From Tsukamurella paurometabola DSM 20162 (GTDB lineage: Bacteria > Actinomycetota > Actinomycetes > Mycobacteriales > Mycobacteriaceae): DNA of 64,000 nucleotides. Made by a program: the position numbers and the translations under genes. This document shows, piece after piece, positions 1 to 64,000 of the stretch (positions within the stretch are counted from its first letter, which is position 1; the number at the start of each line of letters is the position of its first letter). The notes under the pieces were generated by a model. It saw only the letters and a program-made list of their open reading frames with translations. It searched no databases and was not told the DNA's origin. The stretch spans positions 2,232,001-2,296,000 of the forward strand of contig NC_014158.1 in NCBI RefSeq assembly GCF_000092225.1. The letters run 5' to 3'.

Positions 1-794
1 TCGTCGACGATCCGGAGTTCCCCGACGTCTACTACCGAACCGACGCCACCGAGCAGTTCGGATACGAATCGGGCTACGACCGGGCCACCATGGAGCGCTT
101 CTTCGCCGAACGCGGCGGCGACCCCGACCGTCCCGGCAAACGCGACCCGCTCGATGCCCTGCTGTGGCGCGCCGCCCGGCCGGGTGAACCGTCCTGGCCG
201 TCGCCACAGGGACCAGGGCGCCCCGGCTGGCACATCGAGTGCGCCGCGATCGCCCAGAATCGCCTCGGAGTGGGCTTCGATATCCAGGGCGGCGGCAGCG
301 ACCTGATCTTCCCGCACCACGAGTTCTCCGCCGCGCACGTCGAGGCGGACACCGGCGAGCGGCGGTTCGCCCGGCACTACGTGCATGCCGCGATGATCGG
401 ACTGGACGGAGAGAAGATGTCCAAGAGCCGCGGCAACCTCGTGTTCGTCTCGACTCTGCGCCGCGCGGGCGTCGATCCCGCTGCGATCCGGCTCGGCCTG
501 TTCGAAGGTCACTACCGCACCGACCGCGCATGGTCCGATGAGGTCCTGGCGCGCGCACAGGCCCGTCTGGACCTGTGGCGCAACGCTTTCGCCGCGGCGT
601 CGAGCCCGGACGGTGCCGAGCTCGTGGGTCGGTTGCGGCGTTACCTGGCCGATGATCTGGACACCCCGAAGGCCCTCTCCGCACTCGATGCCTGGGCGCA
701 TCGGGCAGTCACCTCCGGGGGTCCCGACCCCGACGGACCGTCCACCGTGGCCACCGCAGTCGACGCCCTCCTCGGCGTTGCGGTATCGGCGTAG
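1..794 (+). CDS. mshC: MshC, cysteine:GlcN-inositol ligase (5' truncated)
   Basis: The reading frame is open from base 3 and ends in TAG; 263 C-terminal residues are present of a family of about 410. MshC joins L-cysteine to glucosaminyl-inositol using ATP, the penultimate step of mycothiol synthesis in the cytosol. The class I tRNA-synthetase-like KMSKSRGN loop, which binds ATP, is visible near base 412, preceded by the [11 protein letters not shown] stretch that binds zinc and substrate in CysS/MshC proteins. The HIGH motif lies upstream of the window. The text WHIECAAIA and the lack of a tRNA-binding C-terminal extension favour MshC over CysS. Mycothiol marks the host as an actinobacterium. 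Confidence 0.93.
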
Positions 795-807
795 CGGCTC
801 GTCGCGC

Positions 808-813
808 TATATT
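808..813 (+). promoter_or_regulatory. -10 box TATATT
   Basis: TATATT ends 6 nt before the GTG at 820 and there is no ribosome binding site. The transcript would begin at or next to the start codon, so it is probably leaderless. Confidence 0.5.
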
Positions 814-819
814 TCGCCT

Positions 820-1131
820 GTGAGGACCGTCAGCGAGCTGGCCCCGGATCTGACCGAGGGCGTGTGGACCGTGCAGACCCGCACGTCGACCTATGTGCTG
901 GACCTGGGGGAGATGACGCTGATGCGTGCGCCCGGGATAGGGGGGACGTCGGAGGACGAGCAATGGAGCATCAGCTCGCTGCGCCGTGATTCCGAAGACA
1001 TCCCGCTGCTGGGCATCAAGAGCTGCCGCGTCGGGGAGTCGGCGCAGTTCTGGGTTCGCGCCGCCGACGATCCCGATGTTCGTACCTGGCGTATCACCAC
1101 ACCGGTGGTATCGATCGAACGCATCGGCTGA
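820..1131 (+). CDS. Conserved-looking small protein, function unknown
   Basis: A 103-residue soluble protein beginning at GTG 820, just after mshC. I chose this start because a good -10 hexamer (TATATT) sits 6 nt upstream, and because the open frame further upstream overlaps mshC and looks like its shadow. There is no signal peptide or membrane segment. The text has mixed beta-rich composition (TRTSTYVLDLGEMTLMRAPG) and one cysteine. I do not recognise a family. It lies 5 bp before the next gene on the same strand, so it may be cotranscribed with the phosphodiesterase. Confidence 0.7.
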   Translation: MRTVSELAPDLTEGVWTVQTRTSTYVLDLGEMTLMRAPGIGGTSEDEQWSISSLRRDSEDIPLLGIKSCRVGESAQFWVRAADDPDVRTWRITTPVVSIERIG

Positions 1132-1136
1132 CCCCG

Positions 1137-2297
1137 ATGGGACAGGTGGTCCCACAGTACGGGTCGGCCTCGCTCGCCGATGTCGTACCGTCGGCCGCCG
1201 CCGCGCTCGGCGTTCGCGGTTTCGTGAACCAGCTCGGTTTCCGCCCGACGCGACGGGTCTGCCTGCTGCTCGTGGACGGCCTCGGACATCTTCTCCTGGA
1301 ACGGTACGCCGCACAGGCGCCGTTCCTCTCCGAGCTCACCGCCACCCGCATCTGCGCGGGCTTCCCGTCGACCACGGCCACCAGCATCTCCTCGATCGGC
1401 ACCGGACTGCCCCCGGGGGAGCACGGCATCGTCGGCCTGTCCTTCGCCGTCTGCGGTGACGGTATCGCCACGGGGACCACCATCAACGCTCTCGGCTGGA
1501 ATTCCTACGGGGTCCGGCATGCGCGGGACCTCCGCGAGTCGGTGGTCCCGGAGCGGGTGCAGCCGGAGCGCACACTGTTCGAGGCGATGGCGGCCGACGG
1601 CGTCGCCGTGACCACGGTGACGCCGAAGGATCACGTGGGAAGCGGTCTGAGCCGCGCCGTCCTGCGGGGCGCGGATCCGGTAGCGGCGACCGCGCTGGGT
1701 GACATCGTCGGTCGCGTGGCGGCCGCCACCGCCACGGGGACGGGCGAACGCGCCTTCTGCTACGCCTACCACGGCGACCTCGACATGCTGGGCCACGTCT
1801 ACGGTCCCGGTTCGCTGCCGTGGCTGATGCAGTTGCGGCAGGTCGACACCCTGGCCGAGTCACTGGCGATGGCGCTGCCCCCGGACTGTCTGCTCGTGAT
1901 CACGGCCGATCACGGCATGATCGAGGCTCCGGAGCAGTCCCGCATCGACTTCGACGCGGAGCCCGCGCTTCGGGCCGGCGTCCGGCAACTGGCGGGAGAG
2001 CCGCGGGTCCGGCACGTGTACACCGCCGACGGTGCCGTTACCGACGTCCGCGCGGCATGGTCGGCAGTGCTCGGAGAACGAGCGTGGATCCATACCCGGG
2101 ACGAGGCCGCCGAGGCCGGCTGGTTCGGTCCGCGGGTGCTCGACCGCACCCGGGAGCGGATCGGAGACCTGGTCGTGGCGATGCGCGGTGCGCACACCGT
2201 GGCCGTCCCGTCCGCGGAGCCGGTCGTGTCGAACCTGCTCGGCCAACACGGCTCACTCACCGAAGACGAGCAGCTCGTCCCGGTCCTGGTGCGCTAG
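1137..2297 (+). CDS. Type I phosphodiesterase / nucleotide pyrophosphatase family protein
   Basis: A 386-residue protein of the alkaline-phosphatase superfamily. Metal-binding and catalytic features are visible in order: an N-terminal VDGLGH aspartate, the nucleophile region GFPSTTATS near residue 78 (Thr is the usual nucleophile in this family), HGDLDMLGH, ADHGM near residue 256, and a C-terminal GQHG. No signal peptide is seen, so the protein is probably cytosolic. The family hydrolyses phosphodiester or pyrophosphate bonds; the substrate here cannot be told. Its TAG stop overlaps the stop of the convergent PAC2 gene by 4 bp. Confidence 0.85.
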   Translation: MGQVVPQYGSASLADVVPSAAAALGVRGFVNQLGFRPTRRVCLLLVDGLGHLLLERYAAQAPFLSELTATRICAGFPSTTATSISSIGTGLPPGEHGIVGLSFAVCGDGIATGTTINALGWNSYGVRHARDLRESVVPERVQPERTLFEAMAADGVAVTTVTPKDHVGSGLSRAVLRGADPVAATALGDIVGRVAAATATGTGERAFCYAYHGDLDMLGHVYGPGSLPWLMQLRQVDTLAESLAMALPPDCLLVITADHGMIEAPEQSRIDFDAEPALRAGVRQLAGEPRVRHVYTADGAVTDVRAAWSAVLGERAWIHTRDEAAEAGWFGPRVLDRTRERIGDLVVAMRGAHTVAVPSAEPVVSNLLGQHGSLTEDEQLVPVLVR

Positions 2298-3154
2298 GGA
2301 CCGGTTCCCGGGTCGCGGCGGCGCAAGTACTTCTCGAACTCCTCGGCGAGGGCATCGCCGTCGATGTGACGCTCCACGTCTTCGCGTTTGGCTTCCTCGT
2401 CGCCGCGCTCCTCCAGGCCGCGTACGTACGCCGCCACGTCCTCGTCGTCCGAGGTCATATCGGTGACCGAGTTCTCCCACTCCTCGGCCCGTTCCGGCAG
2501 ATCACCCAACGGAACGGCCAGGTCGAGGACGTGTTCGACGCGCTGCAACAGGGCCGCGGTGGCCTTGGGGTTCGGCGGCTGCGACACGTAGTGCGGCACC
2601 GCCGCCCAGAACGAGACAGCCGGGAATCCCGAGCGCACGCACGCGTCCTGAAGCACACCGGTGATCCCCGTCGGGCCTTCGTACCGGTTCTCCTCAAGTC
2701 CGTACCGGCGCGCGGAATCGGAGTCGTAGCCGGTGCCGGTGACCGGAACGGGCCTCGTGTGCGGGGTGTCGGCGAGCAGGGCTCCGAGGATCACGACGGT
2801 ATCGATCTTGAGCTCGGTGAACACCGCGAGCAACTGATCGCAGAAGGCGCGCCACCGGAAGTTCGGCTCGATACCCCGTAGCAGCACCACGTCCCGGTCC
2901 GCCTTCGGAGGCCGGCACACCGACAGCGTGGTCATCGGCCATTCCACCGCACGCGTCACACCGTCGATCTGTTTGATCGTGGGCCGGTTCACCTGGAAGT
3001 CGTAGAAATCATCCGAATCCAGCTCGGTCAGGGGCTGGGCATCCCAGATCAGTTCCAGGTGCTCGACGGCGCCCGATGCCGCATCGCCGGCATCGTTCCA
3101 CCCTTCGAACGCCGCGATGAGCACCGGCCGTTCGAGCTTCGGCATCTCCGTCAC
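2294..3154 (-). CDS. PAC2 family protein
   Basis: A 286-residue protein starting with FEGWNDAGDAASGAV after a short N-terminus, the hallmark of the PAC2 (proteasome assembly chaperone-like) family, and the counterpart of the actinobacterial gene beside metH. GTG 3154 (VTEMPKLE) is preferred; ATG 3145 is an alternative three codons in, and the longer open frame up to 3199 has no conserved text. The C-terminus is acidic (DDEDVAAYVRGLEER). In bacteria these proteins are uncharacterised, and a link to the Pup proteasome 13 kb away is only suggestive. It sits downstream of metH on the same strand with a 129-bp gap. Confidence 0.85.
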   Translation of the reverse strand: MTEMPKLERPVLIAAFEGWNDAGDAASGAVEHLELIWDAQPLTELDSDDFYDFQVNRPTIKQIDGVTRAVEWPMTTLSVCRPPKADRDVVLLRGIEPNFRWRAFCDQLLAVFTELKIDTVVILGALLADTPHTRPVPVTGTGYDSDSARRYGLEENRYEGPTGITGVLQDACVRSGFPAVSFWAAVPHYVSQPPNPKATAALLQRVEHVLDLAVPLGDLPERAEEWENSVTDMTSDDEDVAAYVRGLEERGDEEAKREDVERHIDGDALAEEFEKYLRRRDPGTGP

Positions 3155-3283
3155 CTGAAGAAGCCTAGCGCCGGAGCCAACCGGTTTGCTCGCACCCACC
3201 GCCGCGAGGCGGCCGATGTCCGGGGAACCGGGGGATGCGTCGACGGGGTTCTCGTGACGCGATCGCCTCGCTCCTACATGGGC

Positions 3284-7015
<3,732 letters not shown>

Positions 7016-7022
7016 GTACGTT

Positions 7023-7102
7023 CCTTCCGTAGCGGAAGGCGTCCTTGGCTCGCCGAGCGTGGCGGATACCGGGGCCCGGAACCGTTGCAACGCCTCTCGA
7101 CC
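7023..7102 (-). promoter_or_regulatory. Candidate SAH riboswitch in metH leader
   Basis: On the minus strand a -10 box TAGACT (7113-7108) predicts a transcript starting at about 7102 with GGUCGAG. The RNA can form P1 (GUCGAG 7101-7096 with CUCGGC 7057-7052), then GGCGUUGCAAC, close to the GCGCUGCRAC core of SAH (ahcY-motif) riboswitches, a P2 arm (CGG/CCG plus CCGG/CCGG), a CCACGCUCG segment resembling the usual CCAGGCUCG, and a pseudoknot AGGCGU (7095-7090) with ACGCCU (7042-7037). Next comes a perfect 7-bp hairpin CCUUCCG-CUA-CGGAAGG (7039-7023) that masks the metH ribosome binding site. The pseudoknot and that hairpin share bases 7037-7039, so ligand binding would free the ribosome binding site, as in known SAH ON switches. 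The match is by memory and eye. Confidence 0.72.
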
Positions 7103-7186
7103 AGAAAAGTCTACGTCGTCACCGACAGCGTCGCGAACTCGCCAACCGGTGGGTCGTCAACAACCTCTTTGCGGCGTATCCCGCAG

Positions 7187-7239
7187 AGGCCGCTTCGGCC
7201 GCGATGGCGCCATCGCGCCCGCTCCGCGAGCGGCGGCCT
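7187..7239. terminator. Cluster of nested hairpins between 5'-nucleotidase gene and metH
   Basis: Immediately 3' of the 5'-nucleotidase gene lie GGCCG-CTT-CGGCC (7188-7200), the perfect palindrome GCGATGGCGCCATCGC (7201-7216) and CCGCTC-CGC-GAGCGG (7219-7233). An outer pair AGGCCGC/GCGGCCT (7187-7193, 7233-7239) can enclose them. There is no U-tract. It probably ends the upstream transcript and separates it from the metH promoter. Confidence 0.5.
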
Positions 7240-7247
7240 GCCAGCGA

Positions 7248-8957
7248 TTACTGCTTCGTGATCCGGCTGGTGGGGGTTCGCAGGTTCTCCGTGGCCTGCA
7301 AGTACTTCTCCAGAGCATCGAGGTCGATTCCGCCCACCGTGAGATCCGTGCTTCGGGTGAACACGCTGAATCCGTCGCCGCCCGCGGCCAGGAAGTTGTT
7401 GGTGGTCACGCGGTACACCGCTACCGGATTGAGCGGCTGATCGCCCACCTTCACGCTGTCGCGCAGCACCTTCCGGTTCGACGCGCCATTCGGATCGTAG
7501 GTGTAGCTGATGCCCGATGGTGCCAGGATCGTGGTCTTGTCGGGGTTCTGCCACTGCTGTTCGAGCAGGTCGATGATCTGTTGTCCGGTGAGCGAGACGG
7601 TGACCACCTGGTTGCCGAACGGCTGCACGGTGTACGCGGCACCGTAGGTCACATCGCCGGCCTTGAGGTCGGCACGGACGCCGCCGGGGTTCATGAACGC
7701 GATCACGCCCGCCGCCGGGTTCGGGGCGCGGGTGGTGAACAGCATGGCGTCGGCGATCACATCGCCGAGCGCCGAGTCTCCGCCGGGGAAGGGCGCCCGG
7801 TTGAGGTCTGCGGGGATGGTGCCGATCACCCGGTCGGCGCGCGGCTTGGCCTCCTGCTCGTAGAACTCCACGAGTCGCTGCGTCGCGGCGTCCGGCGGGA
7901 GATCGCGCCCCACGAGACGGTTCACGGCCTTCGAGGTCACCCGGTCTGCGCCGAAGTCGAGCGTGATGTCGGTGATCAGTCGTCCGTACGAGGCGGCCTG
8001 GGTCACGGTGCGGCCGCCGATCGTGCACACGTACGCCTGGTGGGAGTGGCCGGTGACCAGGGCGGTGACGGCGGGGTCGACTTTGGCAGCCAGGTCCGGC
8101 GTGGGCGCGGAGACGTTGTTGCAGGCATTGGGATCGGCTTCGCCGGAGCCCTTCTGGGCGCCGCCGTCGTGCATCGTCGCGACGATGGCCTGCGCACCGG
8201 CCGCCTTCATCTCCGGCACGTATCGGTTGATCGCCTCGGCCTCATCGCCGAAGGTATAGCCGCGCACCCCCTCCGGGGCCACGATCGTCGCGGTCTCAGG
8301 GGTGACCGTGCCGATCACGGCGATCTTGCGTCCGGACACCTCGAACATCTTCCACGGCACGGTGCCCGGAGGGAGTTGACCGGCCTCGTTGGTGACGTTG
8401 GCGGCCAGGTACTGGTAGGCGGCTCCGGTGAAGGGCTCGCCGGGTTCACATCCGTCGGGGGCACAGCCACCCTTCTGCAGGCGTTCGAGTTCGATGGTGC
8501 CGTGGTCGAATTCGTGATTGCCCACCGACGATGCCTGCACACCGGCGGAGTTGAGGAACTTCACCGTGGGTTCATCTCGGAACAACGCGGAGACCAGGGG
8601 ACTGGCGCTCACTAGGTCGCCCGCGGCCACGGTGAGGTTGTTCGGATAGGCCTGCTTGAGTCGCTGTAGCGCGGTGGCGAAGTACACGGCACCTCCTGCC
8701 TCTGTGCCGCCGATCTTGCCGGTCGAGCCGGTGGGTGGCTGCAGGTTGCCGTGGAAGTCGTTGAACGCGAACAGGTGCACCTGGTCCGGGTTCGCAGGGG
8801 GCAGGTCTCCCACGCCGGGCACCGTGAAGCCGGCCCGGGCGCTCGACGATGCGGGACTGGTCGACGGTGCCGCCCCGTCGCCGGCGGTGCCGCAACTCGC
8901 TAGCACGGCGGCCGAAGCGGTCAGGGCCAGCGCGGTGATCAGCCGATGATGACGCAT
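7248..8957 (-). CDS. Secreted 5'-nucleotidase / UDP-sugar hydrolase lipoprotein
   Basis: 569 residues. The N-terminus is a lipoprotein signal (basic MRHHR, hydrophobic core, lipobox LASC with Cys22), so the enzyme is anchored outside the membrane. The calcineurin-like phosphoesterase domain shows FNDFHGN, GDLVSAS, GNHEFDHG and GHSHQAY, the metal ligands of the UshA/5'-nucleotidase family. The C-terminal half is the 5'-nucleotidase substrate domain (NPGGVRADL, TNNFLAAGGDGF). ATG 8957 is chosen over the in-frame TTG 8969 because it leaves a compact signal peptide. The likely role is dephosphorylating extracellular nucleotides for salvage and phosphate supply. Confidence 0.92.
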   Translation of the reverse strand: MRHHRLITALALTASAAVLASCGTAGDGAAPSTSPASSSARAGFTVPGVGDLPPANPDQVHLFAFNDFHGNLQPPTGSTGKIGGTEAGGAVYFATALQRLKQAYPNNLTVAAGDLVSASPLVSALFRDEPTVKFLNSAGVQASSVGNHEFDHGTIELERLQKGGCAPDGCEPGEPFTGAAYQYLAANVTNEAGQLPPGTVPWKMFEVSGRKIAVIGTVTPETATIVAPEGVRGYTFGDEAEAINRYVPEMKAAGAQAIVATMHDGGAQKGSGEADPNACNNVSAPTPDLAAKVDPAVTALVTGHSHQAYVCTIGGRTVTQAASYGRLITDITLDFGADRVTSKAVNRLVGRDLPPDAATQRLVEFYEQEAKPRADRVIGTIPADLNRAPFPGGDSALGDVIADAMLFTTRAPNPAAGVIAFMNPGGVRADLKAGDVTYGAAYTVQPFGNQVVTVSLTGQQIIDLLEQQWQNPDKTTILAPSGISYTYDPNGASNRKVLRDSVKVGDQPLNPVAVYRVTTNNFLAAGGDGFSVFTRSTDLTVGGIDLDALEKYLQATENLRTPTSRITKQ

Positions 8958-9093
8958 GGATCGACCCAAACACAGCGATAGGTCGTGTGGGTGACGAATC
9001 AGTTAACAACCGCCGGGCGACATCGGCTCGGACACGCGTGAACGGGTCCGGGGCGTGCGTCAGGTCGCCGCCACCGGGCGGACCCGCCTGACA

Positions 9094-9099
9094 TAGCCT
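9094..9099 (+). promoter_or_regulatory. -10 box TAGCCT
   Basis: TAGCCT ends 6 nt before the ATG at 9106, with no ribosome binding site in between. A leaderless transcript for the HAD hydrolase is likely. Confidence 0.5.
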
Positions 9100-9105
9100 G
9101 GAGCT

Positions 9106-9747
9106 ATGAGTCTTCCCTCCGCGGTCCTGTTCGACATGGACGGAACCCTCCTGGATTCTGAGAAGCTGTGGGACATAGCGGTTGCCGAATTCACCCGCAC
9201 GCTGGGCACTGAGATCACCGCCGAGGCGCGGGAGGCGACCCTCGGTAACGCCACAGCGGATTCGCTGCGCACGATCTTCGACTTCGCGGAGGTGCCGGAG
9301 CCCGAGCGCGACTACATCGCCGCCGAGAAGTGGGTGTCCGACCGGGTGGTGCAGCTCTTCGACGGCGGCATCCCCTGGCAGCCCGGGGCCCGGGACACCC
9401 TCGACCTGCTCGCCGAGGCAGGGGTTCCACTGGTACTGGTCACCAACACGATCCGCGAGATCACCGAACACGCGCTCGGCACCTTGGGGCGTGAGCGCTT
9501 CGTCGGAACCGTATGCGGCGACGAGATCCCGAACCCCAAACCCGCCGCCGACCCGTACCTGCGGGGGGCCGAATTGGCCGGTGTCCCGGCGTCGGAGTGC
9601 ATCGCCGTCGAAGATTCCCCCACGGGGGCACGCTCGGCACTCGCTGCGGGCTGCGCCGTTTTCACCGTGGGCCCGAACCCCGTGGCCGACGGCGCGCACC
9701 ACCTCGGCACCCTCGCGGGCGCAGGGCTGCAGACCTTCAGCCGCTAA
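9106..9747 (+). CDS. HAD superfamily hydrolase (beta-phosphoglucomutase-like phosphatase)
   Basis: 213 residues. Motif I FDMDGTLLDS (Asp10 nucleophile, Asp12) starts the protein, a helical cap follows, motif II is LVTNT, and motif III/IV are KPAADPYLRGAEL and EDSPTGARSA. The cap topology is that of the PGM-like/phosphoglycolate phosphatase group, cytosolic phosphatases of small phosphorylated metabolites; the substrate is not evident. Its TAA stop overlaps the stop of the convergent lipoprotein gene by 4 bp. Confidence 0.88.
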   Translation: MSLPSAVLFDMDGTLLDSEKLWDIAVAEFTRTLGTEITAEAREATLGNATADSLRTIFDFAEVPEPERDYIAAEKWVSDRVVQLFDGGIPWQPGARDTLDLLAEAGVPLVLVTNTIREITEHALGTLGRERFVGTVCGDEIPNPKPAADPYLRGAELAGVPASECIAVEDSPTGARSALAAGCAVFTVGPNPVADGAHHLGTLAGAGLQTFSR

Positions 9748-10193
9748 CCGACCGTGAAGGCGTTCTCCCCGTTCGAGCAGGTAGCGACGGCGTCGGTGAC
9801 GCGGGCGGCGCAGCGCCAGCCTGCGCTCTCGACCGTGACCGCCTGGCCTTGGGCGTTCGAGGCCGCGGCGGCGTAGGCCTTGCCCACGCGAAGCGCGTCG
9901 ACGCAGTTGGCGTGGCCGGACTTCACCACGACGCTCGCGGGACCGTTCGCGGTGTTCACGGAGCCGCACACGGTTCCGGGGGAAGCGACCGGCACGTCAC
10001 CGGCGCCGCCGGTGGCGGCGCTGCGGGCCGGAGCGCCCGCGGAGCCGGAGGCGGCCTGAGCGACGGGGCTGAAACTGATGCCACTCGCCGTCGAATCATC
10101 TCCCGACGTGGCGCATCCCGAGAGGGCGAGCAGCCCGACCGAACCCGCCGCCACGGCAGCACCGGCGCGAGTAGTCACCCAACGAAGGTTCAT
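9744..10193 (-). CDS. Small secreted lipoprotein, function unknown
   Basis: 149 residues. The signal peptide ends in lipobox LSGC (Cys27), followed by a low-complexity Ser/Ala/Gly linker and a compact C-terminal domain with four more cysteines (VCGS, NCVD, RCAA, TCSN), which could form two disulfides outside the cell. I do not recognise a named family. The start is ATG 10193; a -10 box TACCGT ends 7 nt upstream, so the mRNA is probably leaderless. Confidence 0.72.
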   Translation of the reverse strand: MNLRWVTTRAGAAVAAGSVGLLALSGCATSGDDSTASGISFSPVAQAASGSAGAPARSAATGGAGDVPVASPGTVCGSVNTANGPASVVVKSGHANCVDALRVGKAYAAAASNAQGQAVTVESAGWRCAARVTDAVATCSNGENAFTVG

Positions 10194-10200
10194 GATCGGG

Positions 10201-10206
10201 ACGGTA
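10201..10206 (-). promoter_or_regulatory. -10 box TACCGT
   Basis: On the minus strand TACCGT ends 7 nt before the ATG at 10193. It is probably the promoter of a leaderless lipoprotein mRNA. The rest of 10194-10279 shows nothing else clear. Confidence 0.4.
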
Positions 10207-10279
10207 GCGCTCCCGCTCGGTACTCGCCCGGCAGCAACGCCGGAAGGTGGCGAGACTCACGTGCGCGCAGTGGTACGTC

Positions 10280-12157
10280 TCACTTCTCGGCACCGTCGAT
10301 CGCAGCGCTGGCCATGACGGCCATGCGTACCCGCTCGGTATCCGCGGGCGTCCAACCGGGCGGCGGCATGACCGCGGCGAAGGCGTCGACGACCGCGGTG
10401 CCGTAATTGTGGCCGTGGCCGTCCGGGACGCCGGCGGCGTTCGCGAGGTCGGCCGAAACCTGCCAGAAGGTGACGAACGGATACCAGGCCATCGCCGAAC
10501 TGCGGTCGCGCCCCGCCGGCTCGCGCAACCAATCCGGTTGCCGGAAAATCAGATCGGTCGACCACCAGACCACCGGATCGGACGGATGTTGCACGTACAC
10601 GATGTGCGGCGCCAACCATTCGGCGCCGCCGTTCTCCGACAGTGGGACCACACCGTCGGTGAACCGGACGATGAGTCCGTCGGTGTACGAAGGCAGCACT
10701 TCGGGGGTTCCGAGATCGCGCCGCTGGGTGACCGCGGAGTGAATCGGGTTGGCCCGGGGCGGACCGAGCCACACCACACCGTCGACCTTGTCCCGGATGT
10801 CGGTGAGCGAATCGAAGGCGCCCTCGCCGGCGCGGGTGCCCAGGCTCTCGCCCATCACCAGCACCTTCGGCCTGGTCTCCACGGGCCGGGCGCGAACGTC
10901 CCCGACAACGGCATCGATCAGGCGCTGACCGGACCGCAGGGAGGCCTCGCCATCGGTGAGGAAGGAGATCCAGCTGGGCAGGTACGAGTACTGCATGGCG
11001 ATCAGTGCCACATCGCCGCCGTACATGAGTTCGACCGCGCGGGCGGCAGTCGGGTTGACCCAGCCCGATCCCGTGGTCGGGATGACCACGACGTACTTGC
11101 GGTCGAGTGCACGCGTGCGGTCCAGTTCCCGGTGCAATAGCGCGATCCGGCTCTCGGGTGTCTTCGCGTTCTCCAACCCGACGTAGACGCGCACCGGCTC
11201 GGTGACGGGCGCCGTGGTGAACCGGGCGAGGTCGGCGGCGTCCAGCCCGCCGGCCACGAACTTGCGCCCCTCCTTGCCGAGGCCCTTCCACTCGGCATGC
11301 GAGCGGGGCGATCCCGATCGCTCCGGCTCGACGGGTTGCGGGAATCCGGACGCCTCTTCGTCGTTCGATGCCGATGCCAGCCTGTTCGCCCCCGCGGTGA
11401 ATCCGCGCACGCCCACATCGTTGACGGCGATGACGACCAGGATCACCACCACCGCGAACCCCAGGACCTGCGCGGCGGGTTGAGGAATACGCAGATATCG
11501 GTTGGCACGGCGCGCGAGATACAGGCCGAGGTCGCGGAGCACACGGACCAGCGAGATCAAGACAGCCGACACCACGAAGGCGACGATCGGAGTGAGGACG
11601 TACCAGAGGTTCGATCCCGGAGGCATCCCCATGAGTGCGCGCACGTCGTCCTGCCAGCGCTTGGACACCACCAGCATGGTGAGGCCGCCGATCAGCACAC
11701 CGAGCACGATGAGTGCCCGCCACACCGGGACGAGCCGGGCACGTTTCGGGTCATCCCTGATCGGGTGCGCGCGCACCAGCAGGTCCACGACGATCCATTT
11801 GAGCAGCACCCCGATGCCGTAGCCGATCACCGCATTGATGCCCGCCACGATGCCCTGGAAGAACCACGAGCGCGGCACGAGAGAGACCGTGAAACTGCTC
11901 ATCAGGAACAGCCCGCCCACGAACAGCCCGGCGAAATCGAGGTGCAGCAGACCCCACGCCCAGGCGAGGAGCGGATGCCGGGCGGCGAAGTCGTCGAAGT
12001 TCTCCCGCAGGAACCGGTCCGGGTCGCGGGTCGCACGGACCACCCGGAGCCGGGCCCGGATCAGTGCTCGGGCGAAGCGGTACTGCGCGGCGCCCTTGGT
12101 CGGGGTGTTGGGGGCGGGAACGTCGCTCGCGGCCGACGGCGCCGCATCGTCGGTCAT
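10280..12157 (-). CDS. Membrane-embedded alpha/beta hydrolase (Abhydrolase_9 type)
   Basis: 625 residues. The N-terminal part has about four to five hydrophobic segments (LLHLDFAGLFVGGLF, GINAVIGYGIGVLL, ALIVLGVLIGGLTM, WYVLTPIVAFVVSAVL, VLGFAVVVILVVIA). The C-terminal catalytic domain has the nucleophile elbow GESLGT near residue 436 and a late histidine region (DGHGHNYGTAVVDAF). This two-part plan matches the actinobacterial Abhydrolase_9_N plus Abhydrolase_9 architecture; the substrate is unknown, probably a lipid or ester at the membrane. ATG 12157 is chosen because AAGGG lies 4 nt upstream; a longer frame to 12178 lacks such a site. Confidence 0.85.
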   Translation of the reverse strand: MTDDAAPSAASDVPAPNTPTKGAAQYRFARALIRARLRVVRATRDPDRFLRENFDDFAARHPLLAWAWGLLHLDFAGLFVGGLFLMSSFTVSLVPRSWFFQGIVAGINAVIGYGIGVLLKWIVVDLLVRAHPIRDDPKRARLVPVWRALIVLGVLIGGLTMLVVSKRWQDDVRALMGMPPGSNLWYVLTPIVAFVVSAVLISLVRVLRDLGLYLARRANRYLRIPQPAAQVLGFAVVVILVVIAVNDVGVRGFTAGANRLASASNDEEASGFPQPVEPERSGSPRSHAEWKGLGKEGRKFVAGGLDAADLARFTTAPVTEPVRVYVGLENAKTPESRIALLHRELDRTRALDRKYVVVIPTTGSGWVNPTAARAVELMYGGDVALIAMQYSYLPSWISFLTDGEASLRSGQRLIDAVVGDVRARPVETRPKVLVMGESLGTRAGEGAFDSLTDIRDKVDGVVWLGPPRANPIHSAVTQRRDLGTPEVLPSYTDGLIVRFTDGVVPLSENGGAEWLAPHIVYVQHPSDPVVWWSTDLIFRQPDWLREPAGRDRSSAMAWYPFVTFWQVSADLANAAGVPDGHGHNYGTAVVDAFAAVMPPPGWTPADTERVRMAVMASAAIDGAEK

Positions 12158-12210
12158 CGCGCCCTTCACGCTGAACACTCTAGGCCCCGCCCACCTGCGG
12201 CCCTGCGGGC

Positions 12211-12492
12211 GTGGGACAATCGATCACCGTGAAGACCATGGAGACGCTGTTCGCTGAGTTGGCCGAGAAGGCCCGGACGCGGCCCGCCGGGAGCGGGACC
12301 GTCGAAGCACTGGACAACGGCATCCATTTCCTGGGCAAGAAGGTGCTGGAGGAGGCCGGCGAGGTGTGGATCGCGGCGGAGCATCAGGGCGATGCCGAGC
12401 TCGCCGAGGAGGCCTCGCAACTGCTGTACTGGCTGCAGGTGTTGCTGATCAAACGGGGCCTGACGCTCGACGACGTGTACTCGTACCTCTGA
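12211..12492 (+). CDS. hisE: HisE, phosphoribosyl-ATP pyrophosphatase
   Basis: 93 residues, the usual length of the monofunctional enzyme, which removes pyrophosphate from phosphoribosyl-ATP in histidine synthesis. The conserved text is [20 protein letters not shown] (Lys-Glu-Glu-Glu metal-binding region) and [19 protein letters not shown]. The start at GTG 12211 gives the length seen in mycobacterial HisE; GTG 12229 (VKTMETLF) is an alternative. It lies 23 bp upstream of hisG in an obvious two-gene operon. Confidence 0.95.
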
Positions 12493-12515
12493 TCCTCCGA
12501 AGGAATCTCACTCAC

Positions 12516-13361
12516 ATGTTGCGGGTCGCCGTACCGAACAAGGGCGCGCTCTCCGAAGCCGCCGCCGCCATCCTGAGCGAGGCGGGTTACCGCCGGCGCT
12601 CGGACGCCAAGGACCTCACGGTCATCGATAACGCCAACGAGGTGGAGTTCTTCTTCCTCCGCCCGAAGGACATCGCCCTCTACGTGGGCTCGGGTGAACT
12701 CGATATGGGCATCACGGGCCGCGACCTCGCGCTCGACTCCGGCGCCGAGTTCACCGAACGCCTCGCGCTCGGTTTCGGCCGCTCCACCTTCCGCTACGCG
12801 GGGCCCGCCGGCATCGAATGGTCGGTCGACGACCTCGACGGTAAGCGGGTGGCCACCTCGTACCCCAACCTGGTGCGCCGCGATCTCGCGCAGCGCGGTA
12901 TCGCCGCCGACGTCATCCGCCTCGACGGAGCCGTGGAGATCTCGATCCAGCTGGGCGTCGCCGATCTGATCGCCGACGTCGTCGAATCGGGGCGTTCACT
13001 ACGCCAGAACAACCTGGTCGCCTTCGGCGAGTCCCTGTGCGATTCGGAGGGCGTGCTGATCGAACGCGTGGGCGCAGAATCGGATCGCGCGCGGGACCAG
13101 CTCACGGCGCGACTCAAGGGCGTGGTCTTCGGCCGGCAGTACGTGATGCTCGACTACGACTGCCCGCGCACGCTGCTCGACGGTGCCATCGCCGTGACGC
13201 CGGGCCTGGAATCGCCCACCGTGGCGCCGATGGCCGACGAGAAGTGGGTCGCAGTGCGCGCCATGGTACTTCGCAAGGACGCGAACGGCGTGATGGATGA
13301 TCTGGCCGAGCTCGGCGCCAAAGCGATCCTGATGACGGATATCCGCAGCTGCCGGTTCTGA
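12516..13361 (+). CDS. hisG: HisG, ATP phosphoribosyltransferase (long form)
   Basis: 281 residues, the long single-subunit form with a C-terminal regulatory domain that usually binds histidine. It catalyses the first step of histidine synthesis, ATP plus PRPP. Visible features are the start [16 protein letters not shown], the PRPP-binding [20 protein letters not shown], and the regulatory ACT-like end ([38 protein letters not shown], residues about 245-281). ATG 12516 is preceded by AAGGA at 12 nt; the frame open further upstream overlaps hisE. Confidence 0.96.
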
Positions 13362-13371
13362 CCCGGCGGGA

Positions 13372-15144
<1,773 letters not shown>

Positions 15145-15174
15145 CGTAGATATACCCGCTCGAAGGGAGCATTC

Positions 15175-16896
15175 GTGACCGAATCCGATTCGACTCGTCC
15201 GACGACCCCGGCGTCGTCCTCCCCGTCCGCCGGTTCCGAGGCGGCCCTGCGCGAACGCGTGGACGCACTCACCACCCGGAATGAGAAGCTGCTCGACACG
15301 CTGCGTGACGCCCGGACCCAATTGCTCACGCTCCGCGAGGAGGTGGAGCGACTCGGTCAGCCTCCGTCGGGGTACGGCGTCCTCCTGGGAACCTTCGAGG
15401 ACGACACGGTCGATGTCTTCACCTCTGGCCGCAAAATGCGACTGACCTGTTCGCCCAATCTGGACGTATCCGCGTTCGAGGTGGGACAGACGCTCCGCCT
15501 GAACGAGGCGCTCACCGTGGTCGAGGCGACCGACTTCGAGGCTGTCGGGGAGATCTGCACCCTGCGCGAGATCCTGGACGACGGTGCCCGCGCCCTCGTG
15601 GTCGGCCACGCCGACGAGGAGCGCGTGGTCCGGCTGGCCGCCCCACTCGCGGCGCAGGCCGGCGAGCAGACCGGTGAAGACGAGTTCGGAGTCCCCAATC
15701 GCAAACTCCGCGTTGGCGATTCATTGCTGGTGGACACCAAGGCGGGATACGCCTTCGAGCGGATCCCCAAGGCCGAGGTCGAGGACCTGGTCCTGGAGGA
15801 GGTGCCCGACGTCGACTACTCCGACATCGGAGGCCTGGGCCGGCAGATCGAACTGATCCGTGACGCCGTGGAACTTCCCTTCCTGCACAAGGACTTGTTC
15901 CGCGATTACGCACTGCGGCCGCCCAAGGGTGTGCTTCTGTACGGTCCGCCCGGCAATGGCAAGACGCTGATCGCCAAGGCGGTCGCGAACTCGCTCGCCA
16001 AGAAGATCGCCGAGGTCCGAGGCGAGGACTCCCGCGAGGTGAAGTCCTACTTCCTCAACATCAAGGGTCCGGAGCTGCTCAACAAGTTCGTGGGCGAGAC
16101 CGAGAGGCACATCCGGCTGATCTTCCAGCGCGCCCGCGAGAAGGCCTCTGAGGGCACACCCGTGATCGTCTTCTTCGACGAGATGGACTCGATCTTCCGT
16201 ACCCGCGGTTCGGGTGTCAGCTCCGACGTGGAGACCACCGTGGTCCCGCAGCTGCTGTCGGAGATCGACGGTGTCGAGGGCCTGGAGAACGTGATCGTGA
16301 TCGGCGCGTCGAACCGCGAGGACATGATCGACCCGGCCATCCTGCGGCCCGGCCGGCTCGATGTGAAGATCAAGATCGAACGTCCCGACGCGGAGGGTGC
16401 GATCGACATCTTCTCCAAGTACCTCACGCCCGAACTGCCGATCCACGAGGAGGATCTCGCCGAGTTCGGCGGCGATCGCGAAGCCTGTGTCAAGGCGATG
16501 ATCGAGCGGGTCGTCGAGCGGATGTACGCCGAGACCGACGACAACCGATTCCTGGAGGTGACCTACGCCAACGGCGACAAGGAGGTCATGTACTTCAAGG
16601 ATTTCAATTCCGGCGCGATGATTCAGAACGTCGTGGACCGGTCGAAGAAGCACGCCATCAAGGCCTTCCTCGACACCGGCCAGCCCGGCCTCCGGATCAC
16701 CCATCTACTGGAGTCGATCGTCGACGAGTTCGCGGAGAACGAAGATCTCCCGAACACCACCAACCCGGACGATTGGGCGCGGATCTCCGGTAAGAAGGGC
16801 GAGCGGATCGTCTACATCCGCACCCTGGTGACGGGAAAGAACGCCAGTGCATCGCGAGCGATCGACACCGAGAGCAGCACCGGCCAGTACTTGTAA
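15175..16896 (+). CDS. mpa: Mpa/ARC, proteasome-activating AAA ATPase
   Basis: 573 residues. The ring-shaped ATPase captures Pup-tagged proteins and threads them into the 20S proteasome. In order: an N-terminal coiled coil ([20 protein letters not shown]), tandem OB folds, Walker A GPPGNGKT near residue 257, Walker [11 protein letters not shown] near residue 332, arginine-finger region [20 protein letters not shown], and the C-terminal GQYL whose terminal residues dock on the proteasome alpha ring. GTG 15175 has GGGAG 6 nt upstream. It is the first gene of the Pup-proteasome locus. Confidence 0.97.
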
Positions 16897-16939
16897 GCAC
16901 AACAAGCGTCACGTAAGCGCCGGACAAGTCGGGCGTCTT

Positions 16940-16945
16940 TATAGT
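16940..16945 (+). promoter_or_regulatory. -10 box TATAGT
   Basis: TATAGT ends 8 nt before the ATG at 16954 and 5 nt before the GTG at 16951. It suggests that the FHA-ABC exporter has its own, possibly leaderless, promoter inside the proteasome locus. Confidence 0.5.
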
Positions 16946-16953
16946 GATGCGTG

Positions 16954-19509
16954 ATGAGTACTGATACGGGCGTGCTGACCGTCACCGTCGACGGCCAGAC
17001 CCTCACCTTCGCGCCGGGCAAGACGGTCACCTTCGGGCGCACCCTGGAATCGGATGTGACGATCAACCATCCGCTGGTGTCGCGCACGCACGCCGTCGCG
17101 TCCGCGACCCCCACCGGGTGGGTGCTGACCGATCGCAGTACGAACGGGGTTTTCGTCGCTGGGGTCCGGCGCCCGACGGTCGCGCTCAACGGGACGCAGA
17201 CGCTGATGTTCGGGGATCCGCGGACGGGTGCCGCGGTTTCCGTCGCCGCCCCCGGGATGCTCCCGAATCCGTCCGGTGGTTCGGTGCCGTCGGCACCACC
17301 CGCGCAGCCGCGCACCCCGGCGGGACCGCACACCGCACCGCCCTCGGGCAGCGCGGCGCAGCGCGTACCGTCGGCACCGAAGCCCCTCCCGCCACGGCAG
17401 CAACAGCCACCGTCGAATCCCGGTCGGCCCGCCGCTGCGTCCGCACCGATCGCGCGCCCGACCTCCGCTCCCGTCGCAGCACCGGGCGAACTCGCGCCGC
17501 ACCTGCGAGCCATGGCCGGCAACACCGGTCTGTTCCAGGTGGCACCGGTCTCGGCACCGCAGGCCGCCGGTGGCCAGGTCACCATCGGCCGCACCCCGGA
17601 CAACGACCTCGTGATTCCCGACATGCTGGTCTCCCGTCGTCACGCGCGGCTGCTCACGGGACCACAGGGCCTCGTCGTCGAGGATCTGCACTCGGCCAAC
17701 GGCACCCAGGTCAACGGCCGCCGGATCACCGCCCCCACCCTGTTGCGCAACGGCGACCTGGTGACGGTCGGCAACTCCGACCTCGTGGTCGACAACGGCC
17801 GGCTCACCCGGCCGCGACCGCAGGAGTTCGCCGGCGCAGGCCTTGCAGTGCAGGGCATCACGCTCACTGTCGAGGGCAACAAGACCCTGCTCAACGGGGT
17901 CGACTTCCGCGCCGCGCCGGGCACGCTGACGGCGGTGATCGGGCCCTCGGGTGCCGGCAAGTCGACGGTCTCGCGTGTCGTCTCGGGCGCAGTGACGCCG
18001 ACCGCCGGCCGTGTCGAATTCGAGGGTCGTGATGTGCACCGCGATTACGACGCCATGCGCTCGCGCATCGGGATGGTGCCGCAGGACGATGTGCTGCACC
18101 GGCAACTCACCCTGCAGCAGGCGCTCGGTTACGCGGCGGAATTGCGACTGCCGCCCGATATGTCGAAGGCGGACCGTGAACAGGTGATCGACGGCGTGCT
18201 CGCCGAACTACAGCTCACCGAGCACAAGAAGACCCGGGTCGACCGACTCTCCGGCGGCCAGCGCAAGCGGGCCTCGGTAGCGATGGAACTGCTCACCGGC
18301 CCATCGCTGCTGATCCTCGACGAGCCCACCTCGGGACTCGACCCGGCTCTGGACCGGCAGGTGATGCAGACGTTGCGGCGTCTCGCCGATGCCGGCCGCG
18401 TGGTGATCGTGGTGACTCACTCGCTGACCCACATCGACATGTGCGACCAGGTGCTGCTGCTCGCCCCCGGCGGCAAGACGGCCTACTGCGGTTCGCCGAA
18501 GGGCGTCCAGGCGGCGATGGGCACATCCGATTGGGCCGAGATCTTCGACTTCGTCGCGAAGCAGCCCGATGTGGCCTGGCAGCGGTACCGGTCGGCGCAC
18601 CCCGCGCCACCGCCGCCCGCGCCCACCGGGGCGCCGCCGACCCCGACGAAGGCACCGAAGACCTCGACGCGCAAACAGCTCTCGGTGGTCGCGCGCCGGC
18701 AGGTGCGGCTGATCCTGGCCGACCGTGGCTATCTCGTGTTCCTGCTCCTCATGCCGATCGCACTCGGTGGCATCACCCTGCTGGTGCCCGCCGAACGCGG
18801 TCTCGCCGGAATGGGACCGGGCGAGACCACGGGCGGACCCGCCATGATCCTGGTGCTGCTGGTGGTGGGCGCCTGCTTCATGGGAGCCGCACTGACCTCG
18901 CGCGATCTGGTGGGGGAACGGCCGATCTACCAGCGCGAACGTGCCGTCGGATTGCGGCCCGCGGCGTATCTGTCGGCGAAGACCGTGGTCTACTTCCTCG
19001 CTGCCACGATCCAGGCAGCGATCATGATGGGCATCGTGCTGTTCGGCGTCGAGCGTCCGTCCACACAGGGCGCGGTGCTCAAGAACGCCTCGATCGAATT
19101 GATCGTCGACATCGCGGTGCTCGCCTGCGTGTCCACTCTGGTCGGCCTCCTGATCTCCGCTCTTGCCAAGTCGAGCGAGCAAGTGATGCCGATGCTCGTC
19201 GTGGTGATCATGGTGCAGTTGGTGATGAGCGGCGGTCTGTTCGGGCTGCACGGTCGCGCCGGGCTGGAGCAGATCTCCTGGCTGTTCCCATCGCGGTGGG
19301 GTTTCGCAGCGAGCGCGTCGACGATCGATCTGCAGAAGGTGAGTTCGATCCCCGATCCGACGAATCCAGCGCTGCTCAAGCCGACGTCCGTTGATCCGCT
19401 GTGGGATCCCTCTCCGGCGAACTGGGCTCTGGCGATCGGTGCGCTCGTCGTGATGGCCGCCGCGTTCTGGGCGGCGACCTGGTTCCGGATCTCGCGGAAG
19501 TCGTCCTGA
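16954..19509 (+). CDS. FHA-domain ABC exporter (Rv1747-like)
   Basis: 851 residues from ATG 16954 (GTG 16951 is directly before it). Two FHA domains that bind phosphothreonine are visible: FGRTLESD near residue 26 and IGRTPDND near residue 208, separated by a Pro/Ala-rich linker (about 95-175). The ABC ATPase follows, with Walker A GPSGAGKST near 329, signature LSGGQRKR near 431 and Walker B LLILDEPTSGLD near 452. A membrane domain of about six segments ends the protein. The M. tuberculosis relative is controlled by Ser/Thr kinases and exports cell-wall lipids; the substrate here is inferred only. Its place between mpa and dop is unusual. Confidence 0.92.
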   Translation: MSTDTGVLTVTVDGQTLTFAPGKTVTFGRTLESDVTINHPLVSRTHAVASATPTGWVLTDRSTNGVFVAGVRRPTVALNGTQTLMFGDPRTGAAVSVAAPGMLPNPSGGSVPSAPPAQPRTPAGPHTAPPSGSAAQRVPSAPKPLPPRQQQPPSNPGRPAAASAPIARPTSAPVAAPGELAPHLRAMAGNTGLFQVAPVSAPQAAGGQVTIGRTPDNDLVIPDMLVSRRHARLLTGPQGLVVEDLHSANGTQVNGRRITAPTLLRNGDLVTVGNSDLVVDNGRLTRPRPQEFAGAGLAVQGITLTVEGNKTLLNGVDFRAAPGTLTAVIGPSGAGKSTVSRVVSGAVTPTAGRVEFEGRDVHRDYDAMRSRIGMVPQDDVLHRQLTLQQALGYAAELRLPPDMSKADREQVIDGVLAELQLTEHKKTRVDRLSGGQRKRASVAMELLTGPSLLILDEPTSGLDPALDRQVMQTLRRLADAGRVVIVVTHSLTHIDMCDQVLLLAPGGKTAYCGSPKGVQAAMGTSDWAEIFDFVAKQPDVAWQRYRSAHPAPPPPAPTGAPPTPTKAPKTSTRKQLSVVARRQVRLILADRGYLVFLLLMPIALGGITLLVPAERGLAGMGPGETTGGPAMILVLLVVGACFMGAALTSRDLVGERPIYQRERAVGLRPAAYLSAKTVVYFLAATIQAAIMMGIVLFGVERPSTQGAVLKNASIELIVDIAVLACVSTLVGLLISALAKSSEQVMPMLVVVIMVQLVMSGGLFGLHGRAGLEQISWLFPSRWGFAASASTIDLQKVSSIPDPTNPALLKPTSVDPLWDPSPANWALAIGALVVMAAAFWAATWFRISRKSS

Positions 19510-19520
19510 CCTCGTCCCGA

Positions 19521-19526
19521 TAGGCT
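19521..19526 (+). promoter_or_regulatory. -10 box TAGGCT
   Basis: TAGGCT ends 7 nt before the dop ATG at 19534, so dop is likely read from a leaderless transcript. Confidence 0.5.
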
Positions 19527-19533
19527 GGACCGT

Positions 19534-21027
19534 ATGCAACGCATCATCGGTACCGAGGTCGAGTACGGCATCTCCGCTCCGAAGGATCCCGGGGCGAACC
19601 CCATCCTCACCTCGACCCAGGCGGTGCTCGCGTATGCAGCGGCCGCCGCCGTCCCGCGGGCCAAGCGGACCCGGTGGGACTACGACCTCGAGTCGCCGCT
19701 GCGCGATGCCCGCGGTTTCGACCTGGGCCGCAATGCCGGACCGGCGCCGATCATCGATGCCGATGAGATCGGCGCCGCGAACATGATCCTCACCAACGGC
19801 GCGCGGCTCTATGTGGACCACGCGCATCCGGAGTACTCGGCCCCCGAGGTCACCGATCCGTTGGACGCGGTGATCTGGGACAAGGCGGGGGAGCGGGTGA
19901 TGGAGGCCGCCGCGCGGTACGCGTCGACGGTGCCCGGCGCGGCGGCTTTGCAGTTGTACAAGAACAACATCGACGGCAAGGGCGCCTCGTACGGCACCCA
20001 CGAGAACTACCTGATGCGCCGCGATACCCCGTTCCCGGCGATCGTCACGGGATTGACGCCGTTCTTCGTGACGCGGCAGATCTTCTGCGGCAGTGGCCGT
20101 GTCGGGATCGGCGCGCTCGGCGACGAGCCGGGCTTCCAGCTCTCCCAACGAGCCGACTACATCGAGGTCGAGGTGGGGCTGGAAACCACCCTCAAACGCG
20201 GCATCATCAACACTCGTGATGAGCCGCATGCCGATCCGGACAAGTATCGCCGGCTGCACGTGATCATCGGGGATGCGAATCTCGCGGAGACCTCGACGTA
20301 CCTCAAGGTGGGAACCTCGTCACTGGTGCTGGACCTGATCGAAGCCGGTGTGGATCTCTCGGATCTCGCGCTCGCGACGCCGGTGTCGGCGGTGCACCAG
20401 GTCTCTCGGGACCTGTCCCTGGCGGCGACGCTGGAACTCGCCGACGGTCGGCAGATGACGGCGCTCGACGTGCAGCGCGAGTACGCCGACCGGGTCGGGA
20501 AGTTCCTGGACGGATCCGACGATGCGCGCGCCCTCGATGTGCACGCCACGTGGGTGCGGGTGCTCGATACCCTCGCCGACGACCCGATGCGGCTCGCTGA
20601 CGAGCTCGACTGGCCGGCGAAACTGCGCCTGCTCGAAGGGATCCGGCAGCGCGAGGGCCTGGGCTGGGCGGCATCGAAGCTGGCACTGGTCGACCTGCAG
20701 TACTCCGATGTGCGGCTCGACAAGGGGCTGTACAACCGGCTCGTGGCCCGTGGTTCGATGAAGCGTCTCGTCACCGAGCAACAGGTGGCGGACGCGGTGT
20801 TCACGCCGCCCGAGTCGACCCGGGCCTACTTCCGCGGCGAGTGCATGCGCCGCTTCGGCACCGACGTCGCCGCGGCCAGCTGGGATTCGGTGATCTTCGA
20901 TATCGGCGCGGATTCGCTGGTCCGTATTCCCACGTTGGAACCGCTGCGCGGTACCAAGGAACACGTCGGGGCGCTGCTCGACGGTGCCGCCACCGCCCGC
21001 GAACTCGTCGATTCTCTGAAGGGCTGA
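19534..21027 (+). CDS. dop: Dop, deamidase/depupylase of Pup
   Basis: 497 residues of the carboxylate-amine ligase-like Pup family. The N-terminal GTEVEYGIS holds the glutamates that bind ATP/metal, and the alanine-rich insertion after it ([29 protein letters not shown]) is the Dop-specific loop absent from the ligase PafA. Shared family text includes [19 protein letters not shown] and [19 protein letters not shown]. Dop removes Pup from substrates and, where Pup ends in Gln, deamidates it; Pup here already ends in Glu, so depupylation is probably its main job. Confidence 0.96.
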
Positions 21028-21029
21028 TC

Positions 21030-21497
21030 ATGGACATCGGACGGGAACTGTCGAAGGCCTACGCCAAGGCCTTTCCGAAGGTGCTGGAGGCGCACGGCGA
21101 GCTGTACGTACGCTCGGGCGGCCGGATCGGGCACAAGCTGCTGTTCGGTGTTCCGAGCCTGATCATCCGCACCGTCGGCGCGAAGTCGGGGGAACCTCGT
21201 ACCACCGTGCTGACCTACGTCAAGGACGGCGACGACTACATCGTGGTCGCGTCGATGGGTGGCGCGCCGCGCAATCCCGCGGGGTACCACAACATCATCA
21301 AAGCGGGCACCGTCGACGTTCAGGTGGGTACGGAGTCGTTCCCGGCCGAGGTCACGGCACTGCTTCCCGGTGACGGCGACTATCAGCGACTCTGGGATCT
21401 TGCCGATTCCAACAACGGCGGTCGTTACGCCGCGTACCAGCGCAAGACCTCACGACCGATCCCGGTGATCCGGCTGCGCCCCACACCTGATCAGTAG
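21030..21497 (+). CDS. Ddn-like deazaflavin (F420)-dependent reductase family protein
   Basis: 155 residues. The text RTVGAKSGEPRTTVLTYVKDGDDYIVVASMGGAPRNPAGYHNI is the core of the split-barrel Ddn/nitroreductase family that uses reduced F420, with the G.KSG.PR phosphate-binding motif. ATG 21030 lies 2 bp after the dop stop, so the two are almost certainly cotranslated; the longer open frame overlaps dop. The physiological substrate is unknown, and quinones are usual candidates. Its stop overlaps the convergent gene by 7 bp. Confidence 0.87.
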   Translation: MDIGRELSKAYAKAFPKVLEAHGELYVRSGGRIGHKLLFGVPSLIIRTVGAKSGEPRTTVLTYVKDGDDYIVVASMGGAPRNPAGYHNIIKAGTVDVQVGTESFPAEVTALLPGDGDYQRLWDLADSNNGGRYAAYQRKTSRPIPVIRLRPTPDQ

Positions 21498-21877
21498 CCG
21501 GCGCTGAGGCCGCGGGCGTAGTTGACGCGGTTGAACGTGTCCTGGACCGCGGCGTAGGACTGCACCGCAATCGCCGTGGTGTACGAGCTCCCGTCCGGCC
21601 CCAAGGCTGTGACCTGCACGAAACCCTGCGTCTGATCCTCTTTCACCAGGAGGAAGAACAGACCGAGGAGACACGTCCCCAGCGCCACGACGATCGCCAC
21701 GATCACTGCCCAGGTAGGTGTGACGCGGGTGGTCATGGTCTGGTCGGACACCGCCCACTGCACGCTATCGATCGGGAAACGCCCGGCAGGAGTGATCACC
21801 TCACTGCGAGTGCAGTGGATATCGCCGATACTCACCAGCACCGGTTCCGGCACTCCCACAGGCACGTACGGATCCAC
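21491..21877 (-). CDS. Small single-span membrane protein, function unknown
   Basis: 128 residues with one strong transmembrane helix ([22 protein letters not shown], about residues 56-77) between an N-terminal domain of about 50 residues and a C-terminal domain ending [11 protein letters not shown]. The shape is reminiscent of actinobacterial SHOCT/DUF4190-like neighbours, but I cannot place it in a family. GTG 21877 is the longest start; no clear ribosome binding site is seen. It is divergent from pup, so the 21878-21985 gap carries promoters for both. Confidence 0.65.
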
Positions 21878-21985
21878 CGGTTCAGCGTACCGATCGGCGG
21901 CGTGTATCGGCGCGGTTGCGGGGGCTGACGGTAGGGTTGGATCATCGGGCCGAGCAGTCCGGATGGTCGCTAAGGAGGCAGCGAG

Positions 21986-22180
21986 ATGGCGCAGGAGCAG
22001 GTCAAGCGTGGTGGCGGCGGCGACGAGGACGACGCCACAGGTGCACCCTCGGGTGCCGGCCAGGAGCGCATGGAGAAGCTGACCGACGAGACCGACGATC
22101 TGCTCGACGAGATCGACGACGTGCTCGAGGAGAACGCCGAGGACTTCGTGCGCGCCTACGTGCAGAAGGGCGGCGAGTGA
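21986..22180 (+). CDS. pup: Pup, prokaryotic ubiquitin-like protein
   Basis: 64 residues, the standard size. It is acidic and disordered, with the conserved C-terminal helix region [22 protein letters not shown] and a C-terminal Gly-Gly-Glu. Pup is conjugated through this terminal glutamate to substrate lysines by PafA and binds the Mpa coiled coil. Mycobacterial Pup ends in Gln and must first be deamidated by Dop; this one carries Glu from the gene (GAG codon). An excellent ribosome binding site (AAGGAGG) precedes ATG 21986. A -10-like TAGGGT lies at 21932. Its stop overlaps the prcB start. Confidence 0.97.
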
Positions 22181-22998
22181 CCCCGCCGCGGCGCGGCGAT
22201 TCGATGCAGGTTCTGCACGGCGGCTCGTCGTTCGTCGAGCACCTCGCTGCGGTGGCGCCCGAGGCGCTGCCCGGCCGGGTCGCCGGGTTCGACGGTGCGC
22301 CGGACGTCCCGCACGGCACGACGATCGTCGCGATCAAGTTCGACGGTGGCGTGCTGATCGCGGGCGACCGCCGCGCCACGATGGGCCACCTGATCGCGCA
22401 GCGCGACATCACCAAGACCTTCGTCACCGACGATCTGACCGCCGTCGGCATCGCCGGCACGGCGGGCATCGCCAAGCAGATCGTGAAGCTGTTCACGGTG
22501 GAGCTGGAGCACTACGAGAAGATCGAGGGCGTCCCGCTCACGTTCGACGGCAAGGCCAATCGCCTCGGCGGCATGGTGCGCAGCAACTTCGGTGCCGCGC
22601 TGCAGGGCCTAGTCGCGGTCCCGCTGCTGGTCGGATTCGACGACGCCGATGCCCGCGGTCGGATCGTGTCCTACGACGTGACGGGTGACTGGCACGACGA
22701 GGTGGACTACCACTCGATCGGATCGGGTTCGGCCTGGGCGAAGTCCTCGATCAAGAAGCGTTTCCGGCACGGACTCGATGCCGACGGCGCGCTCGATGTC
22801 GCGGCTGAGGCTCTGTTCGATGCGGCCGATGACGACACCGCGACCGGCGGACCGGATGTACTGCGCAACCTGTACCCGACCGCCATCGCGATCACTTCCG
22901 ACGGCGCGGTCGAGGTGGCCGAGGCGTCCGTGTCCGCGGCCACCGAGCGCGTGATCGCCCGGCGATCCGAGGCGAACGGCGGGGGAGGTGCGCGATGA
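22177..22998 (+). CDS. prcB: PrcB, 20S proteasome beta subunit
   Basis: 273 residues. A propeptide of 47 residues ends at HG before the mature N-terminus [12 protein letters not shown], whose first threonine is the catalytic nucleophile after self-cleavage; GDRRAT and the lysine in VAIKF complete the site region. GTG 22177 overlaps the pup TGA by 4 bp, implying coupled translation; ATG 22204 is an alternative that would still keep most of the propeptide. The subunit forms the inner rings of the proteasome. Confidence 0.96.
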
Positions 22999-23723
22999 CC
23001 TTCCCGTACTACGCATCCGCCGAACAGATCATGCGCGATCGCTCGGAGCTCGCGCGCAAGGGCATCGCCCGCGGGCGCAGCGTCGTGGTTCTGAAGTACG
23101 CCGACGGCGTGCTGTTCGTGGCCGACAATCCGAGCTCGCTCAACAAGGTCAGTGAGATCTACGACCGCATCGGGTTCGCCGCTGTGGGCAAGTACAACGA
23201 ATTCGAGTCGCTGCGCCGCGCCGGCATCCAGTTCGCCGATACTCGCGGTTATCAGTACTCGCGACGCGATGTGACCGGGTGGTCGCTCGCGAACGCCTAC
23301 GCGTCGACGCTCGGCACGGGTTTCACCGAGCAGGCCAAGCCGTTCGAAGTGGAGCTGTGCGTGGCCGAGGTTGCGGGACCGGAGACCTCAGGGCCCGGCT
23401 CAGCGCGGCTGTACCGCGTGGGCTATGACGGGTCGATCGGCGACGAGAAGGCCTTCATCGTGATGGGTGGCCAGACCGAGGCGATCAGCCCGGTGCTCAC
23501 CGAGGGCTACGAGAACGATCTGGAGCTGGGCGCGGCGCTGTCGTTGGCGGCGAAGGCGCTCGGTGCGCCCGCACCGTCGAACGGCTCGTCATCCTCGTCG
23601 ACACCGGCTGAGGCGAAGACCTTCGCCGCCGGTGAGTTGGAAGTGGCGATCCTCGACCGCACCCGCCCGCGACGCGCCTTCAAACGGCTCACCGACGACA
23701 GGGTCGCCGAACTGCTGGGGTAG
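22995..23723 (+). CDS. prcA: PrcA, 20S proteasome alpha subunit
   Basis: 242 residues. The N-terminus [29 protein letters not shown] matches bacterial alpha subunits, whose N-termini gate the pore, and the protein lacks a catalytic N-terminal threonine. The C-terminal tail is a low-complexity Ser/Pro/Ala linker followed by the conserved ALEVAILDR-type strand ([17 protein letters not shown]). ATG 22995 overlaps the prcB stop by 4 bp. It forms the outer rings that dock Mpa. Confidence 0.96.
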
Positions 23724-23732
23724 AGCCCGCAC

Positions 23733-24321
23733 GTGAAGGCGAAGGGGCGGTGGTACCTGACGGCGTTCCGGCCCACCTCCAGGCCGTCGCGTTCGGACCG
23801 CTCGTGATGGTGGTGTTGGCTCCGGCCTACTTCGGCGAGGAGTTCGGTTGGACCGCGTACTTACAGGGTGCGCTCGCCGACATCTCATTCCTGCGCGACC
23901 GTCCCACTACCGCCTCCGCGGGCAACGGGGCGGTCTGGGGTGGCCTGGCACTGGACGCTGGCCTCGGTCGGCTATTGCGGCTTCCAACCGCCGTTGCGCG
24001 ACCTTCTGTTGTTGATCCCACTGCGGATCATGATGTCGGTGCTAGTTGAAATCGTCTGGAGTGCTTTGTGGTACGGATCCAGAAGCATCTGGCCGACGTC
24101 GGTGGCCCACGCGGGGTTTCACTCTGGTGTTCGCGGCCACGTTGGCGGAGTTCAGTCCGCAGTGTGCGGTGGTTGCCGGATTCGTCCTTCCCAGTGCGAC
24201 TTTGGCGCCGCTGGCGGCGATCGCGTACCTCGTGGACCGGAGACGACGCACCGATTTGCGTGAATCTTCCGATTCTGGGCCGATTCTCGATACGGTCGGG
24301 GGAACGATGTCGCCGAACTGA
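23733..24321 (+). pseudogene. Degraded CPBP-type intramembrane protease gene
   Basis: This 600-bp stretch has no intact gene but encodes the parts of a CPBP (CAAX/Abi-type) protease in successive frames. A KGRWYLTA stretch (from 23733) is followed, in the frame of 23750, by FGEEFGWTAYLQGALAD, the diglutamate motif. After WG near 23940 the match jumps one frame to VAWHWTLASVGYCGF and ALWYGSRSIWPTSVAHAGFH, which carries the histidine motif. It jumps again near 24110 to TLVFAATLAEFSP with a basic end. The N-terminal membrane helices are missing and the usual Arg after EExxW is Thr. It is clearly a decayed relic. Confidence 0.75.
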
Positions 24322-24339
24322 TCTTGAGGAGGGGCCGGT

Positions 24340-25893
24340 GTGACGGCAGAGGTGGAAGACCGTCCACGCGAACAGTGGGGCACGCGTGCAGGTTTCCTGC
24401 TCGCCGCCATCGGCTCGGCCGTGGGCCTGGGCAATATCTGGCGGTTCCCGAAGGAGGCGTACGACAACGGCGGCGGCGCGTTCATGGTGCCCTATCTGAT
24501 TGCGCTGTTGTCCGCGGGAATCCCGCTACTGATCTTCGAGTACGCGGTCGGCCACCGGCACCGGGCCTCTGCGCCACGGTCCATGCGGCGCCTGGGGAGA
24601 CCCGCCGCGTTCATCGGCTGGTGGCAGGTGGGCATCTGCTTCTTCATCGCCACGTACTACGCGGTGATCCTCGCATGGTCGGTGCGCTACATCGGCTTCT
24701 CCACCTCGAAGGCGTGGGGTGATGATCCGGCGGCCTTCTTCCAGAACGACTTCCTGCACACCGCGGACGCCCCCGCACTGCTCGGAGCCTTCGTGCCGGG
24801 CGTTCTCGTCCCGCTCATCGGCGTCTGGATCGCCACGCTGCTCGTCCTCGCGCTCGGTGTCAAGCGTGGCATCGAGAAGGCCAACAAGATCTTCATCCCG
24901 CTGCTGGTGGTCCTCTTCTCGATCCTCGTGGTGCGAGCCCTGTTCCTGCCGGGCGCCGGCGACGGCCTCAACGCCCTGTTCACTCCCGACTGGTCGGCGA
25001 TCACCGATGGCAGTGTGTGGCAGGCGGCCTACGGACAGATCTTCTTCTCCTTGTCCGTCGGATTCGGCATCATGGTGACCTACTCGTCGTATCTCAAGCG
25101 CAAGGCCGATCTGACCGGTTCGGCACTGGTGGCGGGGTTCGCCAACAGCGCCTTCGAGATCCTCGCCGGCATAGGCGTGTTCGCGACTCTGGGCTTCATG
25201 GCCCTGCAGGCGCAGGTGCCGGTCGGCGAGGTGGTGCAGGGCGGCACGGGACTGGCGTTCATCGCCTTCCCTCAGGTCATCTCGGAACTCAGCGGCGGTT
25301 CAGCGCTGTTCGGTGTGCTCTTCTTCGGATCACTGCTGATCGCCGGCATCACGTCATTGATGAGCATCGTCGAGGTGATCGTCTCCGCCATCGAGGACCG
25401 CACCGGCCTCGGACGCGTCCCCGCCGTGCTGGCCGTGGGCGGACTGACCGCCATGGTCTCCATCGCCTTCTACCCCACGGAAAACGGCCTGTACATCCTG
25501 GACACCGTCGACCACTTCATCAATTCGTACGGCATCGTCCTCGCCGCTCTGGTCGCGATCCTGGTCGCCGCCGTGGTCCTCAGGAAGCTCCCCGTACTGC
25601 AGCGGCACGTGGATGCGATCTCCAGCGTCCGGGTAGGAACCCTCTGGCAGGTACTCCTCGGGGTGGTGGCCCCGATCATGCTGGTGTGGATGAGTGTGGA
25701 CAGCCTGATCAAGGAATTCTCGGAGAACTACGGTGGCTACAGCACGTCGTTCCTGTTGGCCGCGGGCTGGGGCGTCGCGGGTCTGGCCCTGTTCTTCGGC
25801 ATCGGCATGTCGTTGGTGCCGGATCGGAACGCGGACGGATTCACCCCCGGAGATCCCGGCGATCACGGGGCTCGCGAGGAGGTGAACGCATGA
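24340..25893 (+). CDS. Sodium-dependent symporter, NSS/SNF family (MetP-like)
   Basis: 517 residues with about 12 membrane helices. The start matches the family: WGTRAGFLLAAIGSAVGLGNIWRFPKEAYDNGGGAF, the TM1 region that binds sodium and substrate (NSS/LeuT fold). The end is hydrophilic (DRNADGFTPGDPGDHGAREEVNA) and runs straight into a tiny partner gene by a 4-bp overlap, as in the methionine/alanine importer MetPS of Corynebacterium. AGGAGG precedes GTG 24340. Methionine or alanine uptake is inferred from that pairing, not from residues. Confidence 0.92.
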   Translation: MTAEVEDRPREQWGTRAGFLLAAIGSAVGLGNIWRFPKEAYDNGGGAFMVPYLIALLSAGIPLLIFEYAVGHRHRASAPRSMRRLGRPAAFIGWWQVGICFFIATYYAVILAWSVRYIGFSTSKAWGDDPAAFFQNDFLHTADAPALLGAFVPGVLVPLIGVWIATLLVLALGVKRGIEKANKIFIPLLVVLFSILVVRALFLPGAGDGLNALFTPDWSAITDGSVWQAAYGQIFFSLSVGFGIMVTYSSYLKRKADLTGSALVAGFANSAFEILAGIGVFATLGFMALQAQVPVGEVVQGGTGLAFIAFPQVISELSGGSALFGVLFFGSLLIAGITSLMSIVEVIVSAIEDRTGLGRVPAVLAVGGLTAMVSIAFYPTENGLYILDTVDHFINSYGIVLAALVAILVAAVVLRKLPVLQRHVDAISSVRVGTLWQVLLGVVAPIMLVWMSVDSLIKEFSENYGGYSTSFLLAAGWGVAGLALFFGIGMSLVPDRNADGFTPGDPGDHGAREEVNA

Positions 25894-26003
25894 ATGCCAG
25901 CGCCATCGCGATGTTGGCGGTCTCGATCGTCGTGGTGTGGGGCGGTCTGGTGGCGGCCGTCATCAACTTCCGTCGCCACCCCGAACTAGACGGCGACGAC
26001 TGA
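25890..26003 (+). CDS. MetS-like small subunit of the NSS symporter
   Basis: A 37-residue protein, MNASAIAMLAVSIVVVWGGL onward, consisting of one membrane helix and a charged tail FRRHPELDGDD. ATG 25890 overlaps the symporter stop (ATGA), and an AGGAGG lies 8 nt upstream within the symporter. The size, position and sequence style match the MetS subunits needed by NSS-type methionine/alanine importers in Corynebacterium. It is easily missed because of its length. Confidence 0.82.
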   Translation: MNASAIAMLAVSIVVVWGGLVAAVINFRRHPELDGDD

Positions 26004-26006
26004 TCG

Positions 26007-26726
26007 TCAGCTCATCGCGTCGACCACGGCCTCGTGGTGCGCCCGGTCGGCGACCAGGCGCCACACCGTCTCGGCCAGATCGTCCGGCTGCAGGGTGATC
26101 GGAGCGAGCTCCTCAGCGGGGGTGCTCGCCGCCATCGCGTTGGCGATGTCGCCGCCCGCGATCATGCCTCCCACCGTCAGAATGCCCACGTAGACCCCCT
26201 CGGAGGCCAGGGCGGCGTGCAGGTTGCGCGCGTACGAGCGGTACGCGGCCGCGACCAGGGACAAACCGCCGGCGTCGGGCATCGGCAGCACGGCACTGAG
26301 CCCTCCGACGAAGACGAGTCCGCCGGAGTGCGCCCGCAGCTCGGGGAGCACCGCCTGGGCGAACTCTACAGCCGGCGTCACTGTGCCCATCGCCTCGGCA
26401 GCGCCCTGTGGGTCCAGTTCCGCGATCGGGCCCATCGCCACGGGCGCCGCAGCACCGTAGTACGCCACGTCGATGCGACCGAACCGCTCACGCACGGCGC
26501 TCACTGCCGCTGCGATCGATCCGCTGCGGAGGACATCCACCTCGAATGCGGCCGCATCGACGCCGAGCTCGCGTAACTCGCCCAGGTAACCGCGGTGGCG
26601 GTCCGTCGAGCGCGACCCCAGGGCGATCCGGTAACCCCGATGCGCGAAGGCACGGGCCACGGACATACCGAGGCCGGGACCGACACCGAGGACGAACAGG
26701 ACGGGGGTCGCCGTAGTTGAGGTCAT
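26007..26726 (-). CDS. Short-chain dehydrogenase/reductase
   Basis: 239 residues from ATG 26726. The Rossmann motif appears as GVGPGLGMS rather than the classic TGxxxGIG, with LGSRSTDR following for cofactor choice. The usual YxxxK pair is not evident: the corresponding region reads AAAYRSYARNLHAAL, where YRSYARN may hold a changed K. So it may be an atypical or non-catalytic SDR. It is divergent from a TetR gene with palindromic operators across the shared promoter; one operator overlaps this start codon. Its own -10 (TATCAA, 26739-26734) lies 7 nt before the start. Confidence 0.82.
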   Translation of the reverse strand: MTSTTATPVLFVLGVGPGLGMSVARAFAHRGYRIALGSRSTDRHRGYLGELRELGVDAAAFEVDVLRSGSIAAAVSAVRERFGRIDVAYYGAAAPVAMGPIAELDPQGAAEAMGTVTPAVEFAQAVLPELRAHSGGLVFVGGLSAVLPMPDAGGLSLVAAAYRSYARNLHAALASEGVYVGILTVGGMIAGGDIANAMAASTPAEELAPITLQPDDLAETVWRLVADRAHHEAVVDAMS

Positions 26727-26732
26727 ACTCAA
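26717..26732. promoter_or_regulatory. TetR operator copy 1
   Basis: TTGAG-GTCATA-CTCAA, a palindrome that extends to perfect 7-bp arms (AGTTGAG/CTCAACT, 26715-26734). It covers the SDR start codon. Its centre lies 30 bp, about three helical turns, from copy 2. Confidence 0.75.
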
Positions 26733-26746
26733 CTTGATACCAGAAG

Positions 26747-26762
26747 TTGAGATGACCCTCAA
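26747..26762. promoter_or_regulatory. TetR operator copy 2 over both -35 boxes
   Basis: TTGAG-ATGACC-CTCAA. On the plus strand TTGAGA is a -35 box for tetR (16-bp spacer to TATGCT at 26769). On the minus strand TTGAGG is a -35 for the SDR gene (17-bp spacer to TATCAA). A repressor bound here would shut both promoters. Confidence 0.75.
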
Positions 26763-26780
26763 TATCGCTATGCTCGGACC

Positions 26781-27347
26781 ATGTCACCCCGTGCGGATGC
26801 GGTCAGGAACCGGCAGAAGCTGCTCGACGCGGCGATGCGGCTGTTCGCCGAACACGGCATCGACGTGCCCCTGGACCGGATCGCCAGAGAGGCGGGCGTC
26901 AGCATCGGCACGCTCTACAACAACTTTCCGGACCGTGGCGCGCTCCTGGACGAACTTCTCCCGGAGCGACTCGCGGAATTGGAGCGGCTCGCGCGCGCGA
27001 GCGCGGATGCAGCCGACCCGTGGACCGGATTCTCCGGCTTCTTCGAGGCGATGTTCGCAGGCCAGGCTCATGACCGCGCCGCGAACGAGGCGATGTCACG
27101 AGGGCCGATCGGCGACGTGGATCTGATGGCCGAATGCGGTCGGTCCGGTAGCGCCGTGCGCGGCGTCCTCGACCGAGCGCACGATGCGGGAGTGGTCCGC
27201 AAGGACTTCGACCATCTCGACCTTGCGGCTCTCATGGTGGCGGTCGCCTCGGTCATCCGCGCCACCCCCGGTGACGACGCCCGCTGGCGCCGTCATCTGC
27301 GTTTCCACTTCGACGGCATCCGGGCAGGACGGGGCTCCGACGTCTGA
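26781..27347 (+). CDS. TetR/AcrR family regulator of the adjacent SDR gene
   Basis: 188 residues. The N-terminal helix-turn-helix is typical: [50 protein letters not shown] (residues 10-59). The C-terminal ligand-binding part is helical and not specific. The -10 TATGCT ends 6 nt before ATG 26781, so the mRNA is probably leaderless. Two TTGAG-N6-CTCAA sites in the shared promoter indicate autoregulation and control of the divergent SDR gene. Inducer unknown. Confidence 0.92.
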
Positions 27348-27361
27348 GTCCGTACGCGGGG

Positions 27362-27367
27362 TATGTT
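27362..27367 (+). promoter_or_regulatory. -10 box TATGTT of pafA
   Basis: TATGTT ends 6 nt before GTG 27374, with no ribosome binding site. A leaderless pafA mRNA is likely. Confidence 0.55.
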
Positions 27368-27373
27368 CGTGAC

Positions 27374-28732
27374 GTGCAGCGGCGAATCATGGGAATCGAG
27401 ACCGAGTTCGGTGTCACGTGCACCTTCCACGGCCACCGTCGACTCAGCCCCGACGAGATCGCGCGATATCTGTTCCGGCGGGTGGTCTCCTGGGGCCGCA
27501 GCTCGAACGTCTTCCTGCAGAACGGCTCGCGCCTCTACCTCGACGTCGGCAGCCACCCGGAATACGCGACCGCGGAGTGCGATTCGGTGCTCCAGCTGGT
27601 GACCCACGATAAGGCCGGAGAACGCGTCCTCGAGGATCTGCTACTCGACGCCGAACAACGCCTCCAGGACGAAGGAATCGGCGGCGACATCTACCTGTTC
27701 AAGAACAACACCGACTCGGCCGGCAACTCCTACGGCTGCCACGAGAACTTCCTCGTCGGCCGCGTGGGTGAATTCTCCCGCATCGCCGATGTGCTGCTGC
27801 CGTTCCTGGTGACCCGTCAGTTGATCTGCGGCGCAGGCAAGGTGCTGCTCACCCCCAAGACCGCCACGTACTGCCTGAGCCAGCGCGCCGAACACATCTG
27901 GGAGGGCGTCTCCAGCGCCACCACCCGCAGTCGGCCCATCATCAATACCCGCGACGAGCCGCACGCGGACGCCGAGAAGTACCGACGGCTGCACGTGATC
28001 GTGGGCGACTCCAACATGTCTGAGACCACGACCATGCTCAAGGTGGGCACGGCCACGCTGGTGCTGGAGATGATCGAGGCGGGCGTGCAGTTCCGTGACT
28101 TCTCGCTGGACAACCCGATCCGGGCCATCCGCGAGGTCAGCCACGACACCACGGGACGGCATGAGGTCCGGCTCGCCGGCGGCAGGCAGGCCGGCGCGCT
28201 CGATATCCAGCGCGAGTACTACGCCAAGGCGGTCGAGTACCTCGCCACCCGCGAGCCCGACGAGCAGCTCGCGCGCGTCGTCGATCTGTGGGGCCGTACC
28301 CTCGACGCCGTCGAGACACAGGACTTCTCCGGTATCGACACCGAGATCGACTGGGTGATCAAGCGCAAGCTGTTCCAGCGCTACCAGGACAAGTACTCGA
28401 TGGACCTCTCCGATCCGAAGATCGCCCAGCTCGACCTGGCGTACCACGACATCAAGCGCGGTCGCGGCGTCTTCGATCTGCTGCAGCGCCGCGGGCTGGC
28501 CACACGGATCACCACCGACGAAGCAGTCGACGAGGCGGTGAAGTCGCCGCCGCAGACCACCCGCGCGAAGCTCCGAGGCGACTTCATCACGGCCGCCCAG
28601 GCCGCGAACCGCGACTTCACCGTCGACTGGGTGCACCTCAAGCTGAACGACCAGGCCCAGCGCACCGTGCTGTGCAAGGACCCGTTCCGCAACGTCGACG
28701 AGCGGGTCGAACGACTCATCGCGTCGATGTAA
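27374..28732 (+). CDS. pafA: PafA, Pup-protein ligase
   Basis: 452 residues, the same length as other actinobacterial Paf[10 protein letters not shown] at the N-terminus holds the ATP/metal glutamates; [20 protein letters not shown]-like and [20 protein letters not shown] stretches are shared with Dop, but the long alanine-rich Dop loop is missing, so this is the ligase. It phosphorylates the Pup C-terminal glutamate and joins it to substrate lysines. GTG 27374 gives the conserved start [13 protein letters not shown]. It heads the pafABC set. Confidence 0.97.
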
Positions 28733-28753
28733 GCGATTCGAACTCCTAGAACG

Positions 28754-28759
28754 TAAGAT
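28754..28759 (+). promoter_or_regulatory. -10 box TAAGAT of pafB
   Basis: TAAGAT ends 6 nt before GTG 28766. It points to a separate leaderless transcript for pafB-pafC inside the paf cluster. Confidence 0.5.
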
Positions 28760-28765
28760 CGACAC

Positions 28766-29743
28766 GTGGCGACTTCGCGTATCGAGCGCTTGACGAACCT
28801 GGTGATCTGCCTGCTGTCCACGCGGTTCCCGGTCGATCGGGACTACATCCGTGCCAACGTGGCCGGATACGACCGCGACTCCGACGACGACGCCTTCGAG
28901 CGGATGTTCGAGCGCGACAAGGCGGATCTGCGGGAGCTCGGTGTACCGATCGAAGTGGCGCCGATATCGCGGATCAACTCCACCCAGGGCTACCGGATCG
29001 CCTTCGACGACTACGCGCTCGGCGATATCGACCTCGATCCCGAGGAAGCCACGGCCGTCGCCGTCGCCGCCGCCATGTGGCAGTCCCCGGAGATGTCCTC
29101 GGCCGCCCAATCCGCGGTGCAGAAGCTCCGCGCCGGCGGGCTCGACGTCGACGGACCGGGCGCCGGGGTCGGCCCAGCACTGGCCCCCGACCGGGGCGCC
29201 GAGGCAGCGCTCATCGCCATGCTCGAGGGCATCGATCGGCGTCGCCAAGTGTCGTTCGCGCACCGCGCCAACCCGACGCAGCCCTTCATCGACCGCACCC
29301 TGCACCCGTGGGGCGTGGTCACCTTCCGGGGCAACGCCTACGCCGTCGGCCACGATGTGGACCGCGGCGCCGTCCGCACGTTCAAACTCTCGCGGGTCCG
29401 CGGGGGAGCAGTGTTGGACCGTCCAGCCACCATCCGGCCACCCGACGGTTTCGACTTGCACGCCCACGTCGTGGCCACCGTCGCCGAACGCGATCCGGTG
29501 GGCACGGCACGGCTCTGGGTGGCGCGCGGCCGCGGCGACGGCCTGCGCCGCCTCGCGTCCACACAGGTCGATGCAGAATTCCGCGGCCGCCCCGGCGCCG
29601 AACTCACCATCGAGGTGCGCTCCGTCGATGCACTCGCCCGCGAGGTCACCGGCCTCGGCCCCGATGCCGTCGTGTTCGAACCCGAGGGACTACGGGACGC
29701 GGTGACCGGCCGCCTGCGCGCGCTCGCAGGGGTGAGCCGATGA
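28766..29743 (+). CDS. pafB: PafB, WYL-domain transcription factor subunit
   Basis: 325 residues: an N-terminal winged helix (SRIERLTNLVICLLSTRFPVDRDYIRANVAGY) and a WYL domain (VSFAHRANPTQPFIDRTLHPWGVVTFRGNAYAVGHDVDRGAVRTFKLSRV) with a WCX-like end. With PafC it forms the heterodimeric activator of the RecA-independent mycobacterial DNA damage response; despite the name it is not needed for pupylation. Its stop overlaps the pafC start by 4 bp. Confidence 0.95.
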   Translation: MATSRIERLTNLVICLLSTRFPVDRDYIRANVAGYDRDSDDDAFERMFERDKADLRELGVPIEVAPISRINSTQGYRIAFDDYALGDIDLDPEEATAVAVAAAMWQSPEMSSAAQSAVQKLRAGGLDVDGPGAGVGPALAPDRGAEAALIAMLEGIDRRRQVSFAHRANPTQPFIDRTLHPWGVVTFRGNAYAVGHDVDRGAVRTFKLSRVRGGAVLDRPATIRPPDGFDLHAHVVATVAERDPVGTARLWVARGRGDGLRRLASTQVDAEFRGRPGAELTIEVRSVDALAREVTGLGPDAVVFEPEGLRDAVTGRLRALAGVSR

Positions 29744-30714
29744 CCCAGCCCAAACAGCCAAGCCGGCAGATGCAGCGCCTGGCCCGCTGGCTCAACGTGA
29801 TCCCGTACTTCCGGACCCACCCGGATGCCGATCTGGACCGCGCCGCCGCCGACCTCGGGGTCACCGTCACACAACTCCGCAAAGACCTCACCGGGCTCAC
29901 CATGTGTGGCCTACCGGGCATGTACCCGGGTGATCTGATCGAGATCGACTACGACGAGTCGGGTGTCGACATCGGCTTCAGCGCCCGTATCGATCGCCCA
30001 CTCAAACTGACCGGGGCCGAGGCGGCGTCGCTGCTCCTGGCTCTGCGCGCGCTCGCGGACTCGCCCGGCGTGGCGGATCCCGCTGCGGTGCTCCGGGCGA
30101 TCGCCAAGCTCGAGGCCGCGGTGGCCGGAGCGGGACGTGACACCGTGGCCTCGATCGATGGGACGCGCACCCGCGACGACCGCGATACCGAGATCGCGGC
30201 CGCCGTGCACGCCGCGCTCCGCGACGACCGCGCCTTGCATCTGCGCTATTACTCGGCCACCCGGGACACCACCACCGAGCGCGATGTGGACCCGATCGCC
30301 GTCGACACCTTCGACGGGCACACCTACCTCCAGGCCTGGTGCCGCCGCAGCGAGGGCCTGCGCATGTTCCGACTGGACCGGATCGACCAGGCGCGCGTGC
30401 TCGACGAACCGGCACGGGTGCCCGAGCACGTCGAGCCCGCGTCCGGGTTGTTCGACGGTGCCGCCGCGGACGATCTGACGACCGCCACGGTGGAGGTTGC
30501 GCCCGGTGCGGCATGGGCGCTGGAGTACCACCCCTTCACGGTGGTGGGGGACGGCGATCAGGGAACTGTCGTCGCGACCATGCCCTACGCGACCGAATCC
30601 TGGATGGTGCGCTTCGTCCTGAGCTTCGGCGGCGAACTCGCCGTCCGCGAGCCCGTGTCGCTGGCCCGAGCGGTGGCCGCACGAGCCGCGGAAGGGCTGG
30701 CGAACTATTCATGA
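29740..30714 (+). CDS. pafC: PafC, WYL-domain transcription factor subunit
   Basis: 324 residues. N-terminal winged helix (QRLARWLNVIPYFRTHPDADLDRAAADLGVTVTQLRKDL), WYL domain (LHLRYYSATRDTTTERDVDPIAVDTFDGHTYLQAWCRRSEGLRMFRLDRI) and WCX end. It is the partner of PafB and starts at ATG 29740, overlapping the pafB TGA, which suits a fixed 1:1 heterodimer. The long open frame upstream is a shadow inside pafB. Confidence 0.95.
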   Translation: MTQPKQPSRQMQRLARWLNVIPYFRTHPDADLDRAAADLGVTVTQLRKDLTGLTMCGLPGMYPGDLIEIDYDESGVDIGFSARIDRPLKLTGAEAASLLLALRALADSPGVADPAAVLRAIAKLEAAVAGAGRDTVASIDGTRTRDDRDTEIAAAVHAALRDDRALHLRYYSATRDTTTERDVDPIAVDTFDGHTYLQAWCRRSEGLRMFRLDRIDQARVLDEPARVPEHVEPASGLFDGAAADDLTTATVEVAPGAAWALEYHPFTVVGDGDQGTVVATMPYATESWMVRFVLSFGGELAVREPVSLARAVAARAAEGLANYS

Positions 30715-30808
30715 AGTGGACACCTCGACCGCGTCGAACAGGGGCGGGAGACGGGCACCGGGTCCGGTAGTCTCGAATGAGAAATCTCGAACGAAGTGAG
30801 GCATCATC

Positions 30809-31060
30809 ATGGGCATCACCCACTCTCCCTGGGCGTGGATCGTCATCGCCGTCGTCCTGCTCTTGCTGTTCGGCGGCAAGAAGTTGCCGGACGCCGCGCG
30901 CGGTCTCGGCCGTTCGATGCGCATCTTCAAGAGCGAGATGGACGAGATGAAGACCGAGGGCACCAAGACCGAGGCCGACAAGCCCGCGCCCCAGGTCACC
31001 GATAAGCCGATCGACGTGCAGACTGTCGATCCGCAGGAGGCCGACCGCAAGTCGGCCTAG
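30809..31060 (+). CDS. tatA: TatA, twin-arginine translocase pore subunit
   Basis: 83 residues, the same as in M. tuberculosis. A single N-terminal membrane helix ([30 protein letters not shown], with the FGxxKLP hinge) is followed by an amphipathic helix and an acidic, Lys-rich tail. It oligomerises to export folded proteins. A -10 TAGTCT (30768-30773) and a GTGAGG site 8 nt before ATG 30809 give a leadered mRNA. tatC follows after 28 bp. Confidence 0.95.
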
Positions 31061-31088
31061 CGGGGAGGAACCCCCCGGAAAGCACCCC

Positions 31089-32093
31089 GTGAAGATTCCG
31101 TTCGATCCACGGCGGCGCCGTGCCGTCGTCAACCCCGACGGCACGATGTCGATCGTGGAGCATCTCTTCGAGCTCCGCGCCCGGTTGTTGTGGTCGCTGG
31201 CGGCCATCGTCGTGACCTCGATCGTCGGGTTCTACTGGTATAGCCATGGTCCGTTCGGGCTTCCGTCCACCGGTCACCTGCTGACCGGGCCCTATTGCGA
31301 TCTCCCCGCGACCTCGCGTGCCGAGATCACCCGCGGTGGCGAATGCCGCCTGCTCGCCACCGGCGTGTTCGATCAGTTCAACCTGCGTCTGAAAGTGGCC
31401 GTCGCGACCGGCATCGTGCTCGCCTGCCCGATGTGGCTGTATCAGATCTGGGCGTTCATCGTGCCGGCGCTGCACCGCAAGGAGAAGCGGTACACGGTGG
31501 CGTTCGTGGGGCTCGGCGGGACGCTGTTCATCAGCGGCGCCGTGCTCGGCTACCTGATGATCACGAGCGCCTTCAGCTTCTTCCTCACCGTGGGCAATGA
31601 GACCCAGGTGACCGCCCTCCAAGGGCCGCAGTACTTCAGCTTCGTCCTCACCGTCATGGCCATCTTCGGCGTGAGCTTCGAACTGCCACTGTTCATCATC
31701 GCCCTCAACCTGGTCGGCGTCCTGCCCTACACCAAGCTCAAGAAGTGGCGTCGCGGCCTGCTGCTGTCGATGTTCATCTTCTCCGCTGTCATCACCCCGT
31801 CGGGCGATCCATTCACGATGCTCGCGCTGGGTGCGGCGCTGGCCGTGTTGTTGGAGCTGTCGATCCAGTTCGCTCGGTTCCACGATCGGCTCAAGTCGAA
31901 GCGCAACCCAACCGACGGCTGGGAGGGCGATATCGACGACGAGACCGCCTCGCCGACACCTGCCGCGCCACAGCCCATCGGGGCCTCGGCGGCACCGTCG
32001 GGGAGCGACGTGGGCGGCGCCTCGACAATCGCCCCGCCCGAGACACTGATGCGCAACTCGATCCCGCGTTCGGGGCTCGATGACGTCCTCTGA
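31089..32093 (+). CDS. tatC: TatC, twin-arginine translocase receptor
   Basis: 334 residues with six membrane helices. The text [24 protein letters not shown] near the start is the TatC cytoplasmic motif that recognises twin-arginine signals, and [24 protein letters not shown] plus [15 protein letters not shown] are the helix 4-6 signature. A long hydrophilic C-terminal tail (about 65 residues, Pro/Ala/Ser-rich) makes it longer than most. The last 14 bp overlap the next gene in another frame. Confidence 0.95.
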
Positions 32094-34833
32094 ACTGGAG
32101 CTGTTCGCCGAGCGCCTCGACTTCACCCTCGACCCGTTCCAGCGCGACGGCTGCGCCGCCCTCGAGAACGGGCACGGCGTACTGGTGTGCGCCCCCACCG
32201 GCGCCGGCAAGACGGTGGTGGGTGAGTTCGCGGTGCACTTGGCACTCGCCGGCGGCACGAAGTGCTTCTACACCACGCCGATCAAAGCACTCTCGAACCA
32301 GAAGCACGCGGAGCTCGTGGCCCGGTACGGTGCCGACAAGGTGGGCCTGCTCACCGGCGATACGTCGATCAACTCGCACGCTCCCGTGGTCGTGATGACG
32401 ACCGAAGTGCTGCGCAACATGCTCTACGCGGATTCGCCCACGCTGGACGGACTGAGTCACGTGGTGATGGACGAGGTGCACTACCTCGCCGACCGGTTCC
32501 GTGGCGCCGTCTGGGAGGAGGTGATCCTGCACCTCCCTGCCGATGTTCGGCTGGTCAGCCTGTCCGCGACGGTCTCCAACGCCGAAGAGTTCGGCGCCTG
32601 GATCACCGAGGTCCGCGGCGATACGACCGTCATCGTCGACGAGAAGCGTCCCGTTCCGCTGTGGCAGCACATGCTGGTGGGACGCCGCCTGTTCGATCTG
32701 TTCGACACCAGGGCGCTGCGCGCCTCCCAGGAATCCGGCGGTAAGAACGCGCTGGTTCTCGACGCCGCTCTGGTGCGCTACGTCAAGCAACGCGAATCGC
32801 TCGACCGCAGCCGCGACCCCGGCATCGTCAGCCCCACGGGACGGCGTGCCGGACGCGGCAGGCCACAGGCCACCCGGCGCCCCATTCCGCGCCCCGAGGT
32901 GATCGCGCTCCTCGATGCCGAGGGGCTCCTACCCGCCATCACGTTCGTCTTCTCGCGCGCCGGCTGCGAGCAGGCGCTCACCCAGTGTCTGCGCTCCCCG
33001 GTCGTGCTCACCACGCAGGACCAGGCCGCGGAGATCGGCGCGATCATCGACAAGCACGTCGCCGAGTTCTCTCCCGCCGATCTGGAACTGCTCGGCTTCG
33101 AGGAGTGGCGCGCCGCGCTCACGCGGGGGTTCGCCGCTCACCACGCCGGGATGCTGCCGGCATTCCGGCACGCCGTCGAGGAACTCTTCGTCAAGGGCCT
33201 GGTGCGCGCCGTCTTCGCGACCGAGACCCTGGCGCTGGGGATCAACATGCCCGCCCGCACCGTGGTTCTCGAACGGCTCGTGAAGTTCAACGGGGAGACC
33301 CACAACGAACTCACACCGGGGGAGTACACCCAGCTCACCGGCCGCGCCGGCCGGCGCGGTATCGACGTTGAGGGCCACGCCGTGGTGCTCTGGCAGACCG
33401 GGGTCCGGCCGCAGGAGGTGGCCGGGCTCGCGGGCGCTCGCACCTTCCCTCTCGTCAGTTCGTTCACGCCCGGTTACAACATGTCGATCAACCTGGTCGA
33501 TCGACTCGGACGGGCCGGGGCGGAACGGCTGCTCGAAGCGAGCTTCGCCCAATTCCAGGCCGATCGCTCGGTCGTGGGCCTCGCCAAGCGGGTGCAGCGC
33601 GGTGAGAAGGAACTCGATCAGCTGCGTGCGCAGATCACCGATGCGGCAGGCGGCGCCGACTACCTCGAATACGTCCGGCTGCGTGAAGCCGTGCGCAGCC
33701 GCGAGCGTTCGCTGCGGCGCCAGCACCTGTCCGATCGGCGTGACGGTGCCGCCACCGCGTTGGGCGAGCTGCGCCGGGGCGATGTGGTCGCGGTCACCGG
33801 CGGCAAACGCCGCGGATTGGCACTCGTCGTGGAGCCATCCGGAGATCGCCGCGATCCCAAGCCGGTCGTGGTCACCGAGAGCGGCTGGTCGGGCAGGGTC
33901 GGCGCATCGGACTTCGTCGGCGACCTCCCCGTGCTGGGCACGCTCCGGGTGCCGAAGAACGCCGACTACCGGTCGGGGCGCGGTAAGCGCGACTTGGCTT
34001 CGACACTGCGGAACAGCGGAATCTCCGCGCCACGGCAGCAGGCCAAGGCGGCCCGCCCGGCCGCGACGGACGGAGAGCTCGCAGACCTCCGTGCGCAAAT
34101 GCGTGCGCATCCCGCACACACCGGACAGCGGGCAGCCGAACTCGACCGGCTCGCCGAGCGGTACGCGCGGCTCGAGCGCGAGACGACGGCCGCCGCCGCG
34201 ACCGTCCGTGCCACCACCTCATCGCTCGCGGTCACCTTCGAGCGGATCGTTGCTCTGCTCGACGATCGCGGCTATCTGGAGACGGTCGACGGTGACGTGG
34301 TGCTCACCGAGGCGGGGCACCGGTTGGCCCGGGTGTACAGCGAATCCGATCTCCTGGTGTGCGAGTGCATCGAGGACGGAGTCTTCGACGGTCTCGCTCC
34401 GGCCGAGCTCGCGGCCGTGGTCTCGGCGATGGTGTTCGAGTCCCGGGGCGACCGCGGCGGCGCCATCCTGACCGGCGAGCGAGTTCCGGGCGGGGTGCGT
34501 TCGGCGGTCCGCGACATCGCCGATCGATGGACCGACATCGTCGCGGCCGAGGCGGCGCACCGGCTCGAACCCAGTCGCGAACCCGACGTCGGATTCGTCG
34601 CTCCGATGTATCAGTGGGCGGGCGGGGGCACCCTCGCCGCCACGCTCATCGCCGCCGGTGAACGGGGTCAACCGCTGCCTGCTGGTGACTTCGTCCGGTG
34701 GTGCCGGCAGGTGATCGACCTGCTCGACCAGATCCGCCAGACCTCACTGCAGACCCGGCCCGGTCTCGCCGCGGTCGCGACGGCTGCGATCGCCGGGATT
34801 CGGCGCGGCGTCGTCGCCGAATCCGGTGCCTGA
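32080..34833 (+). CDS. helY: HelY-like superfamily II (Ski2-type) RNA/DNA helicase
   Basis: 917 residues. Motifs in order: Q-like [17 protein letters not shown], Walker A APTGAGKT (about residue 42), [16 protein letters not shown] box [45 protein letters not shown] and [12 protein letters not shown]. The C-terminal DSHCT-like domain ([42 protein letters not shown]) places it with Ski2/Mtr4-type helicases. The role is probably RNA processing or turnover. The start ATG overlaps the end of tatC. Confidence 0.93.
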
Positions 34834-34905
34834 TCCGGTACGTTGAACCCACACGCGTAGTAGTCGGTAGGTGTCCTCGCCCGCCGACCGGGGAGGAGTG
34901 GACCG

Positions 34906-35589
34906 ATGAGCAACCCGCAGGACCCGAACCAGTGGGCACAGCAGGGCTGGCAGCAACCGGGTCAGCCCGGCCAGCCCCCGCAGGGCTCCGATCAGACGCA
35001 GATCACTCCACAGTTCGGCGGCCAGCCGCCCGCCGGGCAGCCCTACGCCGCGCCGGGTGCAGACCAGACCCAGATCGCCCCCCAGTTCGGTGGACAGTGG
35101 CCGGGGGCACAGGGCCAGCCCGGCCAGTATCCGCAGGGCCAGCCCGGTCAGCCGCAGCCCGGTCAGCACTCCGGTCAGTTCGGATACCCGGGCCAGCCCG
35201 GTCAGCCCTACGGCCAGTTCGTCCCGCAGTACGCGGGCGCACCCGGGATGCCGGGCGCACCGAAGAAGTCGAAGAACGGACTGATCATCGGGATCGGCGC
35301 CGCGGTCGTCATCGCGATCGTGGTGATCGTGGTCCTCGTCGGCTATTTCACCGACGCCTTCTTCGGCAAGAAGTTCGACAACGGCGCGGTGAACGAGGGG
35401 GTCACCAAGGTGCTGAAGGAGAACTACAACGAGTCCGACACCAAGGACGTCAAGTGCAACACCGACGGCGTGAAGGTGAAGGAGGGGAGCACTTTCACCT
35501 GCGATGCCACGATCAGCGGTAAGCAGCGCACCGTGGACGTCAAGGTTCTCGACAGCGACGGCAAGTACCAGGTGGGCGCACCGAACTGA
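34906..35589 (+). CDS. DUF4333 membrane protein with Gln/Pro/Gly-rich N-terminus
   Basis: 227 residues. The first 120 are low-complexity Gln/Pro/Gly, including a near-exact repeat [12 protein letters not shown] / [12 protein letters not shown] (about residues 29-40 and 53-64). One membrane helix follows ([23 protein letters not shown], about 125-147), then an external DUF4333 domain with two cysteines ([21 protein letters not shown]) probably joined by a disulfide. Function unknown; the same gene follows helY in mycobacteria. GGGGAGGAG lies upstream of ATG 34906. Confidence 0.88.
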
Positions 35590-35601
35590 CGCCGGCCCGG
35601 C

Positions 35602-36564
35602 TCAGTTCCGCAGCGCTGCCAGCAACCGCTCCACCTGCGCACCGATCCGCAGCTCCACGGCCAACTCGGCCAGGCGCTGCGGATCACGCGGTTCTGCGGG
35701 CACTGCGTCCGGCCCCGATACCGCGACGTCGGCCGCGCGCCGCACCCACACCACGTCCCACGCGGCATCGAGGTAGTCGGACGAGTTCACGATCGAGGCG
35801 GCGGCTCGGGCCGGCAACGGTGACGGCTGCTGGGCGGCGGCGTCCCGGATCGCGGCCAAGGATCCGTACTGCAACAACAGTTTCGAGGCCGTCTTCTCAC
35901 CGATGCCGGGCACTCCTGGCAGTCCGTCGGAGGGGTCGCCCCGCAGCAACGCCAGCTCGGCGTAGGCCTCGCCCGCGCGGTCCGCAGGAAGCCCGTACTT
36001 CTCCGCCACCTCGGCAGGACCGAACATCTCCGCCTTGGCGATACCGCGGCCGATGTACAGACACTTCACCGGCGGCGGCGTGTCGTCCGCGACCTGCAGC
36101 AGGTCCCGGTCACCGGAGACCACGATCACCGGGTCCACCTGTTCCTGCGCCGCCAACGTCCCCAACACGTCGTCGGCTTCGAGCCCCTCGGCACCTGCGG
36201 TCGCGATGCCGACGGCGTCGAGCACCTCGAGAATCATGTCGACCTGCGGAGCCAGCGTATCGGGCACCTCCTCGGCGCCGTCCTCGGCGTCTTCGGCCAC
36301 CCGGTGCGTCTTGTACGTGGGCAGCAGGTCCACGCGGAAGGCCGGCCGCCAGTCCAAATCCAGGCAGGCCACCAACCGACCGGGCCGATGCGTCGCGATC
36401 AACTGGGACGTCATATCGAGAAAGCCGCGCAGTGCGTTCACCGATCGCCCGTCGGCGGCTTTCACCTTGTCCGGGATCGCGTAGTAGGCGCGGAACCACA
36501 GGCCCGCCGAATCGAGCAGCATCAGCGGCCGAGCGGGGGCGGCATCGTTGGTCACGGGAGTCAT
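35602..36564 (-). CDS. 5'-3' exonuclease (FEN-like, DNA polymerase I N-terminal type)
   Basis: 320 residues, standalone flap-type nuclease. The acidic metal site is visible: LLDSAGLWFRAYYAIP, CLDLDWRPAFR, EADDVLGTLA, VSGDRDLLQV, and the helix-3-turn-helix DNA-binding text GDPSDGLPGVPGIGEKTA. It probably trims RNA primers or flaps in addition to PolA. ATG 36564 is chosen because the frame above it, though open to 37404, is antisense to pepE and not conserved. Confidence 0.9.
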   Translation of the reverse strand: MTPVTNDAAPARPLMLLDSAGLWFRAYYAIPDKVKAADGRSVNALRGFLDMTSQLIATHRPGRLVACLDLDWRPAFRVDLLPTYKTHRVAEDAEDGAEEVPDTLAPQVDMILEVLDAVGIATAGAEGLEADDVLGTLAAQEQVDPVIVVSGDRDLLQVADDTPPPVKCLYIGRGIAKAEMFGPAEVAEKYGLPADRAGEAYAELALLRGDPSDGLPGVPGIGEKTASKLLLQYGSLAAIRDAAAQQPSPLPARAAASIVNSSDYLDAAWDVVWVRRAADVAVSGPDAVPAEPRDPQRLAELAVELRIGAQVERLLAALRN

Positions 36565-36630
36565 CGTGACACACGGCCGACGCTCGCAGGTCCGCCACGG
36601 ACGTCGCCCGGGCAGTGAGAGTATGGATCC

Positions 36631-37746
36631 ATGACTTCCTTCCCCGCCTCCGTGTACGCGAACCGTCTCACTCGGGCTCAACAACTCGGCACCGCAGCGG
36701 GGACCCCGCTGGTGATCACACCCGGTCCCGATCTCGCCTATCTCACCGGCATCGTCAGCGAATCCTTCGAGCGACTGACCGCATTGGTGATCACCGCGGA
36801 CGGATTCGCGCTGGTACTGCCGCGACTGGAGCTGGCGATCCTTACCGAGTCCGCGGTGCCGGGCCTCGCCGACGCCGGGGTCGAGCTGACAGTCACCGAT
36901 TGGGTCGACGGGGCCGACCCGTACGCACTCGTCGTCGACCGGTTCGCCGGGGCGGAGCGGATCGCGGTGGGTGACGCAGTTCCGGCGCTGCACCTGGTGC
37001 CTCTGCTCGAACGCGGCGTCTCCGCCGAGTTGGCGACCGGTGTGCTGCGGCGGCTGCGAATGATCAAGGACCGAGCCGAAATCGACGAGCTGCGGGCCGC
37101 GGGCGCCGCGATCGACCGGGTGCATGCCCGCGTTCCCGACATCCTGAAGGTGGGGCGCACCGAGCGCGAGGTGGCCGACGACATCGCCGCCGCGATCGTC
37201 GAGGAGGGGCATACGGTAGCTGCCTTCGTCATCGTCGGTTCGGGCCCGCACGGTGCCGATCCGCATCACGAGGTCTCCGACCGCGTGATCGAGGCCGGTG
37301 ATGTGGTCGTCGTCGATATCGGCGGACCTCTGCCCTCGGGCTACAACTCGGATTCGACACGCACCTACTCGATGGGCGAGCCCGCCGCCGATATCGCGCA
37401 GCAATACGCGGTCTTAGAACGCGCGCAGGCGGCGTCGGTCGCCGCGGTGCGGCCGGGAGTGAGTGCGGAGTCGATCGACGCGGCGGGCCGCGCGCTGCTC
37501 ACCGACGCCGGACTCGGCGAGTACTTCGTCCATCGCACCGGCCACGGAATCGGCCTGTCAGTGCACGAAGAGCCGTACGTGGTCGCGGGAAACGAACTCC
37601 CGGTCGAGCCGGGCATGGCCTTCTCGATCGAACCGGGCATCTACTTCCGGGGTTCGTGGGGAGCGAGGATCGAAGATATCGTGATCGTCACCGAGGACGG
37701 ATGCGAGCCGGTGAATACGCGCCCGCACGGCCTGACGGTGCTGTAG
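36631..37746 (+). CDS. pepE: M24 family aminopeptidase (Xaa-Pro dipeptidase-like)
   Basis: 371 residues. An N-terminal creatinase-like domain (FPASVYANRLTRAQQLGTAAGTPLVI) is followed by the pita-bread metallopeptidase domain with metal ligands in VVVDIGGPLPSGYNSDSTRTY (two Asp), HRTGHGIGLSVHEEPYV (His), IEPGIYF (Glu) and ARIEDIVIVTEDG (Glu). It cleaves Xaa-Pro or similar dipeptides in the cytosol. It is divergent from the exonuclease gene, as in mycobacteria. Confidence 0.93.
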   Translation: MTSFPASVYANRLTRAQQLGTAAGTPLVITPGPDLAYLTGIVSESFERLTALVITADGFALVLPRLELAILTESAVPGLADAGVELTVTDWVDGADPYALVVDRFAGAERIAVGDAVPALHLVPLLERGVSAELATGVLRRLRMIKDRAEIDELRAAGAAIDRVHARVPDILKVGRTEREVADDIAAAIVEEGHTVAAFVIVGSGPHGADPHHEVSDRVIEAGDVVVVDIGGPLPSGYNSDSTRTYSMGEPAADIAQQYAVLERAQAASVAAVRPGVSAESIDAAGRALLTDAGLGEYFVHRTGHGIGLSVHEEPYVVAGNELPVEPGMAFSIEPGIYFRGSWGARIEDIVIVTEDGCEPVNTRPHGLTVL

Positions 37747-37795
37747 CCATGGGATATCCCGGGGCTCGAATCGACTTCTCACAGGAGGATCCCGC

Positions 37796-39244
37796 ATGAC
37801 CCACGGCGGCGGAGCCACGCCCGACGAACCGTCCATCTACGAGGAGGGCGACGGCAACAGCGGGCGGGTCATCCAGATCGCCGTGGTCGCGGCGATGGGC
37901 GGCTTGCTCTTCGGGTACGACAGCGCCGTCATCAACGGCGCCACGAAAGCCATCGAGGGCTACTTCGACATCCACGGCTACACACTCGGGTTCGCCGTAG
38001 CTTCTGCGCTATTGGGCGCTGCTGCGGGCGCCATGACAGCGGGCCGGATCGCCGATCGCATCGGCCGGCTGCGGGTGATGCAGATCGCGGCGATCCTGTT
38101 CCTGGCCAGCGCGGTGGGGTGTGCCTTCGCCTACGACCTGTGGGTGCTCATCGTCTTCCGGATCGTCGGCGGCATCGGCGTGGGCGTGGCCTCGGTGATC
38201 GCTCCGGCGTACATCGCGGAGGTCTCCCCGGCGCGGATCCGCGGCCGCCTCGGCTCCCTGCAGCAGATGGCGATCGTGCTCGGCATCTTCCTGTCGTTGT
38301 TGATCGACTGGTTGCTGGCCTCACTCGCGGGCGGTGCGTCGAACGAGCTCTGGCTGGGACTGGAGGCGTGGCGATGGATGTTCCTGGTGATGGCGATCCC
38401 CGCCATCGTGTACGGCGTCGCCTCGACGATGATCCCGGAATCGCCCCGGTATCTGGTGGCGCGTCATCGCATTCCGGAGGCCCGCCGGGTGTTGTCGATG
38501 CTCCTGGGCGAGAAGAACCTCGATATCACCGTGCATCGGATCGAGGAGAGCCTCGCCGGTGAACAGAAGCACTCCTGGCGCGATCTGATCAAGCCCGGCG
38601 GCGGTGTGTACCCGATCGTCTGGGTGGGCCTGCTGCTGTCGATCTTCCAGCAGGCCGTGGGGATCAACGTGATCTTCTACTACTCGAACATGCTGTGGCA
38701 GGCGGTGGGCTTCAAGGAATCCCAGTCGAACATCATCAGCGTCTTCACCTCGATCGTGAACGTCCTGGTGACCATCGTCGCGATTCTGCTGGTCGACCGG
38801 ATCGGGCGGCGGCCGCTGCTGCTGATCGGTTCGATCGGCATGGCCGTCTCGCTGGCGACGATGGCGGTCTGCTTCAGTACCGCGACGATCGGCGCCGACG
38901 GCGCGCCGGCGCTCGGAGGCGCAGTCGGCGTGATCGCTCTCATCGCTGCGAATCTGTTCGTGATCTTCTTCGGTGTCAGCTGGGGTCCAGTGGTGTGGGT
39001 GCTCCTCGGCGAGATGTTCCCGAACCGGATCCGTGGCGCCGCACTGTCGCTCGCGGCGGCCGCGCAATGGGCGGCGAACTGGGCCATCACCGTCACCTTC
39101 CCGAAGATGGAGGGCAATCTGACGCTGGCCTACGGGCTGTACGCGCTGTTCGCCCTGCTGTCCCTGTTCTTCGTGTACCGGTTCGTGCCGGAGACGCGCG
39201 GCAAATCACTGGAGGACATGGACGGGAGCGTGCCCGCGCGCTAG
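37796..39244 (+). CDS. Sugar porter of the major facilitator superfamily
   Basis: 482 residues, 12 membrane helices. Sugar-porter signatures are clear: GYDSAVINGA in helix 1, GRIADRIGRLR in loop 2-3, PESPRYLV after helix 6, QQAVGINVIFYYSN in helix 7 and PETRGKSLE at the end. Likely a proton-coupled hexose or pentose importer. AGGAGG lies 5 nt before ATG 37796. A GGGATATCCC palindrome sits in the upstream gap. Its stop overlaps the convergent gene's stop by 4 bp. Confidence 0.94.
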   Translation: MTHGGGATPDEPSIYEEGDGNSGRVIQIAVVAAMGGLLFGYDSAVINGATKAIEGYFDIHGYTLGFAVASALLGAAAGAMTAGRIADRIGRLRVMQIAAILFLASAVGCAFAYDLWVLIVFRIVGGIGVGVASVIAPAYIAEVSPARIRGRLGSLQQMAIVLGIFLSLLIDWLLASLAGGASNELWLGLEAWRWMFLVMAIPAIVYGVASTMIPESPRYLVARHRIPEARRVLSMLLGEKNLDITVHRIEESLAGEQKHSWRDLIKPGGGVYPIVWVGLLLSIFQQAVGINVIFYYSNMLWQAVGFKESQSNIISVFTSIVNVLVTIVAILLVDRIGRRPLLLIGSIGMAVSLATMAVCFSTATIGADGAPALGGAVGVIALIAANLFVIFFGVSWGPVVWVLLGEMFPNRIRGAALSLAAAAQWAANWAITVTFPKMEGNLTLAYGLYALFALLSLFFVYRFVPETRGKSLEDMDGSVPAR

Positions 39245-39639
39245 CTACGCAGTCCAGGCGAACCCAGCACGCGGGTCACATCGATCTCGATGACCACACG
39301 CTGCGGATTCTCCCGCGGCACGCGATAGCGCAGGGCGTAACGGCGCTCCGCCTCGCGGACGTGCTCCCGATCGGTGTACACCCGGGCCGGACCTTCCAGG
39401 GTGATCCATTGGCCACCGTCGACCTGGGTGACGGCGGCATAGCCACCGCGTTCGGCGTTGCGCGCCTTCTGACTCCCGCCGGAGGTGATCACGCGCACCA
39501 GCCCCGCGTCGGCGTCGTAGGTGAAGGCGATGGCCACCGTGTGCGGAGTGCCGTCTGCGCGCAGCGTGCTCAATGTCGCGAGGTGGCGTTCGGTGACGAA
39601 GGTCAGGGCGTCCGCGTTGAGGTCTGTCACACCTGCCAC
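39241..39639 (-). CDS. PPOX-class F420-type reductase (Rv2074-like)
   Basis: 132 residues of split-barrel fold: FVTERHLATLSTLRADGTPHTVAIAFTYD, then SQKARNAERGGYAAVTQVDGGQWITLEGPARV, matching the small F420-binding family in which the M. tuberculosis relative reduces biliverdin. GTG 39639 is used; GTG 39630 is an alternative. It lies divergent from the SDR gene just before cobL, an arrangement kept in mycobacteria. Confidence 0.87.
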   Translation of the reverse strand: MAGVTDLNADALTFVTERHLATLSTLRADGTPHTVAIAFTYDADAGLVRVITSGGSQKARNAERGGYAAVTQVDGGQWITLEGPARVYTDREHVREAERRYALRYRVPRENPQRVVIEIDVTRVLGSPGLRS

Positions 39640-39652
39640 GGTAGCCGGGGCC

Positions 39653-39658
39653 TAGTCT
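39653..39658 (+). promoter_or_regulatory. -10 box TAGTCT
   Basis: TAGTCT ends 6 nt before GTG 39665 and no ribosome binding site is present, so the SDR-cobL-cobM-cobK transcript is probably leaderless. Confidence 0.5.
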
Positions 39659-39664
39659 GGTGCG

Positions 39665-40450
39665 GTGACTCGGCAAGGAATGCCCGACGGTGCGGTGCTA
39701 CTGCTCGGTGGGCGCAGCGAGGTGGGCCTGGAGGTCGCGCGACGGATCGCACCCGGCCGCGATGTGGTGTTGGCCGCGCGCCGGTCGAGCGACCTCGACG
39801 CGCAGATCGAGACGCTGCGAGCCGCGGGCGCCACCGGTGTCTTCCCGGTGGAGTTCGACGCGGACCGGACGGAGCAGCACGGGCTGTTCCTCGACGAGGT
39901 CGCCGACCGGTTCGGGCGGATCGGTGTGGCGATCGTTGCCTTCGGCATCCTCGGAGATCAGGCGCGGGCGGAGGCCGATCCCACGCACGCGGTGCAGATC
40001 GCGCAGACCGACTACGTGGCCCAGGTGTCGATCCTGTTGGGCCTGGCGAACCTGGTGCGCGAGCAGGACCAGCGCGCGGGTCGACGGGGCGCGATCATCG
40101 CGTTCAGTTCGGTGGCCGGGGTCCGGGTCCGGAAGGCGAACTACGTATACGGCAGCACGAAGGCAGGACTCGACGGGTTCGTCCAGGGATTCACGGATTC
40201 GTTGCACGGCTCCGGTATTCAGGTGCTGCTCGCTCGCCCAGGGTTCATCATCGGCGCGATGACCCGTGACCTCATGGCCTCCGGCGTCACACCCGCGCCG
40301 TTCAGCCGCACTGCACCGCAGGTGGCCGACGCGACCGTGAGGGCACTGCGCCGGGGACGGCGAGTGGTGTGGATTCCGCCGGTACTGCGCCCGCTGTACG
40401 CGGGATTGCGGTTCGTGCCCCAGGCGGTGTGGCGGCGGTTGCCACGATGA
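39665..40450 (+). CDS. Short-chain dehydrogenase/reductase (Rv2073c-like)
   Basis: 261 residues. The nucleotide-binding text is LLLGGRSEVGLEVARRIAPGRDVVLAARRSSDL, and the active site YGSTKAG (Tyr and Lys of YxxxK) follows SSVAGVRVRKANYV. The overall plan resembles the DprE2-like actinobacterial SDRs, but the substrate is not known. Its stop overlaps the cobL start by 4 bp, so it is the first gene of the cobLMK operon. Confidence 0.88.
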   Translation: MTRQGMPDGAVLLLGGRSEVGLEVARRIAPGRDVVLAARRSSDLDAQIETLRAAGATGVFPVEFDADRTEQHGLFLDEVADRFGRIGVAIVAFGILGDQARAEADPTHAVQIAQTDYVAQVSILLGLANLVREQDQRAGRRGAIIAFSSVAGVRVRKANYVYGSTKAGLDGFVQGFTDSLHGSGIQVLLARPGFIIGAMTRDLMASGVTPAPFSRTAPQVADATVRALRRGRRVVWIPPVLRPLYAGLRFVPQAVWRRLPR

Positions 40451-41583
40451 CGGTCGTGGTGGTGGGCATCGGCGCCGACGGCTGGTCCGGCCTCACCGAG
40501 GGTTCTCGTCAGGAATTGCAGCGTGCCAGGGTGATCCATGGTGCACCTCGCCAATTGCAGTATCTCCCCGCGGACCTGGCCGCGGATCTGCGACCGTGGC
40601 CCTCGCCGATGATTCCGGGGTTGGCGTCGGTACGGCCCGGCGAGCACGTGCTGGCCAGTGGCGATCCGATGTTCTACGGAATCGGCGCGACCCTCACCAG
40701 GCACCGGCCCGACCTGGTGTTGCGCGTGCTGCCTCACCTGTCATCCTTCGCGCTCGCCTGCGCACGACTGGGGTGGCCCGCGCAGGACGTGGTGGTGGTG
40801 TCCGCCGTGGCCCGAGATCCCGCACCCCTGGTGCAAGCGGTGCGTGCCGGGCGGCGGGTGATCGCGCTCAGCGAGTCGGGGGCCACCCCGGACGCGCTCG
40901 CGGATCTGCTCGCCGAGGCGGCACTCGCCGCCGACCTGACGGTGCTCGAACAGCTCGGGGGTGAACGGGAGCGCGTTCGGCCTTGGCACCGCGGAGCCGG
41001 GGTCGACGATCTCAACGTGGTGGCCGTCGAACCGCGCGCGGGGGCTGTGCCCTTCGAATTCGAGCACGACGGGCAGATCACCAAATCCGACATCCGCGCA
41101 GTGACGGTGGCCGCATTGCGCCCCTCCTCGGGCTGGGTGTGGGACTTCGGCGCGGGCTCGGGGTCGGTCGGGATCAGCTGGGCCTTGGCCGCGGGCGGCT
41201 CCGTCGTGGCGGTAGAGCGGCGCGCCGACCGGGCGGATCGTGTGCGGCGCAATGCGGCTCGCGCGGGCGTCCGCAACGAGGTGGTGGTCGCCGATTCCGC
41301 GGATCTGTCCACCGACCTACCGCGGCCGGATGCGATCTTCATCGGCGGCGGTCTCACCGAGACGCTGGCCGCGGCGTGCGTCGGTATCCTGCCGCCGGGC
41401 GGGCGGCTCGTCGCGAATACCGTCACCGTCGAGGGCCAGACGCGGGCCGCTCTGCTCTGTGCCCGATTCGGTGGCGCACTGCGGTCTTACACCGTGGCCG
41501 ATCAGCGCCCACTGGGGGCCGGGACCGCATGGGAGCCGCGGCGCCCCGTGGTGCAGTGGATCTACGTGAAAGAGGAAGTGTGA
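40447..41583 (+). CDS. cobL: CobL, precorrin-6Y C5,15-methyltransferase (decarboxylating)
   Basis: 378 residues with two domains: an N-terminal tetrapyrrole methylase (VVVGIGADGWSGLTEGSRQEL, LASGDPMFYGIG, residues 1-195) and a C-terminal CbiT-like SAM methyltransferase (VWDFGAGSGSVGISWA near residue 237). The fused form methylates C5 and C15 and removes the acetate carboxyl, making precorrin-8X. ATG 40447 overlaps the SDR stop. Confidence 0.95.
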   Translation: MTVVVVGIGADGWSGLTEGSRQELQRARVIHGAPRQLQYLPADLAADLRPWPSPMIPGLASVRPGEHVLASGDPMFYGIGATLTRHRPDLVLRVLPHLSSFALACARLGWPAQDVVVVSAVARDPAPLVQAVRAGRRVIALSESGATPDALADLLAEAALAADLTVLEQLGGERERVRPWHRGAGVDDLNVVAVEPRAGAVPFEFEHDGQITKSDIRAVTVAALRPSSGWVWDFGAGSGSVGISWALAAGGSVVAVERRADRADRVRRNAARAGVRNEVVVADSADLSTDLPRPDAIFIGGGLTETLAAACVGILPPGGRLVANTVTVEGQTRAALLCARFGGALRSYTVADQRPLGAGTAWEPRRPVVQWIYVKEEV

Positions 41584-42338
41584 CCGTCTACTTCATCGGC
41601 GCAGGTCCCGGGGCACCTGATCTACTGACACTGCGTGGCGCGGAACTGCTGGCCCGGTGCGCGGTGTGCCTCTACGCGGGTTCCCTCGTGCCCCAGGAGA
41701 TGCTGGATCGCTGCCCGTCGAGCGCCCGGTTGGTGAATACGGCGCGGATGCCGCTGGACGACATCGTCTCCGAGATGGTGGCGGCGCATCATGCGGGTCA
41801 CGATGTGGCACGGCTGCACTCGGGTGATATGTCCCTGTATTCGGCGTTCACGGAGCAGGCGGCCCGGTTGGATGCAGCGGGCGTGCCCTACCAGGTGATC
41901 CCGGGGGTGCCGGCGTTCGCGGCGGCGTCCGCAGCGCTGCACCGGGAGCTGACGGTGCCGGGTGTGGGGCAGTCGCTTCTGGTGACCCGGGTATCAACGC
42001 TCTCGACCGATATGCCCCCGGGGGAGGACCTCGCGTCGCTCGCGGCCACCGGTGTGACCCTGGCGCTCCACCTGGCCGCCCATCGCGGCCCCGAGCTGAC
42101 GGCCGAACTGGTCCCGCATTACGGTGCCGACTGTCCGGTGGCGGTAGTGGCGTTCGCCAGCCGACCCGAGCAGCAGATCGTCCGGTGCCGTCTGGCCGAC
42201 CTCCCGCAGCGGCTCACGGAAGCCGGGATCTCCAAGACCGCGGTCATCTTCGTCGGCCGTGTCCTCGATGCCGAGACCGTCGTGGACAGCTATCTGTACT
42301 CGGCCGCGCGACTCCGCGCGCCCGGGGCGAGCCATTGA
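41580..42338 (+). CDS. cobM: CobM, precorrin-4 C11-methyltransferase
   Basis: 252 residues. VYFIGAGPGAPDLLTLRGAELLARCAVCLYAGSLVP is the family start, LHSGDMSLYSAFTEQ the substrate loop and VIPGVPAFAAASAAL the SAM-binding part. It adds the C11 methyl to give precorrin-5. GTG 41580 overlaps the cobL stop by 4 bp and is preceded by AGAGGAA. Confidence 0.95.
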   Translation: MTVYFIGAGPGAPDLLTLRGAELLARCAVCLYAGSLVPQEMLDRCPSSARLVNTARMPLDDIVSEMVAAHHAGHDVARLHSGDMSLYSAFTEQAARLDAAGVPYQVIPGVPAFAAASAALHRELTVPGVGQSLLVTRVSTLSTDMPPGEDLASLAATGVTLALHLAAHRGPELTAELVPHYGADCPVAVVAFASRPEQQIVRCRLADLPQRLTEAGISKTAVIFVGRVLDAETVVDSYLYSAARLRAPGASH

Positions 42339-43081
42339 CGGGCCGGCCGATCCGGGTCCTGATACTCGGCGGCACCGCCGAGGCCCGGGAGTTGGCACAG
42401 CTGCTGGACGAGGACGACGACTTCGCGGTGCTCAGCTCGCTAGCGGGGCGGGTAGCGAATCCTCGGCTGCCGGTCGGGCAGACCCGGATCGGCGGATTCG
42501 GAGGTGTTGATGGGCTGACGGCATTCCTGTCCGGCATCGACGTGCTGGTCGATGCGACCCACCCCTTCGCGGCGACGATCTCCCGCCATGCCGCCGCGGC
42601 GGCGCAGCGCACGGGCACACCAGTGTTCGCCGTGGTCCGCCCGCAATGGTCGGCGGCACCGGGGGACCGGTGGACCCGCGTGCCCACGGTGGCCGCCGCC
42701 GCAACGGAACTGAGCGCGCGCCGGGGCGGGACGGCCTTCCTCACCACCGGGAGGCAGGATGTTCACGCATTCGCGGCGTTGGACGCGTGGCGGTTCCTGA
42801 TCCGGGTGGTCGACACCCCGGCGGGCTCGCTGCCGAAGCGACACACCCTGATCCACGACCGGGGGCCGTACCTGATCGGCGCAGAGACGGCCCTGCTGCG
42901 CGAGAACGCGGTCGATGTACTGGTGACGAAGAACAGCGGCGGCGACCTGGTGTCCGCGAAACTCGAAGCGGCGCGGATGCTCGGCGTCGAGGTGGTGATG
43001 GTCGACCGCCCGCCGCGGCCCGGGGTGCCCACGGAGCCATCGGCGGCGTCGGCCCACGCGCGCCTGCGCGCCGACCTATGA
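42335..43081 (+). CDS. cobK: CobK, precorrin-6A reductase
   Basis: 248 residues. The start VLILGGTAEARELAQLL and VDATHPFAATISRHA, LTTGRQDVHAF and VTKNSGGD are CobK/CbiJ signatures. It reduces precorrin-6A with NADPH. No ATG or GTG is available at the right place; TTG 42335 overlaps the cobM stop (TTGA), as the other cob genes do, and is taken as the start. Confidence 0.93.
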   Translation: MTGRPIRVLILGGTAEARELAQLLDEDDDFAVLSSLAGRVANPRLPVGQTRIGGFGGVDGLTAFLSGIDVLVDATHPFAATISRHAAAAAQRTGTPVFAVVRPQWSAAPGDRWTRVPTVAAAATELSARRGGTAFLTTGRQDVHAFAALDAWRFLIRVVDTPAGSLPKRHTLIHDRGPYLIGAETALLRENAVDVLVTKNSGGDLVSAKLEAARMLGVEVVMVDRPPRPGVPTEPSAASAHARLRADL

Positions 43082-43131
43082 TGACCGCCTGACCGGTTGC
43101 AGACGCAATCCCCGAGTCCGGAGGTTCCGCA

Positions 43132-43401
43132 GTGCGCACAGTGATCATCGTTTCCCTCGGCATCGTCCTCGCTCTGGTGTTCCTCGCCGTCGGCCGCACA
43201 GTGCCCTCGATCGGGACCAGGAAGGCGGCGATCGCGTTCACCGCAGTGTGGACGGTGGCCATGGTGATCAACATGGCGGTCGGGATGAGTCACGGCTATT
43301 CGTTCGGTGAGGAGTTCCCGATCCTGCTGATGAACGTGGTACCCGGTGTAGCCGTGGCGTTCGGCGGCGATTACCTGCTCAGTCGGCGGCCGGCGAGCTG
43401 A
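43132..43401 (+). CDS. Small multi-span membrane protein, function unknown
   Basis: 89 residues with three hydrophobic segments (VIIVSLGIVLALVFLAVG, AAIAFTAVWTVAMVINMAVGM, FPILLMNVVPGVAVAFGGDYLL). GTG 43132 has GGAGG 7 nt upstream. I do not recognise a family. It lies 50 bp after cobK, so it may be the last gene of that operon. It overlaps the convergent MerR gene by 23 bp. Confidence 0.75.
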   Translation: MRTVIIVSLGIVLALVFLAVGRTVPSIGTRKAAIAFTAVWTVAMVINMAVGMSHGYSFGEEFPILLMNVVPGVAVAFGGDYLLSRRPAS

Positions 43402-43750
43402 GTAGCGCTCGCACTTCCCGGCGGCGCCGCGCGAGGTCGTCGAATTCGGCATCGATCCGGGCCAGGGTCGCGCGCATCGTGGCCTCGACCGCGGGGCACA
43501 GGTCGACGGCGCCGTCGTCCTCGCGTACACACGGCAGAACGACGGCGATGGCAGCCGAGTCGAATCCTGCATCCAGCAGCCCCCGGATGCGGCGCACCTG
43601 GGTCACGGCGTCGCGATCGTAGACCCGGTAGCCGGCCGCCGTCCGGCGCGACGCCAGCAGGCCCTTCTCCTCGTAGTACCGCAGTGACCGTGCGCTCGCC
43701 CCCGTGACCTGCGACAACTCGCCGATGAGCAACTCGCCCTTGACCTTCAC
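43379..43750 (-). CDS. MerR-family regulator
   Basis: 123 residues. The winged helix ELLIGELSQVTGASARSLRYYEEKGLLASRRTAAGYRVYDRDAVTQVRRI is typical MerR. The C-terminal part has two cysteines (VLPCVRE, DLCPAVE) in the common actinobacterial arrangement and a coiled dimerisation helix, so it may sense thiols, metals or electrophiles. GTG 43750 is used; TTG inside (LLIGELS) is an alternative. It is divergent from an alpha/beta hydrolase gene, its likely target. The open frame above 43750 is antisense to that gene. Confidence 0.88.
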   Translation of the reverse strand: MKVKGELLIGELSQVTGASARSLRYYEEKGLLASRRTAAGYRVYDRDAVTQVRRIRGLLDAGFDSAAIAVVLPCVREDDGAVDLCPAVEATMRATLARIDAEFDDLARRRREVRALLSSPAAD

Positions 43751-43771
43751 ACCGGCGTCAACCCCGACACT
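43740..43771 (+). promoter_or_regulatory. MerR-type promoter of the hydrolase gene
   Basis: TTGACC (43740-43745) and GACACT (43766-43771) are 20 bp apart, the overlong spacing typical of MerR-activated promoters, and a TTGAC...GTCAA dyad (43740-43761) lies across it. The predicted start falls on ATG 43778, so the mRNA would be leaderless. Confidence 0.45.
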
Positions 43772-43777
43772 GCATGC

Positions 43778-44575
43778 ATGTATTCCGAACAGGCAGTGCA
43801 GATCCTCACCGAGACCGGTGCACACGTGGTCGATCGGGGCACGGGCCCCGTCGTCGCGCTGGCGCACGGCGCGGGCGGGGGTGTGGTCGAGAACTTCGGC
43901 CCGCTCATGGACGCCATCGGCGGGTACCGGTTCGTGGGCCCGTACTGGCCCGGGGCCGGTGGTACCCCCAGGGCCGCGGATCGGCTGGAACTCGACCGGC
44001 TCGCGGACACCGTCGTCGCGGCGGCGGTAGCCCGTGGGGCCGCCCGGTTCCCGGTGATCGGCATGTCGTTGGGCGCGGCCGTCGCGGTGACGGCGGCGCG
44101 CAGGCATCCGGAGCACGTCTCGGCGCTGGTCCTCACCGTGGGGCTGGCCCGGGCCGACGTGCGGGTGCGCACGGCGAGCGATGCCTTCCGGGCGCTGGCC
44201 GCCGCCGGGGCACACGACGCTCTCGCGGGGGCGATCCTCTCGGCCGTCGCCTCCGATACCGCGCTCCGATCGCTCACCGCCGATGAGGAACGGGCCACCC
44301 GGACCGGGATCACCGCGACGATGCCGCCGGGGATGCCCGATCACATGGAACTGGTGGGACGGGTCGACGTGACCGAGCAACTGCCCGGAATCGACGTTCC
44401 GGCGCTCGTCGTGGTCAGTGGCGGCGACCGCCTGGTGCCCGCGGAGATCAGCCGCGAGTTCGGGGCGATCCGCGGTGCTCGCGTGGTCGAGTACCCCGGC
44501 GCGGGGCACGTCTTCACCGCCGACGAGGGCGCGCGGTGGGCGGGCGATGTACGGGACTTCCTGGCCGCGTTGTGA
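43778..44575 (+). CDS. Alpha/beta hydrolase
   Basis: 265 residues. The oxyanion text LAHGAGGG, nucleophile elbow GMSLGAA (Ser about residue 91), acid region VVSGGDRLVP and catalytic histidine GAGHVF are all present, so the catalytic triad is complete. It is soluble, without a signal peptide. The substrate is unknown. It is divergent from the MerR gene and probably controlled by it. Confidence 0.85.
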   Translation: MYSEQAVQILTETGAHVVDRGTGPVVALAHGAGGGVVENFGPLMDAIGGYRFVGPYWPGAGGTPRAADRLELDRLADTVVAAAVARGAARFPVIGMSLGAAVAVTAARRHPEHVSALVLTVGLARADVRVRTASDAFRALAAAGAHDALAGAILSAVASDTALRSLTADEERATRTGITATMPPGMPDHMELVGRVDVTEQLPGIDVPALVVVSGGDRLVPAEISREFGAIRGARVVEYPGAGHVFTADEGARWAGDVRDFLAAL

Positions 44576-44597
44576 GGTACCGGGGCATGATCGAGGA

Positions 44598-45182
44598 ATG
44601 ACCGCCGCCATCCTCGCCCTGCATTGGCAGATCAACGTGATCGAACCGGAGGGCTTCTTCGGCTCGATGCTGGCGGGGCCGGTCGCGGAGTCCGGAGTAG
44701 TGGACCGGGCCGCGGCCTTCCACGACGCGGCACGCGAGGCGGGCGTTCCGGTGCTCTTCACCCGCTTCACCGTGCCTGAGGATGAGGGTGATCTCGTGCG
44801 GAACACCGCGTTCATGCGGGCCGTCGGCGACGCGCAGGAGGCGTTCCGACCCGATGCCGACGGTGCGCGCATCATCGCCGCGATGCGCGATCAACCGACT
44901 GCGGTCTACGACAACCAGCGACTGTCCGGACTCGCGGGCCCGGTGACCCAGTGGCTCGCGGCACACGGCGTCGACACCCTCTTCGTCACTGGAGTCGCGA
45001 CCAATCTCACCGTGGAGCAAACCGCCCGGCACGGCACCGATTTGGGGCTGACGGTGCACGTGGTCGAGGACTGTGTGGCTGCCGCCGATCCGGCGGTGCA
45101 CGCGGCGTCGATCGCGAATCTGGACCTGACGACGGCCGGGAACGTCACCGCCGCCGAAGCGCTGGCGCGTGTGAGTACCTGA
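44598..45182 (+). CDS. Isochorismatase-like protein lacking the catalytic triad
   Basis: 194 residues of the isochorismatase/nicotinamidase fold; TLFVTGVATNLTVEQTARHGTDLGLTVHVVEDCVAA is the clear signature. The three residues that normally make the Asp-Lys-Cys triad are all changed: LALHWQ has His9 where the family has Asp (IDxQ), YDNQRLSGL has Asn106 for Lys, and VATNLTVE has Thr138 for Cys. The protein may therefore be a binding protein or use different chemistry. ATG 44598 follows GAGGA; it is 22 bp after the hydrolase gene. Confidence 0.85.
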   Translation: MTAAILALHWQINVIEPEGFFGSMLAGPVAESGVVDRAAAFHDAAREAGVPVLFTRFTVPEDEGDLVRNTAFMRAVGDAQEAFRPDADGARIIAAMRDQPTAVYDNQRLSGLAGPVTQWLAAHGVDTLFVTGVATNLTVEQTARHGTDLGLTVHVVEDCVAAADPAVHAASIANLDLTTAGNVTAAEALARVST

Positions 45183-45193
45183 CTCGGGCGCGG

Positions 45194-45397
45194 TCAGCGC
45201 AGCTGGGCTCCGTGCGCGTGCGTGACCTGCGGAACGAGCAGCACCCGGCGATCGGCGACCATCACCTCGCGGTACTCCCGACAGTCTGGGTGCTCCCCGG
45301 CCCCACGGCGGTAGTAGTCGATGAGGGCGTCCACGTCCGGTCCATCCGGATCGGGGGACGGGCAGATCAGCGTGCCGGTGCCCTCGGCTGGCGGCGA
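45194..45397 (-). other. Coding-like segment in frame after the MFS stop
   Basis: After the MFS exporter's TGA (45400-45398) the same frame stays open for 67 codons, ending in TGA at 45194. The text is protein-like (CPSPDPDGPDVDALIDYYRR, then EHPDCREYREVMVADRRVLL) with strong G/C at third positions. There is no ATG; GTG 45334 would give 46 residues. It may be a tiny gene or the 3' end of a lost gene. I recognise no family. The opposite strand shows nothing. Confidence 0.4.
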
Positions 45398-46588
45398 TCA
45401 GTCGAGTCGCGCGCGCTGACCACCGCGGCGGCGTTCCCCGGAAATGCTCGCGGCGGCGAGGAGGGCACCCGCCGCGCTGAGCGCGACGCCGATCCACACC
45501 GGTGACGTAGCCCCGCCGCCGGCGCTGATCCCCATGCCGCCGAGTTGGGCGCCCGCGGCGTTGCCGAGATTGAAGGCAGCGATGTTCGCGGACGAGGCGA
45601 TGAGGGTGGCGGTCCCGGCGTTGCGAAGCACCCGGAGCTGGAGTGAGGGCACCGTCGCGAACCCGATGAGCCCCATGACGGCGAGCGCGCCCGCGACGAG
45701 CGGCTTCGATCCGGCGACCAACGCGACCGCCGCGATACCGAGCGGCAGCAGCGAGGCGAAGACGAGCAGCGCGCGGTCCGCGTCCCGGTCGGCGGCGCGG
45801 CCCCCGACGAGGTTTCCGGCGAACAGGCCCAGACCGAACAGCACGAGCAGCCAGGGGATCGCGGCGGCACCGAAGCCGGTCACGGACCGCAGCAGTGGCT
45901 CGATGTAGGTGAAGGCCCCGAATAGTCCGCCGAAGACCAGAGCCGTGACCCCGCAGGCGATCCAGACGGAGGGGCGCACCAGCACCGAGAGCTGGGTCCG
46001 CACCGAGGTCGTTTCGGCGGGCACGGTCGGCACCAGCGCGGCGATGGCGGTCATGGCTACGAGACCGATGACGGCGACCGCAACGAATGTGGCCCGCCAT
46101 CCGAAGCGGTGGCCGAGAGCGGTGCCGGCGGGCACGCCGAGAACGTTGGCGACGGTGAGTCCGGCGAACATCAGCGCGATGGCCGACGCCTGGCGGTCGG
46201 GTGTGACCAGTCGGGCCGCGAGCACGGCACCGATTCCGAAGAAGCCACCGTGACACAGCGCGGCAAGGATCCGGCCCGCCATCACGAGCTCGTAGGTGGG
46301 GCCGGCTGCGGAGAGTGCGTTTCCGGCGACGAACAGGGCCAGCAGGATCAGGAGCGCGGTCTTCGGCGGCCGCGAGACGAGGGCGAGCGTCACGGTGAAG
46401 GCGCCGATCACGACGCCGAGCGCGTACCCCGTGACCAGCCCTCCGGCGACGGGAATACTCACGCCGAGATCGTTCGCGACATCGGAGAGCAGGCCGGTGA
46501 TGGAGAACTCCGTGAGCCCGATCCCGAAGCCGCCCATGGCGAGAGCGAGCAGCCCGGGGTGCAGGCGGCGGTGCGTGGTGGTGGTCAT
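45398..46588 (-). CDS. MFS exporter (AraJ/DHA1-type)
   Basis: 396 residues, 12 membrane helices. LALAMGGFGIGLTEFSITGLLSDVANDLGVS and GRILAALCHGGFFGIGAVLAARLV (helix 4-5 antiporter region) are typical of drug:proton antiporter 1 family members related to AraJ and Cmx. Likely efflux of a small hydrophobic compound. ATG 46588 overlaps the stop of the upstream esterase gene by 4 bp, so the two are cotranslated. Confidence 0.9.
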   Translation of the reverse strand: MTTTTHRRLHPGLLALAMGGFGIGLTEFSITGLLSDVANDLGVSIPVAGGLVTGYALGVVIGAFTVTLALVSRPPKTALLILLALFVAGNALSAAGPTYELVMAGRILAALCHGGFFGIGAVLAARLVTPDRQASAIALMFAGLTVANVLGVPAGTALGHRFGWRATFVAVAVIGLVAMTAIAALVPTVPAETTSVRTQLSVLVRPSVWIACGVTALVFGGLFGAFTYIEPLLRSVTGFGAAAIPWLLVLFGLGLFAGNLVGGRAADRDADRALLVFASLLPLGIAAVALVAGSKPLVAGALAVMGLIGFATVPSLQLRVLRNAGTATLIASSANIAAFNLGNAAGAQLGGMGISAGGGATSPVWIGVALSAAGALLAAASISGERRRGGQRARLD

Positions 46589-47493
46589 CGTGCTCCGTTC
46601 AGGGTCGCGCGCAGCCAGGTGGCCAGGTCGCGCTGGAGCTCGCCTGCGGCATCGAGCACGGCGTCCATCCAGTAGAAGCCGTGGACGGTGCCGGGGTAGT
46701 CGCGGTATTCGACGGCGCCGCCTGCCGCGCGCAGGGAATCGGCGTACCGCCGGCCGTGCCCCCGCAATACGTCGTACTCCGCCGTGGCGACGAAGGCCTG
46801 CGGGAGCCCGGCGAAGTCGGTCGCGTCCAGGGGCGCGGCGCCCGCCGGCGCGGCGCCGTCGGGCAGGTACTGGCGCCAGAACCAGTCCATGTCGGCAGGT
46901 GACAGACCGACCTCGCTGGGCGCGAGATCGTCGTAGTCGCCGGGGCGCAGGGGCGGGTAGAGGACGGCGTGCGCTGTGATCCGTGGTCCGCCGCGGTCCC
47001 GAACACGTTGCACGAGAGCTGCGGTGAGCGTCCCTCCCGCGCTGTCGCCGACGACGGCGATCCGGTCGGCGTCGACATCGATCGCGCCGGAGGCGATCCA
47101 GTCCAGCGTCGCCGCGGCGTCGTCGAGGGCGGCGGGGTAGGGGTGTTCCGGAGATTTCCGGTAGTCGACGGTGACCACCGTCGCGCCGGTCGCGCGGGCG
47201 AGCAGCCTGGCGGGTTCGTCGCTGAGTTCGATGTCGGCGGCCACGAAGCCGCTGCCGTGGAGCATCAGGACGACCGCCCCGCCGGGCGGTCCGTCTCGGT
47301 AGATCCGCACGGGCAGTGACGATCCCGGTCCTACGACGTACGTGTGCCGCACGTGGGAGATCTCCACGGCGGGGCGCTGCAGATCGAGGTAGCCCCGCAG
47401 GGCGCGACGGACGTCGGGGACGGCCTGCGTGTGCAGCGGGGCGGCGCTCGCTGCCGCGGCGAGGTGGGCTGCGGACTGGGGGTGCAGGGGCAT
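46585..47493 (-). CDS. Hormone-sensitive-lipase-family esterase
   Basis: 302 residues. HGSGFVAAD is the oxyanion-hole motif, with Ser in place of the middle Gly of the usual HGGG. GDSAGGTLTAAL holds the nucleophile, and TAEYDVLRGHGRRYADSL plus GTVHGFYW the Asp and His. It is cytosolic, probably hydrolysing short-chain esters. It lies between the XRE regulator and the MFS exporter on one strand, suggesting a regulated degrade-and-export unit. Confidence 0.88.
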   Translation of the reverse strand: MPLHPQSAAHLAAAASAAPLHTQAVPDVRRALRGYLDLQRPAVEISHVRHTYVVGPGSSLPVRIYRDGPPGGAVVLMLHGSGFVAADIELSDEPARLLARATGATVVTVDYRKSPEHPYPAALDDAAATLDWIASGAIDVDADRIAVVGDSAGGTLTAALVQRVRDRGGPRITAHAVLYPPLRPGDYDDLAPSEVGLSPADMDWFWRQYLPDGAAPAGAAPLDATDFAGLPQAFVATAEYDVLRGHGRRYADSLRAAGGAVEYRDYPGTVHGFYWMDAVLDAAGELQRDLATWLRATLNGAR

Positions 47494-47584
47494 GACGGGA
47501 TCCGTTCTACGGGTAGCGAGAATCGCCAGCGGTCGCGCCGGTTCGGCGACCCTGGTGGGAGGGAAGGAGTGGGGGCGGTAGGCC

Positions 47585-48430
47585 TCAGTCGGCGACGCGG
47601 TGCCGCAGCAGCGTCAGGGCATCGTCGTCCGAACTGCCGGGCGTGGCGCTGAACGCGATCATCCGCGCACCGTCGGACTCGGGGAGGTGGAGCATCTGGT
47701 AACCGAGGTCGAGCCGGCCCACCCACGGGTGGTGGAACCGCTTGACGCCGCTGGTGCACAGCTCGACGGCCTGCAGCGCCCACAGCCGGGCGAAGTCACG
47801 ATCGAGTACCAATTCGCCGAGGAGCCCGCGCAACGCCGCGTCGTCCGGGAACTGGGCTGCGACCCAGCGGAGCGACGCGACGGCCAATTCCGCCTCCACC
47901 TCCCAATCGACGAACAGCGACCTGACCTCCGGATCGAGGAAGGTCTGGCGCACCTTGTTCGGCGGCGGATCGGCGTGTACGTCCTCGTAGGGGACGTGCG
48001 GGGCGAGAACGGCGTTACCGAGGCGGTTCCATGCCAGGATGTCCTGGTTGCGCGAGAGCACCACGGCGGGTGTGTCCATCGCCTCGACCAGCTGGCGCAC
48101 ACCGGTGAATCCGGCGCCGTGCCGATCGATCGGTGCCGCCCCCTGGCCCGACGGATGGGCCAGCTCCAGCAGGTGCAGGCGCTCGACCTCGCTCAGCTGC
48201 AGCGCCCGGGCGAGCGCGCTGAGGACCTCGTCGGAGGGATTGCCGGCGGCACCCTGTTCGAGCCGGGTCAGGTAATTGACCGACACGCCGGCGAGGTCCG
48301 CGAGCTCCTCGCGGCGCAAGCCCGGGACACGGCGGCGGCCGTAGCTGGGGAGGCCGAGGGCGCCGGCGTCCACCGCGGCCCGCCGGGAGCGGAGGAAGGA
48401 GCTCAGTGTCGGGGCGGTCTCATCGATCAT
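47585..48430 (-). CDS. XRE-type regulator with MmyB-like ligand domain
   Basis: 281 residues. The N-terminal HTH is SYGRRRVPGLRREELADLAGVSVNYLTRLEQGAAGNPSDEVLSALARAL (residues about 29-78); the C-terminal PAS-like MmyB domain (VVLSRNQDILAWNRLGNAVLAPHV) is thought to bind fatty acids in the family. It probably controls the esterase-MFS genes downstream. The 47494-47584 gap to the esterase gene shows no clear operator. Confidence 0.88.
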   Translation of the reverse strand: MIDETAPTLSSFLRSRRAAVDAGALGLPSYGRRRVPGLRREELADLAGVSVNYLTRLEQGAAGNPSDEVLSALARALQLSEVERLHLLELAHPSGQGAAPIDRHGAGFTGVRQLVEAMDTPAVVLSRNQDILAWNRLGNAVLAPHVPYEDVHADPPPNKVRQTFLDPEVRSLFVDWEVEAELAVASLRWVAAQFPDDAALRGLLGELVLDRDFARLWALQAVELCTSGVKRFHHPWVGRLDLGYQMLHLPESDGARMIAFSATPGSSDDDALTLLRHRVAD

Positions 48431-48509
48431 GTCCTCGAGTCTGATGCACTGCGGGCAGCGGTGCCTGCCCCTGCCGGGGGCAGGCTTCGCGGCGGCCGGT
48501 CAGCGCGGG

Positions 48510-48800
48510 TCAGGCGCCTTCGCTGATCCGGATCTCGCGGACGGCACCGTCGCCAAGCGCGGCGAGGGCCTCCTGGTAGGCGGGGGAGTCGTGGGCTGCG
48601 ACCGCTGCGTCGAGGCTGTCGAACTCGATGAGCGTGGTGCGCTCCTTGATACCCGCCTCGTAGGTCACCGACGGCAGACCGCGGGCGAGGAACCGGCCCC
48701 CGGCCTCAGTGATCGCAGGCCCTCCGAGAGCCGCATACGCGGCGACCTTCTCGGGGTCGCGGATCTCGGTGTAGAACGCCATCCAGTACGCCTTGGCCAT
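48510..48800 (-). CDS. DUF1330 protein
   Basis: 96 residues: KAYWMAFYTEIRDPEKVAAYAALGGPAITEAGGRFLARG and LIEFDSLDAAVAAHDSPAYQEAL, the dimeric alpha-beta barrel (ferredoxin-like) DUF1330 family. The function is unknown. GAAGGAG lies 6 nt before ATG 48800, which decides the start; the longer open frame is a shadow of cobIJ. It is 26 bp downstream of cobIJ on the same strand, so it may belong to that operon. Confidence 0.88.
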   Translation of the reverse strand: MAKAYWMAFYTEIRDPEKVAAYAALGGPAITEAGGRFLARGLPSVTYEAGIKERTTLIEFDSLDAAVAAHDSPAYQEALAALGDGAVREIRISEGA

Positions 48801-48826
48801 GTCGGTCTCCTTCGTTCGTTCGGTGT

Positions 48827-50299
48827 TCAGTATCGCCGGGGCGTGTGCACGATGCGGCCCGCGGCACGGTCCGTCACCTCGGTACGCGAGGATCCGATGA
48901 TGAGCAGGGTGCGCATGTCGACGGTGTCGGGATCGAACGCGCCGAGGGTGGTCACCGTCACCGTCTCGTCCGGGGCTCCGACGGCGCGCCCGAGGATCAC
49001 CACCGTATCGGCATCGCGCTCCTCGAGCAGCACCTCGCGCATCCGCACCAGCTGCTCGCGGCGGGTCTTCGATGCCGGGTTGTACACCGCCAGTGCGAGA
49101 TCGGCGCGGGAGACCGCACGCAGACGCTCCTCGATGACCTCCCACGGCTTGAGGTAGTCCGACAGCGACAGCACCGCGTAATCGTGGCCGAGCGGCGCGC
49201 CCACCCGGCTCGCGACGGCGTTCGCCGCCGTCATGCCGGGCAGAACGCGCACCGGAACGTCGTGGAAGGCGGGATCAACAGCGACCTCGGCGACGGCGGA
49301 CGCCATCGCGAAGACGCCGGGATCGCCGGAACTGACGACGGCGACCCGTGCTCCGCCGGCGGCCAACGTGAGGGCGTGCCGGGCCCGGTCCGCCTCGACC
49401 CGATTGTCCGATGCGTGCACCCGTTGCCCCGGGCGGGGCCGTACTCGGTCGGTGTAGGTCTGGTAGCCGACGATATCGGTGGCCCCGGCGAGCACCCGGC
49501 GCACCTCAGGAGTGGTCCACTCGTCATCGCCGGGGCCCAACCCCACGACCACCACACCCGGTGTGGGCGTCACGGTCGGGGCGTTGATCCGGCCCGGCAC
49601 CAGCACCGTGGAGAAGTAGGGCACGCTCTGCGGGTCGACGTCACCGACGGGGAGCACGCGTTGGTCCGTGCGGCTCGCACGCTCGACGTACTGGGCGGTC
49701 GCGGCCCGCTCGGAATCCGCGAGCGCGCCCACGACGGCGGGGAAGGTGCGGCCCAGTTTCATGATCGCGGCGGCATCGGTATCGGCGAGCCTGCGGCGCA
49801 GTTCGGGCTCGGGCAGTGTGCCCGGCAAAACCGTGAGTACCTCATCGGCCTCGACGAGCGGTACTCCGGTCGCAGCAGCAGCGGCACTGATCGAGGTCAC
49901 GCCGGGCACGATGACGGACTCGAACCGGCCGGAGAGCCGCTTGTGCATGTGCATGTACGAGCTGTAGAACATCGGGTCGCCCTCGGCCAGCAACGCGACA
50001 TCACGTCCGGCCGCCAGGTGCTCGGCGAGTTGCTCGGCGGCGTGCGTGTAGAAGTCGTCGAGTGCGCCACGGTATCCGCCGGGGTGATCGGTGGTCTCGG
50101 TGGTCACCGGGTACATCAGGCGCAGCTCGGTCTGGTCGCTGCGCAGATACGGTTCGGCACAGGCGCGCGCGTTCGAGCGGCCGTGGCGCGCACTGTGATA
50201 AGCGATCACATCGACGGATCCGATGATCCGCGCCGCCTTGACGGTCACCAGTTCCGGATCACCGGGTCCGACCCCGACGCCGTACAACATGCCGCTCAC
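48827..50299 (-). CDS. cobIJ: CobIJ, fused precorrin-2 C20- and precorrin-3B C17-methyltransferase
   Basis: 490 residues. The N-terminal half is CobI (LYGVGVGPGDPELVTVKAARII, GDPMFYSSYMHMHKR, PGVTSISAAAAATG), the C-terminal half CobJ (VVVVGLGPGDDEWTTPEVRRVL, SSGDPGVFAMASAV, LPGMTAANAVASRVGAPLGHD). The fusion is usual in actinobacteria. GTG 50299 overlaps the cobH stop (GTGA) behind GGAGG; ATG 50290 is the alternative. It makes precorrin-3A and, after CobG, precorrin-4. Confidence 0.95.
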   Translation of the reverse strand: MSGMLYGVGVGPGDPELVTVKAARIIGSVDVIAYHSARHGRSNARACAEPYLRSDQTELRLMYPVTTETTDHPGGYRGALDDFYTHAAEQLAEHLAAGRDVALLAEGDPMFYSSYMHMHKRLSGRFESVIVPGVTSISAAAAATGVPLVEADEVLTVLPGTLPEPELRRRLADTDAAAIMKLGRTFPAVVGALADSERAATAQYVERASRTDQRVLPVGDVDPQSVPYFSTVLVPGRINAPTVTPTPGVVVVGLGPGDDEWTTPEVRRVLAGATDIVGYQTYTDRVRPRPGQRVHASDNRVEADRARHALTLAAGGARVAVVSSGDPGVFAMASAVAEVAVDPAFHDVPVRVLPGMTAANAVASRVGAPLGHDYAVLSLSDYLKPWEVIEERLRAVSRADLALAVYNPASKTRREQLVRMREVLLEERDADTVVILGRAVGAPDETVTVTTLGAFDPDTVDMRTLLIIGSSRTEVTDRAAGRIVHTPRRY

Positions 50300-50931
50300 A
50301 GTTCCTCCTCTTGTGCGAGCGCGTTGAGGGCGGCCGCGGTGATCGCGCTGCCTCCCCGACGGCCCAGCACCGTGATGTATTCGACGCCGAGCGCGGCCGC
50401 GTCGGCGACGAGCGCGTCCTTGGACTCGGCGGCACCGATGAACCCCACCGGAATCCCCACGATCACCGCGGGTGTGGGTGCTCCCCGGTGCAGCAGGTTC
50501 AGCAGGTGGAACAGGGCGGTGGGCGCGTTGCCGACGGCCACGACAGCGCCTTCGAGCCGATCGCCCCACAGGTCGACGGCTGCGGCGCTGCGGGTGTTCC
50601 CGATCCGGGCCGCGAGTGCCGGTACGCGGTCGTCACGCAGGAGGCAGAGCACGTCGTTGTCGGCGGGGAGCCGAGTGCGGGTCACGCCGTGGGCCACCAT
50701 GTTCGCGTCGGTGAGAATCGGTGCACCGGCCCGGAGCGCGGCGCGGCCCGCCGCGACCGCGCGGGCGGACACGCGGATGTCAGCCGCGAGGTCGGTCTGT
50801 CCGGCGGCGTGAATCATGCGTACCGCCACCGTCTCCGCGTCCGCCGCGAGGCCGGACAGGTCCGATTCGGCACGGATGGTAGCGAAGGAGCGCCGGTAGA
50901 TCTCGGCGCCGTCGGTGAGGTACTCGTGCAC
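50296..50931 (-). CDS. cobH: CobH, precorrin-8X methylmutase
   Basis: 211 residues. YLTDGAEIYRRSFATIRAESDL and VRMIHAAGQTDLAADIRVS (with the catalytic His) lead, followed by TDANMVAHGV and VGIPVGFIGAAESKDAL, all CobH/CbiC signatures. It moves the C11 methyl to C12 to give hydrogenobyrinate. It sits between cobG (10 bp upstream) and cobIJ in one operon. Confidence 0.95.
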   Translation of the reverse strand: MHEYLTDGAEIYRRSFATIRAESDLSGLAADAETVAVRMIHAAGQTDLAADIRVSARAVAAGRAALRAGAPILTDANMVAHGVTRTRLPADNDVLCLLRDDRVPALAARIGNTRSAAAVDLWGDRLEGAVVAVGNAPTALFHLLNLLHRGAPTPAVIVGIPVGFIGAAESKDALVADAAALGVEYITVLGRRGGSAITAAALNALAQEEEL

Positions 50932-50940
50932 CGGGGAAGT

Positions 50941-51996
50941 CTATTCGCCGTGGTGTGGGGGAGCGATCACCAGCCGGTGTTCGCCGGGCGGTGCGCCGCA
51001 TCCTCGGCTGCACGCCACCACATGGATGCGCTCATCGGCGCCGAGTTCACCGGCCAACTCGGCGGCGTGCGCGAGGGCGTCCGCCTCGGCGCGGGCACAG
51101 CCGCGGTCACCGACGCACGCGCTCACCCGCAACCACGGGGAGCCGGCGTCGAAGATCAGGCCCATCGGCGCGAGCACGCGCACGACCGTCTCGGCGGCGT
51201 CCTCGTCGAGGTCGTGCACCAGCAGGGTGCGCCACGGAGTGATCGTGATCGGACGTTCGATCGCGGCGAGGAACAGGGCGGTGCGGGCCGGCAGCCGGCC
51301 GAGGCTAACCCCTGCGCCGAGCGCCACTGTGCCGTCCTCGCGGTCGAACCAGCCGACCGGCGGCGCGGGCACACCATCGGGCACCTCCCGGCCGGTGACC
51401 GTACCCCCGAGGGCCGCGGCCACCCGTGCGGCACCATCGGCGAGATCCCGGATCCGCCACTCGTCGGCGCGCAGGTCGAGGAAGGCCTGGGCGGCGTCGA
51501 GCATCATCTCGGTGGTGCCCGGGAGGTCGGTGCTGTGGCCGTCGAGATGGAGCACGCCGTCGCGGGATTCGACGTCGGCGATCAGCGAGGCGATATCGCC
51601 GCTGCCGTCGTCGAAGGCGAACAGGAACCGTCCGGGGAGCGCTGCGAGTGCTGCGCGGTCGATCAGGGCCGCATCGAGTTCCGCGGCGCGCGCCGCCTGC
51701 GGGTGGGCCAGCGGGGAGGCCACGATATTGCGGACCCGCTCGTGAGTGGAGGAGGGAAGCAAGCCCGCTGCCGACAGCGCGGCCCGCGCCGCGTCGAGGT
51801 CGCGGACGCCCCGCACCTGGACGTTACCGCGCGAGGTCAGCTCGATATCACCGCCGTCCGCGAGCTCTGCGAGCACCTCCAACTGGGCCGCTGTGAGGCG
51901 GCCTCCGGGCAGCCGGACGCGCACCAGCGCGCCATCGGCCGCGGCGTGCGGCCGGAGTACGCCGGGGCAGTTGTCGGGCTGCCGGTCGGAGATCAG
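50941..51996 (-). CDS. cobG: CobG, precorrin-3B synthase, with non-standard start
   Basis: 351 residues if begun at CTG 51996. The nitrite/sulfite-reductase-like fold is seen in RVRLPGGRLTAAQLEVLAELADGGDIELTSRGNVQVRG, and the Fe-S/siroheme-type cysteines in ACVGDRGCARA and CSRGCGAPPGEH. It hydroxylates precorrin-3A at C20. The first ordinary start, GTG 51924, would cut off the conserved DNCPGVL...AADGALV block that CobG proteins carry. Upstream in frame only CTG 51996 (CTGA overlap with the fabH stop, behind AAGGAGGA) or ATC 51993 is possible. Confidence 0.85.
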   Translation of the reverse strand: MISDRQPDNCPGVLRPHAAADGALVRVRLPGGRLTAAQLEVLAELADGGDIELTSRGNVQVRGVRDLDAARAALSAAGLLPSSTHERVRNIVASPLAHPQAARAAELDAALIDRAALAALPGRFLFAFDDGSGDIASLIADVESRDGVLHLDGHSTDLPGTTEMMLDAAQAFLDLRADEWRIRDLADGAARVAAALGGTVTGREVPDGVPAPPVGWFDREDGTVALGAGVSLGRLPARTALFLAAIERPITITPWRTLLVHDLDEDAAETVVRVLAPMGLIFDAGSPWLRVSACVGDRGCARAEADALAHAAELAGELGADERIHVVACSRGCGAPPGEHRLVIAPPHHGE

Positions 51997-53063
51997 TCCT
52001 CCTTGTAGACGGGCGGCAGGGTGATCACGTGACCGGCGTAGGCCAGACCCGAGCCGAAGGCCATCACCAGGGCGGTCTGCCCGGGCTTGGCCTTGCCGGT
52101 GCGCAGGAGTTCCTCGACGGCCAGCGGAATCGACGCTGCCGAGGTGTTGCCGGTGGTCACGATGTCTTCTGCGACGACGCAGTCCTCGCGCAGCTCCAGC
52201 GCCTTGATCAGGACCTGGGTGATCCGCAGGTTGGCCTGGTGCGGGACGAAGACGTCGATGTCCTTCGACGTGAGTCCGGCCAGTTTGAGAGCTTCCTGGC
52301 AGGCGGGAAGCAGGGCGGTCGCGGCCCAGCGGAACACCTTGCGGCCCTCCATCCGCAGGTAGGGACGCACCGGTGCCTCGACCGCGCCGGAGGTGTCGTC
52401 CCGGTAGGCGTGCACCTCGTCGAAGTAGGTGCCGAAATCCTTGTCCTGGTAGATCGCTCCGGTGTACTCACCGTCGGCACCCCACGAGACCTGCGAAATG
52501 CCCACCTCGTCCGACGGCCCGATCACGGCGGCTCCGGCACCGTCGGCGAAGATGAACGCGCACGTGCGATCGTCCTCGGCGATCAGATCGGACAACCGCT
52601 CGACGCCCACCACGACGACGTACTTCGCGGTGCCCGCGCGGATCAGGTCTGTGCCCACGGCGGCCGCGGTGGTGAATCCCGAGCAGCCGGCGGTGATATC
52701 GAAGGACGGGATGCCGATGCGGCCCAGCGCTTTGGCGATCTGCGGCGCCAGGGACGGACCGAGCTCCAGGCGGGTATTGGTGGCCGAGATGACGCAATCG
52801 ACCAGCGCCGGGTCGATGCCCGCTGCCTTGATGGCCCGCTCGGCGGCCTTGACGGACATCTCCAGAATGGTCTCGTCGTCGTCGGCGAAGTTCCGCGACT
52901 CGATACCCGACCGGGTCTTGATCCACTCATCGCTCGAATCGATCTTGTCCACGATCTCGGAGTTCGGGACCACGCGCCGCGGCCGGTAGACGCCGATCCC
53001 GAGGTAGGCGGCGTGCGGCTGCTCGGCGGGAGCAGCGGGGGCGATCCGGGCGGGGGCGGTCAT
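51993..53063 (-). CDS. fabH: FabH, beta-ketoacyl-ACP synthase III
   Basis: 356 residues. The thiolase-fold triad is complete: Cys127 in TAGCSGF, His275 in PHQANLR and Asn306 in GNTSAAS. It condenses acyl-CoA with malonyl-ACP; in mycolata it links FAS-I to the FAS-II/mycolate system. An extra 20-residue Ala/Pro-rich N-terminus makes it longer than most. ATG 53063 has GGAG 10 nt upstream. TGAACC-type operators lie in the divergent promoter shared with a TetR gene. Its stop overlaps the presumed cobG start. Confidence 0.93.
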   Translation of the reverse strand: MTAPARIAPAAPAEQPHAAYLGIGVYRPRRVVPNSEIVDKIDSSDEWIKTRSGIESRNFADDDETILEMSVKAAERAIKAAGIDPALVDCVISATNTRLELGPSLAPQIAKALGRIGIPSFDITAGCSGFTTAAAVGTDLIRAGTAKYVVVVGVERLSDLIAEDDRTCAFIFADGAGAAVIGPSDEVGISQVSWGADGEYTGAIYQDKDFGTYFDEVHAYRDDTSGAVEAPVRPYLRMEGRKVFRWAATALLPACQEALKLAGLTSKDIDVFVPHQANLRITQVLIKALELREDCVVAEDIVTTGNTSAASIPLAVEELLRTGKAKPGQTALVMAFGSGLAYAGHVITLPPVYKED

Positions 53064-53095
53064 GCGTCGGTAACTCCATTCGGGGGACGGCGCGG

Positions 53096-53111
53096 TGAAC
53101 CATTCGGTTCA
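53096..53111. promoter_or_regulatory. TetR operator A between fabH and tetR
   Basis: TGAACCATTCGGTTCA, arms of 6 bp (TGAACC/GGTTCA). It overlaps a possible -35 (TTCGGT 53104) of the rightward promoter, whose -10 is TAACAT at 53127. Confidence 0.7.
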
Positions 53112-53131
53112 CCGACGCAGTATTGGTAACA

Positions 53132-53147
53132 TGAACCGAGCGGTTCA
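53132..53147. promoter_or_regulatory. TetR operator B between fabH and tetR
   Basis: TGAACCGAGCGGTTCA, perfect 7-bp arms around AG. It starts 36 bp after operator A and covers a possible leftward -35 (TTGAAC) for fabH, with AATACT as -10 18 bp away. Confidence 0.72.
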
Positions 53148-53221
53148 AACAAGCACCGCCATGCGGCCGGTCCGGTTTCGCCCGGCCGCCGATCGTAGGT
53201 TTTCGAGGAGGATCGCGAGGA

Positions 53222-53833
53222 ATGACGACCGCCCCTAAGCCACGCCCCCGCCCCCGGGCCCGGCTGGTCAACACGGCCCTCACCCTCGTCGGTCAGCACG
53301 GCTTCGCCGATGCCGGCCTCACCAAGCTGACCACGCACTCGCGGGCCTCGAAGAACTCTCTGTACCAGTACTTCCCCGGCGGCAAGGCCGAGCTGGTCGA
53401 AGCATCCACGGCGCTCGCGGGTCGGCGGCTGTTGCGCTACATCGACGCCGCCACCAGCAAGGGGGATCCGCACGACTGGATCGGCCGCTTCCTGGAACTG
53501 TGGAAGCGCGTACTGGTGCGCTCCGACTTCCGCGTCGGATGTCCGCTGCTGGCCGCCGCGCTGGCCGACGGCGAACCCCGCGTCCAAGAGGCCGCGACCG
53601 CCGCGTACACCGAATGCGCCCGGCGATTCGCCGTCGCGCTGGTCGATTCCGGTGTCGACGAGGAAGGCGCTCGCGTCTTCGCATCGGTGTTCATGAGCTC
53701 GGTGGAAGGCGCGGTGGCCCGCTCGCGCGCCGCCCGTGACATCTCACCGCTGACCGACGTGCATTCCAGCATGAAGGCTCTGCTCGACCTGACCATCGCA
53801 CAATCCGCAGTGCGGGTACAGTCCGCCGAATGA
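53222..53833 (+). CDS. TetR/AcrR family regulator divergent from fabH
   Basis: 203 residues. A Pro/Arg-rich leader ([15 protein letters not shown]) precedes the HTH (LVGQHGFADAGLTKLTTHSRASKNSLYQYFPGGKAELVEAS); the C-terminal domain (FLELWKRVLVRSDFRVGCPLLAAALADGEP) is of the TetR_C_33/LmrA-YxaF-like kind. AGGAGG lies upstream of ATG 53222. It likely represses itself and fabH through the two TGAACC palindromes. Its stop overlaps the next gene by 4 bp. Confidence 0.9.
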   Translation: MTTAPKPRPRPRARLVNTALTLVGQHGFADAGLTKLTTHSRASKNSLYQYFPGGKAELVEASTALAGRRLLRYIDAATSKGDPHDWIGRFLELWKRVLVRSDFRVGCPLLAAALADGEPRVQEAATAAYTECARRFAVALVDSGVDEEGARVFASVFMSSVEGAVARSRAARDISPLTDVHSSMKALLDLTIAQSAVRVQSAE

Positions 53834-54312
53834 ACCGCGACGACTACGACGTCTGGCTCGAGGACACCTATGCGATCGATTCCGAAGGGGTGCGGTCGTA
53901 CGCCCGGGCGACTCGCGCAACGCACGTGCCGTACGCGAGTAGCCGCACTGTGCCCCGCACTACCGCAGTGCCACCGCTGATCGTCGCGCAACCGGTCTTC
54001 AAGGTCGCGGCGCGGCTGATGTCCGAGGTGATCGACGACTTCAACGTGGGTCGGCTGCTGCACGTCTCGCAGACGGTCCGGCAGGTGGTTCCGGTCCGGA
54101 TCGGTGACATCGCTTCGCTCGGCGCCCGGATCACCGATCGCGTGACCAAGGCGGGAATCGACCTGTTCACCGTGGACTGCGTGGTGACCGTGGCCGACGA
54201 GACGCGGATCGAGACATCCAGCGTCGTCGCATACGCGGGCGGCGAGGACGTCCCGGCCGAGCTGATCGACGAGGCATCGCGCGGCGTGGTGATGCACGGC
54301 GCCGTGCTCTGA
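53830..54312 (+). CDS. MaoC/FAS1-type hot-dog dehydratase-like protein
   Basis: 160 residues, one hot-dog domain. VPPLIVAQPVFKVAARLMSEV and LLHVSQTVRQVVPVRIGDIASLGARITDRVTKAGIDLFTVDCVVTVADE resemble the N-terminal MaoC-like (FAS1-like dehydratase) family that includes HadA/HadC subunits. No convincing catalytic DxxxxH motif is seen (LLHVSQ only), so it may be a stabilising or non-catalytic subunit. ATG 53830 overlaps the TetR stop, so it is cotranslated with the regulator, next to fabH: a lipid-metabolism link by context. Confidence 0.72.
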   Translation: MNRDDYDVWLEDTYAIDSEGVRSYARATRATHVPYASSRTVPRTTAVPPLIVAQPVFKVAARLMSEVIDDFNVGRLLHVSQTVRQVVPVRIGDIASLGARITDRVTKAGIDLFTVDCVVTVADETRIETSSVVAYAGGEDVPAELIDEASRGVVMHGAVL

Positions 54313-54334
54313 GCGACCGCGCGGCACCACAGGA

Positions 54335-54340
54335 TAGGGT
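54335..54340 (+). promoter_or_regulatory. -10 box TAGGGT of cobN
   Basis: TAGGGT ends 7 nt before the GTG at 54348 with no ribosome binding site, so cobN is probably on its own leaderless mRNA. No cobalamin riboswitch fits in this gap. Confidence 0.5.
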
Positions 54341-54347
54341 CGCCTAT

Positions 54348-57300
54348 GTGATCCTGCTGCTCTCGACCTCCGACACCGATCTCCTGAGCGCCAAGGCCAG
54401 CGGCGCGCCCTACCGCCTGGCCAACCCCGCCCGGATCAGCGTGGACCTGGACCTGCCCGGCCTCCTCGACGGAGCGGACATCGTCGTGGTGCGCATCCTC
54501 GGAGGACGCCGGTACTGGGAGGCCGGCCTCGACGCGCTCGCCGCGAGCGGCAAACCGGTGGTCGTGGTCTCCGGCGAGCAAGCCCCCGATGCCGATCTGA
54601 TGGAGGCGTCGACCGTGGCGGCGGGCGTCGCCACCCAGGCCCACTCGTACCTCGCCGAGGGCGGTCCGGAGAATCTGGTTCAGCTGCACGGTTTCCTGTC
54701 GGACACGATCCTGCTGACCGGCAACGGATTCGCACCGCCGGTCGCCGCTCCGCAGTGGGGCGTGGTCGAACGGACACCGGCCGTCCCCGCAGACGCCCCG
54801 CGAATCGGTCTGCTGTACTACCGGGCACAGCATCTCGCAGGGAACACCGCGTACATCGACGCGCTCGCGTCCGCCATCGAGGACCGCGGCGGGCGAGCGG
54901 TGCCGATCTTCTGCGCCTCCCTGCGCGCCGCCGACGACGCACTCTTCGCCGAGCTCGGCACACTCGACACACTGGTGGTCACGGTGCTGGCGGCGGGCGG
55001 TGTGAACGCCGCGAGCGCCGCTGCCGGAGGCGACGACGAGGCGTGGGATGTGGGCCGGCTCGCGGCCCTGAACGTCCCCATCCTGCAGGCGCTTGCGCTC
55101 ACCACCTCCCGCGAGCAGTGGCAGGGCAGCGATGACGGCCTGAGCCCGCTCGACGTGGCCACCCAGGTGGCGATCCCCGAGTTCGACGGCCGCATCATCA
55201 CGGTGCCGTTCTCCTTCAAGGAGATCGGTGACGACGGACTGCCCGCCTACGTCGCCGATCCCGAACGCGCCTCCCGGGTCGCGGGCCTCGCGCTGCGTCA
55301 TGCCCGGCTGCGCACCATCGCCAACGGCGACAAGAAGATCGCGCTCTTGCTGTCCGCGTATCCCACCAAACACGCCAGGATCGGCAACGCCGTCGGTCTC
55401 GATACCCCGAAGTCGGCGCTCGAATTGCTACGCCGGCTCCTGTCCGCCGGCTACGACTTCGGCGACCCCGACGCGATTCCCGGTCTCGCCGCGGACGATT
55501 CGGACGCATTCATTCACGCGCTCATCGAGCGCGGCGGCCAGGATCCCGACTGGCTCTCCGACGAACGACTCGAGGCCACCGAGGTCACGGTGCCCGCGGA
55601 CACCTACCGCGCCTGGTTCGCGACACTGCCGCAGGGCTTGCGCGCGGCCGTGACCGAACACTGGGGTGAGGCCCCAGGCTCGCTGTTCACCACCGCGTCC
55701 GATGAGATCGCCATCGCCGCCCTGCGATTCGGGAATCTCGTGGTCATGGTGCAGCCGCCACGCGGCTTCGGCGAGAACCCCGTCGCCATCTATCACGATC
55801 CCGACCTGCCGCCGAGCCACCATTACCTCGCGAGCTACCGATGGCTCGCGGATCGGGAGAACGGCTTCGGCGCCGACGCCGTGGTGCATCTCGGCAAGCA
55901 CGGCAACCTGGAATGGCTGCCGGGTAAGACGCTGGGCATGTCGGCCGAGTGCGGCACCGACGCCGCGCTGGGCGACCTGCCGCTGATCTATCCGTTCCTG
56001 GTCAACGACCCGGGGGAGGGGACGCAGGCGAAACGCCGGGCGCACGCGGTGCTCGTCGACCACTTGATTCCGCCGATGGCCCGCGCCGAGAGCTACGGCG
56101 ATATCGCCCGCTTGGAACAGCACCTCGACGAGTACGCCAACGTTCAGAGCCTCGACCCGGCGAAACTGCCGATGATCCGGCAGCAGATCTGGACGCTCCT
56201 GCAAGCCGCGAAGCTCGACCACGACCTCGGCCTGGAGAACCAGCCCGACGAGGATGCCTTCGACGACATGCTGCTGCACGTCGATGGCTGGCTGTGCGAG
56301 ATCAAGGATGTCCAGATCCGCGATGGCCTGCACATCCTGGGCCAGGCGCCGACCGGCGACGCGGAGTCCGATCTGGTGCTGGCGATGTTGCGCGCGAAGC
56401 AGATGTGGGCCGGTGCGGTGCATACACCGGGCTTGCGTGAGGCGCTCGGCCTGACCGAGGACGGGACGGCGTCGAAGGCGACGACGGACGAGTTCGAGGC
56501 CCGGGCGCGTGAGCTGGTTCTGGCCGCGGCGGCGACCGACTGGGCACCGTCGGCGGTGGCGGACCTGACCGACGATCCGGCGGTGGCGAGGATCCTCCAC
56601 TTCGCTGCCACCGAGATCGTGCCCCGGCTGCGCCGCACCGGCGACGAGATCGAGCATGTCCTGCGCGCACTCGACGGCGGCTTCGTGCCGGCGGGCCCGT
56701 CGGGTTCGCCCTTGCGCGGCCTGATCAACGTGCTGCCCACGGGACGCAACTTCTACTCGGTGGATCCGAAGGCGGTGCCCTCGCGGCTCGCCTGGTCGAC
56801 CGGACAGGAGCTGGCCGAATCACTGGTCCGCCGGTACCGGACCGAACACGGCGAATACCCGAGGTCGGTCGGGTTGTCCGTGTGGGGCACCTCCGCGATG
56901 CGCACCGCCGGCGACGACATCGCCGAGGTACTCGCGTTGCTGGGCGTGACGCCGGTGTGGGACGAGCAGTCCCGCCGCGTGAGCGGACTCGAGGTGATCG
57001 GGCTGGAGGAGCTGGGCCGGCCGCGCATCGATGTGACCGTGCGCATCTCCGGGTTCTTCCGCGATGCCTTCCCACACGTGGTCGCGATGCTCGACGATGC
57101 GGTGCAACTCGTCGCCCGGCTCGATGAACCCGATGAGCAGAACTTCGTCGCGGCGCACACCCGGGCGGCGCTGTCCGACCACGGCGACGATCGGCGGGCC
57201 ACCACACGCGTCTTCGGCTCCAAACCGGGCACCTACGGCGCCGGCCTGCTCCAGCTGATCGACTCGAAGAACTGGCGCACCGACGCCGATCTCGCCGAGG

Positions 57301-57923
57301 TGTACACCGCGTGGGGCGGCTACGCCTACGGGCGCGGCCTCGACGGTGCGCCCGCCGCCGACGATATGCGCGCGGCGTACCGGCGGATCAACGTCGCGGC
57401 CAAGAACATCGACACCCGCGAGCACGACATCGCCGATTCCGACGACTACTTCCAGTACCACGGAGGGATGGTCGCCACCGTCCGTCACCTCACGGGATCG
57501 GACCCCGAGGCGTACGTCGGGGACTCCACACGTCCCGACAGCGTGCGCACGCGCACCCTCAACGAGGAGACCACACGCGTCTTCCGGGCCCGCGTGGTGA
57601 ACCCGCGCTGGATGGCGGCGATGCGCCGGCACGGCTACAAGGGCGCCTTCGAGATGGCGGCCACGGTGGACTACCTGTTCGGTTTCGACGCCACCGCCGG
57701 GGTGATGGCCGACTGGATGTACGAGAAGCTCGCCGAGAACTACGTCCTCGATCCCGAGAACCGCACGTTCATGGAGGAATCGAATCCGTGGGCGCTGCAC
57801 GGCATCGCCGAGCGCCTGCTGGAGGCCACCCAGCGCGAGCTGTGGAAGTCGCCGGACCCCGACCTGCTCGCCGCCCTGCAGCAGACCTACCTCGACACCG
57901 AGGGCGATCTCGAGGACCGCTGA
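54348..57923 (+). CDS. cobN: CobN, cobaltochelatase large subunit
   Basis: 1191 residues, the normal size. With CobS and CobT (not in the window) it inserts cobalt into hydrogenobyrinate a,c-diamide using ATP, the late step of aerobic cobalamin synthesis. Signature text includes HLGKHGNLEWLPGKTLGMSAECGTDAALGDLPLIYPFLVNDPGEGTQAKRRAHAVLVDHL and PTGRNFYSVDPKAVPSRLAWSTG, and the C-terminal SDDYFQYHGGMVATVRHLTG. GTG 54348 is the natural start (VILLLSTSDTDLLSAK). Confidence 0.97.
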   Translation: MILLLSTSDTDLLSAKASGAPYRLANPARISVDLDLPGLLDGADIVVVRILGGRRYWEAGLDALAASGKPVVVVSGEQAPDADLMEASTVAAGVATQAHSYLAEGGPENLVQLHGFLSDTILLTGNGFAPPVAAPQWGVVERTPAVPADAPRIGLLYYRAQHLAGNTAYIDALASAIEDRGGRAVPIFCASLRAADDALFAELGTLDTLVVTVLAAGGVNAASAAAGGDDEAWDVGRLAALNVPILQALALTTSREQWQGSDDGLSPLDVATQVAIPEFDGRIITVPFSFKEIGDDGLPAYVADPERASRVAGLALRHARLRTIANGDKKIALLLSAYPTKHARIGNAVGLDTPKSALELLRRLLSAGYDFGDPDAIPGLAADDSDAFIHALIERGGQDPDWLSDERLEATEVTVPADTYRAWFATLPQGLRAAVTEHWGEAPGSLFTTASDEIAIAALRFGNLVVMVQPPRGFGENPVAIYHDPDLPPSHHYLASYRWLADRENGFGADAVVHLGKHGNLEWLPGKTLGMSAECGTDAALGDLPLIYPFLVNDPGEGTQAKRRAHAVLVDHLIPPMARAESYGDIARLEQHLDEYANVQSLDPAKLPMIRQQIWTLLQAAKLDHDLGLENQPDEDAFDDMLLHVDGWLCEIKDVQIRDGLHILGQAPTGDAESDLVLAMLRAKQMWAGAVHTPGLREALGLTEDGTASKATTDEFEARARELVLAAAATDWAPSAVADLTDDPAVARILHFAATEIVPRLRRTGDEIEHVLRALDGGFVPAGPSGSPLRGLINVLPTGRNFYSVDPKAVPSRLAWSTGQELAESLVRRYRTEHGEYPRSVGLSVWGTSAMRTAGDDIAEVLALLGVTPVWDEQSRRVSGLEVIGLEELGRPRIDVTVRISGFFRDAFPHVVAMLDDAVQLVARLDEPDEQNFVAAHTRAALSDHGDDRRATTRVFGSKPGTYGAGLLQLIDSKNWRTDADLAEVYTAWGGYAYGRGLDGAPAADDMRAAYRRINVAAKNIDTREHDIADSDDYFQYHGGMVATVRHLTGSDPEAYVGDSTRPDSVRTRTLNEETTRVFRARVVNPRWMAAMRRHGYKGAFEMAATVDYLFGFDATAGVMADWMYEKLAENYVLDPENRTFMEESNPWALHGIAERLLEATQRELWKSPDPDLLAALQQTYLDTEGDLEDR

Positions 57924-57925
57924 CC

Positions 57926-58001
57926 CCGCCTCCGATTGAACACTGTTACCGCGACACCGACCTGGGCGTTCACTCTCGGTAACAGTGTTCAATCGGGGCG
58001 G
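57926..58001. repeat. Long inverted repeat between cobN and fxsA
   Basis: The 20-bp sequence CCGATTGAACACTGTTACCG (57932-57951) recurs inverted and exact at 57977-57996, with a further 5-bp match CCGCC/GGCGG outside it (57926-57930, 57997-58001) after a single bulged T. The spacer is 25 bp. Each arm itself holds an AACA-C-TGTT palindrome. There is no T-run after it. It may be an operator pair, a transcript-end stem or a small repeat element. Confidence 0.85.
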
Positions 58002-58039
58002 TGGGGGAACTTTCGGACATCGCGGTCCGTTGGACGGGT

Positions 58040-58594
58040 ATGAAGCTCCTTGCGTTCCTGACCTACCTCGTCGTGGAGATCGCGGCGTTCGCCGGCCTCG
58101 TCGCGTGGCTCAGGTTCGGCTGGGCCCTGCTCACCGTGGTCGCTGCGACGGCCATCGGTGTGCTGATGCTGCGGCGTACCGCCGCGGACGTGCTGCGCGA
58201 CCTCGGTGCCGCTCTCGACGGCCGCAAGTCCGCCGGCCCCGCGCTGATCGACACCGCGCTGCTCGGCTCGTCGGTGTTCCTGCTCGCCGTGCCCGGTGTG
58301 GTGAGCACCGCGCTCGGCCTGCTGCTTCTGGTCCGGCCGGTGCGCGCGGTGGTCCGTCCGGTCGCCGCCTATGTCGGCGCCAAGCGGATCAGCCGGTTCG
58401 TCGAGGAATCCGGCCTCGTGACAGTGCTCGCCGGACAGCCCCGTGGTTTCGGCACCGTGATCGACGGGTCGGTCGACGATCGCGCCACCGACGGTCGCGG
58501 GGCGCGATCCGAGCCAGTGGTCGACGGCGTCGTGATGGACGCGGGGGCGCCTGGCGGACCCCGTCCCGGATACCGGGAGCTGCCGCCGGCGTAA
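58040..58594 (+). CDS. fxsA: FxsA family membrane protein
   Basis: 184 residues. The N-terminus LLAFLTYLVVEIAAFAGLVAWLRFGWALLTVVAATAIGVLMLRR and a second pair of helices (LLGSSVFLLAVPGVVSTALGLLLLVRPVRAVV) are FxsA/F-exclusion suppressor features. The tail is cytosolic and Asp/Arg-rich. Function poorly known in actinobacteria. ATG 58040 is chosen (MKLLAFL); the frame open to 58001 runs into the inverted repeat. Confidence 0.88.
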   Translation: MKLLAFLTYLVVEIAAFAGLVAWLRFGWALLTVVAATAIGVLMLRRTAADVLRDLGAALDGRKSAGPALIDTALLGSSVFLLAVPGVVSTALGLLLLVRPVRAVVRPVAAYVGAKRISRFVEESGLVTVLAGQPRGFGTVIDGSVDDRATDGRGARSEPVVDGVVMDAGAPGGPRPGYRELPPA

Positions 58595-58614
58595 CGCTTG
58601 GCAGACTCTACGGC

Positions 58615-60177
58615 GTGAGCACGGAACTCCTCGTCGGCGGCCGCATCTACACGCCCGCCTCCACCACGGCCACCGCGATCGCCGTTGAGAACGGCGTGAT
58701 CAGTTGGATCGGCGAGGACCGGGCAGCCCGCGCGCTGCACCCGGATGCGCAGGTCACCGATCTCGACGGGGCATTCGTCGCACCGGCCTTCGTCGATACG
58801 CACGTGCACCTGAGCGCCACCGGGCTCGCGCTCACCGGCCTGGATCTATCGGGCCCGCGCGATGCGGTGGTCGCCACCCTTCAGGGCACCCTCGGTGACG
58901 CCGTTCTCGCCCGTGGCTGGGACGACACCACCTGGGAGGCGCCGCTGCTGCGCACCGACCTGCCGGCGGACCGCGTCATCTACGCCGCCCGCATCGACGA
59001 GCATTCGGCGCAGGCCAGTACCGCGCTGCGGGCCCTCGTTCCCGATCTCGCCGGACTGGCCGGATATTCGCCCGACGGTCCGCTGACCGCCGCCGCGCAC
59101 CACGCCGTCCGGGCCGCCGCGATCGCCGCGCTCAGCGACAGCCAGATCACCGCGGCACAGACCGCCGCGCTCGAGGCCGCGGCCCGCTCCGGCATCGCTG
59201 CCGTGCACGAGAATTCCGGACCCGACATCGCCGGCGAACGGGACTTCGCTCTGCTCGCGGGGATCGAGCATCCCGTGCACGTGCGGCGATACTGGGGTGA
59301 GCCCGCCCGCGATGCCGATCACGCCCGCGAGATCCTGGCCCGGACCGGTGCCGACGGACTCGCCGGCGACTTGTTCGTCGACGGATCCCTCGGCAGCCAC
59401 ACCGCACTGCTGCACGAACCGTACGCCGATGCCGATACCCGCGGCGTCTCGTATCTCGACGACGAGACCGTCGCGAACCACATCGCCGCCTGCACCGAAG
59501 CCGGTATCCAGGCCGGATTCCACGCGATCGGCGACGCGGCGATGAGCCGGATCGTCGCCGGACTGGTCGCCGCCGCCGAACGGTTCGGCGGGCCTCGTGT
59601 CGCCTCCTGCACCCACCGCATCGAGCATGCCGAGATGGTCACCGCTGAGCAGGCCCGGCTGCTCGGCGACCTCGGCGTGAACGCCTCGATGCAGCCGCTG
59701 TTCGACGCGTTCTGGGGTGGTCCGGACGGCATGTACGCCCTGCGCCTCGGCACTGACCGCGCCGCGGCGCTCAACGACTTCGCCTTGCTCGCCCGCAACG
59801 CCGTCCCCCTCGCGTTGTCGTCGGATTCGCCCGTTACCCCGCTCGATCCGTGGGCCACGGTGCGGGCTGCCACGCAGCACCACACCCCCGGGAGCTCGAT
59901 CTCGCCGCGGGCGGCCTTCGCGGCGGCCACCCGCGGGGCGTGGCGGGCCGGGGGAGTCCGCGATGGCGTCGCCGGCACCCTGGTTCCGGGCGCTCCCGCC
60001 ACATTCGCCGTGTGGGATGCGGACGAGCTGGTGGTGCGGGCACCGTCGGACGCGGTGCAGCGCTGGTCCACCGATCCGCGCGCGGGAGTCGCTCCGCTGC
60101 CCGACCTGTCGCCCGGGGCCCGGCTGCCACGCTGCCTGCGCACCGTGATCGACGGGCGGACGGTGTTCGCGGCGTGA
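58615..60177 (+). CDS. Amidohydrolase (YtcJ-like, metal-dependent)
   Basis: 520 residues. PAFVDTHVHLSATG carries the first metal-binding HxH, HAIGDAAMSRI and CTHRIEHAEMV later His ligands, and LALSSDSPVTPLDPW the Asp region, in the order of YtcJ-type amidohydrolases. The family hydrolyses C-N bonds; substrate unknown. GTG 58615 gives the usual MSTELLVGGRIYT start. Its stop overlaps the lnt start by 4 bp, so it is translationally tied to the lipoprotein pathway genes downstream. Confidence 0.9.
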   Translation: MSTELLVGGRIYTPASTTATAIAVENGVISWIGEDRAARALHPDAQVTDLDGAFVAPAFVDTHVHLSATGLALTGLDLSGPRDAVVATLQGTLGDAVLARGWDDTTWEAPLLRTDLPADRVIYAARIDEHSAQASTALRALVPDLAGLAGYSPDGPLTAAAHHAVRAAAIAALSDSQITAAQTAALEAAARSGIAAVHENSGPDIAGERDFALLAGIEHPVHVRRYWGEPARDADHAREILARTGADGLAGDLFVDGSLGSHTALLHEPYADADTRGVSYLDDETVANHIAACTEAGIQAGFHAIGDAAMSRIVAGLVAAAERFGGPRVASCTHRIEHAEMVTAEQARLLGDLGVNASMQPLFDAFWGGPDGMYALRLGTDRAAALNDFALLARNAVPLALSSDSPVTPLDPWATVRAATQHHTPGSSISPRAAFAAATRGAWRAGGVRDGVAGTLVPGAPATFAVWDADELVVRAPSDAVQRWSTDPRAGVAPLPDLSPGARLPRCLRTVIDGRTVFAA

Positions 60178-61742
60178 CCGCCGTGCTGGTGCGCTCCGCC
60201 GCGAGCCTCGCTGCGGGTGTCGCCCTCTACTTCGCCTTCCCGCCGACCGGATTGTGGTGGCTCGCGCCGGTCGGCATCGGCGTGCTGTTCGCGGTGCTCG
60301 CGCTGCCCGACCGGATCCGACTGCGCGCAGGGTTCGGCTACGGCTTACTCACCGGTCTCGGCCAGTTCGTGCCGCTGCTCAAGTGGATCGACAGCATGGT
60401 CGGGGCGCTGCCGTGGATCGGTCTCGCGATCGCCTGTTCGGTCTTCTACGGAGCCTTCGGCCTGATGGCCACGCGACTGGTCCGGGCTCCCGGCGCCCCG
60501 GTGTGGACGGCGGCCGCGTTCACCGTGGCCGAGTGGGCGCGCTCATCCTTCCCCTTCGGGGGATTCCCGTGGGGGCGGCTCGCATTCAGCCAGGGCGACT
60601 CACCGCTGGTCTCGCTCGCCCGCTTCGTCGGAGCGCCCGGGCTGTCCTTCGCGGTAGCGCTCCTCGGTACGGCATTCGCCGCTGCGGCGATGACAGCGCG
60701 ACGGCGCCGGTCGGCGCGCGGCCTGCTGGTGCCCGCAGCCGCGGCGGTGATCGTGGTCGCCGCGGCCGCGGCCGCCTGGCCCGCGGTCGGAGCACCGTCG
60801 GACGGCCGGACGGTCACGGTGGCCGCGATCCAGGGCAACGTGCCCGAGCAACGCTGGGACGTGGCCACCCAGCGCGAGGCAGTGCTGACGAACCACCTCA
60901 CCGAGACCGCGCGCCTCGCCGCGGAGGTACGCGCGGGCCGACAGCCGCAGCCCGACGTGGTGGTGTGGCCGGAGAACTCCTCGGACGTCTCACCTGAGCG
61001 TGACCCGGAGGTGGCCGCCCGGATGCGGGCGGCCGCCGCCGATGTGGGTGCGCCGATCCTGGTCGGCAGCGTGCACTACGACGACACCGGCCGCTACTAC
61101 AACAGCATGATCCTGATGACGCCGGACGGACCGATCGAACGGCACGATAAGGCGATCCTGCAGCCCTTCGGCGAGACCATGCCGATGCGGGAGTTCTTCC
61201 GACTGTTCTCCAGCTACGTCGACCTCGCGAACGACTTCACGCCCGGCACCGGGGACGGGGTGGTGCGGCCCTCCCGCAACGGGGGTCCACCTGTCTTCCT
61301 CGGTGTCGCGACCTGCTACGAGGTGGCCTTCGACCGCTCGCTCCGTATGTCCGTCGACAACGGCGCGCAATTGCTGACCGTGCCCACCAACAACGCCACC
61401 TTCGGCCGGACCGGGATGACGTGGCAACAACTCGGGATGTCGCAGGTGCGGGCCGTGGAGCTCGACCGTGACGTGATGGTCGCCGCCACCACCGGTGTCA
61501 GCGCCTTCGTCCGGCCGGACGGAACGATCGCGCAGAACACCAGTATCTGGACGAGCGACCATCTGGTCGAGACCGTCGCCTTGCGGAACGGCCGGACCCC
61601 GGCGGCCCGTCTCGGCGAATGGGGGAACATCGCGCTGCTGGTACTCACCCTGTGCGGGATCGCGCTCGCCATAAGGCAGGATGGATGGCGTTTGAACCAG
61701 CCCGCATCAGACCGGCCCGAAGCAGACCGAGGAACCACATGA
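60174..61742 (+). CDS. lnt: Lnt, apolipoprotein N-acyltransferase
   Basis: 522 residues. About eight membrane helices (six before residue 215) surround the nitrilase domain, with the Glu-Lys-Cys triad visible: Glu in VVWPENSSD (about 264), Lys in [12 protein letters not shown] (about 325) and Cys in [10 protein letters not shown] (about 380). It adds the third acyl chain to lipoproteins. GTG 60174 overlaps the amidohydrolase stop. In M. tuberculosis Lnt and Ppm are one fused protein; here they are two genes with a 4-bp overlap. Confidence 0.94.
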
Positions 61743-62497
61743 CCGAGCAGCCGTCGTCTCCGTCGTCGAAGACGCTGGTGATCATCCCGACCTACAACGA
61801 GCTGGAGAACCTTCCGCTCATCGTGGGTCGCCTGCACCGTGCCCAGCCGCACGTCGACGTACTCGTCGTCGACGACAACAGCCCGGACGGCACGGGGGCC
61901 AAGGCCGACGAGATGGCGGCCGCCGACCCGCGGATCCACGTGTTGCACCGATCGGAGAAGAACGGCCTCGGCGGCGCGTACATCGCCGGCTTCAAGTGGG
62001 CCCTCGACCGCGACTACCGCGTGGTGGTCGAGATGGACGCCGACGGCTCGCACGCGCCGGAGCAGTTGTACCGGCACCTGGACGCCATTGACGCCGGCGC
62101 CGACCTGGTGATCGGATCGCGTTACGTGCCCGGCGGTAAGACCGTGAACTGGCCGCTCTCGCGTCAGATCATCTCGCGCGGTGGCAATGTGTACAGCCAG
62201 ATCATGCTGGGGACCCGGATTCGCGATATCACCGGTGGATACAAGGCCTTCCGGCGGGAGACGCTGGAGGGGCTCGGTCTCGACGAGGTGCAGTCGCTCG
62301 GGTACAGCTTCCAGATCGACCTCACCTGGCGCGCGGTGCAGGCCGGTTACACCGTGGTCGAGGTTCCCATCACGTTCACCGAGCGCACCATCGGCGATTC
62401 GAAGATGAGTGGCTCGATCTTCAAGGAGGCGGCGACGCTGGTGCCCAAGTGGGGCTTCCAGGCGCGCAAACGCAAGTTCCAGAATCGGCGCCGCTGA
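61739..62497 (+). CDS. ppm1: Ppm1, polyprenol-phosphate mannose synthase
   Basis: 252 residues, GT-A family 2 glycosyltransferase. [32 protein letters not shown] and [14 protein letters not shown] (metal-binding DXD) are present, with the late [13 protein letters not shown]. It makes polyprenol-phosphate-mannose for lipomannan and protein mannosylation. There is no membrane domain, so it probably works with Lnt, the gene just upstream, in the membrane. ATG 61739 overlaps the lnt stop. Confidence 0.95.
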
Positions 62498-62520
62498 CGG
62501 CGACGACCAGACCGTACGAC

Positions 62521-62550
62521 GAAGGGCCCCGGATTGCTCCGGGGCCCTTC
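62521..62550. terminator. Strong bidirectional terminator between ppm1 and rbpA
   Basis: A perfect 12-bp stem GAAGGGCCCCGG / CCGGGGCCCTTC around the loop ATTGCT, 23 nt after the ppm1 stop and 12 nt from the convergent rbpA stop. No long T-run follows (GTTCGT on one side), as is common in GC-rich actinobacteria. Confidence 0.88.
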
Positions 62551-62562
62551 GTTCGTCTCAGG

Positions 62563-62898
62563 TCACTTGCCGCGACGCGCCTTCAGCAGGTCGAGCCGCT
62601 CCTTGAGCAGCTCCTCCAGCTCGCCCTCGGACCGCCGCTCGAGCAGCATGTCCCAGTGGGTACGCGGGGGCTTGACCTTCTTCTCCTCGGGAGCCACACC
62701 GTCGATCAGCGTGCCCTCCAGGCCGTTCTTGCACAGCCAGGTGCCGGGGATCTCCGCGTCGTCCGCGAACGGGACGTCGAACTCCTCACCGTTATCGGTG
62801 CGGTACCGCGCGATCCGCCGCGGAGCGAGGTCGTGGTCCCGATCCGTCTCATAGCTCACCGCACCCAGGCGGCTGCCTCGTAGAACTCGATCTGCCAT
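62563..62898 (-). CDS. rbpA: RbpA, RNA polymerase-binding protein
   Basis: 111 residues, the same length as in M. tuberculosis. ADRVLRGSRLGAVSYETDRDHDLAPR is the conserved N-terminal tail that contacts the polymerase and promoter; YRTDNGEEFDVPFADDAEIPGTWLCKNG is the core domain with Cys at the zinc-like site and EELLKERLDLLKARRGK the sigma-interacting end. It stabilises open complexes with the main sigma factor. GGGAGA lies 3 nt before ATG 62898; TAGACT at 62940-62935 is a likely -10. Confidence 0.96.
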   Translation of the reverse strand: MADRVLRGSRLGAVSYETDRDHDLAPRRIARYRTDNGEEFDVPFADDAEIPGTWLCKNGLEGTLIDGVAPEEKKVKPPRTHWDMLLERRSEGELEELLKERLDLLKARRGK

Positions 62899-63020
62899 GC
62901 TTCTCCCAACGATCGCCGTACGCCGAACATTCCCAGTCTACCTGTCAGCAACCGAGAGGCCGACTCCCACCGCGAGCGGTCGCGCACGGCTCCCCGATAC
63001 ACCCGATAGAATCACCCGCC

Positions 63021-63356
63021 ATGACCTCCGCACGCCGCCGCCGCTCGGCCGCGTGTGCATGGTGCGGCCGGGAAGTGGTGTCCGAGGGACCGGGCCGCAC
63101 GCGCAAGTACTGTCGTCGCTCGTGCCGGCAGCGCGCCTACGAGGCGCGCGCAGCGCTCGACGGCTCGTCGCTCCCCACGGATTCGGTGGTGCTGACGGCG
63201 GCCGAGGCCGAGGCCGTGGCGGAGCGTATGTTCGAGGTACGGTGCGCAGCGGAGGACGTGCAGACCGCCGTCGCCGAAGGCGCAACGATCGACGAGCTGT
63301 CCGAGCTCGCGGACCGGCTGGTGGAAACCGCGCGCGCCGCGGAACGCCTGCGCTGA
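63021..63356 (+). CDS. Small protein with a Cys4 zinc-ribbon-like motif
   Basis: 111 residues. ACAWCGREV and KYCRRSCRQRAYEARAA give a CxxC...CxxxC set, a likely zinc knuckle near the N-terminus, then a long helical tail rich in Ala/Glu/Arg. The same kind of protein sits beside rbpA in mycobacteria (my recollection of Rv2049c). A -10 TAGAAT (63007-63012) ends 8 nt before ATG 63021. Function unknown; nucleic-acid binding would fit. Confidence 0.8.
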   Translation: MTSARRRRSAACAWCGREVVSEGPGRTRKYCRRSCRQRAYEARAALDGSSLPTDSVVLTAAEAEAVAERMFEVRCAAEDVQTAVAEGATIDELSELADRLVETARAAERLR

Positions 63357-63386
63357 TCGACGGCCCCGACCCGAGGAGAGAATCCG

Positions 63387-64000
63387 ATGACGCCCGCCCG
63401 CCTACGGATCGGCGCCCTGATCGCGGCCATCGTGCTCGCGGTGTCCGCGTGCTCGTCGAACGATCCCACTCCGCAGGCAACGTCCGTTCCACCGGCACCG
63501 CCGGCGCCCGCCGCGATTCCGGCGGGTTGGACCGAGTCGACGGTTCCGGTGCCCGGCAGCGAGGTGGCGGGCACCTACACGGCGCCGCAGACCCCGCCCG
63601 ACCGGATGCGGGCAGCCCTGGTACTCGGCGGCGATGACCGTGGCAGTGACGTGGCCACCAAGCAGATCGCGGTCATGCTTGCCCATCAGGGCGTCGCGAC
63701 GCTCCGCTACACCGGTGTGGTGACCGGTCGACCCGACTACGCGCAGGCGCTCGACCGCGCGGGCCGCGCCCTCGGTGCGCTGGCCGATATCGCGAAGGTC
63801 GACGATGCGCGGCTGCTCGCCGTGGGCCACGGGGTGGCAGCACCGCTCGTGGTGGCGATCGGTGCCGGGCAGGCGCAACGTCCGCCCAGGCCGATCGCGC
63901 TGATCGAGCCGGTGGTCGCGAATCCGTTGCCGAACGCCCCGGACATCTACCAGAACACCCTGGCGCTCACCGACGCACAGAACAAGTACCTGGACAAGCG
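63387..64000 (+). CDS. Lipoprotein with alpha/beta-hydrolase-like domain (3' truncated)
   Basis: 205 codons to the window end, frame open throughout. Signal MTPARLRIGALIAAIVLAVS ends in lipobox SAC (Cys22), then a Pro/Ala-rich linker. The domain that follows (RAALVLGGDDRGSDVATKQIAVMLAHQGVATLRYTG, AVGHGVAAPLVVAIG) looks like an alpha/beta hydrolase, but the elbow reads GHGVA where a catalytic Ser (GHSxG) is expected. GAGGAG lies 8 nt before ATG 63387. It may be a non-catalytic surface protein. Confidence 0.75.
   Translation, partial: MTPARLRIGALIAAIVLAVSACSSNDPTPQATSVPPAPPAPAAIPAGWTESTVPVPGSEVAGTYTAPQTPPDRMRAALVLGGDDRGSDVATKQIAVMLAHQGVATLRYTGVVTGRPDYAQALDRAGRALGALADIAKVDDARLLAVGHGVAAPLVVAIGAGQAQRPPRPIALIEPVVANPLPNAPDIYQNTLALTDAQNKYLDK

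Follow-up and report, generated by a model that had tools for sequence, protein, structure and literature searches.

The described systems closest to the element analysed here are the SAH riboswitches of the ahcY motif (Rfam family RF01057). In the crystal structure, as described in the accessible part of PMC7057144, the adenine of SAH is sandwiched between C16 and A29 and is bonded by G15, and C46 adjoins the homocysteine tail of the ligand. In proteobacteria, the core targets of these riboswitches are ahcY and metF, with metH as a target in Comamonadaceae, and metK is not controlled, as far as the accessible text of PMC4239095 states. SAH riboswitches have also been mentioned for Mycobacteriaceae (PMC3766115, accessible part).

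The leader of metH in Tsukamurella paurometabola very probably carries an SAH riboswitch that is a diverged member of family RF01057 and acts as a translational ON switch. An earlier note, made from the DNA letters of the window (the whole stretch of 64,000 nucleotides that was analysed), had described a -10 box, P1, a core, a pseudoknot and a hairpin over the Shine–Dalgarno (SD) sequence, and all of these were found on the minus strand at the places claimed. Going from the promoter towards the coding sequence, the features are as follows.

7108..7113, minus strand: -10 promoter box TAGACT, recognized from the sequence, with TA(G/T/A)ACT at this position in each of the 16 metH leaders
7096..7101, minus strand: 5' strand of P1, GUCGAG, pairing with CUCGGC
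7090..7095, minus strand: 5' strand of the pseudoknot, AGGCGU, forming 6 bp with ACGCCU
7087..7089, minus strand: pocket bases U14, G15 and C16, invariant in 100 of 100 aligned relatives
7080..7084, minus strand: 5' strand of P2, CGGUU, with covariation in relatives
7063..7067, minus strand: 3' strand of P2, AUCCG, from sequence and covariation
7058..7060, minus strand: pocket bases A29, C30 and G31, each invariant in 100 of 100 relatives
7052..7057, minus strand: 3' strand of P1, CUCGGC, from sequence and covariation
7043..7046, minus strand: A44, A45, G46 and G47, with G46 in 95 of the 95 relatives that have a letter there
7037..7042, minus strand: 3' strand of the pseudoknot, ACGCCU, whose CCU is also part of the masking hairpin
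7023..7039, minus strand: anti-SD hairpin CCUUCCG-CUA-CGGAAGG, the expression platform (-10.3 kcal/mol), with covariation
7022..7028, minus strand: SD sequence GGAAGGA of metH, from the sequence
3284..7015, minus strand: metH, B12-dependent methionine synthase of 1243 aa, an open reading frame with a GTG start at 7015-7013

The numbering of the pocket bases is that of the Ralstonia construct. The -10 box begins 15 to 17 bases before GAG in all 16 metH leaders (TAGACT in 14, TATACT in one and TAAACT in one), and the transcript is predicted to start at about 7104-7101 on the minus strand. The core of the T. paurometabola element, read on the minus strand, is GGCGUUGCAAC; its 5-bp P2 has a U.U mismatch in place of one pair. 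The start of metH in the listed open reading frame was moved to the GTG behind the SD; the encoded protein carries the Pfam domains S-methyl_trans, Pterin_bind, B12-binding_2, B12-binding and Met_synt_B12.

The anti-SD hairpin is a perfect 7-bp stem, CCUUCCG (7039-7033) paired with CGGAAGG (7029-7023), that lies over the SD, and its bases 7039-7037 are common to the hairpin and the pseudoknot, which is the three-base overlap that had been claimed. Because these bases are shared, a pseudoknot stabilized by ligand should free the SD, an anatomy that points to a translational ON switch. At low SAH, the 3' pseudoknot strand would be held in the 7-bp hairpin that hides the metH SD, and translation would be low. 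Accumulating SAH would bind between P1, P2 and the pseudoknot; the shared CCU would be drawn into the pseudoknot, and the masking hairpin would open and leave the ribosome binding site free. MetH would then rise, and the homocysteine derived from SAH would be remethylated. We infer SAH as the ligand, ON as the direction, and a translational rather than a transcriptional output for this leader.

Without ligand, the masked state is the computed minimum (-39.7 kcal/mol). The nested minimum-energy fold of the leader, obtained with a program that is blind to pseudoknots, is no better than the folds of shuffled sequence (z 0.03). When the pseudoknot strands are blocked in the computation, the SD comes to lie largely in a loop and the GUG start pairs with bases of the old hairpin, so that the freed state, in this model, may be partly closed and not fully open.

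The RF01057 model matches the leader from end to end (model positions 1-78 of 78) with 23.8 bits and an E-value of 0.013 (251 nt, 4227 families), which does not reach the gathering score of 37 bits, a value that serves as an annotation cut-off and is not an anatomical feature. An Rfam scan of the window at the gathering threshold returned no matches, a result that, taken alone, would have refuted the assignment. Within the 4.48-Mb genome the leader has the best RF01057 score (E 0.054 there). The runner-up, at 51628-51698 of the window on the plus strand (17.0 bits, E 2.06), is probably a chance match. A loose search with RF01057 (E 5) also gave matches in 7 of 14 control genomes, so that a weak score alone is little proof; at E 0.001 the model found nothing in the own genome and nothing in any control genome. 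Across the genus, RF01057 matches at E up to 5 are mostly at chance level, and in the metH-bearing genomes G000 and G014 the best match of each stands before metH. The model of the SAM/SAH riboswitch (RF01727) gave no match to the leader up to E 10.

The same family model was applied to relatives. In an all-Rfam scan of 20 of them, 17 match RF01057 at E 0.1 and seven lie above the cut-off; no RF01057 match was obtained at this E-value for L047, L072 and L126, L047 and L072 being close relatives. With Rfam's own model at E 0.01, 53 of 345 class genomes match, 16 of them above the cut-off and the own genome not among the 53, and the element occurs in 17 of the 126 genera of this sample. Full-length homology to RF01057 is therefore found by way of intermediates that score above the cut-off. 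Since only 7 of the 20 relatives and 16 of the 53 matching genomes exceed that score, annotation of Actinobacteria likely underestimates the family. The covariance-model search suggested in the earlier note has thus yielded a match above the cut-off in part of the relatives and a weak, sub-threshold one in T. paurometabola itself.

The anatomy of the leader is a matter of direct observation, as are its conservation and covariation and its gene context. A search with the MetH N-terminus against 201 family genomes (E 1e-60) found this metH in 16, and the element stands in the same place in all 16 leaders, 13 of which come from one genus, g30 (Mycobacterium). In the own genus (G000-G015), this metH occurs in 2 of 16 genomes only at the same threshold; metH and its switch look accessory within the genus, and, given this distribution, horizontal transfer of metH together with the riboswitch was considered. 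A covariance model built from the 16 metH leaders (R1) was run on two larger samples. At the family level, 56 of 401 genomes, from 7 of 31 genera, carry the element; at the order level it occurs in 86 of 298 genomes, from 25 of 76 genera, and 17 of these 86 have two copies. A DNA pattern scan of named genomes returned at least 120 stretches; 79 of the 80 loci listed are actinobacterial by title, and their genera include Mycobacterium, Amycolatopsis, Micromonospora, Actinoplanes, Kribbella, Frankia, Nocardia and others. We note that an Acidobacteria MAG (L233, genome G930) also carries the element (RF01057 28.5 bits, E 0.0041), by either a binning error or transfer. In a sample of the phylum, model R2 found the element in only 6 of 296 genomes, so its distribution is patchy. 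The earlier note had regarded an actinobacterial copy as exceptional, a view that does not hold: with 25 of 76 order genera, 17 of 126 class genera and the mention in the accessible part of PMC3766115, such copies are common.

Covariation was assessed in an alignment of 100 elements (A2), from which the window's own copy and 12 further loci were left out. The model behind A2 contained P1, P2 and the hairpin, so that their counts lean towards it, whereas the pseudoknot lay outside the model. Of the 1773 cells that make up P1, P2, the pseudoknot and the pair 30/46, 98.6% are standard pairs, and in the structure with the SD hairpin 96.5% of cells are paired, compared with 25 to 48% in a control in which the pairing was slid by 1 to 3 columns. 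For both structures, none of 500 shuffles reaches any of the five covariation measures. The inner four pairs of P1 are 100% paired, and the outer two (93.9% of cells paired) have double-sided changes in some sequences; two pairs of P2 vary, with 29 and 49 double changes. The pseudoknot helix is paired in 99.5% of cells, and its last pair is C-G in 62, U-A in 33 and unpaired in one of the 96 sequences with letters there. At one stem position of the anti-SD hairpin, 50 of the 100 sequences have C-G and 37 have U-A; the pair that closes the loop is present in only 66.3% of cells. The T. paurometabola copy forms the pairs of A2 save one in P2. Evidence from the first 16 leaders alone is mixed: a single double change occurs in the pseudoknot, and of 500 shuffles 22 have at least as many doubly changed pairs as the structure with the pseudoknot; for the structure with the hairpin, 142 of 500 do. 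Across the 100 relatives, P1, P2 and the pseudoknot covary, and the pairs of the masking hairpin do so as well; the covariation check suggested in the earlier note has come out in favour of its reading.

These compensatory changes bear on whether the symmetry of the leader belongs to an RNA at all. A DNA-level operator, or inverted repeats that arose by chance near the promoter, would account for an element that is G+C rich and starts right at the promoter, and for the ordinary energy of the nested fold, but would not account for changes that keep the RNA pairs, at a covariation score reached by 0 of 500 shuffles. Because of this covariation, we consider such an origin extremely unlikely.

The genes behind the element were tabulated for 152 loci, comprising 72 family and order matches (which omit the own genus, Mycobacterium and G026) and the 80 loci listed from the named scan, with several organisms in both sets. 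Among these listed loci, the first gene is metH in 93, ahcY in 40, an adenosine deaminase gene in five, a methyltransferase gene in five, a MOSC-domain gene in three and metK in two; four loci are without a gene class, two of them because the sequence stretch ends there. Of the 148 loci assigned, 140 thus have metH, ahcY, adenosine deaminase or metK, placing the element before genes of the SAH and methionine cycle, and the downstream enzymes mostly act in the removal of SAH or adenosine or in the regeneration of methionine and SAM. Pfam confirms one exemplar per gene class and two for metH (seven exemplars and the window protein). For the 30 matches that were read from the class search by Rfam's own model, the gene that follows is metH in 29 and ahcY in one. 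Directly behind the element are the adenosine deaminase genes at L102, L128, L156, L158 and L184, the MOSC-domain genes at L131, L138 and L140, and the methyltransferase genes at L133, L146, L155, L157 and L206; metK lies behind it at L123 and L124, in two genomes of one genus. At L174 and L201, none of the seven exemplars had a match in place within the 2.7 kb that follow.

The region that follows the aptamer differs between the two most frequent targets. Among the loci listed, a U-tract follows a hairpin overlapping the pseudoknot strand in 21 of 40 ahcY copies versus 2 of 93 metH copies. This arrangement, which resembles an intrinsic terminator, lies just after the element in ahcY loci such as L100, L106, L121, L136 and L145. 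Judged from these letters, the ahcY copies look like a transcription-termination platform, and the actinobacterial copies seem to have two kinds of output, either masking of the SD or a terminator-like hairpin. This pattern also weighs on the notion of a structured leader without a ligand, i.e., an RNA thermometer or a protein-binding leader whose function would depend on the SD hairpin only. Such a leader would be served by a hairpin that is perfect, stable (-10.3 kcal/mol) and covarying, but a whole aptamer with an invariant pocket has been kept across many genera, and a thermometer would have no need of the aptamer before ahcY, where a terminator-like hairpin often takes the place of SD masking; we judge this notion very improbable.

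The reading of the leader as an SAH riboswitch, put forward in the earlier note, is instead supported by the model match, by the covariation and by the SAM/SAH-cycle genes behind the homologues. The available computational tests, with the exception of the Rfam cut-off and of the consensus at positions 30 and 46, identify the element as an SAH riboswitch, the T. paurometabola copy being a diverged member of an actinobacterial variant.

The ligand-contacting bases G15, C16 and A29 are present in the window copy and do not change in any of the 100 relatives. Position 30 is C in 100 of 100 sequences of A2, whereas the Rfam consensus, CCAGGCUCG, has G there, and position 46 is G in all 95 A2 sequences with a letter at this place, whereas the consensus has C; the actinobacterial copies therefore lack the consensus G30 and C46. 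The models or patterns that selected A2 and the loci of the named scan were actinobacterial and contained C30, and only the class search with Rfam's own model is free of that; C30/G46 is present in 30 of the 30 matches read from this search (of 53, three of the 30 being also among the first 16 leaders). The pair 30/46 is constant within A2, which makes A2 silent on whether the two bases pair. Because both differ together from the consensus, the sequences suggest that bases 30 and 46 pair with each other, and because both positions change together we read C30/G46 as a lineage variant. A viral-contig pattern scan contained no proteobacterial copies of the G30/C46 type, and a plasmid ahcY search for such copies returned mostly Streptomyces (49 of 82 records, 60 of the 82 being listed), so that the contrast at 30/46 is drawn against the Rfam consensus line.

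The exchange raises the question of specificity. A homologous aptamer with a changed ligand, in which the C30/G46 form senses SAM, both SAM and SAH, or a related adenosyl compound before the same genes, would agree with the occurrence of C30, and of G46 where a letter is present, in every actinobacterial copy read, and with the location of position 46 near the homocysteine tail in the crystal structure (PMC7057144, accessible part). The adenine-binding G15, C16 and A29 are unaltered, however, and most of the genes are SAH-removing or methionine-regenerating. SAM sensors usually switch such genes off, whereas here formation of the pseudoknot should free the SD. On these grounds we hold a change of specificity to be improbable.

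With SAH retained as the ligand, we propose, with the balance standing even for and against, an Actinomycetota subclass in which the pocket pair G30-C46 would have become C30-G46, the SAH tail would be held by a different base, and the same pseudoknot strand would drive SD masking (metH, metK and adenosine deaminase) or transcription termination (ahcY). If true, the pocket of a riboswitch would have been rewired throughout a lineage while the ligand stayed the same. Judged by titles and the beginnings of abstracts of the papers listed, with subscription papers mostly outside reach, we found no treatment of an actinobacterial SAH riboswitch or of the C30/G46 form in the literature, and the variant is likely novel. 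That the element belongs to the family is, as such, modest news; of more interest are the uniform exchange at the pocket, the broader range of genes and the two outputs. The natural two-base exchange, which is the same in all copies read, makes it possible to test directly how much these two bases contribute to SAH recognition. For metH of T. paurometabola and of many actinobacteria, the likely signal is the product of methylation itself, which is testable with one small RNA.

Compared with known systems, the element resembles RF01057 in P1, P2, the long-range pseudoknot and G15, C16 and A29, in its place before SAM/SAH-cycle genes, and in an output tied to the 3' pseudoknot strand. It differs from RF01057 in the score of this copy (23.8 bits versus a cut-off of 37), in having C30 and G46 for the consensus G and C, and in the pseudoknot letters of this copy, which are unlike the consensus. 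With the SAM/SAH riboswitch (RF01727) it shares a pseudoknot near the SD and a methionine-cycle gene, whereas RF01727 has another fold and is an OFF switch on metK in Rhodobacterales (PMC7367207 and PMC4239095, accessible parts). Like the proteobacterial SAH riboswitches, as described in the accessible part of PMC4239095, the actinobacterial copies have metH and ahcY as targets and occur once or twice per genome; unlike those reported in that part of the paper, they also stand before adenosine deaminase, MOSC and metK genes.
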